DNA of 64,000 bases, taken from Methanosalsum zhilinae DSM 4017 (GTDB lineage Archaea > Halobacteriota > Methanosarcinia > Methanosarcinales > Methanosarcinaceae). The notes beneath the pieces are model-generated. The model saw nothing but the letters and a program-made list of their open reading frames with translations. It ran no database searches and was not told the DNA's origin. Both the position numbers and the translations under genes were made by a program. The stretch is taken from the NCBI RefSeq assembly GCF_000217995.1, contig NC_015676.1, forward strand, positions 846,103 to 910,102. The letters are read 5' to 3'. Below, piece after piece: positions 1-64,000 of the stretch. Each line of letters begins with the position of its first letter. Position 1 is the first letter of the stretch.

Positions 1-402
1 GATGCAAATACGTCCCTTTTAAGGTCACTGAATGAACTTGAAGATATTTTTTATGATACCGGTGTAAGGGTATGTATTGAGAATATGCCTGATGACTGGG
101 ATTGTTATCTTTTTAGATCACCTGAAATGGACCTTGGTGAGAATGGTTTTGTTCTGGACATAGGACATGCAAACACTACAGATACAATTCAGGATTTTTT
201 GATGAAAGATATATCCCATTTTCATCTGCATGATAACAATGGACGCAGAGATGAACATTCCTGGATCGGATCCGGAAACATTGATTTTGAGAAAATAAAG
301 GATTTACTGAACAATAACAACAGTATGAAAATTTTAGAACACCCATGTATGGATTTTGTTGACAGAAGTATGGAACGGCTAAAACAAATGAATATTAAAT
401 AA
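1..402 (+). CDS. Sugar-phosphate isomerase/epimerase-like TIM-barrel protein (5' truncated)
   Basis: The reading frame is open from the first base to the stop at 400-402, so only the C-terminal ~133 residues are present and the start lies outside the window. The visible part contains a strand ending in CIENMP, then VLDIGHAN, HFHLHDN and a late LEHP. This spacing of Glu, Asp/His and His metal-ligand candidates is typical of the xylose-isomerase-like/AP-endonuclease-2 TIM-barrel superfamily. The substrate cannot be inferred. It is followed by a 115-bp gap and then thiC on the same strand. Confidence 0.7.
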   Translation, partial: DANTSLLRSLNELEDIFYDTGVRVCIENMPDDWDCYLFRSPEMDLGENGFVLDIGHANTTDTIQDFLMKDISHFHLHDNNGRRDEHSWIGSGNIDFEKIKDLLNNNNSMKILEHPCMDFVDRSMERLKQMNIK

Positions 403-426
403 TACTGTAAGTATATATGTACAGTA
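403..426. promoter_or_regulatory. Palindrome over the thiC promoter region
   Basis: TACTGT (403-408) and ACAGTA (421-426) form a perfect 6+6 inverted repeat. The 12-bp spacer contains a TATA-like stretch (GTATATATG). It lies about 90 bp upstream of the thiC start. An operator overlapping a TATA box would fit repression of thiamine synthesis, but that role is inferred. No TPP riboswitch was recognised in the gap. Confidence 0.35.
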
Positions 427-517
427 ATTTATATATGTGAGTCAGGTAATTCTAATCAAATTTCAAATAATATACCTGATCAATCATATCAAAATACATC
501 GAATTAACGGAGCAAAT

Positions 518-1798
518 ATGACATTGATGGAAGATGCTAAAAAAGGCATTGTTACCCCTGAAATAAAGGCAGTTTCTGAGATTGAAGGAATTGAAGAAGA
601 TAAAATCTGCTCATGTGTAGCAAAGGGTCTGATTACAATCCCAAAAAACGTATTGCGAGAATCAAAGCCAATGGGTATTGGCAAATATATGAGTACCAAA
701 ATCAATGCCAATATAGGGACTTCACGGGACTATGTTGATATTGAAACCGAGGTCAAAAAAGCAACAGTCGCTGAAAGAGCAGGTGCCAGTACTTTGATGG
801 ACTTATCTACTGGTGGTGATCTTGATCTTATTAGAAAGAAAATTATGGATGCTGTAGATATACCTGTTGGGACTGTTCCCATATATCAGGCAGCTTCATC
901 CCATGGTTCAATTGTAGATATGAGTACAGATGATATGTTCAATGCTGTACGAAAGCATGCAGAGGATGGAGTGGAATTTGTAACCATACATGCCGGTATA
1001 AACCTCGATTCTTTAAAGAGACTCAGAGACAGCTCCAGAATAATGGATGTTGTTAGCAGGGGAGGTTCTTTTACTCTTGCATGGATGCTTCACAATGATG
1101 AAGAAAATCCATTTTATTCTGAATATGAGTATTTGCTTGAGATAGCTTATGAATATGACCTTACATTGAGCTTGGGTGATGGCATGCGTCCAGGTTGTAT
1201 ACATGATGCAACGGATCGACCTAAATTCATGGAATTTATTGTTCTGGGAGAACTGGTCAAAAAAGCAAGAGCCGGAAAAGTTCAGACCTTTGTTGAAGGG
1301 CCGGGACATGTGCCTGTGGATGAAATAGAATTGAGTGTGAAGGGAATGAAACATCTATGTGATGGAGCACCCCTATATCTACTTGGCCCACTGGTAACTG
1401 ACATTGCACCTGGTTATGACCACATAACTGCTGCTATCGGAGGTACTGTTGCAGGGATGCATGGCGCCGATTTTCTGTGTATGACCACGCCTTCAGAGCA
1501 CCTGGCTCTTCCGACTGTAGAAGATATCAGGGAGGGTGCGACAGTAACAAGAATAGCAGCACACGCTGCAGATCTTGTTAAGGAAGGGCAGAAGGAAAGA
1601 GCACGCCAGATGGATCTCGAAATGTCAAACGCACGTAAAAAACTTGAATGGGATAAGCAGTATAGCCTGGCAATAGATCCTGCGAGAGCTCGATACATAA
1701 GGGAAAGCAGGGTAAGTTGCAGTGAAGCATGCTCAATGTGTGGAGAACTATGCGCCATGAAAATTATAGATAATTCGTTCAGGGCAGAAAACAGGTAA
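518..1798 (+). CDS. thiC: Phosphomethylpyrimidine synthase ThiC
   Basis: ThiC is the radical-SAM enzyme that rearranges aminoimidazole ribotide into hydroxymethylpyrimidine phosphate for thiamine synthesis. The protein (426 aa) has the family body, with [25 protein letters not shown] and [15 protein letters not shown]. It ends in the cluster CSMCGELC, the shorter CX2CX3C form I associate with archaeal members (bacterial ThiC has CX2CX4C). The frame is open upstream to about 437, but the ATG at 518 has a GGAG-like site just before it (AACGGAGC) and gives the expected N-terminus [10 protein letters not shown]. The downstream neighbour is convergent, ending 10 bp after the ThiC stop. Confidence 0.95.
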
Positions 1799-1807
1799 AA
1801 GTAAATT

Positions 1808-2854
1808 TTAGATAAGCAGATCCTCAATGCCCTGCTGAGAAACGATTTCAATTGCCCTTTTCTTTTCATCGGGTGTCAATATGCGGTTGATTTCAGGTGC
1901 TTCATGTGCTCTGTGATGCGGGGTATATTGAAACATCAGATTGAATCGTATGTAAGGAATATTCTCAGAAACCCATTCTGCAATTGGGTGGGTGCAGCAT
2001 TCCAGATGACCTGGAAGCACAAGGTGGCGCAGAATAATTTCGCTGTTATCATATGCATTTTTAAAATTTCTCTGAATTACAAGCATGTATTTTCTGACAT
2101 TTGATAATTTACTGGCACATTTATCATTTCCATACTTGAAGTCGGCAAGATATACATCAACAACCCCTTCAAGAAGTTTACTGCTTTCAGATGAATGATA
2201 CATATTTGAGTTCCATATTACAGGTATGCTGGAATTTACATGTTTTAGAGTTTTCAGTACCATATGGAGATGTGGGGTTGGTGTAACAAAATTTACGTTT
2301 TTTGAGCCTTCATTACGTCTTCTGTCTATAATCTTTCCAAAGTCTTCAGGTATGATTACAGCACCACAATGTGGGCATGTAGATATTGTCCAGTTCTGGC
2401 AGTAAATACACGAAAATACACATCCTGTAAAAAAAATGGTATGGGATGGAACAAGTTCAGGTTCTTCACCCATATGAAGAAATTCAGAGGCATATTTTGA
2501 GATATATTTAAGGCCACAATATCCGACTTGCCCTTTCTTTCTGTTAACTCCACAGCGCCTTTCACAAAAGCAACATTTTTCAAGGATCCTTTCAGAAATA
2601 AGTATTTTTAGATCCAGAAGAGACCGTTCATTATATCCTTGATCGATCTGTTTTTCATCAGGTATAGGGTCAGCTATTATTTTTCGATACTTTTCCATAC
2701 CTTGAGTGTGTACTTCCCACAAATCTTCAAGAGATGCATCATTGTTAAATTCCAGAGAAATGCTATTAGATATTTTGAAGGCAGGTGATATTTCATTTCG
2801 TTCGATTCTGCTGTATCTATCTAAGAACTTGGGTTCATTCATATTAAGGATCAT
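1808..2854 (-). CDS. Radical SAM protein, PflA/PflX-like (COG1313 type)
   Basis: A 348-aa protein with the radical-SAM CX3CX2C motif as CVFSCIYC (Cys145, 149, 152). A Cys-rich N-terminal region precedes it (CCFCERRC, Cys113), and CPHC lies just after the motif. This resembles archaeal pyruvate-formate-lyase-activating-enzyme homologues of unknown substrate. An ATG at 2842 (residue 5) is an alternative start. It follows the lonB-tldD-tldE run on the same strand after a 44-bp gap and could be cotranscribed. No partner glycyl-radical enzyme is visible, so a PFL-activating role is not supported. It converges with thiC. Confidence 0.8.
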   Translation of the reverse strand: MILNMNEPKFLDRYSRIERNEISPAFKISNSISLEFNNDASLEDLWEVHTQGMEKYRKIIADPIPDEKQIDQGYNERSLLDLKILISERILEKCCFCERRCGVNRKKGQVGYCGLKYISKYASEFLHMGEEPELVPSHTIFFTGCVFSCIYCQNWTISTCPHCGAVIIPEDFGKIIDRRRNEGSKNVNFVTPTPHLHMVLKTLKHVNSSIPVIWNSNMYHSSESSKLLEGVVDVYLADFKYGNDKCASKLSNVRKYMLVIQRNFKNAYDNSEIILRHLVLPGHLECCTHPIAEWVSENIPYIRFNLMFQYTPHHRAHEAPEINRILTPDEKKRAIEIVSQQGIEDLLI

Positions 2855-2898
2855 TATGGGATTTTATCTTATGTTATTGATGGATATTCAAAAAAATA

Positions 2899-4209
2899 TC
2901 ATCCAATGACTTTCATATCAGATACTCTGATAGATGGCGTAACTGTACCGCCAATCATCTGGACATCATATCCTGCTCCTGAAATATTTTCAAATATCTC
3001 AAAAATGTTGCCTGAGATCATGAGGGACTTTATAGGTTTCTCGATCTCTCCATTTTTGATCTGGAAAGCATTTCTTGCTTCTACTGAAAAATCTCCTGAG
3101 ATAGAATTTGCAGTATGGGCTCCTATAAGGGAAGATATATAGACCCCATTATTTGTTTCCTCTATGATGTTGGACTGGGGATAGTCTATAATCAAATTCC
3201 TTGGTCCAATTCCAGGTACAGAACTATATGAATGTCTTCTGGAGTTACCTGTTGATTCTACCTTATATCTGCCTGCAGTGTAGATGTCATACAGGTATGA
3301 TTTGAATATACCATTTTCAATGACCGTTGTCTTTTTAGAAGGGGAACCTTCATCATCACATACAGATGTTTCAATTCCATTTTCAAGAAGTCCGTTATCA
3401 ATAATTGTCAGATCTTCTGAAGCTATTTTGTCTCCCATTCTGTCTTTAAGATATGATCTCCCCTTCTGTACATTATCAGCATTTAAAGAGGGTACAAATG
3501 AATTATCAAGAAGATCTGAGACTGCAAAAGGATGTAATACAATTTCGGTATTCTGAGTGTTGATCGATGTGCCGTTTCTGGAGTTTAGGGCCAGTTGTGC
3601 AGCCCTTTTACCAATATTCATAAAATCAATATCCAGATTTCTTGAGATCTGAAAATCATAGGCTGTCGAAGTATCATTACTGGAAGTTATGGTATCGATG
3701 AATCCAGAAACACTTGTATCCTCTTCCCTGATATTGACACCGTTAGTGTTCATTATCATTCTATTTGAATAAGATCTCGAAAAGCTTCCGGAAGTAATTT
3801 CTATATCTGGAAATGATTGAACGCCTTCTATCATTTCTCGGGTAAGTTCAATGCATTTTTCAAGTTCCATATTTTTTATACTATCGTCGAAAATCCCTGA
3901 TACCCGGGGATATTTTGAATTTGAAGGTAAAGAAGTCCATTCAGGATCATTCTCTCTAACCCTTGCAGAAGAAACTGCCTTTTTTACAGTTTCCTCTATT
4001 TTACCTGGAATATTTGTACTGGCAAAGCCCACAGAACCATTTACGATAGCCCTTATACCTATTCCCTGCAATCGCTGTTCTTTTGCACTTTCGATCACAT
4101 TTTTTCGAATATCTGCACTTGTGGATCTGCTGGTCAGTATATACACTTCTGCTTCATCGGCTCCTTCCTTGGATGCAAGATTCAATGCACCTTCTCCAAA
4201 TTCATACAT
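2899..4209 (-). CDS. TldE/PmbA-family protein (TldD/E protease subunit)
   Basis: A 436-aa member of the TldD/PmbA family, the non-catalytic-type partner. It has the family core (e.g. SSLIGAHTANSISGDFSVEARNA split over strands, and a C-terminal MIGGTVTPSIRVSDM) but lacks the HExxxH metal motif of its neighbour. In bacteria TldD and TldE form a heterodimeric metalloprotease that degrades unstructured peptides and matures some ribosomal peptides. The ATG at 4209 directly abuts the tldD stop at 4210, so the two are almost certainly translated from one message. The substrate is unknown. Confidence 0.88.
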   Translation of the reverse strand: MYEFGEGALNLASKEGADEAEVYILTSRSTSADIRKNVIESAKEQRLQGIGIRAIVNGSVGFASTNIPGKIEETVKKAVSSARVRENDPEWTSLPSNSKYPRVSGIFDDSIKNMELEKCIELTREMIEGVQSFPDIEITSGSFSRSYSNRMIMNTNGVNIREEDTSVSGFIDTITSSNDTSTAYDFQISRNLDIDFMNIGKRAAQLALNSRNGTSINTQNTEIVLHPFAVSDLLDNSFVPSLNADNVQKGRSYLKDRMGDKIASEDLTIIDNGLLENGIETSVCDDEGSPSKKTTVIENGIFKSYLYDIYTAGRYKVESTGNSRRHSYSSVPGIGPRNLIIDYPQSNIIEETNNGVYISSLIGAHTANSISGDFSVEARNAFQIKNGEIEKPIKSLMISGNIFEIFENISGAGYDVQMIGGTVTPSIRVSDMKVIG

Positions 4210-5541
4210 TTATACTCCTCCGACAAGTGCTTTTGAAATCATAATATGTGGAGATCCATCAGCTACCGGAACAAGTTGTCCACTTTTACCACATCTACCT
4301 GAATGCATTTTCAGATCGTTTCCAACCATTTCAACATTCTTAAGGATTTCCAGGGTTTTACCTGAAAGTGACACATTTTTAAGGAGAGTGGTCATTTCTC
4401 CATTTTCTATTAGATATCCCTTCTCTGCATTGAACTGGAAAATTCCTTCCCCGGTATTTACCTGACCTCCCCTTGAACCCATAAGATATACTCCACTTTT
4501 CATCTCTTCAAGCATCTCTTCAAAACCGGATTCTCCATTATCAATATATGTATTACTCATCCTGACAACTGGTAATGAGTAGCCCTGTGTCCTGAAGTTA
4601 CCCGGTATGCCTCCAAGTTTATTTGCAGTTTCTCTTGAATGTAAATATGAATTGAGTATTCCGTCTTTTATGATAGTGTTTTTTCTGGACTGTACCCCTT
4701 CAGCATCAAAGGGGAAGTATCCATATTCGTGAAGTGTTGGATCATCTATGACGTTTACAAGGGGTGATGCAATACTTTCTCCTCTTTTATCTTTTAATAT
4801 TGAGTTTCCTTCAAGGACCAGGTCTGCTTCAGATGCATGTCCAACCGCCTCATGAACAAACACGCCTGCAAGTTCCTGATCAAGTATTACAGGCAGATTT
4901 CCGGCAGGAGAGTTTTCGGCAGATAATAGCTCAACTGCCGTCTTACCTGCAGATTCTGCTAGATGGTATGCATTGTGATCATCAAAAAGTTCATATCCAC
5001 ACACTCCAAACCTACTTTCTCTACCAACCTGATATTTGTTGTTTTCAGCAGCTACAGCGGTTACTGCAAAACCAGTTCTGATAGTTTCGTATTCACACTC
5101 AACTCCTTCGGAATTACAGTATCTGAAAATCATCTCTGATTCTGCATACATCACATTGGTACTTTTGACACCATCAACCCGAGCATGTTTTTCAATTTCC
5201 TTTAGCAATTCTACTTTTTCTTCAATAGAGACATCCTTTGGGTTTATTTTGGTTACCGGCGCATTTCTTACAACAGGGGCCTCCACGGGTGCAAGTTCTA
5301 TTTTTTCTGCAGGACTGTAAGAGTTCATCTGTATTGACAATTCTTTAGCTGATTTAATTACATTTTTCAGGTCAAACTTGCCTTCAACGGATGTGAATCC
5401 CCATGAACCATTGCAAAGTGCTCTTACACCAGCACCCTGGCTGTAATTTATGGAAATATCATCAACATCACCATTATCAAGGGTGATTATAGTGCCTGTT
5501 CCATCAACGAGTCGCGCGTCAAAAAAATCTATCTCAGACAT
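4210..5541 (-). CDS. tldD: TldD-family metalloprotease
   Basis: A 443-aa TldD. The zinc motif HEAVGH sits at residues 230-235 (HExxxH), and the distal Cys of GRCGKSGQ (about residue 417) matches the third ligand position known in Escherichia coli TldD. With the adjacent TldE it should form a cytoplasmic protease with a narrow channel for unfolded peptides. Its start overlaps the 3' end of lonB by 8 bp (5534-5541). The set LonB-TldD-TldE is therefore a compact proteolysis operon, suggesting that TldD/E may clear LonB products; that link is inference. Confidence 0.93.
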   Translation of the reverse strand: MSEIDFFDARLVDGTGTIITLDNGDVDDISINYSQGAGVRALCNGSWGFTSVEGKFDLKNVIKSAKELSIQMNSYSPAEKIELAPVEAPVVRNAPVTKINPKDVSIEEKVELLKEIEKHARVDGVKSTNVMYAESEMIFRYCNSEGVECEYETIRTGFAVTAVAAENNKYQVGRESRFGVCGYELFDDHNAYHLAESAGKTAVELLSAENSPAGNLPVILDQELAGVFVHEAVGHASEADLVLEGNSILKDKRGESIASPLVNVIDDPTLHEYGYFPFDAEGVQSRKNTIIKDGILNSYLHSRETANKLGGIPGNFRTQGYSLPVVRMSNTYIDNGESGFEEMLEEMKSGVYLMGSRGGQVNTGEGIFQFNAEKGYLIENGEMTTLLKNVSLSGKTLEILKNVEMVGNDLKMHSGRCGKSGQLVPVADGSPHIMISKALVGGV

Positions 5542-7477
5542 TGTTTGTTCCTTTGCTTGTATTTTTCATTTTGTTGATAGATGCTGGAACCACTTCAGGA
5601 ATATCGAGATTTAGCTGAAGATGCGTTAATTTTTTCAACTTTTTGATTATACTTGCCTTTTCTTTACCTACCAGACTGTGCTCAATAACTTCTGTTATTG
5701 TTGAAACAGGTATGATTTCAACCATGTCCTTGTAATGTTCTTCAATGAGTACGTCTGCTTCGTTGGACTTTGGAATGATTACCTTCTTTATACCGGATTG
5801 GGCTGCGGCTTCTATTTTATAGGTGACTCCTCCTACTGGAAGAACATCCCCTCTGACCGAGAGAGATCCGGTCATTGCAACCGATTGATCTACAGGGATC
5901 TCTTCTATTGCTGATATAACAGCGGTTGCGATCGAGATGGATGCACTGTCTCCTTCGACTCCTTCGTATGTACCAACAAATTGCACATGTATATCACGAT
6001 TTGTTATATCCTTGCCAGTAACATTTTTAATTACTGCGGACACGTTCTGTACAGCTTCCTTTGCAATATCTTTTAACATACCGGTAGCTATGACCTTACC
6101 CTCAGATGTGGACAGTGGTGGAGTTGTTTCAGCGATTATTGGAAGGACAATACCTGAATCTCCACCCATCACAGCCAGACCGTTCACTCTGCCTATAGCA
6201 ACGCCTTCTTTTGAAAACAGCTGATAGTCCTTACGCCTTTCCAGATATGTATCGGCTATCTGTTGTTCTATTGAACGAGCCGTTCTTTTAGCGGAGATCA
6301 CATGTTCTGCGGTTGTGACTGAAGCTTTTTCTGAACGGGCAATATCTCCGGCAACTCTTACAAGGCCACCAAGGTCCCTAAGTTTTAATGTAAGGTGACC
6401 TTTTCTTCCGGCACGTCTTCTTGCTTCACGTATTATCTCTTCTACTGCACTGCGGTCAAATCCGGGGATGTTACCATCCCGTGCAACTTCCTGAGCCACG
6501 AAACGGAACAATTTCTTGCGATTTTCTTCATTGTCTTCCATGGAATCCCGCATATATACTTCATATCCATATCCCTTTATACGTGACCTGAGTGCAGGGT
6601 GCATTTTTTCGACAGCATCCAGATTACCTGCAGCTACCATTATGAAGTCACATGGTACTGCCTCAGTCTTCACAAGGGCACCTGAACTTCGCTCCGACTG
6701 GCCGGTTATGGAATATTCCTTTTCCTGAAGGGCTGTCAGCAGGCTCTGCTGAGATTCAAGTCTTAGAGTATTGATCTCATCGATAAATAGAACTCCTTTG
6801 TGGGCCCTGTGTATGTCACCACTTTCAACTCTGTCATGGGAAGGAGTTTCAAGTCCTCCTGACTGGAATGGATCATGTCTGACATCACCAAGTAGTGCAC
6901 CTGCATGTGCTCCTGTGGAATCTATATATGGTGCATGGTCTTTTCCATAATTGGAAACCAGCAACTTTGGTACCATCATGTCATCTTTTGGCATGAAGTG
7001 TCTTGCCAGTATGAGTAGCATTATAACTGCAATGATACCCCAGAGAAGCTGGCCGACATAAAATGAATAGATGATTATGCCAAACACGATCAGCATCATC
7101 AGCATATTGCGTGACTGAGCTTTTTTGCGTGCTTCCATTTTATGGGCTGCTACGATCTCCTTTCCTTTCCCGGCAGGTACTTTCCTTATTTTTGGATTAT
7201 TCTGATCTTCAAAATTGGGGTAGGCAAGAATATCTTCAAGTTCTTCTTTTGGAAGCAATTCTGCCATTGCTTTTGCAAGCAGTGATTTACCTGTACCGGG
7301 AGTACCGATCATCATCACATGCCTTCTCTGACGGGCTGCATTTTTAACAACCTCCACTGCGTGCTCCTGACCAATGACCTGATCAATTAACATTTCCGGC
7401 ACGTCTATAGAGTCTGTTGTGTCGAAGTTAGAATTCACAGGTTCAGCTTCCTGATTAGCAGTGATTTTATCTTCCAT
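5534..7477 (-). CDS. lonB: Archaeal membrane-bound Lon protease LonB
   Basis: A 647-aa ATP-dependent protease, about the usual length for LonB. The Walker A motif GTPGTGKS is at residues 58-65. An insertion after it carries two transmembrane helices (about 124-141 and 145-158) that anchor the enzyme, followed by Walker B (LFIDEIN). The C-terminal Ser-Lys protease domain has Ser511 in EGDSAS and Lys554 in TYKIE, 43 residues apart as in other Lon enzymes. It is the main membrane protease of Euryarchaeota. It is the first gene of the lonB-tldD-tldE run, with the divergent secreted-protein gene 334 bp away. Confidence 0.96.
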   Translation of the reverse strand: MEDKITANQEAEPVNSNFDTTDSIDVPEMLIDQVIGQEHAVEVVKNAARQRRHVMMIGTPGTGKSLLAKAMAELLPKEELEDILAYPNFEDQNNPKIRKVPAGKGKEIVAAHKMEARKKAQSRNMLMMLIVFGIIIYSFYVGQLLWGIIAVIMLLILARHFMPKDDMMVPKLLVSNYGKDHAPYIDSTGAHAGALLGDVRHDPFQSGGLETPSHDRVESGDIHRAHKGVLFIDEINTLRLESQQSLLTALQEKEYSITGQSERSSGALVKTEAVPCDFIMVAAGNLDAVEKMHPALRSRIKGYGYEVYMRDSMEDNEENRKKLFRFVAQEVARDGNIPGFDRSAVEEIIREARRRAGRKGHLTLKLRDLGGLVRVAGDIARSEKASVTTAEHVISAKRTARSIEQQIADTYLERRKDYQLFSKEGVAIGRVNGLAVMGGDSGIVLPIIAETTPPLSTSEGKVIATGMLKDIAKEAVQNVSAVIKNVTGKDITNRDIHVQFVGTYEGVEGDSASISIATAVISAIEEIPVDQSVAMTGSLSVRGDVLPVGGVTYKIEAAAQSGIKKVIIPKSNEADVLIEEHYKDMVEIIPVSTITEVIEHSLVGKEKASIIKKLKKLTHLQLNLDIPEVVPASINKMKNTSKGTNNV

Positions 7478-7811
7478 GGTTAACTCTCATAAATTATAGG
7501 TATCTACTAAGAATGATGGGATTAAGATTGATTGATCAAACTCAGACGATTATCATAGTGAAACTTTAATTAGCCATATATAGCTAACGCCATTTATACC
7601 TATTGATAACTGATATATTACATTTATAGTGGTATATATTGCTACATTTATAGCTATATTATATATAAGTCAGGTATATGACATTTTAAATAATATTATA
7701 TTATATATATTTTATTTGTTTATTATGATATATGCTAAAACGCCTGATTCCACGCTACTATATATTATGCATGAAAAGAATTATTAATCGGTATTTCTAT
7801 AGTAGTTCTGA
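7478..7811. other. AT-rich divergent intergenic region with short direct repeats
   Basis: This 334-bp gap separates lonB (minus) from a secreted protein (plus). It holds no convincing ORF. It contains several TATA-like tracts and two copies of TACATTTATAG near 7618 and 7642, with further partial copies (CATTTATACC). These may be promoters or regulator sites for either flanking gene. No RNA gene was recognised. Confidence 0.4.
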
Positions 7812-8267
7812 ATGAAAACTTTTTCCATATTGATCGTCATTATGACTCTTATATCTATGACCATAGTTCCATTAGCCTATGCTAAACCCGGGCCATCAAC
7901 AGCACAGTATATGGAAATAACTCATATGACTATGAGATTCGATGGACCTGATGCCTATGTTTCAATTAATTACAACCTTGATCTATTCTCAAATATCTAT
8001 GTTTTTATGCTGGGCAGTCGTAATCTCGAAAAGACCTTTGAACTGGTTTTTTCAGATTTTGAATCTCTGGAGGTATTGGAAATTGGACGCAATCATGCAT
8101 CTCTCAAGCTTATGAATGTTTCAAGAGAAACTGATGATTATTACCTTCATGACTCCAGAGAGCTGGGGACTACAATTGATACCCTTACGATTGTGTATCC
8201 AGGAGGCTCCGATCGAGTTACAAGGAATGTTAACTCAACGCCAAATATTTTCTATGTAAAGAACTGA
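7812..8267 (+). CDS. Secreted protein of unknown function
   Basis: A 151-aa protein not matched to a named family. Residues 1-24 are a clear signal peptide (short charged start, hydrophobic ILIVIMTLISMTIV, then AYA before KPG). The mature part is about 127 aa, rich in beta-prone segments, with no Cys and no further membrane helix. It would therefore be exported and probably soluble or loosely surface-bound. It ends 45 bp before cysteate synthase, but the functions appear unrelated. Confidence 0.65.
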   Translation: MKTFSILIVIMTLISMTIVPLAYAKPGPSTAQYMEITHMTMRFDGPDAYVSINYNLDLFSNIYVFMLGSRNLEKTFELVFSDFESLEVLEIGRNHASLKLMNVSRETDDYYLHDSRELGTTIDTLTIVYPGGSDRVTRNVNSTPNIFYVKN

Positions 8268-8312
8268 GTAAAAGAAAATTATTACTATATGCAGAATTAT
8301 AATTCTTAATAT

Positions 8313-9581
8313 ATGACGAGCAATAATTTGCTGAAGTGCCTTGAATGCGGGACCAGGTATGATAATGATTTTCGCCTTAGCTGTGATAACGATGATTCTT
8401 TCCTGCGTATGGAATATCCAGAAAGGATCAATCTTAGACAAGTAAACGGTATAGGTAAATTTACTGACTGGCTGCCCATAAATGAAGTATTGACAACAAC
8501 AGCAGGACCTGTAACATATAAGAGTGAACATCTTGCTGAAGAACTTGGCCTTACCAATCTTTACATTAGTTTTAGTGGCTACTGGCCGGAAAGGGATGCC
8601 AGCATCAAAACATGCAGTTTCAAGGAGCTTGAAGCACATCCTACAATGCAAAGGCTAAAAGAATCTGGTCACAAGGCAATTGTCCTCGCATCGGTTGGAA
8701 ATACTGCAAGGGCATTTGCTTATGTTTCAGCACTGACAGGTATGGATGTATATATTGTGGTTCCTGAATTCGGTCTGGACAAACTATGGATTCCCACGGA
8801 AGTAACTGATTCCATACATCTCATCACAATGAATAAAGGTAATGACTATACAGATGCCATTAATCTATCCCAGCGGATCGCAGATCTGGAAGGAATAATG
8901 CCAGAAGGTGGTGCAAGGAATGTGGCACGAAGGGATGGGATGGCTACTGTGATGCTTGATGCTGCATTTACAATAAACAGAATTCCTGATCACTATTTTC
9001 AGGCTGTTGGAAGTGGTACAGGGGCAATTGCTGCCTGGGAAGCATCCATACGTCTTAGAAATGATGGAAGGTTTTCAGATCATATGCCAAAACTGCAGCT
9101 GGCCCAGAATCTACCATTTACACCTATGGTCAATGCATGGAACGAGAGGCGCCGTGAAATAATTCCTGAACTGGATATGCCTGATGCAAAATCAAGTATA
9201 GAAAAGATCTATGCTGATGTACTGTCAAACCGAACTCCTGCATATTCTGTAACTGGAGGATTGTTTGATTGTCTGACTGAATCAGATGGAATAATGTATG
9301 CAATATCCAATTCTGAAGCTAAAAGTGCACAGGATATGTTTGAATCACTTGAAGGAGTTGACATACTTCCTCCATCTGCAGTTGCTGTGGCATCACTGGT
9401 AAAGGCAGTAGAAAAGCAGAATGTTAACAGGGATGATGTAATTCTACTAAATATTGCAGGAGGAGGAGAGAAGATACTGAAAAGTGAATTTTCAGTCTCA
9501 ACAATAAAACCAACTGCCTCTGCAAAGGATTCAGATATTGATCTGGATTTGATCATGGACACTGGCAGCTATAGAGCATGA
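8313..9581 (+). CDS. Cysteate synthase (threonine-synthase-like, coenzyme M biosynthesis)
   Basis: A 422-aa PLP fold-type II enzyme that converts O-phosphoserine and sulfite to L-cysteate, the first committed step of the Methanosarcina-type coenzyme M pathway. An N-terminal Cys pair (CLECGTRY) resembles the zinc-ribbon start of threonine synthases. The PLP-lysine region is SIKTCSFKE, followed by VLASVGNTARAF and a Gly-rich phosphate loop (AVGSGTGAI). Threonine synthase is the obvious alternative by fold. The next gene, a sulfopyruvate decarboxylase overlapping the end of this one or starting just after it, decides for cysteate synthase. The start follows a TATA-like tract closely and may be leaderless. 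Confidence 0.88.
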   Translation: MTSNNLLKCLECGTRYDNDFRLSCDNDDSFLRMEYPERINLRQVNGIGKFTDWLPINEVLTTTAGPVTYKSEHLAEELGLTNLYISFSGYWPERDASIKTCSFKELEAHPTMQRLKESGHKAIVLASVGNTARAFAYVSALTGMDVYIVVPEFGLDKLWIPTEVTDSIHLITMNKGNDYTDAINLSQRIADLEGIMPEGGARNVARRDGMATVMLDAAFTINRIPDHYFQAVGSGTGAIAAWEASIRLRNDGRFSDHMPKLQLAQNLPFTPMVNAWNERRREIIPELDMPDAKSSIEKIYADVLSNRTPAYSVTGGLFDCLTESDGIMYAISNSEAKSAQDMFESLEGVDILPPSAVAVASLVKAVEKQNVNRDDVILLNIAGGGEKILKSEFSVSTIKPTASAKDSDIDLDLIMDTGSYRA

Positions 9582-9607
9582 TATTTTCATACAGCCAGGT
9601 GAATCTT

Positions 9608-10750
9608 ATGAAGTCCACTGAAGAGATATTTATAGATATAATGCACAGAAGTGGAATTGATATTGTTGCATCTCTTCCATGTGACCGACTTAAAAATTTA
9701 ATTCCACTTATAGATAATACATTTTATCATGTTCCAATTACCCGGGAAGAAAGCGGGGTGGGCATATGTGCAGGGGCATATATGGCAGGAAGCAGACCAA
9801 TGGCTGTTATCCAGAGTACAGGCCTGGGTAACATGATCAATGCTCTGGAATCATTAAATATTTCATGCCAGATTCCGCTTCCTATACTTGCCAGCTGGAG
9901 AGGTGTCTATAAAGAAAAGATAGAAGCACAGAAACCTCTGGGGGAGCATCTTCCTTCTATCCTTGAAGGTGCAGGAATATCCTATACAATTATTGATAGG
10001 ATTGAAAATATACACCAGCTGGAAACATGTATAGAAGACTCTTTTAAAAATCATCGTCCTCATGTGATTCTGGTATCTCCAATTGTCTGGGAGGGGTCTA
10101 TCTGTTCTGCCTGGGCTGAGGAAGGTCAGGTACTTATGAAAGGAAGGTCATGTAATTTTCATTTTCGTGGATGTATAGATGAGGCACAGATGCTGCGCTA
10201 CGATGCGATAAATACAATTGCACCACATTTTGATGATGAAGTAGTTGTGTGTAATATTGGAATCCCATCAAAAGAGCTATACTCAATAAAGGATCGAGAC
10301 CTTAATTATTATATGTTTGGTTCAATGGGACTTGCTTCTTCCATAGGTGCAGGAATTGCAATAAAATCAGATCGCAAGGTAGTTGTTCTGGATGGCGACG
10401 GAAGCCTTCTGATGAACCCAAATGCCCTTTTTGAAGCTGCATTTCTTAATCCTGCCAATCTTATAATAATTGCTCTGGACAATGGAGCTTATGGTTCAAC
10501 AGGTTCACAGAAAACACTGACATCAAAAAATCTGGATCTTGAATTTCTTGCCCTAGCATGCGGATTTGAAAATACGATAAAAGTCCATACTCCAGAAGAA
10601 CTTCTGGCAGCATATCAAAATATGAAAGCTTCCACAAAAATGGGGTTCATACACGTCATACTCAAACCAGGCAATGCAAAAGTTGCAAACATTCCAATAA
10701 AACCAGCTGATGTTACACGCCGGTTCATGCGATCACTTAGCAACCGTTAA
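9608..10750 (+). CDS. comDE: Sulfopyruvate decarboxylase, fused alpha and beta subunits (ComDE)
   Basis: A TPP enzyme that decarboxylates sulfopyruvate to sulfoacetaldehyde in coenzyme M synthesis. The N-terminal half (to about residue 170) is ComD-like, with LPCDRLKN, ITREESGVGICAGAY and STGLGN. The C-terminal half is ComE-like, with the TPP/Mg motif GDGSLLMNPNAL and DNGAYGSTG. Some methanogens have two separate genes; this fusion is the Methanosarcinales form. An ATG at 9578 overlaps the upstream stop as ATGA, but the ATG at 9608 has a GGTGA site 6-8 bp before it and gives the expected N-terminus. The aspartate aminotransferase needed between cysteate and sulfopyruvate is not in the window. 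It converges with a TrkA-like gene, overlapping 18 bp. Confidence 0.93.
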   Translation: MKSTEEIFIDIMHRSGIDIVASLPCDRLKNLIPLIDNTFYHVPITREESGVGICAGAYMAGSRPMAVIQSTGLGNMINALESLNISCQIPLPILASWRGVYKEKIEAQKPLGEHLPSILEGAGISYTIIDRIENIHQLETCIEDSFKNHRPHVILVSPIVWEGSICSAWAEEGQVLMKGRSCNFHFRGCIDEAQMLRYDAINTIAPHFDDEVVVCNIGIPSKELYSIKDRDLNYYMFGSMGLASSIGAGIAIKSDRKVVVLDGDGSLLMNPNALFEAAFLNPANLIIIALDNGAYGSTGSQKTLTSKNLDLEFLALACGFENTIKVHTPEELLAAYQNMKASTKMGFIHVILKPGNAKVANIPIKPADVTRRFMRSLSNR

Positions 10751-11428
10751 TTTGTTTTTTAGTTCAGCTACATTCTCCCTTGAGCCTACCACTGCAATCA
10801 TATCCCCGGGTTCCACAATTATTGACGGGTTAATCTGAGTTATGATCCTATCCTTCTTTTTGATGCCTATTACTCTGCAATCAATAGCATATTTATTTTC
10901 AATTTCATTTACAGATTTATTTTTTAATGGAGATTGATTGTGTACCTGATGTTTTTCAATTTCTATGCCTTCATAAAGCATGATGTCTTCACTGACATTC
11001 TCACATACATGGTCAATACACAATGATGTCATTTTTGAAAGCATCTGACCTGCGATTATCGAAAGTGAAACCACATAATCAGCACCCGCTTTATATATCT
11101 TATCAATGGATTTTACAGTATTGGCTCTTGCAATAATGGTTATATCCGGATTCAGGCTTCTGCATATCAATGTGGCAAATATAATATCAATATCGTCATT
11201 CAATGTGATTATTATGGTTGATGCGTTCAGCACACCTGCATCCTTTAGAATGGCTTCATCGGCTCCGTTTCCGATTATATATTTGAATTCTACTTTTTCG
11301 AAAACATCTGGGTTTCGGTCCACCACTACAAAATAGACGCGGTTATCTTCAAGAATTTTAATTATGTTTGTTCCCACATCCCCATAACCCAGTACTATAA
11401 ATTTGTCTTTCGAATAATTATTGTTCAT
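10733..11428 (-). CDS. TrkA-like NAD-binding/RCK potassium regulator
   Basis: A 231-aa soluble protein with an N-terminal Rossmann RCK domain (GYGDVGTN near residue 14, then acidic VVDRNPD) and a C-terminal TrkA-C domain (about 150-228, ending VVGSRENVAEL). Such proteins gate Trk/Ktr transporters or K+ channels in response to NAD(H) or nucleotides. It lies 36 bp downstream of an MthK-like channel on the same strand, so it may regulate that channel or another K+ transporter. Confidence 0.85.
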   Translation of the reverse strand: MNNNYSKDKFIVLGYGDVGTNIIKILEDNRVYFVVVDRNPDVFEKVEFKYIIGNGADEAILKDAGVLNASTIIITLNDDIDIIFATLICRSLNPDITIIARANTVKSIDKIYKAGADYVVSLSIIAGQMLSKMTSLCIDHVCENVSEDIMLYEGIEIEKHQVHNQSPLKNKSVNEIENKYAIDCRVIGIKKKDRIITQINPSIIVEPGDMIAVVGSRENVAELKNKLTVAK

Positions 11429-11464
11429 ATTCAGATTCCTGTACTTGATAACATTCTATTTTGT

Positions 11465-12472
11465 TTAAACAGTAAGCTTTTGCAGGTTAGATAACTGTTC
11501 TGTTGTACCTGTAGCAAGAAATACAGTATTTTCTGTAATAATATCGCTATCTTCCGGATGAAATGAAAAAGTACCGCCTTTAAGCATTCCTACAATATTT
11601 GCACCTGTTCTTTTTTGAATATTTGCTACCTTTAAGGTCTTTCCAACCAGTGGACTTTTTGGATATACAGGAAATTCCACAATATTTACCCCATCCAGAA
11701 ATTCGATAGCACCTGTAAGCCTGTTTACAAAAGGATCGACTGCTCTTTTTCCCATGTAGAGTCCAAGAAGCCTTTTTGGAGAAAGGACTTTATTTGCTCC
11801 GGCATATCGAAGATATTTGGTATTTGAAATATCATCAGCCATTGAGATAATTTCCACCTGGCTGATCTTTCGTGCAGTAAGTGCAATATTTGCATTTTCA
11901 GAATCTGACTTATTGGCTATTAAAAATCTTGCAGACTGGACTTTTGCACGCTGCAGTGTATCTTCCTCGGCAGGATTACCATATATACATATTATATCAT
12001 TTTTCATGAGTTCCCGGACTGCTTGTTCGTCATCGTCTATAACAACATATGATACTTTCTGGTCTTTCAGTCCTTCTATAAGGATCTCTACCAGTTTGGT
12101 GGAAGCACATATAACGATGTGATGTTTCATATCATCTGGTACATGCGTTGGTAACTTTGTTTTTACAGCTTTTTCTATCCAGGGTATGATAATCTGCGGA
12201 AACAATATTCCAAAAACAATTGTTATCCCCGACAATTGAACTAGTATAGAAAATGCTTTACCGGTATCGGAAAGTAGAACGACATCTCCATAACCTACGG
12301 TAGTCATGGTGGTCATTACCCAGTAGACTGCAGTTAATAAATTTGCATTTTCTATCTGTCCCTCTGCTACTGTAAGGTGCAAAAATACAAAACTGTATAG
12401 TATTATTACAGAAACTATGACTGATGTATACAGTTTTATAGATTTTTTGGGTATAAACCTGGATATTTCCAT
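11465..12472 (-). CDS. MthK-like calcium/nucleotide-gated potassium channel
   Basis: A 335-aa protein, nearly the length of MthK. Two transmembrane helices (about 12-34 and 70-92) flank a pore loop with the K+ selectivity filter TVGYGD at residues 58-63. They are followed by an RCK (TrkA-N) domain from about residue 110 and a TrkA-C domain at the end. It is predicted to be a tetrameric K+ channel opened by ligand binding to its RCK ring. The following gene encodes a free-standing RCK protein, which fits a joint role in K+ homeostasis. Confidence 0.92.
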   Translation of the reverse strand: MEISRFIPKKSIKLYTSVIVSVIILYSFVFLHLTVAEGQIENANLLTAVYWVMTTMTTVGYGDVVLLSDTGKAFSILVQLSGITIVFGILFPQIIIPWIEKAVKTKLPTHVPDDMKHHIVICASTKLVEILIEGLKDQKVSYVVIDDDEQAVRELMKNDIICIYGNPAEEDTLQRAKVQSARFLIANKSDSENANIALTARKISQVEIISMADDISNTKYLRYAGANKVLSPKRLLGLYMGKRAVDPFVNRLTGAIEFLDGVNIVEFPVYPKSPLVGKTLKVANIQKRTGANIVGMLKGGTFSFHPEDSDIITENTVFLATGTTEQLSNLQKLTV

Positions 12473-12631
12473 AAATAAGACACCTTAAACTATATATTTA
12501 ATCTTTTTATTTTTTAAGTACGTAATTTTTTTGTTTGATCTTTATATTACTATATATTTTAATGTAATTATTATAGCTATACTGAAGAATTATCAAATAC
12601 AATATTTAAATGATAGGAGGAGTGGACCCGA

Positions 12632-12889
12632 ATGGAGGATGAGATAAAATCAGGGTATCCCCGAAACATTTTAAATGAAATTAAATGGAAGAATCTGGAT
12701 TTTGATGAGTGCATTGTGGAGTATATCCACAGGGGTATGCCTGAAGATAAAAAGGTTATTTCAGGAGTAGATATTAAGGATATTGGCAGGTCATTTATTA
12801 CACTCTACTCTGATACAATGATCCCGTATCACAGAATACTCAGGATAAAGTATAAAGGAAATATCCTGTATCTGAAAAAAAGGGCATAA
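12632..12889 (+). CDS. DUF504 (MJ1316-type) small RNA-processing-domain protein
   Basis: An 85-aa protein with the DUF504/UPF0248 signature at its end: IPYHRILRI followed by a basic tail. The domain is proposed to recognise cyclic RNA ends (the MJ1316 domain), so an RNA-processing role is likely but unproven here. A strong Shine-Dalgarno (AGGAGGAG, about 12616-12623) precedes the ATG. It stands alone, with its end 16 bp from the TnpB element that inserted downstream. Confidence 0.8.
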   Translation: MEDEIKSGYPRNILNEIKWKNLDFDECIVEYIHRGMPEDKKVISGVDIKDIGRSFITLYSDTMIPYHRILRIKYKGNILYLKKRA

Positions 12890-12914
12890 ATGAGTATTAG
12901 ACTTCAGTGAACTA

Positions 12915-12934
12915 CACCACGCTTACGCATGGTG
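12915..12934 (-). other. Right-end hairpin of TnpB element copy 1 (reRNA 3' region)
   Basis: The stem CACCA/TGGTG encloses a loop that reads TGCGTAAGCG in the tnpB direction. Between the tnpB stop and this hairpin lies a second conserved stem (CCGTAGG/CTACGG type, about 12986-13001). In this family such a 3' region forms the guide RNA scaffold. The guide would begin after GTAGTTCAC and read into the flanking DNA. Confidence 0.65.
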
Positions 12935-13000
12935 CTTCTTGCTTCATTCTTTTCTCTTTTGAGAACAAGTCCACAAGCTCTTCCCGTAGTTCCTACGGTG

Positions 13001-14113
13001 CTAAATACCTATTAAGTTCTGCTTATCTAAAGCAAACTTTTTGATATTAATAGCGGCATTAATATCTCTGTCGTGATTGGTTTTACAATCGGGACATTGC
13101 CATTTTCTATCTGTAAGTGTTAACTTTCCGTTGTGGTAGCCACAAACATTACAGATTTTTGTACTTGGCTCGAATCTTCCGATACGGAGTATGGTTTTTC
13201 CGTACCATTCGGCTTTATATTCGAGTTTTTTTACGAAAGAACTCCATGATGCATCTGCTATACTTTGTGTAAGACAGTGGTTTTTCAACATACCGCTAAC
13301 GTTCAAAGTTTCCAATGCTACCGCTTGATTCTCGCTTATGAGCTTAGAGGATAACTTATGTTGAAAATCATTTCTTTGGTTGGCAATTTTTTCATAGAGT
13401 TTTGCTACTGCTACTTTTGCCCTTTGTCTATTAGCTGAACCTTTTTTCTTTTTGGAAAGTCTTTTCTGCAAAACTTTCATTCTTTTCATCGAGTTTTTAA
13501 GATATTTCGGATTATCAATTTTCTCACCAATTGAAGTAATGGCAAAGTCTTTGATTCCAACATCAACACCAACCGTTGTATCAATATTGAATGATTTATT
13601 TACAGGATTTTCTTTTTCATCATCGATGAGAATACTAATATAGTATTTTCCAGTAGATGTTCTACTTACTGTTGCTGTTTTCTCTTTACCTTCATATCTA
13701 CGATGTAGTTTCGCATTTATCCATCCAATCTTAGGTAGTTTAATTTTATTATTTTCAAAATCCACTTTGTAATGTTGAGGAACAGAAAAGGATTGAACTG
13801 GATTTTTCCTTGATTTGAACTTAGGAAAACCTTTCTTTTCCCTGAAAAATTTTGTAAATGCATTGTCAAGATTAAGTGTTGCTCCCTGTAATGATTGAGA
13901 ATTAATATTTTTCAACCAAACATGTTCTATTTTTAATTCAGGTATCATTTTGTTCAATGCAAACCTTGATATAGAATTACCTTCTGCTTCATATGATTTT
14001 ATCTTATTTTCTAAAGCCCAATTATAGATGAATCTACTAGCACCAATATGTTGTGAAATCATTTCTTCATGATTTTTATTCGGATACAATCTATATTTAT
14101 AGGCTTTCAACAT
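13001..14113 (-). CDS. tnpB: TnpB RNA-guided nuclease of IS200/IS605-type element, copy 1
   Basis: A 370-aa TnpB, the ancestor-type of Cas12 nucleases. The RuvC triad is visible as Asp184 (GVDVGIKDF), Glu268 (ALETLNVSG) and Asp350 (NHDRDINAA). The zinc ribbon is CNVC (321, 324) and CPDC (340, 343). The N-terminal helix-turn-helix OrfB domain starts MLKAYKYRLYPN. All catalytic residues are intact, so it is probably active. It differs from the copy at 58427-59539 at only two residues, Val234 (Leu there) and Tyr240 (His there). Confidence 0.96.
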   Translation of the reverse strand: MLKAYKYRLYPNKNHEEMISQHIGASRFIYNWALENKIKSYEAEGNSISRFALNKMIPELKIEHVWLKNINSQSLQGATLNLDNAFTKFFREKKGFPKFKSRKNPVQSFSVPQHYKVDFENNKIKLPKIGWINAKLHRRYEGKEKTATVSRTSTGKYYISILIDDEKENPVNKSFNIDTTVGVDVGIKDFAITSIGEKIDNPKYLKNSMKRMKVLQKRLSKKKKGSANRQRAKVAVAKLYEKIANQRNDFQHKLSSKLISENQAVALETLNVSGMLKNHCLTQSIADASWSSFVKKLEYKAEWYGKTILRIGRFEPSTKICNVCGYHNGKLTLTDRKWQCPDCKTNHDRDINAAINIKKFALDKQNLIGI

Positions 14114-14190
14114 ACACTTTATCTAATGACTTTAACATTATTTATAATTTATGTTAAAAAGATGATGCTTTCTCATTAGTACGCATTCAT

Positions 14191-14210
14191 CTCCTAGCTT
14201 ACGCAAGGAG
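14191..14210 (-). other. Left-end hairpin of TnpB element copy 1
   Basis: The arms CTCCT and AGGAG enclose a loop reading TGCGTAAGCT in the tnpB direction, nine of ten bases as in the right-end hairpin. Subterminal hairpins of this kind are the binding sites of the HUH transposase TnpA. The presumed target/TAM TTTAT lies 16 bases further out. Confidence 0.6.
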
Positions 14211-14247
14211 TCTTCTGCTAATTAAGATAAATCGTTCCTGAATAAAA

Positions 14248-15567
14248 TCAACTCTTGTTTTCGAAGGAAGGACCAAATGATATGCTTTCAACTGGTTCTG
14301 TTATCCTGAATCTACTGTCCAGAATTTTTTCCTTCAGTTCAGATGCAGCCCTTATGGCTCGCAAGCGATCAGATTGTCTAAGAGTAACGGGTATGGTTCT
14401 CTGCATATTGTCTATAGTGCAATGAATTGCTCCAAGTTCTGCATTGAATGCGCCACCAGGACAGATCGATACACAGAAACCACAGTTGAAGCACTCGGAA
14501 GGCTCATAGGTTGCTGATTTAATTGAATCTCCAGAAGTGACGGCTTTCATGGGGCACTTTTCTTCGATCTTGCATGTAGTACACATTATACATTTTTCAG
14601 GTTTATAGGTAACAGCAGGATCAGCATTGTCCCAGACGTCCCCATAAGTGGTTTCGCACAGTTTAATTCTTCCGCCGACGTCTGCTACTTTAAGCGGAGT
14701 TTCTTTATCGAGTTTGATTACATTTTCCAGTATTTTTTCATTGATAATAGGGATGGGAACTGCCCATGTGCTGATAATTTCAGGTCCTGAGGGGGTGAGA
14801 TAACCTCCCATATACTCTCCAGTCATGGGATGGAGGTCTGCAAAGGCTGCAAGATTTGGATTATCCGGGCTGCTGCGGGTGCCGCTTCCAATAACAAACC
14901 CTTCAGCACCATTTATAAGAACACGTGTTCCGATTCCAATTGTTTCCAGGTCCGGATCGTTTTTTATCGGATTCATCTCCCCGCAGCCGCAAAAGGTTGC
15001 TTCACTGTAGTTACCTTTAAAGTCTGCAGCATGGAATATAGTAGATAATGGTTCAGAAGAAGGATTCACAAAGGCCAGATAATTCTTGAAGGTATGTCTT
15101 GTAGCAAAATACTTTGCATATGGTATCTCATTCATATCAGTATAATGCTTAAAGCAATACCCTTCAACAGTCTCGACTTCAACCTCTATGGTCTTACCTT
15201 CAACCATTTCTTTGAACAGGTGTCCTCCGCCATAGGAGGAATCATATTTGCTGTAACCGGTACCATAGATTATCAGATCCAGTATTCCAAGTCTTTCATT
15301 GGGGCAGGGACCAACATATGCAGGAATCCCGTTTATCCATACACTGGATGCCTTCTTAAATTCATTTGGCTCTGCAACTTTGAATGAGAGAACAATATAT
15401 GTGCCGCTCATGATTCCACGTGTGGCAGTAGTAACAACATCAACATCATCAAAGCCGATAGTCTCACCATCTCTTACACGCTCACAGACTTCTTCAGAAG
15501 TTAAAACCACAGCTTCTCCACGGTTAATTTTGTTTTGAATTTCTAGATAGGTTCTTGTTCTGCTCAT
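14248..15567 (-). CDS. Methanogenesis marker 16-type protein: DUF39 plus 2[4Fe-4S] ferredoxin
   Basis: A 439-aa protein. Residues 1 to about 320 are a DUF39 domain, the family of the methanogen aspartate-semialdehyde sulfurtransferase that makes homocysteine, with a Cys-rich CGCGEMNP segment. The C-terminal part holds two cluster motifs, CIMCTTCKIEEKCP (a slightly wide last spacing) and the classic CFNCGFCVSICP. This architecture matches the methanogen-restricted marker 16 family (TIGR03287). Sulfur transfer with reduction is a reasonable inference, not shown. It is a single gene next to the TnpB element. Confidence 0.8.
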   Translation of the reverse strand: MSRTRTYLEIQNKINRGEAVVLTSEEVCERVRDGETIGFDDVDVVTTATRGIMSGTYIVLSFKVAEPNEFKKASSVWINGIPAYVGPCPNERLGILDLIIYGTGYSKYDSSYGGGHLFKEMVEGKTIEVEVETVEGYCFKHYTDMNEIPYAKYFATRHTFKNYLAFVNPSSEPLSTIFHAADFKGNYSEATFCGCGEMNPIKNDPDLETIGIGTRVLINGAEGFVIGSGTRSSPDNPNLAAFADLHPMTGEYMGGYLTPSGPEIISTWAVPIPIINEKILENVIKLDKETPLKVADVGGRIKLCETTYGDVWDNADPAVTYKPEKCIMCTTCKIEEKCPMKAVTSGDSIKSATYEPSECFNCGFCVSICPGGAFNAELGAIHCTIDNMQRTIPVTLRQSDRLRAIRAASELKEKILDSRFRITEPVESISFGPSFENKS

Positions 15568-15799
15568 AGTTTCATCAGGCCCGGGAATCTGTTTTATTTA
15601 TGCGTATTTATTGAGAACATTTTACTTGAACCTTTTTAATGTGACACATGAGAGAAGGATGCCAGATTCTGTTTTAATGATTTGAAGCTTTGGCTTTCAG
15701 TAAATTAATGGGCCAAAAGATGGAATGTGTATAATAACTTCAATCATTTTCGAAGTTAAGGAATGCTTTATCACCCAATATATCTTATATATTATTATA

Positions 15800-16801
15800 A
15801 TGGACAAATATAAAATAAACAAAAAGGATACACAGAATAAACGTACCCTATTTATTTCAATAGCCCTTATCTCATCAATTATATTGTTTTCAGGCTGTCT
15901 GGACATCGGAGTAAAGGATAAATTTCCATCCGATGAAATGACTGCCGATATTGAAGTCATATCTGCAAACGGAACCGTTATCCATGTTGATCTTGAAGGC
16001 GGATTCTATGGAATTGTAACCGATAAAGGAGATCGGTATTATCCACTCAATATGGATGAAATATATGCTGAAAATGGAATGGATATCACATTTGTTGGTA
16101 AGGTTAAAGAGGATACTGTAACAGCTCAAATGTGGGGTACCCCTGTAGAAATAATCTCCATGTCAGAAAGAAGTGAAGCTGATTTTGTCTATGGCTATGG
16201 GACAGTTACCTATATTGAACTTGAGGGCGGATTCTATGGAATTATAACAGACGAACAGGATCGATACCTTCCACTGAATCTTGAAGAAAGATATAAAATG
16301 GACGGAATGCGTGTCTTTTATGCCGGTGAGCTAAAACATGACATATTCACCATTTACCAGTGGGGCACACCTCTGGAAATCCATTCTATTCTCTGGGCAT
16401 ACTATTCTCCTGACTATAATGTGTCCGTTATCCGTTCTTTAATGGATGCTTTAATAGATGATGAAGCGCAAACATATCATTTAATAGAAGATCGAACTCA
16501 AGCAGGGTTTAGCAGTTTTGTTGAAGGATATGACAGTCATGTGACATTTATGTTTATACCAGAGTACCGGGATTCTTCAACATATTATGCCAACTATTCC
16601 ATTCTGAAAAATGATCTGACAATGGTAAGCTATTCAAATAAAAAATTTGAAAATATCTCATTAGATGATCCGATAACCATCAATGTTCCATGGGAAAAAG
16701 GTGACAGGCTGGAATTTATTATTTCTTTAAAGGATTCTGAAGGGACAGAAGTGTATACCGGACATTATAATCTTGCACTTGGAATTTCATCGCTTGTTTG
16801 A
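15800..16801 (+). CDS. Lipoprotein with a tandem duplicated domain
   Basis: The frame opens at 15725, but the ATG at 15800 gives a proper lipoprotein signal: MDKYK, a hydrophobic stretch, then lipobox LFSGC. The 333-aa protein has two copies of a ~65-residue unit (about residues 45-110 and 115-180). Each runs GT-V, EGGFYGI-TD, D-RY-PLN, then WGTP-EI. A ~130-aa beta-rich C-terminal domain follows. It should be anchored on the outer face of the membrane. I do not recognise the repeat's function; the DxGxxY-like spacing suggests a small beta-barrel. Confidence 0.72.
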   Translation: MDKYKINKKDTQNKRTLFISIALISSIILFSGCLDIGVKDKFPSDEMTADIEVISANGTVIHVDLEGGFYGIVTDKGDRYYPLNMDEIYAENGMDITFVGKVKEDTVTAQMWGTPVEIISMSERSEADFVYGYGTVTYIELEGGFYGIITDEQDRYLPLNLEERYKMDGMRVFYAGELKHDIFTIYQWGTPLEIHSILWAYYSPDYNVSVIRSLMDALIDDEAQTYHLIEDRTQAGFSSFVEGYDSHVTFMFIPEYRDSSTYYANYSILKNDLTMVSYSNKKFENISLDDPITINVPWEKGDRLEFIISLKDSEGTEVYTGHYNLALGISSLV

Positions 16802-16820
16802 TTAGTTATGTTTCTTCCCC

Positions 16821-17570
16821 TTATGCATTTTCTTTTCTAAAACAAAGAAACCAATCGTAGCATATCATTTTTTCATCAGTTTCACTAATTCTTTTTTTAG
16901 CCATTGAAGATAATTCAGGAGGAGGAATAATTACATCATCTCCAGGTTGCCATCCTTCAGGTGTTTCTATATTCTCGGAATCTGATTTTTGCAATGAAAT
17001 AAGCAATCTTTTTACTTCATCCATATTTCTGCCACTTGACATGGGGTAATATAGTATTGCTCTGATGCGTCCATTGGGATCTATTATAAATACTGCTCTT
17101 ATTGTGCTGGTACCAGAATCAAGACTGATTTTGCCACCACTGCGTTCAAAATCTTCCAGCATCTCTTCGGTAGAATAGATTGCATGAGGGTGAATCATAC
17201 CATATTTTTTAGAAATTTCCATTGAAAGGTCTTCTATAATGGGAAATTTTATTTCAACATTTTTTAAGCCTTTGTATTCTATTTTTTCTTCGATTGTTCT
17301 AATCCATGCAATATGAGAATATATACTGTCCACCGAAAGACCCAGCAATTCTGTATTCAATTGTTTGAAATCATCCTGCATTTTTGAAAACTTGATAAAC
17401 TCAGTGGTACATACAGGTGTAAAATCAGAAGGATGGCTGAAAAATATAACCCAGTTTCCTTTATAATCATCCGGAAAATGAATGTTTCCTGTAGTTGTCT
17501 TTGCTTTAAATTCCGGTGCAAAATCCCCAATAAGAGGCATTCTATATATTTTTTGTTCATCTTCTCCCAT
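16821..17570 (-). CDS. Peroxiredoxin, archaeal Prx6/thioredoxin-peroxidase type
   Basis: A 249-aa thiol peroxidase. The peroxidatic Cys54 is in PSDFTPVCTTE, and the C-terminal pair Cys237/Cys243 (ICYDWFLC) has the spacing of the extra cysteines in archaeal thioredoxin peroxidases such as that of Aeropyrum. An ATG exists five codons upstream (17585). The one at 17570 has GGGGAT about 9 bp before it and is preferred. It detoxifies peroxides in a strict anaerobe. It converges with the lipoprotein gene. Confidence 0.9.
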   Translation of the reverse strand: MGEDEQKIYRMPLIGDFAPEFKAKTTTGNIHFPDDYKGNWVIFFSHPSDFTPVCTTEFIKFSKMQDDFKQLNTELLGLSVDSIYSHIAWIRTIEEKIEYKGLKNVEIKFPIIEDLSMEISKKYGMIHPHAIYSTEEMLEDFERSGGKISLDSGTSTIRAVFIIDPNGRIRAILYYPMSSGRNMDEVKRLLISLQKSDSENIETPEGWQPGDDVIIPPPELSSMAKKRISETDEKMICYDWFLCFRKENA

Positions 17571-17789
17571 GAGTTGAATCCCCAAGTTATATTATGTCAG
17601 TTGCATAGCCATATTTTTTGCAGACATATATGCATTGATTTTATTTTGTTTATACATTTATAGATGTAGCAGATATATATACAACTACCCTGCATATTTA
17701 TTATTAATCTAAAACTGGCTTTGCTTCTGTATGCAAATAAAATTTTTGCTGAGCTGGAAAAAGATAAGACAATTTGGAAGTTAATGATA

Positions 17790-18599
17790 ATGGAATCCAG
17801 TAAATCGTCAACATTAGGGATAATATTATGTAAGATATTTGAAGATGAACTTGTACATCTGATTAAAAACGGGCCATCTCCGGATGAAGTGGTGGTGATT
17901 GAGAACGATGATTCTGCAGGGTTCATTAACAAATTAAAGGAAGAAGGTATTGTTTATGCTGCAATAGATGCTTCTGATGTAAGTGATTATCTGGAAAAAA
18001 ATTCTGGAAATGGTTTTGTTCTGGTAGTTAATATACTTGAACTTGCTCTGCATGCATATCCTGATGACCTTAAGGAGACTGTTTATTCTACCATAGAAAA
18101 TATGGCAGGGTATTGTAATGGAATATTTTTGTTGTATGGTCTTTGTGGAAATGTTCTTGTAAATGTTGAGGAAGATTTTGAGTCCTGCGATTATCCGGTA
18201 AAAATTCTCAGAGATAATGATGGAGTTATTGTAGACGATTGTATTGGGGCAACTCTTGGTGGAAGAAAAGAATATTTAAGGACCCTTAAAAACTGTCGGG
18301 GATCTGGAACTTTTTTCCTGACTCCCATGTGGGCTGCAAATTGGAGAGAATTGGCCAGGTCGGCTGGTATGTGCCAGGATCCCTATGATGATGCAACATC
18401 TAAATTTGTTTTTGAACAGGTCGGCTACAACACTGTAGGTAAAATCAATACTGGCCTGAACTATGAGAAAGATTTTGATAAAAAAGTTGAAGAATTTGCA
18501 TCCATTTTTGAATTTAAAATTGTTGAAATGAATGGCAGCCCTGAATTGTTTGAAGAGTGCTATAAAGAAATGCTGGAACTTCTTAATATGGAAACCTGA
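17790..18599 (+). CDS. DUF1638 protein
   Basis: A DUF1638 (PF07796) protein of about 270 aa, a family common in methylotrophic methanogens and some anaerobes and often found near corrinoid methyltransferase genes. Visible are the start STLGIILCKIFEDEL, LLYGLCGN, the central segment around DDCIGATLGGR, and the aromatic PMWAANWRE. The frame is open to 17721, and ATGs at 17784 and 17790 lie closer to the conserved start; a GGAAG site sits about 10 bp before the latter. No methyltransferase gene is nearby, so the function is unassigned. A T-rich tract (about 18612-18620) after the stop could terminate transcription. Confidence 0.75.
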   Translation: MESSKSSTLGIILCKIFEDELVHLIKNGPSPDEVVVIENDDSAGFINKLKEEGIVYAAIDASDVSDYLEKNSGNGFVLVVNILELALHAYPDDLKETVYSTIENMAGYCNGIFLLYGLCGNVLVNVEEDFESCDYPVKILRDNDGVIVDDCIGATLGGRKEYLRTLKNCRGSGTFFLTPMWAANWRELARSAGMCQDPYDDATSKFVFEQVGYNTVGKINTGLNYEKDFDKKVEEFASIFEFKIVEMNGSPELFEECYKEMLELLNMET

Positions 18600-18628
18600 C
18601 GGTTCTTTAATCTTTTTTTTGAAAAAAT

Positions 18629-18683
18629 TTTATAATTCAACTTTTAGAGCAGGAGTTTCCTTGCGTAAGGTAGGAGTAGTTGA
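18629..18683 (+). mobile_element. Orphan left-end-like remnant of the TnpB element family
   Basis: Bases 18648-18676 match the left-end hairpin of the twin TnpB elements at 25 of 29 positions by eye (AGCAGxAGxxxCCTTGCGTAAGxTAGGAG). A TTTAT lies at 18629-18633, like the presumed target at the intact elements, and GTAGTT follows the hairpin, like the right end. ATTCAACT/AGTTGAAT form an outer 8-bp stem around it. No transposase is attached. It is either a decayed end or a very small non-autonomous derivative. Confidence 0.5.
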
Positions 18684-18723
18684 ATAAGATGATATTGTAT
18701 GGAAAGCACATTAAAAATTAATG

Positions 18724-18927
18724 TTATAATTGTTTTAGATAGAAGTGTTTCAACATTCTGGCAATTCCAAAAGCAACTACTCCAATCAGTACTGCGATCA
18801 GGATGACCATGAAAGCATTTCCCTGCTCAGCAAACCTCATCATCAAAGCAAAAAGAAGTGCAGTGATCATGATTGCAATAATTGCATAAATATACAGACT
18901 CTTATCGATCTTTTCTTCATCTTCCAT
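18724..18927 (-). CDS. Small membrane protein, two predicted helices
   Basis: A 67-aa protein with a charged N-terminus (MEDEEKIDK) and two hydrophobic helices (about 12-30 and 38-57) separated by RFAEQGN. It has a basic C-terminal tail (KHFYLKQ). No family is recognised. It stands alone between the element-like remnant and a carboxymuconolactone-decarboxylase-like gene. Confidence 0.55.
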   Translation of the reverse strand: MEDEEKIDKSLYIYAIIAIMITALLFALMMRFAEQGNAFMVILIAVLIGVVAFGIARMLKHFYLKQL

Positions 18928-19047
18928 ATTACATTCTCACTGAATTCTAAAATCACATTTCATTTTCGCAGCATTGATTTCATTGATGTCCTGTTGAGTA
19001 ACACGTTTTAATTAAAAGCGGAACGAAAAAATATTTTCTGGGTCACT

Positions 19048-19407
19048 TCAAAATCCAAGCCTATCCATCTCTTCAAGAATAACAATACTAAAATCAGTAA
19101 AGTACTGTACACCACTTGTCCAGGTAGCTATCATCATGGCATCCTCAATTTCCTCGCGTGTGGCACCAAATTTCTTTAATCTTTCAAGGATCTTGGTTGC
19201 ACTTTCAGCATTGTTTTTGGAACATGCTATTGAAAATGAGATGAGGTGCTTTTCTTTCATTTGCAGCCCATTTTCTCTTTCTGACCATATGGCTTTATAC
19301 AGTTCAGATATTCCTGCTGCAAAATCATCATCTACCCTCTGGGCATACCTGACAGCTCTGGGCATAAATCCCTTTACCTCTTTTACTCCTTCTGTATTTT
19401 CAGTCAT
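19048..19407 (-). CDS. Carboxymuconolactone decarboxylase/AhpD-like protein
   Basis: A ~119-aa all-helical protein of the CMD family (KEKHLISFSIACSKN, then a conserved C-terminal helix pair). Only one Cys is present in the usual CxxC region (ACSKNN), so a classical AhpD disulfide relay is unlikely; many archaeal CMD proteins are of this single-Cys kind. The frame opens with GTG at 19416, but the ATG at 19407 has AGGTGA five bases upstream and is the better start. The exact reaction is unknown. Confidence 0.75.
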   Translation of the reverse strand: MTENTEGVKEVKGFMPRAVRYAQRVDDDFAAGISELYKAIWSERENGLQMKEKHLISFSIACSKNNAESATKILERLKKFGATREEIEDAMMIATWTSGVQYFTDFSIVILEEMDRLGF

Positions 19408-19521
19408 AACTATCACCTGATCATTTTGTCAGTACACAATATAAGATTTTCTATGAGTTATGGGTTATACATTCGATTTTCATTGTCATTTATTCAATGT
19501 AATTAAAAAAATTTAACTGGT

Positions 19522-19612
19522 GGTAACAAAATGTATATATAGTATATTGTACCTATTTGAGATGGGAGTTGGTAACAGTATATACAATAGTATTTGTTAC
19601 ATTAATCTCAAG
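19522..19612. promoter_or_regulatory. Repeat-rich control region upstream of the zinc-ribbon pair
   Basis: Two imperfect ~30-bp direct repeats begin with GGTAACA at 19522 and 19571 (period 49) and each contains a GTATATA/TAGTAT core. In addition, GTAACAAA (19523-19530) is inverted as TTTGTTAC (19593-19600), and TTGAGAT (19557-19563) as ATCTCAA (19605-19611). The TATA-like cores suggest duplicated promoters or operators for the genes at 19647 and 19799. Confidence 0.4.
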
Positions 19613-19646
19613 TATATAATCTAATTTAAAGAGTAGGGGTATTCAA

Positions 19647-19787
19647 ATGAAAGCGTTAAAAAATTGTCCAAAATGCAGCACTGAGTTAAAAACCGTGGAG
19701 AGTGGTGGAATTCAGGTTTGCAATGTATGCAGGTACTGGACCAAACATGGTACTGCAAGAATTGATTCGATAATGATTTTTGCCTGA
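19647..19787 (+). CDS. 46-residue zinc-ribbon microprotein
   Basis: A short gene coding for 46 aa, starting MKALKNCPKCSTELK. Two CxxC knuckles, CPKC and CNVC, are 16 residues apart, the geometry of a single rubredoxin-like zinc ribbon. An AGGGGT site sits about 7 bp before the ATG. A second zinc-ribbon gene begins 11 bp after its stop. Codon use and the conserved knuckles make it very likely real. The role may be RNA/DNA binding or as a zinc-dependent adaptor; neither is shown. Confidence 0.72.
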   Translation: MKALKNCPKCSTELKTVESGGIQVCNVCRYWTKHGTARIDSIMIFA

Positions 19788-19798
19788 GGTGATAAATA

Positions 19799-19912
19799 AT
19801 GAAACAAATCAATCAGGTTTGTAATGCATGCAAATCTCATCTGAAAAAGCAGGTCATTGGTCAAAACGTCTTTGTTTACTGCAATAGATGTGGCAGGTTA
19901 TCATCTCTTTGA
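19799..19912 (+). CDS. 37-residue zinc-ribbon microprotein
   Basis: The second gene of the pair, 37 aa, starts MKQINQVCNACKSH and ends CNRCGRLSSL. Knuckles CNAC and CNRC are 17 residues apart. A GAGGTGAT ribosome site overlaps the stop of the first gene (TGAGGTGAT), indicating translational coupling. The two proteins look like paralogues (QVCN-C occurs in both). No function is assigned. Confidence 0.7.
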   Translation: MKQINQVCNACKSHLKKQVIGQNVFVYCNRCGRLSSL

Positions 19913-19994
19913 TAATTAATTTCCATTATCTACTATATTTTCAATCTCTTTTTTTACTTTTTGATGTCAGTCCAGAAGGCATTTTTTTTGAATA

Positions 19995-21038
19995 TTATCC
20001 ATTGAACTTACCAAGTTTATGGCAAAGGTCTTCTATACCTTCAAGTAATTGAGATTGGGAAATGCCCATCATTGCTGCAAGATACATTGCACCTCCGGCG
20101 CCAACACCTTCTTTCACATCTCCTGCTTCATATCTTCGAAGCCCTGGAAGTCTTGAGCTGGTGAATCCCGGATCTGCATAATACATTTCAATTCCAATAT
20201 CATCGATAAGCTTCTTAAAACTTGCAGAACAATCGTTTACAATGAACTTTGTTGTTGCAATTGAAATGTTGTCTTTGAGAAGTCCTTTATGTTTGAGTAC
20301 TGCTGCAACCGCTGCCATCTGAGTCCCCCCGGTAAGGATAACCTGGCAATTTTGTATCCCTGCTGCAATTCCTGCAACAGCAGGCATCATTGGATCTCCA
20401 AGGTACTTGATTGCTTTCATTGGCTCATCTCTAAGGCTTCCAAAGCTGACTCCAGAAGCCTGCATTCCTTCCTTTACGATCCTGTTCTTTAGTCCAAGAG
20501 GGTTATGTTCACAACTGCTGCTAACATTTCCATCATATCCCAGAGCACATAGAACACCTTTTGCGGTAGTGGTACCTCCAGGTATGCTTTCCCCGATCAC
20601 AAAAAGATCACTTTTACTGGAGATTTTTTGTCCAAATTCGAAAGCCCTATCAAATATTTTTTCCGGATCATGTACTGCAACGTTTTTTCTTATATCCTGT
20701 CCAGCTTTAGCTTTCATATCTACAAGTTCGACATCCGGCAATATTTTCAACCCCGAGTTTATAAATATATGGGGTATACTGGCCAGCTCAAGTGCTACCC
20801 GTGTAATTACTGCCGGGGTAGGAGTTCCAAATGGTGGTGTCATTGGAATTATATCAAAACTGGTAACTGATCCTTTTTCAACAAGCTCAGCATCTCCTGC
20901 TGGAGTATAATCAGTCATTTCAGGTGATTCGCCAGCTCCTGACAGATTAGGTATGTATGCAGTTTCTGTATTTGAGAGCACACACAAAAAAATAGGCTCT
21001 TTTGAAGAATGATTGCATCCCGGTATTATCCAGTCCAT
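19995..21038 (-). CDS. cobT: CobT-family nicotinate-nucleotide phosphoribosyltransferase (archaeal UPF0284 type)
   Basis: A 347-aa protein of the archaeal CobT-like group (TIGR00303). Bacterial CobT activates the lower-ligand base of cobamides. Archaeal members are thought to do the same for their cobamide base. Recognisable segments are PTPAVITRVALE, ESIPGGTTTAKGVL, LTGGTQMAAVAA and GVGAGGAMYLA. Cobamides are central in methylotrophic methanogens, so the gene fits. It is single, on the strand opposite the zinc-ribbon pair. Confidence 0.85.
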   Translation of the reverse strand: MDWIIPGCNHSSKEPIFLCVLSNTETAYIPNLSGAGESPEMTDYTPAGDAELVEKGSVTSFDIIPMTPPFGTPTPAVITRVALELASIPHIFINSGLKILPDVELVDMKAKAGQDIRKNVAVHDPEKIFDRAFEFGQKISSKSDLFVIGESIPGGTTTAKGVLCALGYDGNVSSSCEHNPLGLKNRIVKEGMQASGVSFGSLRDEPMKAIKYLGDPMMPAVAGIAAGIQNCQVILTGGTQMAAVAAVLKHKGLLKDNISIATTKFIVNDCSASFKKLIDDIGIEMYYADPGFTSSRLPGLRRYEAGDVKEGVGAGGAMYLAAMMGISQSQLLEGIEDLCHKLGKFNG

Positions 21039-21145
21039 AAAAATCTCCTTTGTTGTGTTTATTGGCTATTTTTAATAGTATAACAATATAGCTGTCAATT
21101 TTGATAAAATGGCATTGAAATTAATCTAATCATCCAGATATCTTT

Positions 21146-22581
21146 TCAATATGTTTTTGACATGTAAACAAGGGTTTGGGTTTGTGACCCACATATCGGG
21201 CATTTTGCCCCATTGCTGCATTTTGGAGAATGTGGAACTCCAAGGATTCCTGCTCCTGTTTGATCTTCAAGTTCAAGACCACACTTATTGTCTCCACACC
21301 ATGGTACAATTGCAATGCCTCTGGTTATGTGACTGCAAATATCTTCTATATTTTCACATTTAAAAATATGGTTTTCAAGCTTTTCATTTGCAGTACTGTA
21401 AAGGTTCTCATGTATCTCCCTAAGCAAAGATTCAATATCTCTCTCAAGGTTAGATAACTGAATATTTTTCTTTTCACCAGTATCTCTTCTAACTGACATT
21501 ACGGCTTTTTGTTTAATATCACGGGGCCCGATTTCAATCCTGAGAGGTACACCCTTCATTTCCCATTTATAATATTTAGCCCCTGGTCTTTTGTCACTGT
21601 CGTCAATTTGAACCCTCATTCCTACAGATTCCAATCGACTTTTTACATCTTTACAGGTCTGAAGCACTTCTTCCGGATTTTTAAATATAATGGGTATTAT
21701 TATGACCTGAAGCGGTGCTATCTCAGGAGGTAATATAAGCCCTTTATCGTCGCCATGAATTGAAATAAGTGCAGCTATAGAGCGCTCTGATATTCCATAA
21801 CATGTCTGATGCGCATAGACCTGTTCTCCATCCAATGCCTCATACTTTATATCAAAGGTCTTTGCAAAATTATCTGCCAGATGATGAGCAGTACCTACCT
21901 GAAGGGTCCTGCCATCCGGCATTAAAGCGTCTACTGCGATAGTATAGTCTGCTCCTGGAAATTTGTCCCAGTCTGGTCTTCGGGATGCCAGTACAGGGAT
22001 TGCAAGTCTTCTGTAGAACTCTTTATACAGTCGGATTGCTTCTTCGGTCTGTTCAGCAGCATCTTCCCAGGTGGCATGGACGGTATGCGCTTCTTTGAAT
22101 GAAGTGATCTCTCTGAGACGTATAAGGGGTCTGGTATGTTTTGTTTCATATCTGAAAGTATTAACAATCTGGTAAATTTTCATTGGGAGGTCTGCATGTG
22201 AACGTACCCATATTCTGTACATTGGATAAATGGCAGTTTCACTTGTAGGACGCAGTGCCAGATTTACTTCAAGCGGGCTGGTTCCCCCGTTTGTGACCCA
22301 GTAGACTTCATCTTCAAATCCCTTTATGTGTTCTGCTTCCTTCATGAACTCATTTTCTGGAATCAGCAATGGAAATAGTGCTTCCTGATGTTCTCTGTCA
22401 AGCAATTCCCTCATTATATTATAGACCCTTTTTCTGATGGAGAAACCAAAAGGGAACCAGACATAAAGCCCTTTTACGGGGTAGCGTACATCCATTATCT
22501 CTGCTACGCTCAGTATCTCATTGTACCATTCACTGAATTTTTTTTTTCAGGAAGAGATTTTTCTTTTTCTGCTTCTCCCAT
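21146..22581 (-). CDS. proS: Prolyl-tRNA synthetase, archaeal type, interrupted by a -1 frameshift in an A10 run
   Basis: ProRS charges tRNA-Pro. The main frame (21146 to about 22537) encodes the class II core and the archaeal C-terminal zinc region (GDNKCG, CPICGS). Its first in-frame ATG is 22495, which would delete the conserved N-terminus. The true start is the ATG at 22581 with GGTGG before it, encoding [14 protein letters not shown]. In a run of ten A residues (complement of 22538-22547) the frame shifts by one. With eleven As the sequence continues as [18 protein letters not shown], exactly the family N-terminus. Without correction, translation from 22581 stops after 23 residues. Because the gene is essential, a base-calling error or slippage is more likely than a dead gene. 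Confidence 0.9.
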
Positions 22582-22718
22582 ACTGCCACCATTATCTATT
22601 TAAAATATGTTCTAATCGTTCTTAATTGAAGCATCATGTACTGTGTGCTTGTTAAATTTTTGATCTGGACCTCTGACGCCCTCTTAAGATAAAGTGCACT
22701 GATCATCAATGCTTCATC

Positions 22719-23345
22719 TTACCTTTTGGAAATAATTTCTGAAGAATTTGCATCATATATAAACATACCTGTACTTAGATGCTTGGACTCTTCTTCACTG
22801 AGATGCCTGGAGGTCGCTTTATCTGAAATAATAGCACTATTACCAAGGGGATCATCGATTATCAGTGTAAGTTTTCTTTTTCCCTCAATGGTATCTTCCA
22901 GGCACTTTTTTATATGACGGCCTTTTGAAGATTTTGCTTCATCATCTTCAAACCACCTTATTGCACTTTCAACTGCTTCTTTTGCCCTTAACAGTACTCC
23001 TTCGACGTTTGTTACATAAGCTTCCGAAGCAGATCCGGGTTCCACATCTATACCCAGTTCAGGTATTCGGATGGTTCCTGAAATTGACCGTACAACCCTT
23101 GCATTAAGATCATTGATATTATCAATATTTATTTCATAACGCATTGGTTCTTTTTGAGTTAGGATCATTGTGTCTGCAAATCTAAAACCGCATGTACACC
23201 TGGCAGATACATACATTACCTCGCCAAAATAGGGGATGTTGTCTCCTTGCCAGTGTGCAGTAAGCTCCTTTTTGCAGAGAGGACAATTGATCTCTGTATC
23301 AAACCCCTCAGATGTATTGCATTTAGAAAGATTTTCAGTGTTCAA
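22719..23345 (-). CDS. ZPR1-type zinc-finger protein
   Basis: A 208-aa archaeal ZPR1 homologue with a four-Cys finger (CPLC near residue 21 and CTCGF near 51) and the ZPR1 beta-barrel (IRIPELGIDVEPG, then a segment with VEGVL). Eukaryotic ZPR1 acts as a chaperone for elongation factor 1A, and the archaeal version may do likewise. Its start overlaps the sepF stop by 4 bp (23342-23345), so it is cotranslated with sepF. Confidence 0.88.
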   Translation of the reverse strand: MNTENLSKCNTSEGFDTEINCPLCKKELTAHWQGDNIPYFGEVMYVSARCTCGFRFADTMILTQKEPMRYEINIDNINDLNARVVRSISGTIRIPELGIDVEPGSASEAYVTNVEGVLLRAKEAVESAIRWFEDDEAKSSKGRHIKKCLEDTIEGKRKLTLIIDDPLGNSAIISDKATSRHLSEEESKHLSTGMFIYDANSSEIISKR

Positions 23346-23722
23346 TATTTTGCACCAACGATCTTTGATCTATCTATTTTGATTCCTGTTGGAGTTACCA
23401 GAACCTGATCATCTCTAAGTCCTGCGATATCTCCGTTCACATCTGATACTACTTCTTTCAAATCCTTAAGTGCCCGGTCAAGAAGAAGTTTGTCACCTTT
23501 GATGTTGGATATATCAATCATCAAAATATTTCCCTCATATATTTCTTTTTTTAGAGATGGCATATCTCCGAGATTGGTAAGTTCCGCGACCCGTATATAG
23601 GTCTCTGCAGGCTCATCATCCATTACTTCTTCGTATTTGCTCAGGTCAAGTTCTGTAAAATCCTCTGAACTGGTTGCATTTTTTGAACTGCTGCCGAATA
23701 ATTTGTTCATGAAATTGGTCAT
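23342..23722 (-). CDS. sepF: Archaeal SepF cell-division protein (DUF552)
   Basis: A ~126-aa SepF, the FtsZ membrane anchor in FtsZ-based Euryarchaeota. An N-terminal amphipathic stretch (MTNFMNKLFGSS) fits membrane targeting, followed by an acidic linker and the SepF core from about residue 40 (YIRVAELTNLGDM..KKEIYEGNILMIDI). The frame starts with GTG at 23731; the ATG at 23722 has AAGGTG 6 bp upstream and is preferred. It is coupled to zpr1. Confidence 0.9.
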   Translation of the reverse strand: MTNFMNKLFGSSSKNATSSEDFTELDLSKYEEVMDDEPAETYIRVAELTNLGDMPSLKKEIYEGNILMIDISNIKGDKLLLDRALKDLKEVVSDVNGDIAGLRDDQVLVTPTGIKIDRSKIVGAKY

Positions 23723-23881
23723 TATCTGCACCTTTTTATAATTTTTACTGAAATCTCATTCTATATATTTGCCCTTATAAAGCTTATGATCTAATTCTTC
23801 AGCATTGTATATTTGCGTAAAGTGGTATTTTTCTATACTTAATACTATTGCTGGCCGGTTGTATTGCGTGATCTTAATGGA

Positions 23882-24363
23882 TCAGGCATTGATGTTCCAT
23901 AGATCATCACCTACATAGTGAATTGTTTTTATTGCCTTTCCAGACCCTGCTCTCATGGATGACCCTGGTATTAGTGCATATCCAATTGCAAGTGGCTTCC
24001 TGTGGGATTCTTCTTTGATAATCACATAATCACCCTCACCTATGTTTTCATCAGCATTAACAATACCAGGGCACATAACATCTGCACCATTTATAATATG
24101 TGGGATTGCACCTTTATCAACGATAACCGTGTGTGTATCCAAACCTATTTCAAGTACGCCTCTTACAGTGGGATAGAATTTATTGCCTCTTTTAAAAAAA
24201 ACGGGCTGTCATCTATAAGAATCAGCTCGGTATCATTGAAGGACGCAGTTTCAAATTTTTGGTCTTTAATACCTTCAATTTTTTCTCCAAATAGAGACCT
24301 GAATTCTTCTAGAATTTTATTTTTTGTTGATTTGCGAACCTGCACTCTGGATTTCAGCTTCAA
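23882..24363 (-). CDS. PUA-domain RNA-binding protein (MCT-1-like), interrupted by a -1 frameshift in a T8 run
   Basis: Two frames make one gene. The first (24363 to about 24194) encodes MKLKSRVQVRKST and the N-terminal domain up to IDDSPF. The second (to 23882) encodes the PUA domain: YPTVRGVLEIGL, then VDKGAIPHIINGADVMCPGI and ending DLWNINA. They join if one base is added to the eight-base T run (complement of 24194-24201), giving SPFFFKRGNKFYPTV and a ~160-aa protein of normal length. The MCT-1/PUA family is linked to ribosome recycling and initiation. Uncorrected, the N-terminal part ends at 24163 after 66 residues. Confidence 0.82.
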
Positions 24364-24562
24364 ATAACCACCTTTAGACTATATCTAAATCTAATCACTT
24401 AGACAATTATGTTACTAACCTCATTAAAGGTTTGCAAGTATATCTTTTTTGGTAACATTTTAGAAACTGATAAATATGATCTGGTTTGCAATAAACAAAA
24501 ATGATTTAAACAAATTATAGTATTAGGAATACTATTAATTTTATTCATGGAGATTACCGGTA

Positions 24563-27500
24563 ATGATACAAGAGGTCACTGATAAATACGATGCAAATGG
24601 GATTGAAGAGAAGGTTCATAAACTGTGGGATGAGAACGATACTTACTCCAAGGTGCGTGAGCACAGAACCGGGGGAAAAAATTATTTTTTGTAGACGGAC
24701 CTCCCTATACTACCGGAAATATCCATCTTGGAACTGCCTGGAACAAGATTATCAAAGACTCCATTTTGCGCTATTACTCAATGAATAATCGTCATATACT
24801 TGACCGTGCAGGATGGGATATGCATGGCCTTCCAATTGAGGTCAAAGTAGAAGGCGTCCTTGGATTCAAATCTAAAAAAGATATTGAATCCTATGGAGTA
24901 GGCAATTTCATAGAAAAGTGCAAGGAATTTGCACTAAAGCAGAAAGAGGACATGACCGGACAATTCCTCACACTTGGAACATGGCTTAACTGGAAGGATC
25001 CTTATATGACCCTTCGTGATGAATACATTGAGGCTGCATGGTGGACACTAAAACAGGCTCATAAGAATGACCTCCTAGATAGGGGTGAGAGAGTGGTTAA
25101 TTGGTGTCCAAGATGTGAAACTGCTATAGCGGACTCAGAAGTAGAATACGAGAATAAAACGGATCCTTCTGTTTATATCAAATTCAGTTTAAAAGGGGAA
25201 AAGGATACTTATGTTGTTATCTGGACCACAACTCCGTGGACAATTCCTTCAAATATTGCTGTGGCTGTACATCCTTCATTTGAATATTCTAAGGTACTTG
25301 CAACCTCTTCTGATGGGAAAAAGGAAGTGCTTATTATTGCATCCCAGCTGGTGGAGGATGTGCTCAGAAAAGGCAGATATGCTGATTATGAAGTAATTGA
25401 GACCATGCTTGGTGAAGATCTCATCAGGACTGCCTATAAACACCCCCTTGAAGATATTGTTCCAAAACAGGCTGAATTTGAACATAATATCTATCTGGCA
25501 GATTTTGTAACTGCTGAAAACACCGGTTGTGTCCATATAGCTCCAGGACATGGAATTGATGACTTTGATGTGGGTGTCAAGAACAATCTTCCAATATTCT
25601 GTCCTGTAGGTCCTGATGGCACCTATACAAAAGAAGCAGGTAAGTATGCAGGTCTCAATGTTAAAGATGCAAATCATTCTATACTGGAAGATCTTGAGGA
25701 GCGCAGATCCCTTCTTGCAGAAGAATCTATAACTCACCGATATGGTCACTGCTGGAGATGCAAGACCCCTATAATTTATCTTGCTACTGTACAGTGGTTC
25801 CTTAAGATCTCTGAGATCAAGGATGATATGCTCTCTGAGATCAAAAAAGTAGAATGGACTCCCGAATGGGCAGGTTCTGCACGATTCAGGGACTGGATAG
25901 AAGGTGCTCGTGACTGGTGCATATCCAGACAGAGATATTGGGGAATACCTATTCCTGTATGGAAATGTAAAAACTGTGATTCCATAGAAGTAATTGGGAC
26001 CAAAGAAGAGCTTCTATCCAGAGCACAGATTGAAGAAGATGTAGAACTTCATCGTCCTTATGTAGATGAGATAATGATCGACTGTGTTTGTGGAGGCCAG
26101 ATGAAAAGGGTTGAAGACGTTTTTGATGTCTGGTTTGACTCAGCTGTAGCATCCTGGGCAACCCTGAAGTATCCAAAGGAGCAGGAGGAGTTCAGCAAAT
26201 GGTGGCCGGCAGACTTTATTACTGAAGGTCATGACCAGACAAGAGGTTGGTTCTATTCCCAGCTTGGAGCAAGTATGGTAGCATTTGGAAGAACTCCTTA
26301 CAAAAGCGTACTTATGCATGGATTTACACTGGACAAGAATGGTAAAAAGATGTCAAAGAGCCTTGGTAATGTAGTTGAACCCATGGAAGTAATTGAAAAA
26401 TATGGGGCAGATACATTAAGGTCGTATGTACTTTCTACCAGTGCTCCATGGGAAGACCTTAAATTCAACTGGGAAGGTGTTGCAAATGTTAATAGAATGC
26501 TAAACATTTTGTGGAATGTATATCGCTTCCCTCTTCCATATATGGTTCTTGATAACTTTGATCCTTTAGAGACTCCCTTTGAAAATATCCAGGAGCATCT
26601 GAGAATGGAAGACAAGTGGGTTCTCTCCAGAATGAACACTGTGATTGCCGAAGTTAATCAAGCTATGGACCAGTATCTACTGCACAGGGCAGTGCGCACA
26701 ATAAACGAATTTGTGATAGAGGACATATCCAGATGGTATATTCAGCTTATAAGGCCAAGAACATGGACTGAAGCCGATGATCCTGACAAACTGGCAGTTT
26801 ATCGTGTTCTTTATGATGTGTTTGTTACTTTATCAAAACTGATTGCACCTTTTATGCCACATCTGGCAGAAGAGATGCATCAGAACCTTCAGAAAAATGT
26901 ATCTCCGGATGCACTTTCTTCAGTCCATATGTGTGACTGGCCCCAGATTGATGAGAGTCTAAAGGATGATGACCTGGAAAATCAAATGAGGATCATAAGA
27001 TCGATTGTAGAAGCATCATCAAATGCGCGTCAGAAGGCTGGCAGAAAATTGCGCTGGCCGGTTAAACGTATTGTGATCTCTCCTACCAGTGAAGATGTGC
27101 AGAAGGCAGTAAATAATCTAAGCAGTGTCCTCATGGATCAGTCCAATGCAAAAGACGTTGAAATAACAGGTGTCAGAGAATCATGGGATGAACTTGGTCT
27201 CGAGGCTGTTCCAGAAGCGAGTAATATCGGACCTGTGTTTAAGGGTGAAGCTGGTAAGATTATCACTGGTATAAAATCTGCAGATGCATCAGCAATGAAA
27301 GTATCATTTACCCGCCATGGAAACTTTGATCTTCAGTTGCCTGATGGCAATATCGTCACAATCAATGAAAATATGGTGAATTTCCAGGAAACTCTGCCTG
27401 AAATGGTTGAAAGTGCCAGGTTCAATGAAGGCACAGTATATGTTGATGCATCGCTGACCCGGGAAATTGAATCCGAAGGCTTTTCAAGAGAAGTGATCAG

Positions 27501-27744
27501 AAGAGTCCAGGACATGCGAAAAGATATGCAGCTTGCAGTAGATGAGCATATAAAGGTCTTTATCAGGATAGATGATGAGCGGGTATTGGATCTTGTACTT
27601 GACCTTGAAGATTTCATTGCAAAAGAAGTGCGTGCAAACCTGCTTGTAATAGGTTCTGACATAGATCCAGAAGGTAATCTTGTGAAGGAATGGGAAGTTG
27701 AGGAAGTCCCGATGAATATTGGAGTGTCTCCAGTAACTGAATAA
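24563..27744 (+). CDS. ileS: Isoleucyl-tRNA synthetase, interrupted by a -1 frameshift near an A6 run
   Basis: A class I synthetase of ~1060 aa. The start ATG at 24563, after GGAGAT, encodes [18 protein letters not shown]. It runs to GGK and then meets TAG about 43 codons in. Adding one base in GGGGGAAAAAATT (A run 24676-24681) restores [14 protein letters not shown] and NIHLGT (the HIGH signature). The rest of the protein follows in frame to 27744, with KMSKS as KKMSKSLGN, an editing domain, and LRWPVKRI in the tRNA-binding region. The uninterrupted downstream frame alone begins at about 24766 and lacks the HIGH box, so it would be inactive. It is the third such lesion within 2.2 kb. Confidence 0.92.
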
Positions 27745-27820
27745 TTCATTATTTTCATTAGACTAATGTTAGGTTTGTTTGACAGGTAAGGAAATGCACA
27801 GAAATTGGATGTATTATTGA

Positions 27821-28462
27821 ATGGATTTTGATGAATGGAAGCCAATATACTTTCAAATACTGGATGATTTTGGGTTCAGCATTGAACGTGATAGATTGGC
27901 TGCCTCTATACTTTCAGGGCTCCTTGAGGAACATAAGGACCGTGCTCTTGGCAGTCCTGAAGAACTGGGGTCTATGATAAAGGACATGGATGTGCTGGTA
28001 TGTGGCAATGCACCATGCCTGACTGATGACATTAGAACTCATGATGTGGAAAAATATACTGTTATTGCAGCAGATGGGGCTACTGAAAGGCTACTGGATC
28101 ATGGAATTGTGCCACACATCATTGTAACCGATCTTGATGGTAATGTGCAAAAAGAGATCGATGCCTGCAGAAGGGGAGCTATTGTGGTTATACATGCCCA
28201 TGGAGATAATATAGAAGCGGTGAAAAGATATTTGTCCAGTTTTTCGAAAATTATTGGTACCATCCAGGCAGAACCACTAAAGAATGTGTATAATTTTGGT
28301 GGATTTACAGATGGGGACAGATGTGTTTTTCTGGCACATGAATTCGGTGCACTGAACATAACACTGGCTGGATTTGATTTTGATGATCCTGATGTATCTT
28401 TGATGAAGAAAAAGAAATTAAAATGGGCAAAAGAGCTAATAGGAATCATTCTAGATAAATGA
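27821..28462 (+). CDS. mptE: 6-hydroxymethyl-7,8-dihydropterin pyrophosphokinase MptE
   Basis: A 213-aa protein of the DUF115/COG1634 family that activates hydroxymethyl-dihydropterin for methanopterin synthesis in methanogens. Motifs: VLVCGNAPC, AADGATERLL, IIVTDLDGN and HAHGDN, ending in GGFTDGDR. It replaces bacterial FolK, which archaea lack. It follows ileS by 76 bp on the same strand and may be read through from it. Confidence 0.88.
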   Translation: MDFDEWKPIYFQILDDFGFSIERDRLAASILSGLLEEHKDRALGSPEELGSMIKDMDVLVCGNAPCLTDDIRTHDVEKYTVIAADGATERLLDHGIVPHIIVTDLDGNVQKEIDACRRGAIVVIHAHGDNIEAVKRYLSSFSKIIGTIQAEPLKNVYNFGGFTDGDRCVFLAHEFGALNITLAGFDFDDPDVSLMKKKKLKWAKELIGIILDK

Positions 28463-28530
28463 TTATTAGGTTTCTGAACTTTATCAGAAATTATATATTT
28501 TATTTAAAGTAATTAAAAGATGAGGATTTA

Positions 28531-29634
28531 ATGCAGACACTGGTTATATGTATAGACAGGGATAATGATATTGGTGAAAAGGCAGGCATCAAAACTCCTG
28601 TGATTGGAAGGGAGAATAACATAGAAGCTGCTGTAAAGCTGGCAACTGTTGATCCTGAAGATTCTGATACCAATACGATATTTGGTGGGATCAAGGTACT
28701 TGATGATCTTCGTAAAAGGGGTGTTGATGCTGAAATAGTTTCACTTGCCGGAGATAAAAATGTAGGTGTAATCTCAGATCAGAATATATCTCGCCAGCTT
28801 GATGAATTGCTTCTGGAATTTGATGTAAAAAGTTCAATCTTTATTTCAGATGGAGCAGAAGATGAAACACTGGTTCCTATTGTTCAGTCACGTGTGAAAA
28901 TAGATTCCGTGCAACGTATTGTTGTGATGCAGAGTGCCAATCTTGAGAGCACATATTACATTCTAAAACATGCATTCAGTGACCCCAAGATATCTCAGAC
29001 ATTTTTTGTACCTATAGGCCTTGCTGCTATAATTTATTCATTGTCACTTCTGGCTAATTATCCAGAAGGAGCTATAGTTGGTATTCTGATAGCTGTGGGT
29101 ATATATATGCTTTATAGAGGATTCATGCTTGATGATAAACTGGCTCTGTTTTTTGATCAGATGAAATCATCAATACATTCTGGAAAAATCACATTTATTA
29201 CGTATCTCTCTGCTGTTCTGGTTGGGATTATTGCCACCGTACAGGGAGTTGTTAGCGTTTGGGCGTATTATGTTGAGGGTGGTATATGGTATTATGGAAC
29301 CTTAACACTATTTACCTTATTTATTAATTCATCTGTAATATGGTATGTACTGGCAGGTCTTGTAGCAAATACCGGAAAAGTTATAGATAGATATGTCAAT
29401 GGACTTCCTGTTAAAAAATCAGTGTCTCATGCCTTTTTTATAACTTCGGTTGGATCATTGCTCTGGGGTGCAAGCATGTACCTGTTATCGATTACACTGG
29501 ATGGTGAGTTTGTAATAACTCCAGAATCCGGAATTCAGTATTTTGTGTATTCAATAATCCTTGCTTTTATTTTATCTCTTATTGGTATTAAGATATCACT
29601 GGATACTATAAGAAAAAACAGGATGTTTGAATGA
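28531..29634 (+). CDS. DUF373 membrane protein
   Basis: A 367-aa archaeal DUF373 protein. The N-terminal half (to about 150) is soluble and Asp-rich (CIDRDNDIGEKAG, LAGDKNVGVISDQ). The C-terminal half has six or so hydrophobic helices (from about 157 to 355). GAGGATT before the ATG supports the start. Function is unknown. It lies between mptE and a nucleoside phosphorylase on the same strand. Confidence 0.82.
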   Translation: MQTLVICIDRDNDIGEKAGIKTPVIGRENNIEAAVKLATVDPEDSDTNTIFGGIKVLDDLRKRGVDAEIVSLAGDKNVGVISDQNISRQLDELLLEFDVKSSIFISDGAEDETLVPIVQSRVKIDSVQRIVVMQSANLESTYYILKHAFSDPKISQTFFVPIGLAAIIYSLSLLANYPEGAIVGILIAVGIYMLYRGFMLDDKLALFFDQMKSSIHSGKITFITYLSAVLVGIIATVQGVVSVWAYYVEGGIWYYGTLTLFTLFINSSVIWYVLAGLVANTGKVIDRYVNGLPVKKSVSHAFFITSVGSLLWGASMYLLSITLDGEFVITPESGIQYFVYSIILAFILSLIGIKISLDTIRKNRMFE

Positions 29635-29667
29635 GAGGAGTAAAACGGTAGCTGAACATAATGTGAT

Positions 29668-30471
29668 ATGATGGATATTGAAGAAATTGATGCTATAGAT
29701 GCAGTTATTATTGGTGGTGTAGGCTTTACGAATTTTAGCGGATCTACAGATATAGCTGAAAATATTCATCTAAGAGAAATTGAGACTCCTTATGGGACAG
29801 CAGCAGCTTACCTTTTTCATCTAGATAATAAGTATGTAGCACTCATACCCAGACATTATGGAAAAAAACATATTCCACCTCATAAAATTAACTATCGTGC
29901 AAATATATGGGCAGTAAAGGAACTTGGTTGCAAACGTATTATCTCAACTAATTCTGTGGGGAGTATGAAAGACCATAAGCCTGGAAGCTTTGTTATTGTG
30001 AACGATTTTATTGACTTTACCAGGAATAGGGCCTGTACATTCTATGAAGAAGAAACTGTACATCTGGATATGACCTATCCTTACTGTGATGAATTGATAA
30101 AAGCGATTGAAAAAAGCTGTCAGGATCTGGATATAGAATATACTGAAGGTATATATGTATGCACCGAGGGGCCAAGGTTTGAAACCAGAGCAGAAGTATC
30201 AATGTTGAAGCAATTTGGTGATGTTGTGGGCATGACTGGCGTACCCGAAGTAATTCTTGCAAAAGAACTCAATCTTTGTTATGCATCAATATGTACTGTT
30301 ACAAATTATGCATCTGGTATTGGAGAACACAAACTCACAGTTGACGAGGTTCTGGAATATCTTGATAAAAGCAAACATGAGCTTTACAATATTCTGATAC
30401 AAACATTATCCCATCTTCCTGAAGAACGTCACTGCAATTGTAAAATGTCGATGGACGGTGCCCATATTTAG
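29668..30471 (+). CDS. Methylthioadenosine/methylthioinosine phosphorylase-family protein
   Basis: A 267-aa purine nucleoside phosphorylase of the MTAP group. It cleaves the methylthio-nucleoside (MTA or, in methanogens, methylthioinosine) to the base and methylthioribose-1-phosphate. Features: RHYGKKHIPPH in place of the RHGxxH loop, STNSVGSM, and the substrate loop EGPRFETRAE with MTGVPEV. The archaeal MTIP subgroup is favoured by phylogenetic context, but specificity cannot be fixed by reading. The short Cys tail (CNCKM) is unusual. Confidence 0.82.
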   Translation: MMDIEEIDAIDAVIIGGVGFTNFSGSTDIAENIHLREIETPYGTAAAYLFHLDNKYVALIPRHYGKKHIPPHKINYRANIWAVKELGCKRIISTNSVGSMKDHKPGSFVIVNDFIDFTRNRACTFYEEETVHLDMTYPYCDELIKAIEKSCQDLDIEYTEGIYVCTEGPRFETRAEVSMLKQFGDVVGMTGVPEVILAKELNLCYASICTVTNYASGIGEHKLTVDEVLEYLDKSKHELYNILIQTLSHLPEERHCNCKMSMDGAHI

Positions 30472-30502
30472 TGTAGGGCACATAATATTTTTTTGATACC
30501 CC

Positions 30503-31273
30503 TCAGGCAATATCCCTCGATGTATCGATCTGGATACCTTCACGTATGTTAAACTTGATTATGTCGGTACCCGGGATCATACCCCGGATTTTTGGGATTA
30601 CAAGTTTACTTGTTATTTTATCAGTGGTGCGTTCAATAGATATATCAAATATAACGTCTGAAGCATGGAGTATATCATTTTCCATGTTTTCGGGGTGACT
30701 CCCTTTCAGGCCCAGCAGATAGGTCAGGCAGTTGTTATCTTTGGTAATTTCATAGAGAACGTTTATCAGTTTTCTTATCAAACCCCTGTTGACACTCAGG
30801 TTTAAAAAGAATGAAAAATTGTCAATAATAATATTTATCTCTTCATTTGATGAATCCGCAATAATATTTTTCAGGCTGTATTCTACAAACTGAATAATAT
30901 TTGTGTCGACATACTCATTTCCTATCGTATCTGCCATTTCTCCACCGGGTGTGAAATAGTATTCCTTGTATACATCTATGAAAGTTATATTCTCTGTATC
31001 AAAATCGAGGTTTGTTATATCCCGATGAACATGTTCTTTGCGCCGCCCTGTAGTGAAATAATATGTTTTGCGGGCTTGAGTAAATTGATATAGAAAAACC
31101 TCTGCCATAGAACAGGGGTCTGCAGAGAAGTATATAAGTGACTTTTCAGGTATTCCGCCTCCGATACTTCTGTCAAGTGCTGAAATTCCTGTGGGCAGCA
31201 GTACAAACCTGGGACTATCATCGTAATTTGTTGAAATCCCATTTTGTTGTGATATGTGTTCAAGATAAGTCAT
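30503..31273 (-). CDS. RAD55/KaiC-like RecA-superfamily protein with a degenerate Walker A
   Basis: A 256-aa RecA-fold protein. The start of the fold is canonical (LPTGISALDRSIGGGIPEKSLIYF), but the phosphate loop reads SADPCSMAEVF, lacking the GK[ST] needed to bind ATP. The Walker B-like strand INIIIDNFSF is kept. It is probably a regulatory or structural member rather than an active ATPase. It sits convergent with the phosphorylase and divergent from the Ski2-like helicase. No function is assigned. Confidence 0.75.
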   Translation of the reverse strand: MTYLEHISQQNGISTNYDDSPRFVLLPTGISALDRSIGGGIPEKSLIYFSADPCSMAEVFLYQFTQARKTYYFTTGRRKEHVHRDITNLDFDTENITFIDVYKEYYFTPGGEMADTIGNEYVDTNIIQFVEYSLKNIIADSSNEEINIIIDNFSFFLNLSVNRGLIRKLINVLYEITKDNNCLTYLLGLKGSHPENMENDILHASDVIFDISIERTTDKITSKLVIPKIRGMIPGTDIIKFNIREGIQIDTSRDIA

Positions 31274-31449
31274 AATATCAATTACTTTACAATATCTGGA
31301 GATATGTTAATAAAGGTTTGGCTCTTAGCACAGAAATCGGACTAATGTTTTTATAACCAGTGCTTTTGTTCCACTCAAATGGAGTAATCCTTCCAGATCT
31401 TAAATATGGGAATATTACTTATATTGTATCATATATTGTAGTCACATAA

Positions 31450-33927
31450 ATGACTTTATGGACACTTTTGACTTCTGATAAATCCAAAATAGTGGTTTTG
31501 CCTGTTAAAGATAAGAAAAATCTTCCAATATTTGTAGGAGAACTTACTTTAAGCAATACTAAAGCCGGACCCAGGCCACATAGATTCAGAGTTACCAGAA
31601 ATGGACAGGGTGAGCTACTTCCGCCAGAAGAACTGCTGAATCTTTTAAAAATTTCTGACCGGATCATGATATCTCAGATATGTGAGGATACAATCAGACT
31701 ACAGATAGAAAAAATGTTAAAGGATTTCCAGCTAAGTGCAGATATTGTAAATGTCTGCAGATTTTGTTTGCTAAAAAACAAATTTAATTTTGTTAACAAA
31801 AAATCGATCAAATACCATAAGGAACTTATCTGCCAGGATTGTGCAAAAGAAGAACTCCATAGGTTTTTAGAAAATTCGAGATGCAACTATGGAGAAGAGA
31901 CCATCACATATCTGGAAGAGCTGTTATTAAAGACCAGAGATCTGGACCGTACAATGGGTATCCTCAATCCTGATGAACTTGATTCCAGATTCACGCACTT
32001 TGACACCATTCAATCAGCAAAACCAGAATCTCAGATTAAGTTCAAAGATTTACCACTATCAAAATCTCTTCGCAACCTATACTCGAGAAAATCTGAAGAT
32101 CTTCTTCCGGTCCAGTCTTTGGCTGTTGAAATGGGCCTTTTTGATGGGGTAAATCTACTGGTTACATCAGTAACCGCTACAGGAAAAACATTGATAGGTG
32201 AAATGGCTGGGGTGGATAATGCATTAAAATCCAGAGGAAAAATGCTGTATCTTGTTCCACTTGTTGCCCTTGCAAATCAGAAATATGACCAGTTTTCAAA
32301 AAAATATGCAGAACTGGGTTTAAAAACATCAATACGTGTCGGAAGTACGCGTATAAGATCTTCAAAAAAAGCTAATATGCGAACCACTCTCAAATCTGAC
32401 CTGATTGTTGGAACCTATGAAGGGATTGATTATCTGCTAAGAAGTGGTAAAGCTGATCTACTAGGACAGATCGGTACTGTTGTTATCGATGAAGTACATA
32501 TGATTGAGGACCAGGAGAGAGGTCATAGGATAGATGGGCTGATTTCAAGACTAAAATATATATCTCCTGACTCCCAGTTTATTTATTTATCTGCAACTGT
32601 TGCAGACCCTGCGCTTCTTGGAAAAAAACTCAACTGTGAAATTGTTGAGTATGAATACCGTCCGGTTCCCATTGAAAGACACCTTGTCTACTGTCAGGAG
32701 CATCAAAAAAACAAACTGATGGCAAAGCTTGTAAAAGAGGAATATTCTCAAAGATCTTCAAAAGGACATCTTGGACAGACAATCATATTTACCAATTCAA
32801 GAAAGAACTGTCAGAAGATATCAAAAGCTCTTCCAATATCTTCTTCTCCCTACCATGCAGGAATGGTTCAGTATGAGAGAAAAAAGGTCGAAGAGCGCTT
32901 TCAAAATGGTAAACTTCCTGTAGTGGTTACTACTGCTGCACTGGCTGCAGGAGTTGATTTTCCTGCATCTCAGGTTATTTTCGAATCTCTTGCAATGGGG
33001 ATAGAATGGATATCAATTCAGGAGTTTATGCAGATGCTTGGCAGAGCCGGGAGGCCGGATTACCATGACCGGGGCAAGGTTGTTTTACTGGCGACGCCGG
33101 AGAAAAGATATTCTTCCAATAAGAGCGAAACTGAAGATGAGGTTGCCATTAAACTTCTTAAAGGTGAGATGCAACATATCGATATTGAGTATGATGAAGA
33201 AGGTCAGATGGAGGAAATCCTGGCATCTGCTGCGGTAACGGATTCCAAAAAGGATCTTGCCAAGATTCAGCGTTCAATGGTTGGAGGCTACGAAATAGAT
33301 TTTCATGTCAGAAAATTAATGAAATATGGCTTTCTGAATCAGAAGGGCGACAGGCTTACAATTACTCGAATTGGAGTGATCGCAGCACAGCATTTTCTAT
33401 CAGTATCAAAATGTATACTTATAAGAGACGCAGTTCTTGAGGAGCGTGAACCCATTGAGATAGTAACCAATCTGGAATTATTTGATGCTGCCCACTTCAA
33501 GTCGGCTGCTCAGATATCTAAAGCCCTTAATATCAATCTTCCATCAAGGGTTTTCCAGGGCGCCTCACTTGATATCATTTTTGAAGGGGAGAGTATTTCC
33601 CGCCTTGAAGTAACTTTACAGGATCAGTTATTTGAGTTTGCAACTGACTTTTTTACATGTGGATGTAAGGAATCTCCCTACTGTGGCTGTCCTGAACGTA
33701 AATTCTCATGTAAGATTCTTGAACTTCGTGAGGAAGGTCTATCCCCAGGTGCCATAATTGATATTTTTGAAGATATGTATGGTATAACAGCATATACCAG
33801 TGATATTTTTGATTATCTGGAACAAGCTGTTCGGAATTTGGATGCAGTGGCTATGATGGCAAAAGCATATTCAAAGCATGATGTTTACGAGAAAGCAAAT
33901 AGCCTTAGAAGGAGAATTGAAGGATAG
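31450..33927 (+). CDS. Ski2-like superfamily 2 helicase, archaeal DUF5814 type
   Basis: An 825-aa helicase. An N-terminal domain (to about 195) carries a zinc ribbon, CRFC and later CQDC. The SF2 core follows: Walker A TATGKT, DEVH box in VVIDEVHMIEDQERGHR, SAT as YLSATV, and motif VI in MLGRAGRPDYHD. A C-terminal winged-helix/helical part ends in a Cys cluster (FTCGCKESPYCGC and FSC). This layout matches an uncharacterised archaeal helicase group related to Hel308/ASH-Ski2 enzymes, acting on RNA or DNA repair. The next gene is not overlapping. Confidence 0.87.
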   Translation: MTLWTLLTSDKSKIVVLPVKDKKNLPIFVGELTLSNTKAGPRPHRFRVTRNGQGELLPPEELLNLLKISDRIMISQICEDTIRLQIEKMLKDFQLSADIVNVCRFCLLKNKFNFVNKKSIKYHKELICQDCAKEELHRFLENSRCNYGEETITYLEELLLKTRDLDRTMGILNPDELDSRFTHFDTIQSAKPESQIKFKDLPLSKSLRNLYSRKSEDLLPVQSLAVEMGLFDGVNLLVTSVTATGKTLIGEMAGVDNALKSRGKMLYLVPLVALANQKYDQFSKKYAELGLKTSIRVGSTRIRSSKKANMRTTLKSDLIVGTYEGIDYLLRSGKADLLGQIGTVVIDEVHMIEDQERGHRIDGLISRLKYISPDSQFIYLSATVADPALLGKKLNCEIVEYEYRPVPIERHLVYCQEHQKNKLMAKLVKEEYSQRSSKGHLGQTIIFTNSRKNCQKISKALPISSSPYHAGMVQYERKKVEERFQNGKLPVVVTTAALAAGVDFPASQVIFESLAMGIEWISIQEFMQMLGRAGRPDYHDRGKVVLLATPEKRYSSNKSETEDEVAIKLLKGEMQHIDIEYDEEGQMEEILASAAVTDSKKDLAKIQRSMVGGYEIDFHVRKLMKYGFLNQKGDRLTITRIGVIAAQHFLSVSKCILIRDAVLEEREPIEIVTNLELFDAAHFKSAAQISKALNINLPSRVFQGASLDIIFEGESISRLEVTLQDQLFEFATDFFTCGCKESPYCGCPERKFSCKILELREEGLSPGAIIDIFEDMYGITAYTSDIFDYLEQAVRNLDAVAMMAKAYSKHDVYEKANSLRRRIEG

Positions 33928-34029
33928 CTGTGATGTCAACAATTGTTTCTTGATATTTTAATTGGATGATATCAAAACTTATTAAAATGATGCCATCCTT
34001 TATGCAGTTACCTCAGGTGGGGATATAAG

Positions 34030-34404
34030 ATGGATGATAAGGCTGAAAAAAATAAAGGTGCAAAAGATAAAAGAAAGGTCACAATAGAAATTCATAAATC
34101 TGAAGATTTCAGACAGATCTATGCAATCGGTGCACTTGGAGGTCACAGTCCATATGATTTCAGGATAAGCTTTTATAACGACTCACCTCAAAGGTTCGGG
34201 CCGCAAAATAATACACATGTTATGAAAAGGCAAATTGAAACTGAATTAATACTGTCTCCTCTTGCCGCTCTTGAACTGTCCAGATGGCTCAATCAGCATC
34301 TTCAGGAATATGAAAAAAAATTTGGTCCTATCACAAGACCCCGAACAAAAGCACCAGATCCTAAATCGACAGATAACAGTTCAAATATACAGGGATATAC
34401 CTGA
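34030..34404 (+). CDS. DUF3467 protein
   Basis: A 124-aa protein with a DUF3467-like core (about 15-100): YAIGALGGHSPYDFRISFYND, then ELILSPLAALELSRWLNQHL. The N-terminal 15 residues are Lys-rich and the C-terminal tail is low-complexity. DUF3467 members are small bacterial and archaeal proteins of unknown role. A GGTGGGG site upstream supports the ATG. It follows the helicase by about 100 bp. Confidence 0.7.
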   Translation: MDDKAEKNKGAKDKRKVTIEIHKSEDFRQIYAIGALGGHSPYDFRISFYNDSPQRFGPQNNTHVMKRQIETELILSPLAALELSRWLNQHLQEYEKKFGPITRPRTKAPDPKSTDNSSNIQGYT

Positions 34405-34629
34405 ATGGATCTCGTATATCTCATATGATACTGCTTAACAGTTAATGATATATAATATAAATACTCATTATAGTACTCTTAAAATTCAATTAATTACTTA
34501 TCAAATCTATATATTCAAATAAAATATACTGGCAACAATATATTGATAACGATTGTGCCCTTTTTAGTAAATATAGATACAATTGAAACTGCAACTGAAA
34601 TGAAAAATAATTTAAGTGAGGATACAACA

Positions 34630-34851
34630 TTGTTCCCGAATAAGAAAGTTCAGAAATTGATTGGTTCAAAGATTCAGGTGGAAATGAAGGGGGACCTTCA
34701 TATACTTGAAGGAGTCTTAAAGAGCGCTGATGACTACCTCAATCTCCATCTTGTAGATACTGTTGAAATATCCGATGGGGAGAGATTACGATCTCTTGGC
34801 TCAGTGGTTCTGCGGGGAAACAATATCATATTGGTCACACCAATTGAATAA
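34630..34851 (+). CDS. Lsm/Sm-like RNA-binding protein
   Basis: An Lsm protein of about 73 aa: KLIGSKIQVEMKGD (Sm1 strand), LEGVLKSADDYLNLHLVD and the Sm2 motif VVLRGNNIILV. Lsm proteins form rings that bind U-rich RNA. The frame is open to 34543, and an ATG lies at 34600. The TTG at 34630 has GTGAGG about 8 bp upstream and yields a normal-length Lsm, so it is favoured; the start remains uncertain. The regulator gene follows after 50 bp. Confidence 0.82.
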   Translation: MFPNKKVQKLIGSKIQVEMKGDLHILEGVLKSADDYLNLHLVDTVEISDGERLRSLGSVVLRGNNIILVTPIE

Positions 34852-34901
34852 AATATGTATATGCAGGGATATATACAAAAAGGTTTATTCGGAAAGTTAC
34901 T

Positions 34902-35249
34902 ATGGATGCTGAAGAAATCGCATTGAATATTATTCGTAAACACAGGGAAGGTATTTTTCAGAATAAGCTCTGGAAAGAAATGGACATAGATAGTAGAAAA
35001 TGTTCCCGAATAGTGGCCAAACTGCTGGAAGAGGACCTGATCACTAGAGAATCAGGTGTCTCCAATGGGTCACGTACCTATCTTCTAAAAGCATCTGATG
35101 AATCTAAGCCCTCCTGTGATCTACTTCTCGCGGTAGACGAATTTTCACCGTGTGCAGGATGCAGGGATGCATGTCATCCAGAAACATGTCTAAAATTAAC
35201 AGAATGGATTTCAAGTATTATAAAAAATGAGGGAGATTCTGAAAGCTGA
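34902..35249 (+). CDS. Winged-helix regulator with C-terminal Cys cluster
   Basis: A 115-aa protein. Residues 1-65 form a winged helix (IIRKHREGIFQNKLWKEM, then SRIVAKLLEEDLITRE and the SNGSRTYLL wing). Residues about 83-97 carry CAGCRDACHPETC, a CX2CX3CX4C cluster well suited to an iron-sulfur or zinc site. A redox- or metal-sensing transcription factor is therefore plausible; the ligand is inferred. It is followed by tRNA-Glu and could also act on other targets. Confidence 0.75.
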   Translation: MDAEEIALNIIRKHREGIFQNKLWKEMDIDSRKCSRIVAKLLEEDLITRESGVSNGSRTYLLKASDESKPSCDLLLAVDEFSPCAGCRDACHPETCLKLTEWISSIIKNEGDSES

Positions 35250-35321
35250 CCTTTGCATTTAGAAAAGTATATATATTAAAATTGCATAGTGATGCTGCCT
35301 TGATGTAGGCAAATTAAATAC

Positions 35322-35396
35322 GCTCCGGTAGTGTAGTCCGGCCAATCATTCCGGCCTTTCGAGCCGAAGACTCGGGTTCGAATCCCGACCGGAGCA
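35322..35396 (+). tRNA. tRNA-Glu (UUC)
   Basis: A 75-nt tRNA. The acceptor GCTCCGG pairs with CCGGAGC, discriminator A. The anticodon loop CTTTCGA gives TTC, and the T arm GGGTTCGAATCCC is canonical. The outermost anticodon-stem pair looks like C-A. A TATA-like stretch (TATATATA, about 35268-35275) lies upstream. CCA is not encoded. Confidence 0.95.
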
Positions 35397-35991
35397 TTTT
35401 AAAATTATTTCTACTCCTAATTTATTTTTCAAGCATGTTTAGACTTATATTTTTATAAAATTTATTATGTTATTTTCATCCTAAATTGATAATTTGAAGG
35501 GTTTTGTACATAACGGCATACAATTAACGGTATTCACAAAAACAACTTAAAACAGAATGATAATTCTAAATTGACTCCGCACATCTAAATTAGGTACAGC
35601 TAAAACAAATATTCACAATATTTTAGTTAGAATAATATTATATACTATCAAAAGTAATATAAAGTTTGATAGTAGTACAATCTGGATCAAAACAGAGTTT
35701 GAGAACTGATACGCAACTATCATCTCAAACTCTGAATCCAGTTTGTTGCAGACATCAGCGATTTGTGGTATTAACAATTTCAGCACAAATATCAACCAAT
35801 ATAATCAGTGATGTCTGATTGGTTTTTTTCATTAAGATATAGGCGTCTGTGTCTTTGCAACGAGCGAACTCTTGCACGAGTTCGTTTTCTTTTAATTTAT
35901 CTAGGGATATTTTATCACCTCCTTCATTTTTATTTTTGATAGTTAAAACCCGCCCTAAAATTTCCCGCCTAAACATCTTAACTATCATAAT
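35397..35991 (+). ncRNA. Structured AT-rich noncoding region, possible RNA (35640-35890)
   Basis: Between tRNA-Glu and the TPR gene no convincing CDS is seen. The part 35640-35890 is packed with inverted repeats: ACTATCAAA/TTTGATAGT (35644-35673), a 12-bp plus 6-bp stem (35682-35741), a stem followed by T7 (35795-35829) and CGAACTC/GAGTTCG followed by TTTTCTTTT (35865-35884). The plus strand has TATA-like DNA at about 35634-35643. This would fit a structured plus-strand RNA ending at a T tract, but nothing known was matched. A 77-codon minus frame (35755-35988) overlaps it and has no family. Confidence 0.35.
35937..35987. promoter_or_regulatory. 10-bp inverted repeat with CCCGCC direct repeats
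   Basis: TGATAGTTAA (35938-35947) and TTAACTATCA (35978-35987) are perfect inverse complements. Between them CCCGCC occurs twice, about 13 bp apart. The TGATAGT half-site is the same as in the hairpin at 35644-35673 and occurs five times in 344 bp. A regulator binding site is a reasonable guess. Confidence 0.35.
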
Positions 35992-36738
35992 TTAGTCATT
36001 GTAAAAACTGGCACGCTCAGCTATTAGCTCTTTAATATCTTCGTTTCCAGGTTCTATCTCTAAAGCCTCATGAAAGCATTCAAGTGCATTATCAAAATCA
36101 CTCATTTGTTCAAAAAGCATACCTTTTTTAAGGTAAGCCCGTGTATATCGAGGTTTTTTCTGAATAATTTGATCATAGCATTTATGTGCCTTATCAAATT
36201 CATAAAGAGAAGATAGATTATCTCCTAACTCTAACCAATCCATTTCAGAGAATTTAATTAAATTATCTAATACATCCATTATTGAATATAATTCTCTGAT
36301 TATTAGATAATCTAACTTTCCATGCTCGTTTTTTTCAATAAATTGATCGGATATATTGCCTAACCTACCCGCAATTATTGAGCCATTCCAATTTTCTAAA
36401 AAAAATATAGTCGCAGTTTTGAGCACGGAGGAAATGGAATCAAAATAAATTTCATCGGTAATGCAATATAATTTATCAAGTTGATAGCGACTTAATGATA
36501 AGCTGAAATTAGTATAAGGATCATATTCTGAGTGATTCTTAATCTTATTGTCCCATGAATCTATCATTCTTCGACATATTTCTTTTTCAAAATCATCTTT
36601 AAGTTTCCAGTGAACAAAAAATTCACTTAAAGCTTCGGTATAAAAATTATTTATTGATTTGAAATAATTCTCATCTACCAATATAGAGGCTATATTTAAA
36701 ATTCCTGAGTATGTTCTTATTGATTTTTTGAATCTCAA
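35992..36738 (-). CDS. TPR-repeat protein of unknown function
   Basis: A 248-aa protein. The first ~165 residues are helical, Trp/Tyr-rich and not recognised (e.g. ALSEFFVHWKLKDD). The last ~80 contain two tetratricopeptide repeats: WLELGDNLSSLYEFDKAHKCYDQII and AYLKKGMLFEQMSDFDNAL (each split here). No signal peptide or membrane helix is seen. It lies in AT-rich DNA between tRNA-Glu and tRNA-Leu, unlike the housekeeping neighbours, so lateral acquisition is possible. It could be a scaffold or regulator. Confidence 0.6.
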   Translation of the reverse strand: MRFKKSIRTYSGILNIASILVDENYFKSINNFYTEALSEFFVHWKLKDDFEKEICRRMIDSWDNKIKNHSEYDPYTNFSLSLSRYQLDKLYCITDEIYFDSISSVLKTATIFFLENWNGSIIAGRLGNISDQFIEKNEHGKLDYLIIRELYSIMDVLDNLIKFSEMDWLELGDNLSSLYEFDKAHKCYDQIIQKKPRYTRAYLKKGMLFEQMSDFDNALECFHEALEIEPGNEDIKELIAERASFYND

Positions 36739-37035
36739 TTATTATCTTACTCCTAATATTTATTATTTTATTTAATTTATAACTTGTATAAAATAGAATT
36801 AATTATTAAATCATATATAGTTTTGCATTAAATAGTCCATATGTCTTATTAATAAATAATAAACTGTTAATAAATTAAATAATTGCAATAATATATATTT
36901 ATCATAAAAGATTAATACTAAAAAATTTATAAATATATGATACTATTGAATTTTTAATTATAAGACAATATTGAAAGTTTTCTTCGTAAGTGTTCGTTAT
37001 ATTAGGTAAAATAAAATAATCATCAGCAAATTTGT

Positions 37036-37120
37036 GCGAGGGTTGCCCAGCCAGGTCAAAGGCGATAGGTTGAGGGCCTATTCTCGTAGGAGTTCGTGAG
37101 TTCGAATCTCACCCCTCGTA
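37036..37120 (+). tRNA. tRNA-Leu (GAG)
   Basis: An 85-nt class II tRNA. The acceptor GCGAGGG pairs with CCCTCGT (a terminal G-U), discriminator A. The anticodon stem ATAGG/CCTAT holds loop TTGAGGG, giving GAG. A variable arm (TCTCGTAGGAG type) and the T arm GAGTTCGAATCTC follow. CCA is not encoded. Confidence 0.93.
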
Positions 37121-37161
37121 TCATACTAATGGGTTATAGGTATCTCTAATTTTTTGTACGC

Positions 37162-37277
37162 AAAAACTTTACACAGTATAAAGTGTTTAAGCAATGAATT
37201 ATTAATTTCAAATTAGTTTAAAATTGAAAAAATATATTTGAGATGATTACATTTAGTGTAACATGTGTAAAGTTTTT
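37162..37277. repeat. 116-bp unit bounded by a perfect 14-bp inverted repeat
   Basis: AAAAACTTTACACA (37162-37175) and TGTGTAAAGTTTTT (37264-37277) are perfect inverse complements. They bound an AT-rich stretch with no ORF between tRNA-Leu and the IS1634-like element. The structure resembles a MITE or the leftover ends of a deleted IS. No target duplication was seen. Confidence 0.45.
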
Positions 37278-37345
37278 AGGTTGTGTCACTATTTTGCTGT
37301 AAATTCTCCTGTACCTCACTTCAGTTAGAGACCCATGTTTAAATC

Positions 37346-38948
37346 CCAACTTTGACAGTCAAAAGTAATAAAAGTGTTCTTAGCTTTGTTGTATTCGATC
37401 AAAATGCAAACAAAACTAAGAACATATGATATTGTTCCCAATGAGAATATATGCTTTCCCATCGGAACTATTCTGACTGTAAATCAACTTTATGATATCC
37501 TTGACTTTTCTACTGTTTTTGGCAAACACAAAAAGAACGGTATCGATATCAACAACCTGCTGAAAGCTCTTGTAAGCTACAAGCTTACAGATAATTTCAG
37601 CATAAGTAAAGCCCATGAATGGATTAATCGAGATGAAGTTCTTGATATCTTCAATCTTCCTGAATTCAGTGAAAGAACTCTCTACAGGGTTCTTGAAACC
37701 CTAGGAAATAATCGTGAAACGATTATTTCTGATATCCAGGACAGACTGTTTACGAGATATGACTTCGAACATACTAATATCAACATGGACTGGTCTAGTC
37801 TTGTGTTGTATGGCGATAAATCGCCACTAGGTAAGTATGGCTATAGTCGTGACCACAGGCCAGATAAAAAACAGATTACATTGGGAATAAGTGAACTTGC
37901 AGATCCTATTAATGTCCCTATAGGTATCACAGTTGAACAGGGTAACCTGTCGGACCAGACACATTTCAAGAGAACTTATCAGCAAGTTAATAGAAGATTG
38001 AAACAAGGATCACTTGTTGTTTTTGATAAAGGAGCTCATAGTGTAGATAATACTGCCATGATAAGGGCAGATGAGATGCATTATTTGACTGCAAGGAAAC
38101 TCAATAGAAGCGATGATAAGAAAATAGCAACGTTCTGGGAATCTTCTCCTGAACTGATAGATCCAGAAAATGGAATCTATGGTCTTAAGATCGTTAAAAC
38201 AAGTAGTGTAAACTACTTCTATTTTTCAAAGAAACTTCAGAAAGAACAACTTGATTCAAAAGCAAGAAAAGTTATGAGACAAATAAAGGAAGCAAAGGTA
38301 ATACAGGAATCTATTGACAAGAACAAAAAAATTCCTAAAAGATTCAGGATCAACAATGTCCTTGTTGATGTGACTTATTCTCTGCAGACAAAACTGATGG
38401 AGCTTGATGAACAGGAAGCTACAAAACTTCTTGAAGAACATCTTATTACAGGCAGAGAAGGATTTTTCTGCCTGAAATCAAGCGAGAATTTGACACTAAT
38501 AGAAGCTCTTCAAACATACAGAAAAAAGGATAGTATCGAGAAAATTATTAATTCGCTGAAAAATGAGATAGAGATTAAACCACTACGAGTATGGACGGAT
38601 GCTAGCATTTATGGTGCTGTGATCATTGGGTTCATTGCACAACTGTTCATATCGTTGATGCGATATGAGTTCAACGAACTCAAGCACAAGTCAACAAAAT
38701 TCATCAAAAATAGCCTATTGAATTTGACAGTAACCGTTGATTGCACGAAAAGTCGAGCAAAAAGGTACATTTACGCAAACTTTGATACCATGAACACGCT
38801 GATTTTAAGGCAAAAATGGACAAAATCGTAGTACTTAGCATGAAATAATTTGAACTGTCAAATAGCTTTTCCTGACAAAAAAACGAGAATTTTGGGTTGA
38901 AAGAGAATACATTATCTTCTCCAAGGAGTCAAAACTGTCAAACTTGGG
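37346..38948 (+). mobile_element. IS1634/IS4-type insertion sequence
   Basis: A 1603-bp element with imperfect terminal inverted repeats: CCCAACTTTGACAGT at 37346-37360 and the complement of ACTGTCAAACTTGGG at 38934-38948 (14 of 15 match). ACTGTCAAA occurs again inside the right end at 38854. It carries one intact transposase. No convincing target duplication was found, so the exact ends are provisional. It lies between tRNA-Leu and the FKBP gene. Confidence 0.75.
37404..38831 (+). CDS. IS1634-like DDE transposase
   Basis: A 475-aa transposase, counting from the ATG at 37404 (MQTKLRTYDI); the frame opens ten codons earlier. Its order of motifs fits IS1634/IS4-type enzymes: NMDWSSLVLYG (first Asp), GYSRDHRPDKKQITLGI (split), VVFDKGAHS (second Asp) and ITGREGFFCL (Glu). 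Full length and undisturbed, so the element may be mobile. Confidence 0.88.
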   Translation: MQTKLRTYDIVPNENICFPIGTILTVNQLYDILDFSTVFGKHKKNGIDINNLLKALVSYKLTDNFSISKAHEWINRDEVLDIFNLPEFSERTLYRVLETLGNNRETIISDIQDRLFTRYDFEHTNINMDWSSLVLYGDKSPLGKYGYSRDHRPDKKQITLGISELADPINVPIGITVEQGNLSDQTHFKRTYQQVNRRLKQGSLVVFDKGAHSVDNTAMIRADEMHYLTARKLNRSDDKKIATFWESSPELIDPENGIYGLKIVKTSSVNYFYFSKKLQKEQLDSKARKVMRQIKEAKVIQESIDKNKKIPKRFRINNVLVDVTYSLQTKLMELDEQEATKLLEEHLITGREGFFCLKSSENLTLIEALQTYRKKDSIEKIINSLKNEIEIKPLRVWTDASIYGAVIIGFIAQLFISLMRYEFNELKHKSTKFIKNSLLNLTVTVDCTKSRAKRYIYANFDTMNTLILRQKWTKS

Positions 38949-38970
38949 TTATTATATTATTTTATGTTCT

Positions 38971-38990
38971 GGCTGTTTATAAAAACAGCC
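38971..38990 (-). terminator. Hairpin downstream of the FKBP gene
   Basis: GGCTGTTT and AAACAGCC form a perfect 8-bp stem with a 4-nt loop, 66 bp past the FKBP stop. It is just outside the IS right end. It may terminate FKBP transcription, although no T run directly follows on the minus strand. Confidence 0.35.
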
Positions 38991-39056
38991 AAAAAATGTA
39001 TTCAGCTGAAATATTTAATGAAATAAGAATAATGAAAAAAATAAAAAGAGAGAAAT

Positions 39057-39494
39057 TCAGGCTGCGATCTCATTGATCTTGACCTTGAAGTTCAACACTT
39101 TTCCTGCAAGTGGATGATTCATATCAAGGGTTACAGATTCATCTGTGATCTCGAGAACTTCTGCAGGAATCTGGGAGCCATCAGGCAGAGCTACCAGTAA
39201 CATGATACCTGTTTTTAGTTCATGGTCTTCATCTTCAGGAACCTGTTCTCGTGGAATAGCCCTGATCATGTCTTCACGGGGCTCACCATAGGCCTGCTGG
39301 GGCTGGAGTTGAAATTCCTTTTCTTCTCCTTCATCCATACCTATTATTTCGTTTTCAAATCCTTCAATAATTTGTCCTGAGCCAACTTCAAATTCAAAGG
39401 GTTCACCATGCATCTCTGTGCTATCGAATGTGGTTCCATCATCCAGTTTTACTTCATATTCTATCTTAACTTTATCTCCTTGACTTACAGACAA
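39057..39494 (-). CDS. FKBP-type peptidyl-prolyl isomerase (SlyD-like)
   Basis: A ~145-aa FKBP with an inserted flap. The core reads VKIEYEVKLDDGTTFDST and GSGQIIEGFENEIIGM. It is followed by the SlyD-type insert (YGEPREDMIRAIPREQV) and DMNHPLAGKVLNFKV. It helps proline isomerisation and folding in the cytoplasm. The frame opens at 39533. The TTG at 39494 has GAGGAT about 8 bp upstream and starts right before the conserved SVSQGDKV, so it is chosen. Confidence 0.9.
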   Translation of the reverse strand: MSVSQGDKVKIEYEVKLDDGTTFDSTEMHGEPFEFEVGSGQIIEGFENEIIGMDEGEEKEFQLQPQQAYGEPREDMIRAIPREQVPEDEDHELKTGIMLLVALPDGSQIPAEVLEITDESVTLDMNHPLAGKVLNFKVKINEIAA

Positions 39495-39718
39495 TTTATC
39501 ATATCCTCTAATTTTAGATTCACAAAAATTCAAAAGTTTGTATAAACCTGTTTTTGCTTTGCCTAAAATCTGTTTCCATCATATATACAATTGTTCCTGC
39601 ATATAGAAACTGATAAATAATATTTTATTCGCAATAATGGCAAAAGAATACCTCTGTTTACTTACAATAGAGTAAAAATAATAATGTAAAACAAGAATGA
39701 AAAACCGTGTAGAATATA

Positions 39719-39790
39719 TACACCAGCCGGGATTCGAACCCGGGTTCGAGCGTTGGCAACGCCCGGTGATAACCACTACACTACTGGTGT
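39719..39790 (-). tRNA. tRNA-Gly (GCC)
   Basis: A 72-nt tRNA. The acceptor ACACCAG pairs with CTGGTGT, discriminator A. The anticodon stem GGGCG/CGCTC holds loop TTGCCAA (anticodon GCC). The T arm CGGGTTCGAATCCCG is canonical. The A1-U72 start pair is somewhat unusual. Confidence 0.94.
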
Positions 39791-39974
39791 TCTTTGATAT
39801 ATAAATTTACATTTCATTATTGGATCTAAACTGCATTCCTGCACTTCAAACCAATCGAGACTACATAGGCAGATGTAGTATATTAGGGTTGCGATTTGAA
39901 ATCAAAAATCATATTCGATCTATTTTTGCCAGTAGATAACTCTAATATAGCAATTACAACATTACCTTAAAAAG

Positions 39975-40445
39975 ATGTTTGATTATCTTGAATTCAGTTT
40001 ATGGTTTGTCCTCATCCACATTTTTTCTTATATGCTGGCTGGAGTGGTAGCTTACTATGTAGTTCACAAAGGTCCTTATTTTACCGGTGATGATCCCTTT
40101 TTCAACAATTACAGGACCCCTGATACGGCTGATTGGGCTCATGTGAACAGATGGTTAATTCCCGTTCAAATAATTCGTGGATTTTTGTTTTCTATTGTTC
40201 TCTATCCCATCCTAGACGTAATTGACGGCCTTGGGGCCTCTATGATATTCCTGTTTATCTTTGGACTCATGTACGTATATACCGAACTGGCAAGTATGGT
40301 AGCAGGTCCCTGCAATCTGGAAGGGTGGATATACTTTAAAAGTGAGAAATTTTCCAGAGGTAAATTCTTCTGTTTGAAAATGCACTTTGAAGGAATTTTT
40401 TACAGCTTAGTTATTGCGTCACTTGTGTCAATATTTCTCTTTTAA
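39975..40445 (+). CDS. Integral membrane protein, unknown function
   Basis: A 156-aa protein with four predicted transmembrane helices (about 8-30, 62-80, 86-106, 134-155). A soluble loop follows the first helix (YFTGDDPFFNNYRTPDTADW). It resembles no family I can name. It is a single gene between tRNA-Gly and the IS605-like element. Confidence 0.65.
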   Translation: MFDYLEFSLWFVLIHIFSYMLAGVVAYYVVHKGPYFTGDDPFFNNYRTPDTADWAHVNRWLIPVQIIRGFLFSIVLYPILDVIDGLGASMIFLFIFGLMYVYTELASMVAGPCNLEGWIYFKSEKFSRGKFFCLKMHFEGIFYSLVIASLVSIFLF

Positions 40446-40508
40446 ATGTCGAGATCGACCAGGAAATCTTTTGGCTTACCAGATAACTTTTATAATTGTA
40501 GCGCAAAA

Positions 40509-40531
40509 CCCCTATGTCTTTAGCATAGGGG
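40509..40531 (+). other. Left-end hairpin of the IS605-type element
   Basis: The perfect stem CCCCTATG/CATAGGGG with loop TCTTTAG lies 15 bases inside the presumed TTTAT target. The same loop recurs in the right-end hairpin. Confidence 0.7.
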
Positions 40532-40545
40532 ATGTAAGCGGTCTA

Positions 40546-40941
40546 TTAACCCTGATTCCGTATGTATTCTAATACCATTTCTTTGCTAACGTTTCCAATG
40601 GTGCTACAAAAATATCCATCACTCCATAAAGTGCGTTCATGCCAATAATAATATTTTAAGTGTAATTCTCTTTGTTCCCATAAACGATATGTTGATTCTT
40701 GTTTCAATCTTCTGACAATTGATAGGATACTGTATTTCGGTTGACTTTTAATGAGTAAATGGATATGGACTTCGTCTGTTTCCATTTCCACAATCTCAAA
40801 ATTAGATTTAGCGGCTATATCGTTGAGAGTGTCTTTTAATTCTATTTCGATGTCAATTAAGGCTTTACGTCTGTATTTACAGACAAAAATCACATGATAC
40901 AATAACAAAAACTTACTATGGTTTTTCTTTTCATACTTCAT
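40546..40941 (-). CDS. tnpA: TnpA, HUH/Y1 transposase of the IS200/IS605 family
   Basis: A 131-aa Y1 transposase of usual size. The HUH pair is in EVHIHLLI (His-Ile-His). The catalytic Tyr is in the C-terminal helix MVLEYIRNQG. The start MKYEKKNHSKFLLLYHVIF is typical. It performs single-strand cut-and-paste by binding the subterminal hairpins. It is divergent from tnpB, with 54 bp between starts. Confidence 0.94.
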   Translation of the reverse strand: MKYEKKNHSKFLLLYHVIFVCKYRRKALIDIEIELKDTLNDIAAKSNFEIVEMETDEVHIHLLIKSQPKYSILSIVRRLKQESTYRLWEQRELHLKYYYWHERTLWSDGYFCSTIGNVSKEMVLEYIRNQG

Positions 40942-40995
40942 ATACTACACTATTAACACAAACTACAAATAATGTTAACTCTAATATATGTTTGT

Positions 40996-42117
40996 ATGTT
41001 AAAAGCCTACAAATACAGAATGTATCCTACAAAAGAGCAGGAAGACCTGTTTTTTAAGCACTTCGGAGCTTGTAGATTCATCTATAATTGGGCTTTAGAA
41101 CAAAAAATTAAGACCTATGAACAGGACGGTAAATCAATTTCAAGGTTTGACCTGAATAAAGGGATAACTATGTTGAAAAGAGATGGAGAACACGAATGGC
41201 TCAAGGATGTTAATTCTCAGTCATTGCAGGGTGCTACCCTCAATCTCGACAACGCCTTTACGAAATTTTTCAGGGAAAAGAAAGGTTTTCCTAAGTTCAA
41301 ATCAAGGAAAAATCCAGTACAGGCTTATAATGTTCCTCAGAACTACAAGGTAGACTCTGAAAATAATAACATCTACCTTCCGAAAATAGGCAACGTGAAG
41401 ACTATTCTCCATCGTCCATTAGGTGACGGTGATTTAAGAACAGCTACGGTATCCCGTACATCTACTGGAAGATACTACATTAGTATCCTCGTAGATGATG
41501 GTGTGAAAATCCCGGAAAAAGCAGAATTTTCCGTAGATGATACCATAGGAGTAGATGTAGGCATCAAGGATTTTGCCATCACTTCAAACGGTGATAAAAT
41601 TGATAATCCAAGACACCTTAAAAACTCCATGAAGAGGCTTAAAGTCCTATCAAAACGCCTTTCCCGGAAAAAGAAAGGCTCCAGTAACAGGAACAAAGCC
41701 CGTCAACAGGTAGCTAAACTCCATGAGAAAATAGCAAACCAAAGACATGATTTCCAACATAAGGTTTCATCAAAGCTCGTTAGCGAGAACCAAGCCATAG
41801 CAGTAGAGACCTTAAATGTATCCGGTATGCTTAAAAATCATTGTCTAGCTCAACACATAGCTGACGCATCGTGGCCTTCATTCATAACACAACTTGAATA
41901 TAAAGCTGAATGGTACGGAAAGACAATTCTCCGTATCGGAAGATTCGAGCCAAGTACAAAAATCTGTAATGTTTGCGGATACTACAATGGTTCCATAACA
42001 TTAGCAGATAGAGAATGGCAATGCCCGGACTGTAATACCAATCACGATAGAGACATAAATGCAGCTATCAACATTAAGAAATTCGCTCTCCAAGAGCAGA
42101 ACTTAATAGGAATATAA
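40996..42117 (+). CDS. tnpB: TnpB RNA-guided nuclease of the IS605-type element
   Basis: A 373-aa TnpB from the ATG at 40996 (MLKAYKYRMYPT); the frame opens eight codons earlier. The RuvC residues are present (VGVDVGIKDFA, AVETLNVSG, NHDRDINAA) and so is the zinc ribbon (CNVC, CPDC). It is clearly related to the twin copies but different through much of the N-terminal half. The region after the stop holds the shared CCGTAGGAACTACGGGAAGAG stem, then the right end. Confidence 0.95.
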   Translation: MLKAYKYRMYPTKEQEDLFFKHFGACRFIYNWALEQKIKTYEQDGKSISRFDLNKGITMLKRDGEHEWLKDVNSQSLQGATLNLDNAFTKFFREKKGFPKFKSRKNPVQAYNVPQNYKVDSENNNIYLPKIGNVKTILHRPLGDGDLRTATVSRTSTGRYYISILVDDGVKIPEKAEFSVDDTIGVDVGIKDFAITSNGDKIDNPRHLKNSMKRLKVLSKRLSRKKKGSSNRNKARQQVAKLHEKIANQRHDFQHKVSSKLVSENQAIAVETLNVSGMLKNHCLAQHIADASWPSFITQLEYKAEWYGKTILRIGRFEPSTKICNVCGYYNGSITLADREWQCPDCNTNHDRDINAAINIKKFALQEQNLIGI

Positions 42118-42119
42118 TC

Positions 42120-42217
42120 GTCACCGTAGGAACTACGGGAAGAGCCTGTGGACTTGCTTCCGTTGGGAAGGGGATGAAACAGGAAGCCACGGAGTCTTTA
42201 GCTCCGGGGTAGTTCAC
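42120..42217 (+). ncRNA. Predicted guide-RNA scaffold (reRNA) 3' region of tnpB
   Basis: Downstream of tnpB, CCGTAGGAACTACGGG (a hairpin) is followed by a ~50-nt linker and CGGAG-TCTTTAG-CTCCG, ending in GTAGTTCAC. The first hairpin and the last segment recur after both twin tnpB genes, despite sequence divergence between. Conservation outside the gene supports an RNA function. The guide would be what follows GTAGTTCAC at 42218. Confidence 0.6.
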
Positions 42218-42413
42218 TCCAACTCGTAGGCCATCGTTCCAGTGGAGGCAGAAGGAGTACAAATTATTTTGACCAAGTTGTAATGATCTATCAGGCAAAG
42301 GAAGTCAAAATTAAGATGTTAGTATATAGCATCGAAAGGTATAACTTATTGCAATTATTATTCAGCCAAGGATTTCTACAGAGCTATTTAAATCTGAATT
42401 AAGGAACTAAATT

Positions 42414-42965
42414 ATGTTACAGGATCTAATCGTACCTCTTATATTGGTCGGTCTTGCAGAACTTGGTGATAAGACTCAGTTAGCTATTTTGGTCCTTTCA
42501 ACTAAAACTAAAAAATACCTGGCACTTCTTCTGGGAGTTATGGCTGCTTTTTCAATAACTACAGGTTTAGCTATTATTTTAGGTAATTTTATCTCAACAG
42601 TAGTTCCAATGGAATATGTGAGCATTAGTGCAGGATTATTGTTTATTCTTTTTGGTTTGTTAATGTTAGTTAGTAAAGAAGACGAAGAAACTAATGTTAA
42701 CCCAGAATTAAATAATCCATTTCTTACAGGATTTGGATTGATATTAGTTGCAGAAATGGGTGATAAGACACAAATAGCTACAGCTGTGTTTGCGACACAG
42801 TATGATCCGTATCTTGTATTTATTGGAGTAATACTAGCTCTATTCATAATGACTATGATAGCGATTTATATTGGTCAATTTATTATGGATCGGATCAGAA
42901 CAAGTATCATCTCAAAAGCAGCTGGTATACTCTTTATTTTGATTGGTGCGTCATTTTTTATTTAA
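42414..42965 (+). CDS. TMEM165/GDT1-family (UPF0016) cation transporter
   Basis: A 183-aa membrane protein of two homologous halves, each with the E-x-G-D-K-T signature (ELGDKTQLA near residue 15 and EMGDKTQIA near 111) and three helices. This family exports Mn2+ or Ca2+. The protein is full length. It is a single gene downstream of the IS605-type element. Confidence 0.92.
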   Translation: MLQDLIVPLILVGLAELGDKTQLAILVLSTKTKKYLALLLGVMAAFSITTGLAIILGNFISTVVPMEYVSISAGLLFILFGLLMLVSKEDEETNVNPELNNPFLTGFGLILVAEMGDKTQIATAVFATQYDPYLVFIGVILALFIMTMIAIYIGQFIMDRIRTSIISKAAGILFILIGASFFI

Positions 42966-43196
42966 TTTCAGCATTTATGGGACCTGTGTAACTTCCTATC
43001 TGAATTATTAGTTTGTTTTTTGATATCATTTATATGTAGTAAAATAAGGCAACGGGTAACCGAAATTAAATCTAAAGCCATCACTGGATGAATAGGGCAA
43101 TAAAAACACACTACACATCTTAACAGTTGCTGAAGTTGCTAATAGATTTCTTTTAATTTTCATATATTCTTCTCTTTTCTGTTAGAAAAAATAGTA

Positions 43197-43222
43197 AGGC
43201 TTTGAACTTTTCAGCAAAGCCT
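43197..43222 (-). terminator. Terminator hairpin of the DUF7847-like membrane protein gene
   Basis: AGGCTTTG and CAAAGCCT form a perfect 8-bp stem, 14 bp past the gene's stop on the minus strand. A TACTATTTTTTC tract follows it in that direction. It looks like a factor-independent terminator. Confidence 0.5.
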
Positions 43223-43235
43223 GCAAGTTAAAATT

Positions 43236-44117
43236 TTATTCATTGGACTGCAATTCACTTACCTTTGAAGTATCAATAGTCTTTGGGTCGCGTACATCAT
43301 GGCCTGTTTTACCCATATACAGGAACGTCCACCATAGAGTAAATACTGCAGGAATTACAACAATACTCACTATAGTGCTTATTACACTCCATATGATTGC
43401 AAGCGTTTCATTAAATCCAAATAGCATTCCTATAAAACTGAGTGCAATCACAACTACAACTGTAAGTAGCCAGAGTATTACTACAGCAGCCTTGTTGTTC
43501 ATGAAGAACCTGTAGCTGGTCTTTATTGCCTGAATAGGTCCAATCTTATCAACAACAAGTGCGTAGTAGGATACTGCCAGGATAATACTTACAAAAATGC
43601 CGTAAATAATCCAGAGTACAAATCCAGCACCTATTACAAGCAGATTCTGTATGATCGCATCAAAGTTAGTAATATCTCCGATCTGTAAAATACCAGGTAT
43701 TACAAATATAGCACCTACCAGCGTTATCAGATAGAACAGGATCTGTAATAGGAAATAGTTGAAAAAATGTGTTTTCCCGGAATTGATCATTTCTTCATAG
43801 CTAGTTCTACCATTTAATGCTACATCTTTTGCCATTCCGATTGCACCAGCTGTAAAAAATGCTTCAATCAGCATACTAATAAGTATGATTACTAAAACAC
43901 CTACACCAAACGGCAAAAGATATGGTCTGAGTGCTTCCACAACCATATTAGGATCTACTATCAAAGATGGCATGACAGCTATCACAAACAGAGCCATGTA
44001 TGCAATCCACATAATTCCTACCACAAGAGCAGCAAGAATAAATGGCACGGATATCTTCAAATTCTTAGTCCAGGCACTAAAGCCTCGATTCAATACTTCT
44101 TCTATACTTATTGACAA
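43236..44117 (-). CDS. Integral membrane protein (glycerophosphodiesterase-membrane/DUF7847-like)
   Basis: A ~293-aa polytopic protein with about six hydrophobic segments. Its fold resembles archaeal proteins of the glycerophosphoryl-diester phosphodiesterase membrane-domain clan. The conserved start is SISIEEVLNRGFSAWTKN. The frame opens at 44144, but the TTG at 44117, following an AGGGGG site, gives the natural N-terminus. No catalytic motif is visible; function unknown. Confidence 0.72.
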   Translation of the reverse strand: MSISIEEVLNRGFSAWTKNLKISVPFILAALVVGIMWIAYMALFVIAVMPSLIVDPNMVVEALRPYLLPFGVGVLVIILISMLIEAFFTAGAIGMAKDVALNGRTSYEEMINSGKTHFFNYFLLQILFYLITLVGAIFVIPGILQIGDITNFDAIIQNLLVIGAGFVLWIIYGIFVSIILAVSYYALVVDKIGPIQAIKTSYRFFMNNKAAVVILWLLTVVVVIALSFIGMLFGFNETLAIIWSVISTIVSIVVIPAVFTLWWTFLYMGKTGHDVRDPKTIDTSKVSELQSNE

Positions 44118-44356
44118 AATAATCCCCCTGCTAATTAAATACATAGAACAATAAAACTATAGATATTCATCGGTTTACAGGGAAAACCAGTAAGATACTG
44201 TACAATGATGTGCACACACAAAAATTTTTGCTGGAACCGTATTTATACTTTTGAAATAAGTTCGTTGTAAAAATTCATACCTAATACCTTCCTATTATTG
44301 GATAAATATCCAAAGTTAGCTGTGCGAAAGTATTAGGCTTTATACCATTATTGATA

Positions 44357-44429
44357 TGCCCAGACCCGGACTTGAACCGGGGACAACTGCCTCTTCAGGG
44401 CAGCGCTCTCCCAACTGAGCTACCTGGGC
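44357..44429 (-). tRNA. tRNA-Phe (GAA)
   Basis: A 73-nt tRNA. The acceptor GCCCAGG pairs with TCTGGGC (one G-T), discriminator A. The anticodon stem CTGCC/GGCAG holds loop CTGAAGA (anticodon GAA). T arm CCGGTTCAAGTCCGG. Confidence 0.95.
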
Positions 44430-44499
44430 TGGGAGTGATTACAAACTACAATGCTGCTTTTTGAATTTAAATTTATCGAATTGCACATTACAGTTCTAA

Positions 44500-44573
44500 T
44501 GGGCCCGCTGGAATTCGAATCCAGGACCTCCGCCATGTCAAGGCGACGTCATAACCAGCTAGACCACGGGCCC
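44500..44573 (-). tRNA. tRNA-Val (GAC)
   Basis: A 74-nt tRNA. The acceptor GGGCCCG pairs perfectly with CGGGCCC, discriminator A. The anticodon loop TTGACAT gives GAC. T arm CTGGATTCGAATTCCAG. It lies 70 bp upstream of tRNA-Phe on the same strand, perhaps cotranscribed. Confidence 0.94.
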
Positions 44574-44689
44574 ATTGTGCTTAAACAGATTGAGTGCACT
44601 TTCTTATACCATAATAATAGATAAATCTTTGGATTCTATTTGGAATCAATTCCCAACAGACATAAAAATGAACGAGAGAAAAACTCAAT

Positions 44690-45313
44690 ATGCTGGTAGA
44701 GCCATTGTATTTTATGAAATTTTCATCTAAATATGACCGCATTGCTTTCCTGTACAATATACTGGAAACTCCGATAGAGCACTTTATGTTCAAATCATGG
44801 AGAAAGAAAGTGATACCTGAAATCCATGGCAATATACTTGAGGTAGGGCTTGGAACCGGAAAAAACCTTGCATATTATCCAGATGATGCAAAAGTAACTG
44901 GCATTGATGTCAGTCCCAACATGCTAAAGATTGCAAAAAGGGATCATGATAGGGATATGACAAATTTTGCAACCATGGCAGCAGAGTATCTTGGTTTTGC
45001 TGATGACACTTTTGATTATGTTGTGTCCACATTTGTATTATGTGTTGTTGCTGACCCTGAAAAAGCTTCTAAGGAAATGAAACGTGTATGTAAGCCGGGT
45101 GGATGTATAATAAACATCGAACATATGCGCAGTAACAGTGAATTTATTGCGTTTTTTGAAGATATGTTCAATCCTGTTTCAAAGGCTTTACTGGACGAAC
45201 ATATAAATCGAAATATACCGGCTATCATAGAAAAATCAGGTCTGCGCATAATTGAGGAAAGGGATATGGGGCTTGTTGATGTGTTCAGACTCATACGGTC
45301 ATCTCCCCGATGA
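44690..45313 (+). CDS. SAM-dependent methyltransferase (class I)
   Basis: A 207-aa methyltransferase. The SAM site is EVGLGTGKNL (about residue 52), followed by GIDVSPNML, and the acidic/late motifs AADEY-type FADDTFDYVVS and VCKPGG. It most resembles the small UbiE/phospholipid methyltransferase-like group; the substrate is unknown. An ATG at 44714 (MKFSSKYDRI) is an alternative start. No partner genes are near. Confidence 0.82.
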   Translation: MLVEPLYFMKFSSKYDRIAFLYNILETPIEHFMFKSWRKKVIPEIHGNILEVGLGTGKNLAYYPDDAKVTGIDVSPNMLKIAKRDHDRDMTNFATMAAEYLGFADDTFDYVVSTFVLCVVADPEKASKEMKRVCKPGGCIINIEHMRSNSEFIAFFEDMFNPVSKALLDEHINRNIPAIIEKSGLRIIEERDMGLVDVFRLIRSSPR

Positions 45314-45344
45314 TCCCAGAACAGGCATTATCGAATTTAGCAGT

Positions 45345-45749
45345 TCAACACCAGCAGCTTCCAGTATTCGATGGCACTTCCTGATCATTACTCTCCGGGT
45401 CATCAAGGTGGTCTTCAGCAATTTCTCCACTCATTGAGTTGATGTGTATGATCTGAATAGATTCACCATCATTATGGTATACCACCCACCACCTGTCTAC
45501 CAGATAGACATTGCTCTGCGATATATTTTCATTAAAGTAATCTTTTGCTATCTCAAGCGCATCTGGACCTGACACTACTAATTCTCCTGCATGAGGTTGA
45601 TTCTGCTGTGAAACCAGTCCATATAGCCTGCACCAGGAAAATCCATTTTCATCTTCAGATAGTACAGTAGCTGTAATTGCACCAGCTCCAGTGATCAAAA
45701 AAATTAAAATGCCTGTCAGAATGAGGGTTCTTGAAATATTCATTAACAT
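45345..45749 (-). CDS. Small secreted protein, C-terminal CWC
   Basis: A 134-aa protein (132 from the ATG at 45743). It has a signal peptide (SRTLILTGILIFLITGAGA) and a ~105-aa mature domain with a PepSY-like look: ALEIAKDYFNENI, then VDRWWVVYHNDGESIQIIHINSMSGEI. The end is SCWC. It could bind metal or be modified at the Cys pair. It is downstream of the Cys-rich micropeptide on the same strand, separated by 167 bp of AT-rich DNA with its own TATA-like tract. Confidence 0.65.
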   Translation of the reverse strand: MLMNISRTLILTGILIFLITGAGAITATVLSEDENGFSWCRLYGLVSQQNQPHAGELVVSGPDALEIAKDYFNENISQSNVYLVDRWWVVYHNDGESIQIIHINSMSGEIAEDHLDDPESNDQEVPSNTGSCWC

Positions 45750-45916
45750 AAGCCTTCTGTTTAGGTTTATAATGTATAATATGAAATATTATATTATGCT
45801 TCATTTATATTTATTATACAATAAATATGTATTGTTCCCGCAGTGAATAAAAAAATAAACATTTGATGATATCAGAACGTATGATCCGGGTAGATCAAGT
45901 TCTATTTATGGATATC

Positions 45917-46093
45917 TTACCTACATCCGCATCCTGATACAACATTACAGACACATTCAACACATCCTGCTGCAATGTTACACGTATTCTGGGTCTGATA
46001 AACAAGATTTGTTGCATCTGCTGTAACTGCACTTATTCCTGCTACCATTAGAGCCAGGATACCTGCCAGAATAAGAATCTTTGAGCCACTCAT
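45917..46093 (-). CDS. 58-residue secreted Cys-rich micropeptide
   Basis: A short gene with a very strong ribosome site (AGGAGGTG, about 46102-46109) before the ATG at 46093. The first ~27 residues are a signal peptide (KILILAGILALMVAGI, then AVTADA). The mature ~31 residues carry six Cys, in the pattern CNIAAGC, VECV and CNVVSGC then GCR. The motif CN[IV][AV][AS]GC therefore occurs twice. It is not matched to any family. Roles to consider include metal binding, disulfide-rich toxin or surface peptide, or a modified precursor. Confidence 0.7.
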   Translation of the reverse strand: MSGSKILILAGILALMVAGISAVTADATNLVYQTQNTCNIAAGCVECVCNVVSGCGCR

Positions 46094-46227
46094 GGATTTC
46101 CACCTCCTGTTAATATATAATAGGATATATAATTAAATCCCATATTTCAATATATAAATGATGTTTACGGCATTAATTGCCAGATAGGATTATATTTATT
46201 TATACATTTGATTACTATGTAATAGTC

Positions 46228-47619
46228 ATGCAGAAGAGTAGTTTAGAAAGACTTCAGGATATCAAAGAAGAGGTACTTTCGAAAATAAAGCCTACAGGTT
46301 CGGAAAAGGCTAAATTGAAAAAAATCACCGATCATTTGATTTCAAAAGTAAATAAGGCTATAGAGAAACAGGGAATAAGTGGTCTGTCTGTACAGCTTGT
46401 AGGTTCTGCTTCAAGGAATACATGGATCTCAGGCACACATGATCTGGACATATTTATAATTTTTCCTGAAGAAACTGAGCGTATTGAACTTGAAAGAGCC
46501 GGATTATCTATTGCAAGAGAGGTTGCAAAAGAAGCAGAACGATTCGAAGAACGTTATGCAGAACATCCATATATCAACATGAATATTGAAGAGTTTGATG
46601 TGGACCTTGTACCGTGTTTTGGTGTAACTGATGCCTCATGCATCAAATCATCTGTTGACAGAACCCCATTCCACAACGAATTTGTAAAAAAACACATCAA
46701 TGGACTGGCAGATGAAGTACGCCTCTTAAAGCAATTTATGCGCGGAACCGGTGTTTATGGTTCTGAACTTAAAACACAGGGATTTTCAGGATACCTTACA
46801 GAACTTCTGATAATTCATTTTGGCTCATTTGAAAATGTTATTTTCTCGGCAGTGGATTGGAAACCCGGTCTGAAAATCAAATTTGATTCAGATCCTCTAT
46901 CAGATTCATTCAAAGGGCGAAAGGATCCCCTGATTGTTATCGACCCTACTGACCCTGATAGAAATGTTGCGGCTGCAGTTTCAATCAATAAATTCTGTGA
47001 ATTTGTAGACGCTGCCCGGGAGTTTCTTACAGACCCTTCAGAAAGGTATTTTTTTCCTGAAGATATCGTTACTCTTACAGATAAGGATCTCAAAGACAGA
47101 ATGAGATCAAGGGGCACTGATCTTATTGTAATCTGTTTTAAAAAGCCTGATGAAGTTGAAGATGTTATCTATCCACAGCTATACAAAATGGAAAAGTCAG
47201 TTTCTGATTTGCTGGAACAATACCAGTTCAGGGTTATGAGATCATTTTCATGGGCAGGGGAAAATGAAAAAGAAGCAAAGGCCATCGTTTATTTTGAACT
47301 GATCTCATCCCGGCTACCTCAGATTAAAAAACATATTGGTCCGCCTGTATGGCTTCGAGATCATGCGGAAAAATTCAAGCTAAAATACAAACATATGGAT
47401 GATGTATTTTCATTCTATATTGAGGATGGGAAATATGTATGTGACATACCCCGAAAATATACTTCCGCAACCTCACTTCTAAAATCAAGGCTTAATACCT
47501 GCTCACTGGGGAAACATATTTCTGCAAGTGTTAATGAAGGCTTTCAGATACTCGAAAACAAAGAAATATGTGCAATAAAATATTGCGATTTTAGAAAACT
47601 TTTCAACAGGTATATCTAG
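46228..47619 (+). CDS. cca: CCA-adding enzyme, archaeal class I
   Basis: A 463-aa tRNA nucleotidyltransferase that adds CCA to tRNA ends without a template. This matters because none of the tRNA genes here encodes CCA. The nucleotidyltransferase signature is GSASRNTWISGTHDLDIF (GS and DxD). The tail domains are typical (SGYLTELLIIHFG, VWLRDHAEKFKLKY). The frame opens at 46177. The ATG at 46228 gives the family N-terminus. Its 3' end overlaps the convergent OGG-type gene by 17 bp. Confidence 0.95.
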   Translation: MQKSSLERLQDIKEEVLSKIKPTGSEKAKLKKITDHLISKVNKAIEKQGISGLSVQLVGSASRNTWISGTHDLDIFIIFPEETERIELERAGLSIAREVAKEAERFEERYAEHPYINMNIEEFDVDLVPCFGVTDASCIKSSVDRTPFHNEFVKKHINGLADEVRLLKQFMRGTGVYGSELKTQGFSGYLTELLIIHFGSFENVIFSAVDWKPGLKIKFDSDPLSDSFKGRKDPLIVIDPTDPDRNVAAAVSINKFCEFVDAAREFLTDPSERYFFPEDIVTLTDKDLKDRMRSRGTDLIVICFKKPDEVEDVIYPQLYKMEKSVSDLLEQYQFRVMRSFSWAGENEKEAKAIVYFELISSRLPQIKKHIGPPVWLRDHAEKFKLKYKHMDDVFSFYIEDGKYVCDIPRKYTSATSLLKSRLNTCSLGKHISASVNEGFQILENKEICAIKYCDFRKLFNRYI

Positions 47620-48454
47620 ATTGATAATTGCCAGATCTTTTTAGCATGTACAGGTATTCCTGTGCATAACCACAATAGTTTCCAAAATATTCTCTGCCCC
47701 ACTCCCCAATTTTGTGGTAGTTTTTTCCATTTTGCAAAAGTGTGTTATCACAATACATATATTCGACTATTTTTTTAATATGAGTATCAACAGGGAACGA
47801 TTCAAGCTTATCCATTGAGAACAGCAGGACGCAGTCAGCGACTTTTTCTCCTACTCCTTCAATTGACATCAATTTTTTTCTTGCATCATAATACTCCATT
47901 TTCTGCAGGGATTCAAGATCTATATTTCCACGGTTTACAATCTCTGCAGCATTCTTTATTCTCTGTGTACGAAATCCTAACTTGCATTCCTGAAGATCGG
48001 ATATACAGGCATTTGCAATGTCTGATGGTTCCGGAAAACTGAAATATCCATCTGTGATTTCATTTCCAAACATACTGCAAAGATTTGAAATCCTTTTTTT
48101 AATTGTAGGTATGCTGGAAGCGGTGGCAAGCATATATGATATGAGACATTCCCATGGATCCTGTCTTATAAGACGCAATCCATAAAAATCGTTTATTGCT
48201 TTGTTTATGCACGGATCTTTATTGATTTTTTGAAGGATATGACAGAGATCATCATCAATTCTGAAATAATTAATAAAGAATTCTGCAGGAAGATGTGAGT
48301 CTATCAAGACACTACCATCTTTTTGCTGTATTGCATGAATAATTTCACCTTCTGCAACACCTGTCCATACATCGTCTTTTTTATCCCATCTGAAAACCTG
48401 TCCACATCCCAGAGTATGATCAAGATTAAAATCTTTCCAGAAAAAATCACTCAT
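47603..48454 (-). CDS. 8-oxoguanine DNA glycosylase/AP lyase (OGG1-like)
   Basis: A ~283-aa HhH-GPD DNA glycosylase. An OGG N-terminal domain begins FNLDHTLGCGQVFRW. The catalytic Lys is in SIEGVGEKVADC, and the Asp in PVDTHIKK. It removes 8-oxoguanine from DNA. The frame opens at 48466. The ATG at 48454 has GGTGAT five bases upstream, overlapping the stop of the preceding kinase gene, so translation is probably coupled. Confidence 0.92.
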   Translation of the reverse strand: MSDFFWKDFNLDHTLGCGQVFRWDKKDDVWTGVAEGEIIHAIQQKDGSVLIDSHLPAEFFINYFRIDDDLCHILQKINKDPCINKAINDFYGLRLIRQDPWECLISYMLATASSIPTIKKRISNLCSMFGNEITDGYFSFPEPSDIANACISDLQECKLGFRTQRIKNAAEIVNRGNIDLESLQKMEYYDARKKLMSIEGVGEKVADCVLLFSMDKLESFPVDTHIKKIVEYMYCDNTLLQNGKNYHKIGEWGREYFGNYCGYAQEYLYMLKRSGNYQSRYTC

Positions 48455-48459
48455 TGTAA

Positions 48460-49827
48460 TCACCATAATTCCAGGTATCTTAAAAAAGTTGCAGCGGATA
48501 CAGTATCTCCCAGGCCGACGGTGGATACAGGTTTCTCAGTGAGGATAGATGGAATTATACATACTGTGCAGTCATCTTTAACTGCGTACAATCCCCTGCC
48601 ATAGATTGTGCCTGAAATATTTTCTGCTATTTTTTTCATTTGATCTATTCCATAACTGCTTTCTTTCAGGTTGGACACTGTGCTTTCAATAAATCTTCGA
48701 CCTTCAAGCTTCCCGGTAGCTGCAAAAGTAGCTGCTGCTTTTATTCCAAAATTCATCGATTCAATTTCCACTTCCGGGCTGGAACAATTATTTTTGAAAA
48801 CAGATATAATGAAATCTCTTGTATGGATAATTATCTTTTTATGTCCGGTAAGCAACATTATCTTAACGGTAACTTCAAGTATGGCCTTACAATCCATTTC
48901 TTTGATCTTTTTAGAGGGAATTTCGTAAATTTCTGCAATCATTGATAGCTCGTCTTCATTCATCCCAATACTGTCTACTGAACCTGAAAGAGATGAGAAT
49001 ACATTATAAGCGATTTCCTCACTGGAAAAATCCCCACATTCGGCATGGATCTTTAATTTAGGATTCAGCTTCTTCCACGATCTGATCTGCATTATCACCT
49101 TTTCAAGCCTGTCAGAGTATGTTGTACTGTCTGGATATGTTTCCATCAGCAAATGAAATCCAGAAACCACTCCTCCGTTTATTTCATGTATATGGCGCAT
49201 AGCGTAGAGTTCAAAACCACTATCAATCTCAAGCTTTATATTTTCTGTATCATAGGTTGCAATAAACCGGTTTTCCCGTGGAACTCTTATCTCATTTCCG
49301 GCAATGGACAGTCTATCTCCTCTATCAAAATCAAATACAAAATGTATAAGCTCCCTATGATCATTTATTTGCTTGTTCGGTGCAGAATCTATTTTATCTT
49401 CTACCTCTTTTCTGAACATTTCTTTTGGTATGATCATAGATTTTCTGGAGAAAAGTGATAGCTGTGTTTTTGAGGGGGCGACAACATTTGGAATCACCTC
49501 ATCAGCTCCCAGTTCTGAAAGTACATTTGCCATAATACCCGCATTTCCTCCCATTCTAATAGAAGATCTATCAAAAAAGGTAGATTTTAAAAATTCAAAA
49601 ACAGGATCTTTATACACAATCCATTCTGCACCTTCTCCTTTCTGCATACATCCAATGAGGCCGGAAAAAAAATCAGATATAGAACAGATCAATCCAGGAG
49701 GATCATCTACTTTTTTCAGAATTTCTTTTTCATCCAAATTCATGGATCTGATGAGAGTAGATATTTCATTACCATTTATTCTGTATACTGAATCAATATT
49801 GACATTATAGGCACATAATATTCTCAT
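48460..49827 (-). CDS. ADP-dependent sugar kinase (PFK/GK family), paralogue 1
   Basis: A 455-aa ADP-dependent phosphofructokinase/glucokinase-family protein (PF04587). It has GGNAGIMANVL, HAECGDFSS, SIGMNEDEL (the NxxE Mg motif) and the catalytic base in GLGDTVSAATF. ADP serves as phosphoryl donor in archaeal modified glycolysis. It begins 3 bp after the stop of paralogue 2 in register with it, so the pair is cotranslated. The two are clearly diverged. Which sugar it uses cannot be read; glycogen breakdown is the usual context in methanogens. Confidence 0.85.
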   Translation of the reverse strand: MRILCAYNVNIDSVYRINGNEISTLIRSMNLDEKEILKKVDDPPGLICSISDFFSGLIGCMQKGEGAEWIVYKDPVFEFLKSTFFDRSSIRMGGNAGIMANVLSELGADEVIPNVVAPSKTQLSLFSRKSMIIPKEMFRKEVEDKIDSAPNKQINDHRELIHFVFDFDRGDRLSIAGNEIRVPRENRFIATYDTENIKLEIDSGFELYAMRHIHEINGGVVSGFHLLMETYPDSTTYSDRLEKVIMQIRSWKKLNPKLKIHAECGDFSSEEIAYNVFSSLSGSVDSIGMNEDELSMIAEIYEIPSKKIKEMDCKAILEVTVKIMLLTGHKKIIIHTRDFIISVFKNNCSSPEVEIESMNFGIKAAATFAATGKLEGRRFIESTVSNLKESSYGIDQMKKIAENISGTIYGRGLYAVKDDCTVCIIPSILTEKPVSTVGLGDTVSAATFLRYLELW

Positions 49828-49829
49828 GA

Positions 49830-51317
49830 TCAAACCCGTACTTTGGCCAAGTTATTTTTTTGTATTCTGGATAACATACTGACAAAGGCAGCTGCAGAGA
49901 TCGTATCACCAATTCCCACTGTAGCAGCAGGCTTTTCCACAACCTTTGTTGGGATGATTATCACATCATGGGTTGGAGTGCATACACACCCATCTTCAAG
50001 ATCTTTAAGAGTACCGATTCCTCTCTGTATCAGGTGACTTTCAAGCGTTTCAAATTTATTGTAGCCCTGTTCCCATACAGGAACATCTAAACCAGCATCG
50101 CAATCATCCAGCTTGCTGATATCACCTACAAGGGCCCTGGCAGCAGCTACTGTTGATGAAAAAAGTAAAGATTTTTTATGATCTTCAGGAGTTGCCGGGC
50201 TGTTTTTTGAAATAACACATATGTAATAGCCAAGAGAATGTACATGAACTCTTTCAAGTTTCAGTTCATGGAGCAGAATAACAGAACCTTCATAAAGAGC
50301 ATCTATAGCTCTTTCATCCTTCTTGATTACCGCATATGCAAGCTCTTCATATCCAAGAACATTGAGTGCATTTGCAACCTCTACGGTATCAAGGCCCAGG
50401 GAATGTACATGTTCCTGCACTATCTGTTTTAGTATCACCCTGCGGATAAGTCTGTTCTGTATGGAGGTAAACTCAACGTGAATTCTTATTGAAGGATTAA
50501 CTTCTTTTAGCTTTTTAATCAACTTGACGGATTTTTCCACATAATGATCATAGGTATTCCCATCTTCATCTGTTTCTTTTATCATCTGATAGCCTGCCAG
50601 TATGGCACCATCGATACCTCTGTAGACTTCTTGAAGATGCTCATATATCTCCTGGTCCATATCTATCCTGATCCAGGGAGGTCTTGAAGAAACAATAAGC
50701 CGGTTATCTCTAGGAACCCTGATCTTTTCTCCACTAAATTCAAAATCAATATCTTTTGAAAATTCGATAATCCAGTTTACTTTTGGTTCATTATCTGAAC
50801 TGTAGGCATTTTTTGGGTGTACGAGCTCAAGTTTTCCATCTACGATTACTGGATGCAGCATATTTTCTTTATCAACAAAATATTCTGCCTGTTCTTTGGC
50901 TAACCATGGTACATAGGCGATAATATTTTTTATTTCCATATTTGCCAGAAGATTTGATATAATACCTGCTTGCCCTCCCATTCTGGATACGTCGGATCCG
51001 AGATTTTCACTCAGCCATTCGTGAATATCAAGTGTATAGGTAGGCACTTCTGCAGCTTTTCCGTCACGCATTGAAATAATAAGACGTGCAACAAAATCTT
51101 CTGGACTATCAATCTGGCGGGGGTATTCCATCAATCTGCTTTTTACCTTTTTTTCATCAACCAGCTCTAACAATTTATTTATGTCATTTTCATCGATATG
51201 ACGGATTGCATCAATATTGCAATTGTATGCAACAAAAACCCCTCTAACTTTTTTGAGGTCATCTTTCATTTCAAAATACGTATCATTATGTTGTTGCTCC
51301 CACTCTGAAATATCCAT
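49830..51317 (-). CDS. ADP-dependent sugar kinase (PFK/GK family), paralogue 2
   Basis: A 495-aa paralogue. It has GGQAGIISNLL, RIHVEFTSIQN, SLGLDTVEVA (DxxE where paralogue 1 has NxxE) and the base in GIGDTISAAAF. The length and CNIDAI start are normal for the family. It lies 23 bp after argJ on the same strand. Both copies keep the catalytic Asp, so both may be active. Confidence 0.88.
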   Translation of the reverse strand: MDISEWEQQHNDTYFEMKDDLKKVRGVFVAYNCNIDAIRHIDENDINKLLELVDEKKVKSRLMEYPRQIDSPEDFVARLIISMRDGKAAEVPTYTLDIHEWLSENLGSDVSRMGGQAGIISNLLANMEIKNIIAYVPWLAKEQAEYFVDKENMLHPVIVDGKLELVHPKNAYSSDNEPKVNWIIEFSKDIDFEFSGEKIRVPRDNRLIVSSRPPWIRIDMDQEIYEHLQEVYRGIDGAILAGYQMIKETDEDGNTYDHYVEKSVKLIKKLKEVNPSIRIHVEFTSIQNRLIRRVILKQIVQEHVHSLGLDTVEVANALNVLGYEELAYAVIKKDERAIDALYEGSVILLHELKLERVHVHSLGYYICVISKNSPATPEDHKKSLLFSSTVAAARALVGDISKLDDCDAGLDVPVWEQGYNKFETLESHLIQRGIGTLKDLEDGCVCTPTHDVIIIPTKVVEKPAATVGIGDTISAAAFVSMLSRIQKNNLAKVRV

Positions 51318-51340
51318 TTGCTCACTCCCAAATTTACTGC

Positions 51341-52525
51341 TTATGTTGTATATTCTGCATTGATTTTTACATAATCATAGGAAAGGTCGCATCCCCATGC
51401 AGTTGCTTCTCCTGTTCCAATATTAAGATCTGCATTTATAATTATATTATCCTGGGACATTATTGATCTTAACATGTCAAGGTTGTTCTCTTCCATACCA
51501 ATGATATTTCCATTTCTGACGATATCAATGCTTCCTGCTTCATTTGAAAAAGAAAGTGAGAGTTTGTCCTCTGCAACATCACATCCAGAGTATCCGATTG
51601 CAGATACCACTCTTCCCCAGTTTGGATCCTCTCCAAATATTGCAGACTTTACAAGCATTGATCTTACTATAGCTTTGGATGCCAGTTTTGCATCTTCCAG
51701 GGATGATGCTCCCTGAATATGTGCTTCTATGAGTTTGGTTGCACCTTCTCCATCTTTTGCAATCATTTTCGCAAGTGAGGTTAATACAAAATCAAGCCCT
51801 TCCTGAAAATCATCAATTTCAGGCTCTATTGAAGAAAGGCCTGTGCTGATCAGTAGTGCCATGTCATTGGTACTGGTATCCCCATCAACAACAACCATAT
51901 TAAAACTGCGATCTACAGCTTTTTTCAGGCAAATATCAAGGGTATTGGAAGCTATATCTGCATCAGTATAAATGAATGCAAGCATTGTGCCCATATTTGG
52001 CTCTATCATACCTGATCCTTTTGCAATTCCTCCTATACGAACTCCACAATCCATCTCAACAGCTATCTCTTTGTGGAAAGTATCAGTGGTCATTATTGTC
52101 TCTGCTGCATTCCTGCTTGCCTCTGCAGACCTATCCAGTGATCTTACTACCTCACCTACATGATCTCTTATCCACTCAATGTTTAGCTTTCTGCCAATAA
52201 CTCCTGTAGAAGATACTGCAATGTTTTCTTCCGGATATTTTAGATAATGGTGCAGGATACTGGCCATTTCTTTTGCATCTGCCATTCCCTGCTGCCCGGT
52301 AAATGCATTAGCATTACCACTATTTACAATGACAGCACCAATTCTCTGGGTTTTATATATATTATTTCTTGTAATTACAAGAGGTGCAGCAATGATCTTA
52401 TTCTTTGTAAAAACACCGGCTGCATTTCCTTCACCATCGATCACAGCAATTCCCATTTTTCCCTGTTTGATTCCTGCAGCTCTGACACCTTTTACTGCAC
52501 AGATTCCTCCATCTATGATTTTCAT
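51341..52525 (-). CDS. argJ: Ornithine acetyltransferase/N-acetylglutamate synthase ArgJ
   Basis: A 394-aa enzyme that recycles the acetyl group in arginine synthesis. It autocleaves before a Thr nucleophile. Here the site is KGSGMIEPNMGTML, with Gly179-Thr180 in place of the usual Ala-Thr. Other marks are VNSGNANAFTG, SSTGVIG and DGDTSTNDM. It is in the gene run metY-metX-argC-CBS-argJ, 15 bp after the CBS gene. Confidence 0.95.
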   Translation of the reverse strand: MKIIDGGICAVKGVRAAGIKQGKMGIAVIDGEGNAAGVFTKNKIIAAPLVITRNNIYKTQRIGAVIVNSGNANAFTGQQGMADAKEMASILHHYLKYPEENIAVSSTGVIGRKLNIEWIRDHVGEVVRSLDRSAEASRNAAETIMTTDTFHKEIAVEMDCGVRIGGIAKGSGMIEPNMGTMLAFIYTDADIASNTLDICLKKAVDRSFNMVVVDGDTSTNDMALLISTGLSSIEPEIDDFQEGLDFVLTSLAKMIAKDGEGATKLIEAHIQGASSLEDAKLASKAIVRSMLVKSAIFGEDPNWGRVVSAIGYSGCDVAEDKLSLSFSNEAGSIDIVRNGNIIGMEENNLDMLRSIMSQDNIIINADLNIGTGEATAWGCDLSYDYVKINAEYTT

Positions 52526-52540
52526 TCAAAACCCTTCTTT

Positions 52541-53005
52541 TTAGACATCTGCAAGGCCCTTTATGATATCTCCTCTTGTAACAATGCCTACGAGTTTACC
52601 TTCTGAAACAACTGGTAATCTATTAATTTTATTCTTTATCATAATCGTGGATGCCTCTTCTATTGAATCTTCAGGAGAAACTGTATATATTTTAGTTCTC
52701 ATGATCTCTTTTACAGGCTTTGTTCCAATGTTGGTTAGCATACGTTTTGCTTCTTCCCAGCTTATCAGTTCTCGTATGGGTATCTCAATAACTTCAAAGG
52801 GGCTTGGAAGCCAGTAAGTACCATGTTTAGGGATTTCAAGCAACTGCAATAGATCCAGTTCTGAAATTAAACCAATCAGTTTTTCACTTTCCACAACCGG
52901 CATCCCACTGATTTCGTTTTTCCGCAACAGTTGAGCAACGTCACTGATTCTATCATCTGGTTTACAATAAATAACATTTGAGTTCATTACATCTTTTACT
53001 TTCAT
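52541..53005 (-). CDS. CBS-pair regulatory protein
   Basis: A ~154-aa protein with two CBS domains (about 1-60 and 90-152), starting MKVKDVMNSNVIY and with SGMPVVESEKLIGLI and NRLPVVSEGKLVGIV. CBS pairs bind adenosyl compounds; methanogen ones are known to bind SAM or MTA. The frame opens at 53125, but the ATG at 53005 with GGTGG upstream is the true start. It lies between argC and argJ, and may sense a methionine-cycle metabolite. Confidence 0.85.
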   Translation of the reverse strand: MKVKDVMNSNVIYCKPDDRISDVAQLLRKNEISGMPVVESEKLIGLISELDLLQLLEIPKHGTYWLPSPFEVIEIPIRELISWEEAKRMLTNIGTKPVKEIMRTKIYTVSPEDSIEEASTIMIKNKINRLPVVSEGKLVGIVTRGDIIKGLADV

Positions 53006-53081
53006 AATTCCACCTACGAAATACATGACAAATACAAATTCATATGAACATTGTATGTACAATGAGAAAATAAATTTGATT

Positions 53082-54095
53082 TTATGGAGAAATCCCGGAT
53101 ACCCACAAACCGGTGGTTTCTTCAAATCCGCACATAAGGTTCATATTCTGTATTGCCTGTCCTGAAGCACCTTTTACAAGATTGTCAATTGCTGATATTA
53201 CTACCAGACGCCTGTTTTCACTGTCCATTTCAAATCCAATATCACAGAAGTTTGATCCTCTTACTCCTCCAAGTGAAGGCACACCTTCTACCATGCGTAT
53301 AAATTTATTATTTTTATAAAATTGTTGATAGATTGACATAACTTCATCATATTCCATATCTTCTTTAAGGAATAGATGAGATGTGGTCAGTATCCCCCTG
53401 ATTGAAGGTATAACATGGGGTGTAAAACTGATATTGTTGATATTATGATCCAGTCTTTCCAATTCCTGAACAATCTCTGCTTTATGTCTGTGAGTTGTTA
53501 ATTTATAAGCAACGATGTTTTCCGCCAGGTTTGGATAATGTGAAGTCTTTGATGGAGAAATCCCTGCACCGGTAATTCCCGACTTTGAATCAAATATTGC
53601 AGTTTCAATAAGTTTATTGGATGCAAGTGGTGCTGCAGACAATATTGCTCCGGTTGGATAACATCCAGGATTTGCAACAAAGTTCTCATCTGCAACCTCA
53701 GGATGTAATTCTACAAGACCATAAGGTGCTTTTCTGGGATCTTTATGTACCATTCCATAAACACTTTCAAATACTCTGGTGTCCAGGCGATAATCTGCAC
53801 TCAGATCAATTACCCTTGTATTTTCATCCACAATCTCTGGTATAACATTCATTGATGCTCCGTGGGGTACAGCAACAAAAATGACATCACATTCACTTTT
53901 TACCTTTTGAGGTGTAAGATTTTGAAAACAGATGTCTGTAAACCCCTTTAGATGCTTATGAACATCTGATACCTTTCGATCACTAAACGATCTTGATGTA
54001 GCAACTTTGACATTTACATCCGGATGATTGTATAAAAGACGGATAAGTTCTCCACCGGTATATCCTGACCCACCGATAATTCCTGCATCTAACAT
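53082..54095 (-). CDS. argC: N-acetyl-gamma-glutamyl-phosphate reductase ArgC
   Basis: A 337-aa dehydrogenase of arginine synthesis. The NADP-binding start is GIIGGSGYTGGELIRLL and the catalytic Cys is in ANPGCYPTGA. The frame opens at 54149; the ATG at 54095 has GAGGAT about 7 bp upstream and is used. It is followed by the CBS gene, then argJ, on the same strand. Confidence 0.95.
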   Translation of the reverse strand: MLDAGIIGGSGYTGGELIRLLYNHPDVNVKVATSRSFSDRKVSDVHKHLKGFTDICFQNLTPQKVKSECDVIFVAVPHGASMNVIPEIVDENTRVIDLSADYRLDTRVFESVYGMVHKDPRKAPYGLVELHPEVADENFVANPGCYPTGAILSAAPLASNKLIETAIFDSKSGITGAGISPSKTSHYPNLAENIVAYKLTTHRHKAEIVQELERLDHNINNISFTPHVIPSIRGILTTSHLFLKEDMEYDEVMSIYQQFYKNNKFIRMVEGVPSLGGVRGSNFCDIGFEMDSENRRLVVISAIDNLVKGASGQAIQNMNLMCGFEETTGLWVSGISP

Positions 54096-54181
54096 ATAAT
54101 ATCCTCTACTCTTTAATACACATCCAATAGTAATTAAAGTTATTACCACAGAAGGTATGGTCGGGGCAAAAAGGTATCATT

Positions 54182-55660
54182 TCAGGTACATCGATGATTC
54201 CCGATCATTTTATTGATTTCATCACTGCCTATGATTCCTATTACCTTTCGATTTTCATCGATTACCGGCAGAGCGGATATATTGTTATTTTGCATTTTCC
54301 TGGCACATTTTTCAATACCCTCATCCGGTCTTGATGTTATCACATTTTTGGTAAGGATTCTATCAAGTGTGGTGAATTTGAGTGCTACTGCTTTGGAAAT
54401 ATCCCAGGATGTGATGATACCTCTTATTTGTTCATCATCAGACACAACCGGCAGGTGTGTTATTCCATTATCGAACATTATTTGAGCAGCATCTTCTATG
54501 CTTATATCTTCCTGGACGGTCACAACATCCAATTTCATGATATCTGATACAGTGATATTGTTTAGAAAACCACCAATTACATAGTTGAGCTGCCCGGCTT
54601 CTAGCAGAAACGCATCGTGGCCGTAATTGGATTCAATCTCGCGATATGTGACATCAACATTATTTGCATTTAGCGCCATTACAATATCTTTTGATTGATA
54701 GGGTGGATACAACCAGTCGGATGTAACTGCAATTATCAGACACTTGGCCTTAATGTCTTTTAACCCGTCTATTAATGAACCATTTTCTGTCAGATCAAAA
54801 TAATCAACTGCTTTTGTTATGTAAAGATATGAATTTGCATCAAATCTTTCTGTAAAGGATCGTCCTTTATAGTGAAGATAACTCTCAACCTGGAAATCCA
54901 TGGAAAGATCATAATTATACCTGTCCCTGTCCTGTAATTCCCTGCCGAATTTTTCTCTCATGGATTCGTCACTCAGATAAGTAATATGCCCGATCATCCG
55001 CGCCAGAGCAAGGCCATGGGATGGCTGTCTGCTATAGTAGTAATTTCCTTTATTCCACTCAGGATCTGAAATTATCGCAATTCTGGCAACTTCGTTGAAA
55101 GCTATCTGCTGGGGAGAAGAATAGGCAGATGCTGCCAGCGCAATAGCCTTATTGATGTAGTCTGGGTAGGATACAGACCATTGCAATACCTGCAGTCCTC
55201 CCATTGACCCCCCTATAACTGCATAAATGCTGCTAATGCCAAGATGGTCAAGAAGTTTCTTCTGGGCATTAACCATATCTTTAATAGTAATTACAGGGAA
55301 ACTTAGGCCGTAGGGCTTGCCTGTTTCTGGATCAATTGAAGATGGACCAGTCGATCCCCGGCATCCACCAATGACATTTGAACAAACAATGAAATATTTG
55401 TCTGTATCAAGACATTTTCCGGGTCCTATCAATATGTCCCACCATCCCGGTTTATTATCACCTTTATGCCACCCTGCTGCGTGGGCATCACCGGTAAGTG
55501 CATGACAGACAAGAATAACATTATTTTTATCCCTGTTAAGGGTGCCATAAGCCTCATATGCTATGGTTACATCGGAGATCTTTCTACCGCTCTCAAGCTT
55601 CAGTTCTTCCTCAAGATGGTAGTATTTTGTTTCCACAATTCCTAATGATCCTTTTTTCAT
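54182..55660 (-). CDS. metX: Homoserine O-acetyltransferase MetX with C-terminal CBS pair
   Basis: A 492-aa fusion. Residues 1 to about 370 are an alpha/beta hydrolase: nucleophile elbow GGSMGGLQ, later Asp in TSDWLYPP and His in YGHDAFL. Residues about 375-490 are two CBS domains ([32 protein letters not shown]). It acetylates homoserine (or another acyl) for direct sulfhydrylation by MetY. The CBS pair suggests feedback by a methionine-cycle adenosyl compound. It overlaps metY by 4 bp. Confidence 0.93.
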
Positions 55661-56961
55661 GTTTTCTGCGACCTCTTCAATGCCTGATCAATATCATTTA
55701 TTATGTCTTCAGGATCTTCAAGTCCAACTGAAATTCTGATGAAATCATCAGTAACACCTGTTTGTAATCTTTCTTCCCTGGTCAATTGTTGATGGGTGGT
55801 TGATGCGGGGTGAATAACAAGACTCTTTGCATCACCAATGTTTGCAACATGAGATAATAATTCTAAGCTCTCAATGAACTTCTGTCCTGCAGCTATACCT
55901 CCCTTGATTCCGAATCCCAGAATTGCACCGTATTTCCCTTTCAGGTATTTTTGTGCCAGGCTGTGTGATGGATGATCTGGAAGGCCTGGATAGTTGACCC
56001 ATGCAACCTGAGGATGATCTTTAAGGAAAAGGGCAACTTGAAGAGCATTTTCGCAGTGTTTTTCCATTCGGATTGGAAGAGTTTCCAGACCCTGAAGGAA
56101 CAGGAATGAATTGAACGGACTTAATGCAGGTCCAAGATCGCGGAGCAACTGAACTCTTAATTTCATAACAAATGCAATGTTTCCTGCTTCGGGAAAGTTG
56201 GAAAAACTATCCCAGTAACTTAATCCATGATAGCTTGGATCTGGATCGGTAAATTCCGGAAATTTTCCATTGCTCCAGTCAAAATTACCGGAATCAACAA
56301 TCAATCCTCCAATGGACGTTCCATGTCCTCCAATGAATTTGGTAGCTGACACAACTACAATATCTGCTCCATGATCGATAGGTTTTACTATGCTGACACC
56401 TACTGTATTATCAACTATCAGTGGAATTCCTGCAGAGTGCGCAATATCTGCGATTTTTTCAAAGTCAGGGATATCAAGCTTTGGATTTCCTATTGATTCA
56501 AGGTATATCGCTTTAGTTTTTTCATTGATGGCCTTTCTAAACTCATCTGATTTTTGTGAGTTGACAAACTTTATTGTTCTTGCAAGTTTTGGCATTGTAT
56601 GATTGAATAGCTGGTATGTTCCACCATAAAGATTATCTGCTGAAACTATTTCGTCACCAGGACTTGTTATTCCAAGTATTGCAAGGGTTATCGCAGACAT
56701 ACCTGATGATACTGCCAGTGCACCTGTACCACCTTCTATTGAAGCAACTCTTTTCTCAAGAACATCCGTAGTTGGGTTCATCAATCTGGTGTATATATTT
56801 CCAAGTTCATTTAATGCAAATAGGTTTGCAGCATGCTGTGTGTCTTTGAAATAGTATGAGGTAGTTTGATAGATCGGTACAGCCCTTGATCCGGTTGCAG
56901 GGTCAGGAACCTGTCCGGCATGTAATGCAAGAGTATTTGGCCCGTAGTTTTCTTTCTTCAT
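55657..56961 (-). CDS. metY: O-acetylhomoserine sulfhydrylase MetY
   Basis: A 434-aa PLP enzyme that makes homocysteine from acetylhomoserine and sulfide. It is of the Cys/Met-metabolism group, with [27 protein letters not shown]-lysine in [10 protein letters not shown], and [13 protein letters not shown]. MetY and the following MetX form a direct sulfhydrylation route; the DUF39 route may also exist (see 14248). First gene of the long minus-strand run. Confidence 0.95.
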
Positions 56962-57231
56962 AATTCTGTCCTCTGATGGTTTGATTTTAATCAGTTTAGG
57001 TGTTTAGCTATGTAAAGTATTGTATAATTCTATATATAGATTGTTATATTGGCAAAGAAAAAAATATACATTATAAGTTATAATGATTAATAAAATTTTA
57101 TAATGCTAGGCATGAGTCCCATATACAGATCGTATCATCAGTAATGGAAATGATTGGTACATACAGAGACGATTACAAAAGCAATAAATAAATGATATAA
57201 GCATAAATCTAATGTTTGAAGAGGAATAGCA
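56962..57231. promoter_or_regulatory. Divergent intergenic region metY / deoxyribosyltransferase gene
   Basis: This 270-bp AT-rich gap holds the promoters for the metY run (minus) and the gene at 57232 (plus). TATA-like tracts occur near 57031-57040 and 57061-57072. No CDS or RNA gene was seen. Confidence 0.3.
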
Positions 57232-57660
57232 TTGAAAATAAATGTATATCTTGCAGGACCGCTTTTTTCAGAAGCTGAAAGAAATTTCAATAAGCAGCTG
57301 AAAAATATTCTCAATAAAAATGGATTTAATGTATTTCTTCCCCAGGAAGATGCCTTTGATAACTCTACTCTAAGAGATGAGAATAAGAATCTGATTATTT
57401 TTGAGAATAATATTCAGGGTATAGATTCATCTGATGTAATGGTTGCTATTCTTGATGGTGGCAGTGATGTGGATTCTGGCACAGCATGGGAAGTAGGTTA
57501 TGCTTATTCAAGAAAAGTTCCTGTATATGGGATAAGAACCGATTTTCGTACCCTTGGAACAGAAGGACGTGTAAATCTGATGATCGAAAAGTCACTGGAG
57601 TATCTTGCAACAGATGTAAATGAACTCTGCAGGGAGATTGAAAAGTGGAACAGATTATGA
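57232..57660 (+). CDS. Nucleoside 2-deoxyribosyltransferase-like protein
   Basis: A 142-aa protein of the NDT family. It starts KINVYLAGPLFSEAERN; then comes FLPQEDA and DGGSDVDSGTAWEVGYAYSRKVPVYGIRTDFR (split here), with the substrate loop and catalytic-acid area. It exchanges bases on deoxynucleosides, or hydrolyses modified nucleotides. The start is TTG with GAGGAAT upstream. Convergent with AMMECR1. Confidence 0.87.
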   Translation: MKINVYLAGPLFSEAERNFNKQLKNILNKNGFNVFLPQEDAFDNSTLRDENKNLIIFENNIQGIDSSDVMVAILDGGSDVDSGTAWEVGYAYSRKVPVYGIRTDFRTLGTEGRVNLMIEKSLEYLATDVNELCREIEKWNRL

Positions 57661-57671
57661 GATATAGTAAT

Positions 57672-58295
57672 TTATCTGCATGAAGAATCATCCAGACTTT
57701 CTTCAATAATATTTCCCCGGGGTACCTTTTCTTTAAATATTTGCCCTTCAAATCGGTATATATTCACATTACCTGTTTCCCATTCATGGGGAGACAGTCC
57801 GGCTTTAAGGCATGTGTGACACAGAAATTCCACCTCATCTAATTGATGATCTGATGCGACTTGAGGAAGCAAAAGTCCCTGATAGTATCCTTTTTTAATA
57901 ATGAGGCCATGTTTTCCAATAGAGATCATTTCAGGAATTGATTCTGGTTCTATGTCGATCAACTCCGGCTTTGTCATTACTGTTATCTCTACAACTATAT
58001 CTGCCATTTCTTTTTTGTGTACAGGGGGAAATCTTGGATCTTTTGTAGCAGCAGATATTGCAGAGTCAATGATCGCATCTATTAATTCCAGATCAGGATA
58101 CGGTCTTCCGATACATCCGCGCAAGGCTCCTTTCTTGTTCAGAGTTACGAAAACACCCCGTTGTTCATAAAAGATGGATGTAACCTCAAAATCTGACCGG
58201 TCAATTACCTCACCTGTGGCGAGATAATGTTCTATTGTCTTCCTGGCTATCTTAACTGCCAGCTCTCCTTCTTCTTTTTCAAGCAGATCGACCAT
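57672..58295 (-). CDS. AMMECR1-domain protein
   Basis: A 207-aa AMMECR1 protein with the hallmark LRGCIGRPYP (KGALRGCIG near residue 60) and EITVMTKPELI. The Cys of LRGCIG is invariant and is suspected to be catalytic. It is a member of the AMMECR1 group, sometimes found with MEMO and radical SAM proteins; no such partners adjoin it. Function unknown. Confidence 0.9.
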   Translation of the reverse strand: MVDLLEKEEGELAVKIARKTIEHYLATGEVIDRSDFEVTSIFYEQRGVFVTLNKKGALRGCIGRPYPDLELIDAIIDSAISAATKDPRFPPVHKKEMADIVVEITVMTKPELIDIEPESIPEMISIGKHGLIIKKGYYQGLLLPQVASDHQLDEVEFLCHTCLKAGLSPHEWETGNVNIYRFEGQIFKEKVPRGNIIEESLDDSSCR

Positions 58296-58331
58296 ATTTA
58301 TTTCACCCTTTAGTTTGATTTTTATATGTAA

Positions 58332-59658
58332 AGTGAACTACACCACGCTTACGCATGGTGCTTCTTGCTTCATTCTTTTCTCTTTTGAGAACAAGTCCAC
58401 AAGCTCTTCCCGTAGTTCCTACGGTGCTAAATACCTATTAAGTTCTGCTTATCTAAAGCAAACTTTTTGATATTAATAGCGGCATTAATATCTCTGTCGT
58501 GATTGGTTTTACAATCGGGACATTGCCATTTTCTATCTGTAAGTGTTAACTTTCCGTTGTGGTAGCCACAAACATTACAGATTTTTGTACTTGGCTCGAA
58601 TCTTCCGATACGGAGTATGGTTTTTCCGTACCATTCGGCTTTATATTCGAGTTTTTTTACGAAAGAACTCCATGATGCATCTGCTATACTTTGTGTAAGA
58701 CAGTGGTTTTTCAACATACCGCTAACGTTCAAAGTTTCCAATGCTACCGCTTGATTCTCGCTTATGAGCTTAGAGGATAACTTATGTTGAAAATCATTTC
58801 TTTGGTTGGCAATTTTTTCATGGAGTTTTGCTACTGCTAATTTTGCCCTTTGTCTATTAGCTGAACCTTTTTTCTTTTTGGAAAGTCTTTTCTGCAAAAC
58901 TTTCATTCTTTTCATCGAGTTTTTAAGATATTTCGGATTATCAATTTTCTCACCAATTGAAGTAATGGCAAAGTCTTTGATTCCAACATCAACACCAACC
59001 GTTGTATCAATATTGAATGATTTATTTACAGGATTTTCTTTTTCATCATCGATGAGAATACTAATATAGTATTTTCCAGTAGATGTTCTACTTACTGTTG
59101 CTGTTTTCTCTTTACCTTCATATCTACGATGTAGTTTCGCATTTATCCATCCAATCTTAGGTAGTTTAATTTTATTATTTTCAAAATCCACTTTGTAATG
59201 TTGAGGAACAGAAAAGGATTGAACTGGATTTTTCCTTGATTTGAACTTAGGAAAACCTTTCTTTTCCCTGAAAAATTTTGTAAATGCATTGTCAAGATTA
59301 AGTGTTGCTCCCTGTAATGATTGAGAATTAATATTTTTCAACCAAACATGTTCTATTTTTAATTCAGGTATCATTTTGTTCAATGCAAACCTTGATATAG
59401 AATTACCTTCTGCTTCATATGATTTTATCTTATTTTCTAAAGCCCAATTATAGATGAATCTACTAGCACCAATATGTTGTGAAATCATTTCTTCATGATT
59501 TTTATTCGGATACAATCTATATTTATAGGCTTTCAACATACACTTTATCTAATGACTTTAACATTATTTATAATTGGTGTTAAAAAGATGATGCTTTCTC
59601 ATTAGTACGCATTCATCTCCTAGCTTACGCAAGGAGTCTTCTGCTAATTAAGATAAAT
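58332..59658 (-). mobile_element. TnpB-only IS200/IS605-type element, copy 2
   Basis: A 1327-bp twin of the element at 12906-14232, in the same orientation and with about four differences (two in tnpB, two next to each other upstream). The ends and hairpins are the same (right 58341-58360, left 59617-59636). It sits between AMMECR1 and pgk. Its near-identity shows a recent copy event. Confidence 0.93.
58427..59539 (-). CDS. tnpB: TnpB RNA-guided nuclease of IS200/IS605-type element, copy 2
   Basis: A 370-aa TnpB identical to the copy at 13001-14113 except Leu234 (Val there) and His240 (Tyr there). The RuvC residues Asp184, Glu268, Asp350 and the zinc Cys are kept. The different flanking DNA means a different guide sequence after GTAGTTCAC: it begins TTTACATATAAA here and TGAAGTCTAATA at copy 1. 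Confidence 0.96.
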   Translation of the reverse strand: MLKAYKYRLYPNKNHEEMISQHIGASRFIYNWALENKIKSYEAEGNSISRFALNKMIPELKIEHVWLKNINSQSLQGATLNLDNAFTKFFREKKGFPKFKSRKNPVQSFSVPQHYKVDFENNKIKLPKIGWINAKLHRRYEGKEKTATVSRTSTGKYYISILIDDEKENPVNKSFNIDTTVGVDVGIKDFAITSIGEKIDNPKYLKNSMKRMKVLQKRLSKKKKGSANRQRAKLAVAKLHEKIANQRNDFQHKLSSKLISENQAVALETLNVSGMLKNHCLTQSIADASWSSFVKKLEYKAEWYGKTILRIGRFEPSTKICNVCGYHNGKLTLTDRKWQCPDCKTNHDRDINAAINIKKFALDKQNLIGI

Positions 59659-59704
59659 TGTCAGGTAACTCAGTATATTTTTAAATAAAAGATTGATTTG
59701 GCTA

Positions 59705-60940
59705 TTATTTACTGGATGCGGATTTTTTTATTGCCTCAATACCAGGGAGTTTTTCACCTGCCAGGTAATCAATACATGCTCCTCCGCCTGTACTCAGATG
59801 AGAGAAAAGATCCTGATAGCCATAATTTCTAACTTCTGCTGCAATATGTCCTCCCCCTGCAATAGAATATTTAGCTTTGGTGGCAGCTTTGATTATTTCC
59901 TGGGTACCGAGTGCAAATTCCTCAACTTCAGATACTCCAGCAGGTCCGTTAAGAACAACAGTATTTGCTTTTTCTATTTCTCTGGAAAATGAAACAATGG
60001 TTTCCAGCCCGATGTCGTGAATTGGCAGATTCTGCTCCTTTAGTTCATCAACATCGACTTCTATGCGTTTTTCATTATCATTGAGTGCTACATCGGTGGG
60101 ATAGGCAATTTGTCCATTGAAGTTCTTCAGCAGCTCTTTTGCTTTTTCGATCTGATCAATATAACCCTGTGTTTCAATAAATTCCATATTTACTTTCCCA
60201 ATATCCACATCATCTGCTGCAAGCATTACCATACCAACTATTCCAGTAAGTAGTACTCTATCAACATTCCCTGCCTTTAGAACACTTTCTGCAACCTTTA
60301 GAGAGTCATCAACTTTTGCTCCTCCAAGAACAAAAATGTTTGGATGTCCACTGCCTTTTATACCCTTATCAAGGGCCAGGATTTCCTTTTCCATCAGGCG
60401 GCCAGCGCCGCTTGGAAGGACTTCGGTAAAACCCATTAATGATAGATGAGATCTATGAGAAACTGCAAAAGCGTCATTGAGATATACATCCAGCAGAGGG
60501 GCAAGTTTTGTGACCATATGTGATTTTGAATGAGCAGAAGCAGACCTTTCAAGTGTTTCCTCAGAATAAAACCTTACGTTCTCAAGAAGAACAATATCCC
60601 CTTTTTTCATATTGGATATGGTTGTTCGGGCATAGGTTCCAAAGATATCATCAATATAAGTGACCCTTCGATCAAGAAAATCAGATAGCTTTAAAGAGTG
60701 TGGTTTCATAGTAGTGAAGTCATCTTTACCTGGCCTGCTCTGATGCGCTACAATAACCAGTTTTGAGCTACTAAGCTCGGTGATTGTTGGTATATGACTT
60801 TTTAGTCTAAGATCATCTAAAATATTTCCTTCCGGATCCATGGGAGAATTAAGATCAACTCTCATCAGGACCGTTTTTCCATCCAGGTCAAAATCATCAA
60901 TTGTCAGAAACTCTTTTACAGTCAACGTATCCCTCATCAT
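59705..60940 (-). CDS. pgk: Phosphoglycerate kinase
   Basis: A 411-aa enzyme, archaeal type, converting 1,3-bisphosphoglycerate and ADP to 3-phosphoglycerate and ATP. Substrate start RVDLNSPMDP, then LNDAFAVSHRSHLSL, LGGAKVDDSL and the C-terminal STGGGACIDYLAG. A second ATG follows at once. It is downstream of the acd-like/BioD-DRTGG genes on the same strand, 115 bp away. It fits with the ADP-dependent kinases in archaeal sugar metabolism. Confidence 0.96.
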   Translation of the reverse strand: MMRDTLTVKEFLTIDDFDLDGKTVLMRVDLNSPMDPEGNILDDLRLKSHIPTITELSSSKLVIVAHQSRPGKDDFTTMKPHSLKLSDFLDRRVTYIDDIFGTYARTTISNMKKGDIVLLENVRFYSEETLERSASAHSKSHMVTKLAPLLDVYLNDAFAVSHRSHLSLMGFTEVLPSGAGRLMEKEILALDKGIKGSGHPNIFVLGGAKVDDSLKVAESVLKAGNVDRVLLTGIVGMVMLAADDVDIGKVNMEFIETQGYIDQIEKAKELLKNFNGQIAYPTDVALNDNEKRIEVDVDELKEQNLPIHDIGLETIVSFSREIEKANTVVLNGPAGVSEVEEFALGTQEIIKAATKAKYSIAGGGHIAAEVRNYGYQDLFSHLSTGGGACIDYLAGEKLPGIEAIKKSASSK

Positions 60941-61055
60941 CAGTTCAATCCAGATTGAATTTATTTAATTTAACTAATGTGTTTTTACTTTTAAGCTTTT
61001 ATATGAGATTCTGATCGAATAACAGGGCTTATTCTATTACAGAATACTATGATTT

Positions 61056-62126
61056 TTATTTTAAATTAAGATCCTGAAGAAGATTTTCTACATCAATATT
61101 TTGTTCGATAAGTTCTACAATTTTTTGGAGTTTGGCTTTTTGTTTTATTCTTGCATGACCAATGAGATCTTCTATTCTCTCAATTGTGCTCATTGTGTCT
61201 CCCCTTACAAGAAGCACAGGTATGTTTGCTTCTTCAGCACTGGCAAGGACTGCCTGGCTTGGTCGCAGTCCACCTGTAAGGATCAGACATCTGGATTTTG
61301 CTTCGATTGCGGCCAGCTGAATTGTTGATCTGTCCCCACCTGTGATTACTGCATTGTTTGGGAATCTGCGGAAATATTTGATTGCAGAATTTACTTCCAT
61401 TGCTCCTACCAGATAATTATCTACAAGATCATTCAGATGACCGGCCCCGGTTAAAACTTCAGCATGAAGGTATTCAACGATATCTGAAATAGGGATCGAG
61501 CGCAGAGTTGAATCAAGGGGTATTGATCCAAAAACGTTTATATTTTGTGAATGAAGGAACGGGATTACCATTTCGCTTATATAGTCCATTTCTGTTTCCG
61601 GGACTTCGTTAAGGATAACTCCCATGAGTATTTCTTGCGGAGAGATTATCTTCAGGTCACAGAGTATTCTGTCGACTGCAAAAATTGAGTCATATCGAGT
61701 GATCAGTAGCATTTTCACTCCAAGTTTTGAAGCAACCTGAGGATCAGATAAGCCGTACATGGCCCCTCCTCCGACATCACCTGTTCCTTCTATTAGTACA
61801 ATATCCCTGTCTTTTGAAATCACTGAATGGGCTTCTTCCAGTTTTTTATCAAGGCCTCGGTCGATTCCTCCCAGGGCATCGCTGATAAGGCTATCTGTTA
61901 ACAGAACAGGTGTTACATACTTGCGATCATCTTCAAATCCCAGTATCGTGCGCATATCTTCAGCATCCTGGTCAGATAGTACCCCATCTACATCGACCAG
62001 CAGATTTCCGATAGGTTTCATATATCCAACTGAATATCCCATTTTTTTAAATATGATCCCAAGTCCTGCACAAAATGAACTTTTCCCTGAATATTCCTCT
62101 GAAGAGCTTATCAATAATGATACCAC
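61056..62126 (-). CDS. BioD-like/DRTGG protein (phosphotransacetylase N-terminal-like)
   Basis: A ~356-aa protein of COG0857. A P-loop BioD-like domain begins SLLISSSEEYSGKSSF and a DRTGG domain follows (about 215-325, with VITGGDRSTIQLAAIE). In bacteria this is fused to phosphotransacetylase; here it is free, next to an ADP-forming acyl-CoA synthetase. The frame opens at 62156. The GTG at 62126 has AGGATGG upstream and gives the normal start. A regulatory role is likely. Confidence 0.8.
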   Translation of the reverse strand: MVSLLISSSEEYSGKSSFCAGLGIIFKKMGYSVGYMKPIGNLLVDVDGVLSDQDAEDMRTILGFEDDRKYVTPVLLTDSLISDALGGIDRGLDKKLEEAHSVISKDRDIVLIEGTGDVGGGAMYGLSDPQVASKLGVKMLLITRYDSIFAVDRILCDLKIISPQEILMGVILNEVPETEMDYISEMVIPFLHSQNINVFGSIPLDSTLRSIPISDIVEYLHAEVLTGAGHLNDLVDNYLVGAMEVNSAIKYFRRFPNNAVITGGDRSTIQLAAIEAKSRCLILTGGLRPSQAVLASAEEANIPVLLVRGDTMSTIERIEDLIGHARIKQKAKLQKIVELIEQNIDVENLLQDLNLK

Positions 62127-62182
62127 ATCAACCCATCCTGTAATTATAATTATCAATGATTGTTTATATCTCTGCCTATAAT

Positions 62183-64000
62183 TTAACTTTCCCTTAATGT
62201 AAGCCTCATGTCAATAGCAGTACATCCTTTTCCCTCATCCATAACTACCAGAGGATTTACTTCGAATTCAAGTATTTGGGGAAAATCAAGTGATAGCTGG
62301 GATATTCGTAAAAGCGTATCAATTATGCAGCCAATATCATGAGGTTTTTCTCCTCTGACACCTGCAAGCAATGGATATGTTCTTATCGATGAGACAATAT
62401 GATTTGCTTCATTTTCTGTAAGTGGTGCAAGACCAAAAGTCACATCTTTCAGGAACTCCACATATGTTCCTCCAAGCCCGAACATGATAAGGGGACCAAA
62501 CTGGACGTCTCTGTTCATACCAATTATTACTTCTCTTCCACCTTCTATCATCCTCTGTATCTGTACTCCATTGATAGTAGCATGGGGCATATATCGCCGG
62601 ACAGAAGAAATCATTGTATCATATGCCTTTTCTACATCTGCTCTACTGGTCAGGTTGAGTCGAATCCCACCAACATCTGACTTATGTGTTATTTCGGGAG
62701 ATAATATCTTCATTGCTACCGGATAACCGATTGATTCACAGGCCTCTATAGTTTCAGGAAGCGTTTTTGCAATTTCCTTTTCAACTACCGGAATATTATA
62801 TGCTTTTAGAATATCAAATGCTTCAAGTCCCAGAGTTCGTTGCTTTTTTTCCTGTGCTTTTTCTATGATTCGGGCTACAGTATCTCTATCAGCCTCTATT
62901 ACAGGTGGGGAATGATATTCTTTTTTTCTTATTTTTCTGTATGATGAAAGTGCGCGCATACTTGCAACTGCTCTTTCAGGAAATGTATAGTTTGGTATTC
63001 CTGAACCAGTCAAAATCTTCTCCCCAGCAGATATTTTGGTTCCTCCAACAAAACTGCATAGAACTGGCTTGGTAGCCGATTGTATTATTTTAGCCACTCT
63101 TGATGAGATATTCTCAATGTCTGTCATGGCCTGTGGAGATATTAGAAGTATTATGCCATCTACATTTTCATCTTCTAATACCGTGTTGAGTGCATATTCA
63201 TATGTGTCCGGATCCGCATCTCCCAGAACATCCACCGGATTATATATATTTGCAGCAGGTGGTAATTTTTCCTTTAGTTCATCAATCGTTTTTTCTTCAA
63301 AACCAGCCAGTGACAGATCCTGACGCTGACATTCATCAGCAGTTAAGATTCCAAGTCCTCCAGCATTGGTAATTATGGCAATATCATCTCCCTGTGGAAT
63401 ATCATACATCGAAAACGCTCTGGAATATTCCAGCAGATCTTCAAGGCTGTCTGCCCTTATAACTCCCCCCTGTACAAAAGCTGCATCATATGCTTCATCG
63501 GACCCTGCAAGTGTACCGGTATGGGAAGATACTGCCTTTGAACCTGCTGCTGTTCTGCCAGCTTTTACAACAATGAGAGGTTTTGCCTTCGAAACCCGAC
63601 GTGACATTTCAATAAATCCCGGACCGTCCTTAACCCCCTCCAGATATGCAGCAACCACATCTGTACTGCTGTCATCTATAAGGTCTGACAAAAAATCATT
63701 TTCAGCCAGATCGGCTTTGTTTCCAAGACTTATAAATTTTGAAAACCCGACATTCCTGTTATCTGCCCAATCAAGGGCGGATGTACAGATTGCACCGGAT
63801 TGTGATATTAATGCGATATTTCCTTTTTTTGCCATCACTGCAGAGAATGATGCATTCAAATCAGAGGATGTATCAATGATTCCCAGGCAATTTGGACCAA
63901 GGAATCTGATGTCGTATTTTTTTGCGATCCTGACACACTTTCGTTCAAGTCTGGCTCCCTCAATACCAGTTTCCTTGAAACCTGCAGAAATTATTATAAT
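62183..64000 (-). CDS. ADP-forming acetate/acyl-CoA ligase, fused alpha-beta (5' truncated)
   Basis: The frame stays open to the last base, so the N-terminus is beyond the window; about 605 residues are present. It starts within the CoA-binding domain (SAGFKETGIEGARLERKC), then LGPNCLGI, SQSGAICTSALDW, the His site SSHTGTLAGSD, and an ATP-grasp beta part from about residue 430 (EKEIAKTLPETIEACESIG.. split). It makes ATP from acyl-CoA. Its neighbour is the BioD/DRTGG protein, 26-57 bp away. Confidence 0.92.
   Translation of the reverse strand: MIIISAGFKETGIEGARLERKCVRIAKKYDIRFLGPNCLGIIDTSSDLNASFSAVMAKKGNIALISQSGAICTSALDWADNRNVGFSKFISLGNKADLAENDFLSDLIDDSSTDVVAAYLEGVKDGPGFIEMSRRVSKAKPLIVVKAGRTAAGSKAVSSHTGTLAGSDEAYDAAFVQGGVIRADSLEDLLEYSRAFSMYDIPQGDDIAIITNAGGLGILTADECQRQDLSLAGFEEKTIDELKEKLPPAANIYNPVDVLGDADPDTYEYALNTVLEDENVDGIILLISPQAMTDIENISSRVAKIIQSATKPVLCSFVGGTKISAGEKILTGSGIPNYTFPERAVASMRALSSYRKIRKKEYHSPPVIEADRDTVARIIEKAQEKKQRTLGLEAFDILKAYNIPVVEKEIAKTLPETIEACESIGYPVAMKILSPEITHKSDVGGIRLNLTSRADVEKAYDTMISSVRRYMPHATINGVQIQRMIEGGREVIIGMNRDVQFGPLIMFGLGGTYVEFLKDVTFGLAPLTENEANHIVSSIRTYPLLAGVRGEKPHDIGCIIDTLLRISQLSLDFPQILEFEVNPLVVMDEGKGCTAIDMRLTLRES

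What the first reader, a model, noticed from the sequence alone, without database searches (positions are those of the whole stretch)
40489..42217. Matching hairpin loops identify element ends and predict the TnpB target TTTAT
In the IS605-type element both end hairpins carry loop TCTTTAG. In the twin elements both carry TGCGTAAGC. The two kinds thus have separate end codes but share the outer context TTTAT on the left and GTAGTTCACT on the right. TTTAT is therefore a candidate target site and TnpB recognition motif (TAM).
Basis: partly seen in the sequence, partly recalled or inferred. Interest (0 to 1): 0.55.

Follow-up and report, generated by a model that had tools for sequence, protein, structure and literature searches.

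The report
Transposon end codes; insertion target TTTAT
A small archaeal jumping gene and its near-identical cousins carry different hairpin tags at their ends but sit after the same five letters, TTTAT; related genomes confirm that site and hint that the hairpin tags are exchanged between elements.

Summary
At 40489-42217 an IS200/IS605 element (tnpA, tnpB) follows TTTAT and ends in TTCAC; both end hairpins have loop TCTTTAG. Two TnpB-only copies (12907-14231, 58333-59657; two more elsewhere in the genome) carry TGCGTAAGC at both ends and also follow TTTAT. Correction: the shared right end is GTAGTTCAC; the last T is flank. Target: 5 of 5 complete copies here, 28 of 28 fetched copies in one Methanosarcina-type genome; 127 of 133 readable left ends in the family have a TTTA core. 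Of 20 insertions tested, 8 have relatives whose empty site reads TTTAT exactly at the junction, without duplication. A 'guide' beside the left hairpin co-varies with the fifth target base (Watson-Crick in 122 of 127), as the IS608 model predicts. So loops plausibly say which TnpA, guides which site. TTTAT as TnpB's TAM follows known practice; untested here. Beyond the finding: end codes are uncoupled from TnpB ancestry (at least 13 changes on the TnpB tree), codes A, B and C each go with a TnpA clade, and no TnpA of the twins' clade was found in this genome. In passing: the twins differ in a contiguous 4-nt block beside tnpB's TATA-like box.

The parts
40489..40493 (+). TTTAT, insertion target (left flank) and predicted TAM
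   Evidence: target confirmed in relatives
40494..42217 (+). IS200/IS605-type element (tnpA + tnpB), end code A
40504..40508 (+). CAAAA, putative left guide (GL) 5' of the left hairpin
   Evidence: position as in IS608 (PMC5934647); covariation
40509..40531 (+). left-end hairpin CCCCTATG-TCTTTAG-CATAGGGG
40546..40941 (-). tnpA, Y1 (HUH) transposase, 131 aa
   Evidence: Pfam Y1_Tnp E 8.7e-33; ISHp608 TnpA 2a6m E 5.3e-20
40972..42117 (+). tnpB, RNA-guided nuclease, 381 aa from this start (ATG at 40996 fits the twins' start better)
   Evidence: Pfam; ISDra2-type TnpB 8h1j E 3.6e-78
42183..42186 (+). GAAG, putative right guide (GR)
   Evidence: GAAG with TTCAC here, GAAT with TTCAA in L252, L253, L259
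42187..42209 (+). right-end hairpin with loop TCTTTAG
42213..42217 (+). TTCAC, right cleavage site, last bases of the element
42218..42237 (+). right flank = predicted guide of the omega-RNA
   Evidence: inference from knowledge of TnpB systems
14227..14231 (-). TTTAT, target of twin copy 1
12907..14226 (-). TnpB-only element, twin copy 1, end code B (loops at 14197-14205 and 12921-12929); tnpB 13001-14113
14149..14152 (-). variable 4-nt slot, here ATAA
59653..59657 (-). TTTAT, target of twin copy 2
58333..59652 (-). TnpB-only element, twin copy 2, end code B (loops at 59623-59631 and 58347-58355); tnpB 58427-59539
59575..59578 (-). variable 4-nt slot, here ACCA

Best explanation
These are IS200/IS605-family elements moved as single-stranded DNA by a Y1 TnpA. 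Their ends carry two separate addresses. The hairpin tip (TCTTTAG here, a GTAA tetraloop in the twins) is the tag read by a particular TnpA clade. The 4-5 bases just 5' of the left hairpin are a guide that pairs with the target and fixes insertion 3' of TTTAT; a right guide (GAAG) fixes the right end at TTCAC. TnpB, with an RNA ending in the right flank, should recognise the same TTTAT as its TAM and cut the re-sealed empty site. Shown here: ends, target, absence of target duplication, guide-target covariation. Inferred: tip recognition by TnpA, pairing itself, TAM, cutting.
For: Own genome: TTTAT at 5 of 5 complete copies, and at two relics whose left end is visible, L007 and L009. G083: 28 of 28 fetched copies (one search counts 38 TnpA matches in that genome, fragments and other clades included). 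G079: 4 of 4. TnpA-bearing code-C loci: 12 of 12 have fifth base T (the pattern itself demanded TTTA). Of 147 left ends, 133 had a readable guide plus stem and 127 of these a perfect TTTA core (one random place in shuffled sequence: 9%); fifth target base against last guide base: T-A 93, A-T 28, C-G 1, five exceptions. Collapsed to distinct types, 45 of 50 are Watson-Crick. Empty sites: code A, sites L085, L087, L102 with TTTAT at the junction in 5 of 6, 8 of 10 and 3 of 3 aligned relatives; code B, sites L119, L120, L124, L127, L129 in 3 of 3, 2 of 2, 4 of 4, 1 of 5 and 3 of 3; one TTTAA insertion (L287), 2 of 2 with TTTAA. Three TnpA-bearing code-B elements end in TTCAA with guide GAAT instead of TTCAC with GAAG. 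IS608 has CL TTAC/GL AAAG and CR TCAA/GR GAAT, guides 5' of each hairpin (PMC5934647, passages and section 11).
Against: No binding, excision or cleavage assay. Exceptions: L118 sits after TTTTT; L130 after TTTAC with guide ending A; L126, L256, L303, L159 also break the pairing rule. Six readable left ends lack the TTTA core (L118, L162, L310, L315, L321, L322) and 14 of 147 could not be read. Twelve of the 20 insertions tested gave no empty site with TTTAT, apart from the TTTAA site: L079 aligned in four relatives, none with TTTAT; L086 has lost about 480 bases of flank; L098 gave two partial matches without TTTAT; L118 six poor alignments, one with TTTAT at the junction; L101, L104, L122, L130, L131, L136, L288 no spanning alignment. 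Counts include near-copies (28 from one genome).
Confidence: 0.9

Rival explanations
1. The flanking TTTAT is part of the element, or a mere preference for AT-rich DNA, not a target read by the guide.
For: The flanks are AT-rich; a TTTA core turns up in 9% of shuffled places.
Against: Relatives hold TTTAT at the empty place; TTTAA insertions have a matching guide, and the one with empty sites has TTTAA there; 127 of 133 have the core.
Confidence: 0.03
2. The resident code-A TnpA moves both kinds in this genome, so the loop is not a specific address.
For: It is the only Y1 transposase found in this genome, yet four near-identical code-B copies are present. A further TnpA group (L239, L240) has a CTTTAG-like tip, so tips are not exclusive to one clade.
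Against: Code-B tips occur beside TnpAs of another clade in Methanohalophilus and one other genus, 28-32% identical to the resident TnpA; left and right codes agree within most elements, which suggests specific reading.
Confidence: 0.25
3. The mixed code pattern reflects recombination of tnpB genes between elements rather than acquisition of new ends by a TnpB lineage.
For: Mosaic elements exist (L128, L135, L284, L285 have different codes at their two ends); a TnpB tree cannot tell which part moved.
Against: Dual left ends (outer code C, inner code B) in L133 and L134 look like an end added outside an older end.
Confidence: 0.3

Closest known systems
IS608 (ISHp608), IS200/IS605 family
   Same: Y1 TnpA, tnpB, sub-terminal hairpins, insertion 3' of a short target, guide 5' of each hairpin (PMC5934647, passages and section 11)
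   Different: target TTTAT instead of TTAC; other hairpin tips; archaeal
Sulfolobus islandicus TnpB elements (PMC10640517, passages)
   Same: TTTAT at the left end of solo tnpB elements, TAM inferred from the left flank
   Different: there elements with tnpA and tnpB have TTTAA, here the tnpA-bearing element has TTTAT; the TnpB assayed there used TTTAA
ISDra2 / ISYmu1 TnpB
   Same: homologous TnpB; PMC12908284 (passages) gives TTTAT as their TAM
   Different: different ends and host; ISDra2 inserts after TTGAT according to PMC5934647 (passages)
IS605 elements of Halanaerobium hydrogeniformans (PMC7290912, passages)
   Same: a loop pentanucleotide shared by both ends is proposed as the TnpA tag; copies thought able to move in trans
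   Different: one loop tag described in the passages that I saw
IStrons of group A (PMC4227781, one passage)
   Same: inserted downstream of TTGAT, ATTAT or TTTAT
   Different: carry a group I intron; end in TCAG

Membership tests
IS200/IS605 family (window 40494-42217) | Y1 HUH transposase | tested here: met
   Pfam Y1_Tnp; HIH and C-terminal Tyr align with ISHp608 TnpA
IS200/IS605 family (window 40494-42217) | sub-terminal hairpins at both ends | tested here: met
IS200/IS605 family (window 40494-42217) | insertion 3' of a fixed short target, no target duplication | tested here: met
   empty sites of related copies; for the window's own copy no empty site was found in its genus: left flank did not align in G072, nothing usable in G073
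IS200/IS605 family (window 40494-42217) | single-stranded circular intermediate | not testable with these tools
   needs an excision assay
IS1341-like (TnpB-only) twins | tnpB alone between IS605-type ends | tested here: met
TnpB RNA-guided nuclease | RuvC D-E-D and zinc-finger region | tested here: met
   alignment of both window TnpBs to a solved TnpB-type nuclease; which residues are catalytic is from recall and PMC10640517 passages
TnpB RNA-guided nuclease | TAM-dependent guided cutting | not testable with these tools
   needs a cleavage assay
IS608-type guide mechanism | guide complementary to the target and co-varying with it | tested here: met
   122 of 127 Watson-Crick at the last base; pairing itself not shown

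The most novel reading that the evidence does not exclude
TnpB cassettes without a transposase change their end hairpins to match different TnpA clades, keeping the same right-end scaffold, the TTCAC end and mostly the TTTAT target. The tip would be an address for a carrier TnpA, the guide an address for the site, and the twins here would be riders whose carrier TnpA is not, or no longer, in the genome.
Probability: 0.5. Interest if true: 0.7.

Novelty: new member of a known kind. Interest (0 to 1): 0.5.

Why it matters
How TnpB-only elements move, when TnpB far outnumbers TnpA, is an open question (PMC3119063 and PMC9956272, passages). Here end codes can be tied to TnpA clades, so which transposase moves which TnpB becomes testable by swapping hairpin tips. 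The natural T-A and A-T covariation (with one C-G case) is an evolutionary test of the guide model worked out on IS608, and the TAM of a large archaeal TnpB group can be predicted from its left guide.

Tried and rejected
Empty site of the window's own element: its right-hand gene was found in the same-genus genome G072 (81% identity) but the left flank did not align. Rfam on 41900-42400: no match up to E 1.

Guide table: three earlier counts were superseded. One search (stem-first) gave T-A 69, A-T 12, others 13, but misread branched and extended hairpins; one search put the stem base one letter off in code A; one search read only 87 of 148 left ends (T-A 76, A-T 4, others 6). One search is used: the guide and stem are sought without the target, but the best of nine spacings, and the best of several guide candidates in one locus, is kept. 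The 147 elements leave out ten loci (nine seen under another number, and L323, the same place as L249) and loci whose tnpB match begins after residue 40; all loci were found by likeness to this window's TnpB, TnpA or code-B right end, so they are no random sample. The right-guide count suffers from the same one-letter shift and is given only as examples.

Codes were set by patterns that I wrote; L133, L289, L294, L301, L303 and L313 were set by eye before the tree was built. The 83-row TnpB tree leaves out loci seen under another number, 25 of the 28 G083 copies, near-copies L003, L004, L107-L109, L282, L295, L305, rows dropped by hand (L145, L151, L154, L159, L310, L314, L315, L321, L323), copies with more than 11 stops, and partial tnpB. 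It is a quick tree without bootstrap. A third clade test (six own-type rows without L278, p-AU 1.0e-5) was named after seeing the tree and is not used.

Empty sites: only part of the spanning matches were fetched and aligned: L087 10 of 13, L120 2 of 3, L124 4 of 5, L129 3 of 4; L085 6 of 6 strong ones (one weak match at 69% not looked at). At L102 six alignments of 69-78% identity, to what I take for paralogous repeats, none with TTTAT at the junction, were not counted. Both match lists were cut by the tool.

The 52 loci were found with a right end spelled TTCAC, so TnpA-bearing code-B elements ending in TTCAA could not appear among them, and many were cut at contig ends.

Full report
What is there. 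The window holds one IS200/IS605 element (40494-42217) with a divergent pair: a 131-aa Y1 transposase TnpA on the minus strand and a TnpB on the plus strand. It sits directly after TTTAT (40489-40493) and ends in GTAGTTCAC. Two further elements (12907-14226 and 58333-59652, minus strand) hold tnpB alone; the genome (one contig, 2,138,444 bases) has four complete copies of this kind, 1325 bases each counted from TTTAT. The TnpBs of the two kinds are 76% identical. The only Y1 transposase found in the genome is the element's own (one further hit, E 0.094, lies below the family cut-off).

Loops. Both hairpins of the first element have loop TCTTTAG, both of the twins TGCGTAAGC, which folds as a GTAA tetraloop on two C-G pairs. 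The word TCTTTAG alone is not rare in the window. GTAGTTCAC is shared; the next T in the finding is flank.

Target. TTTAT is next to 5 of 5 complete copies and two relics, 28 of 28 fetched copies in G083, 4 of 4 in G079, 12 of 12 TnpA-bearing code-C loci (pattern demanded TTTA). Names: record titles together with equal contig lengths identify several handles (G016 Methanococcoides alaskense, G026 Methanococcoides vulcani, G031 Methanohalophilus euhalobius, G036 Methanohalophilus profundi, G039 Methanolobus bombayensis; lengths). That G083's genus is Methanosarcina is recalled from a genome length; that the window's genome is a Methanosalsum is recall too and not established.

Empty sites. Joined flanks of eight G083 insertions and twelve insertions of TnpB-only code-B elements were searched in relatives. 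Code A: L085, 6 relatives aligned through the junction, 5 with TTTAT; L087, 10 relatives, 8 with TTTAT; L102, 3 of 3; L079, 4 relatives, none with TTTAT, one of them ungapped (G101); L098, two partial matches without TTTAT; L086 has lost about 480 bases of flank compared with three relatives; L101 and L104 nothing spanning. Code B: L119 3 of 3, L120 2 of 2, L124 4 of 4, L129 3 of 3, L127 1 of 5 with TTTAT; L118 (itself after TTTTT) six poor alignments, one with TTTAT; L287, whose flank is TTTAA, 2 of 2 with TTTAA; the other five nothing spanning. At the eight TTTAT sites and the TTTAA site the junction aligns with nothing duplicated and nothing lost.

Guide. In IS608 a tetranucleotide 5' of each hairpin pairs with the cleavage site (PMC5934647). 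Of 147 left ends collected here, 133 show a guide plus stem; 127 have a TTTA core upstream. The fifth target base and the guide's last base are T-A 93, A-T 28, C-G 1; exceptions 5. The pattern holds inside one stem type: stems starting CCCCTTCC follow GAAGT after TTTAA (10 elements plus one with GAAAT) and GAAGA after TTTAT (2), with one exception (L303, GAAGG after TTTAT). PMC5934647 as read gives pairs for the two T's of the target; that the last base pairs is my reading of its listed sequences (TTAC/AAAG, TCAA/GAAT).

Codes and TnpA clades. Four codes were common: A TCTTTAG, B GTAA, C TTTTCAAA/TATTCATA, D branched CTTCCTCG. Of 110 elements with both ends read, left and right agree in 100 (A 49, B 25, C 14, D 12), differ in 2 (L284 and L285, D/B), and 8 were not classed on one or both sides; by eye L128 and L135 are A/B. 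TnpAs beside code-B ends (L251, L252, L253, L258, L264) are 80-95% identical to that of L259, and those beside code-C ends 75-99% to that of L249, while the clades A, B and C are 23-35% identical to one another. No TnpA of the resident type lay in the 52 loci found by the code-B right end (see the limits under Tried and rejected). In 8 of 21 genomes scanned no Y1 transposase was found at E 0.01 although most of these carry TnpB relatives (G002, which also has none, had no TnpB match either). The code is not exclusive to one clade: a further TnpA group (L239, L240) has a CTTTAG-like tip.

Swapping. On a tree of 83 TnpB proteins the right-end code changes at least 13 times where 4 would do; holding all C or all B rows together is rejected (p-AU 2.4e-40 and 1.1e-24; codes were assigned before the tree). 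L278 has code C at both ends but a TnpB inside the own-type code-A clade. L133 and L134 carry an outer code-C left end, then a code-B left end, and a code-C right end. So ends and TnpB have been recombined repeatedly; that this serves to ride other TnpAs is inference.

Novelty. Literature searches. TTTAT as a TAM, loop tags and guides are known. In those listings I saw no title or abstract on exchange of end codes among TnpB-only elements, but only a few papers were opened, in passages, and subscription journals are missing.

Noticed in passing
window 14149-14152 and 59575-59578; L002-L005 element positions 80-83: The four twin copies vary at 4 scattered sites of 1325 plus one contiguous 4-nt block, where every copy is different (GCAT, ACCA, ATAA, ACGA; ACAA is the commonest of 25 elements read, 6 cases). 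It lies just upstream of a TATA-like ATTATAAATA of tnpB, where a BRE would sit (BRE from recall). Random placement of 8 variable columns gave 4 in a row once in 500,000 tries.
   Followed up: partly
L078-L105 (G083), alignment columns 451-475: The tnpA-tnpB promoter region is also the most variable part of 26 alignable code-A copies: pairwise difference 0.110 against 0.027 at fourfold sites of tnpB. G079's four copies are identical there, so it is not universal.
   Followed up: partly
L123, L126, L128, L135, L265, L268, L269, L271, L274, L275, L286: Left hairpins of codes A and C carry a similar extra module of about 50 bases at the apex (CATTAAATC..GATTTAATG plus a second hairpin).
   Followed up: no
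L133, L134: Two left ends of different code in tandem in one element, present in two insertions of one genome.
   Followed up: partly
L086 (G083): About 480 bases of the target gene next to the insertion are missing compared with three relatives.
   Followed up: partly
L187, L188, L189; L140: Code-B right ends also occur on three contigs of a viral collection (two with a left end after TTTAT) and on a Candidatus Hydrothermarchaeum contig, outside the family.
   Followed up: no
window 42292-42384: A stretch of about 90 bases beside the element is repeated at several places in the same-genus genome G072.
   Followed up: no
window 37374-38831: A DDE transposase gene (Pfam DDE_Tnp_1, weak, E 2.3e-5) close by.
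   Followed up: no
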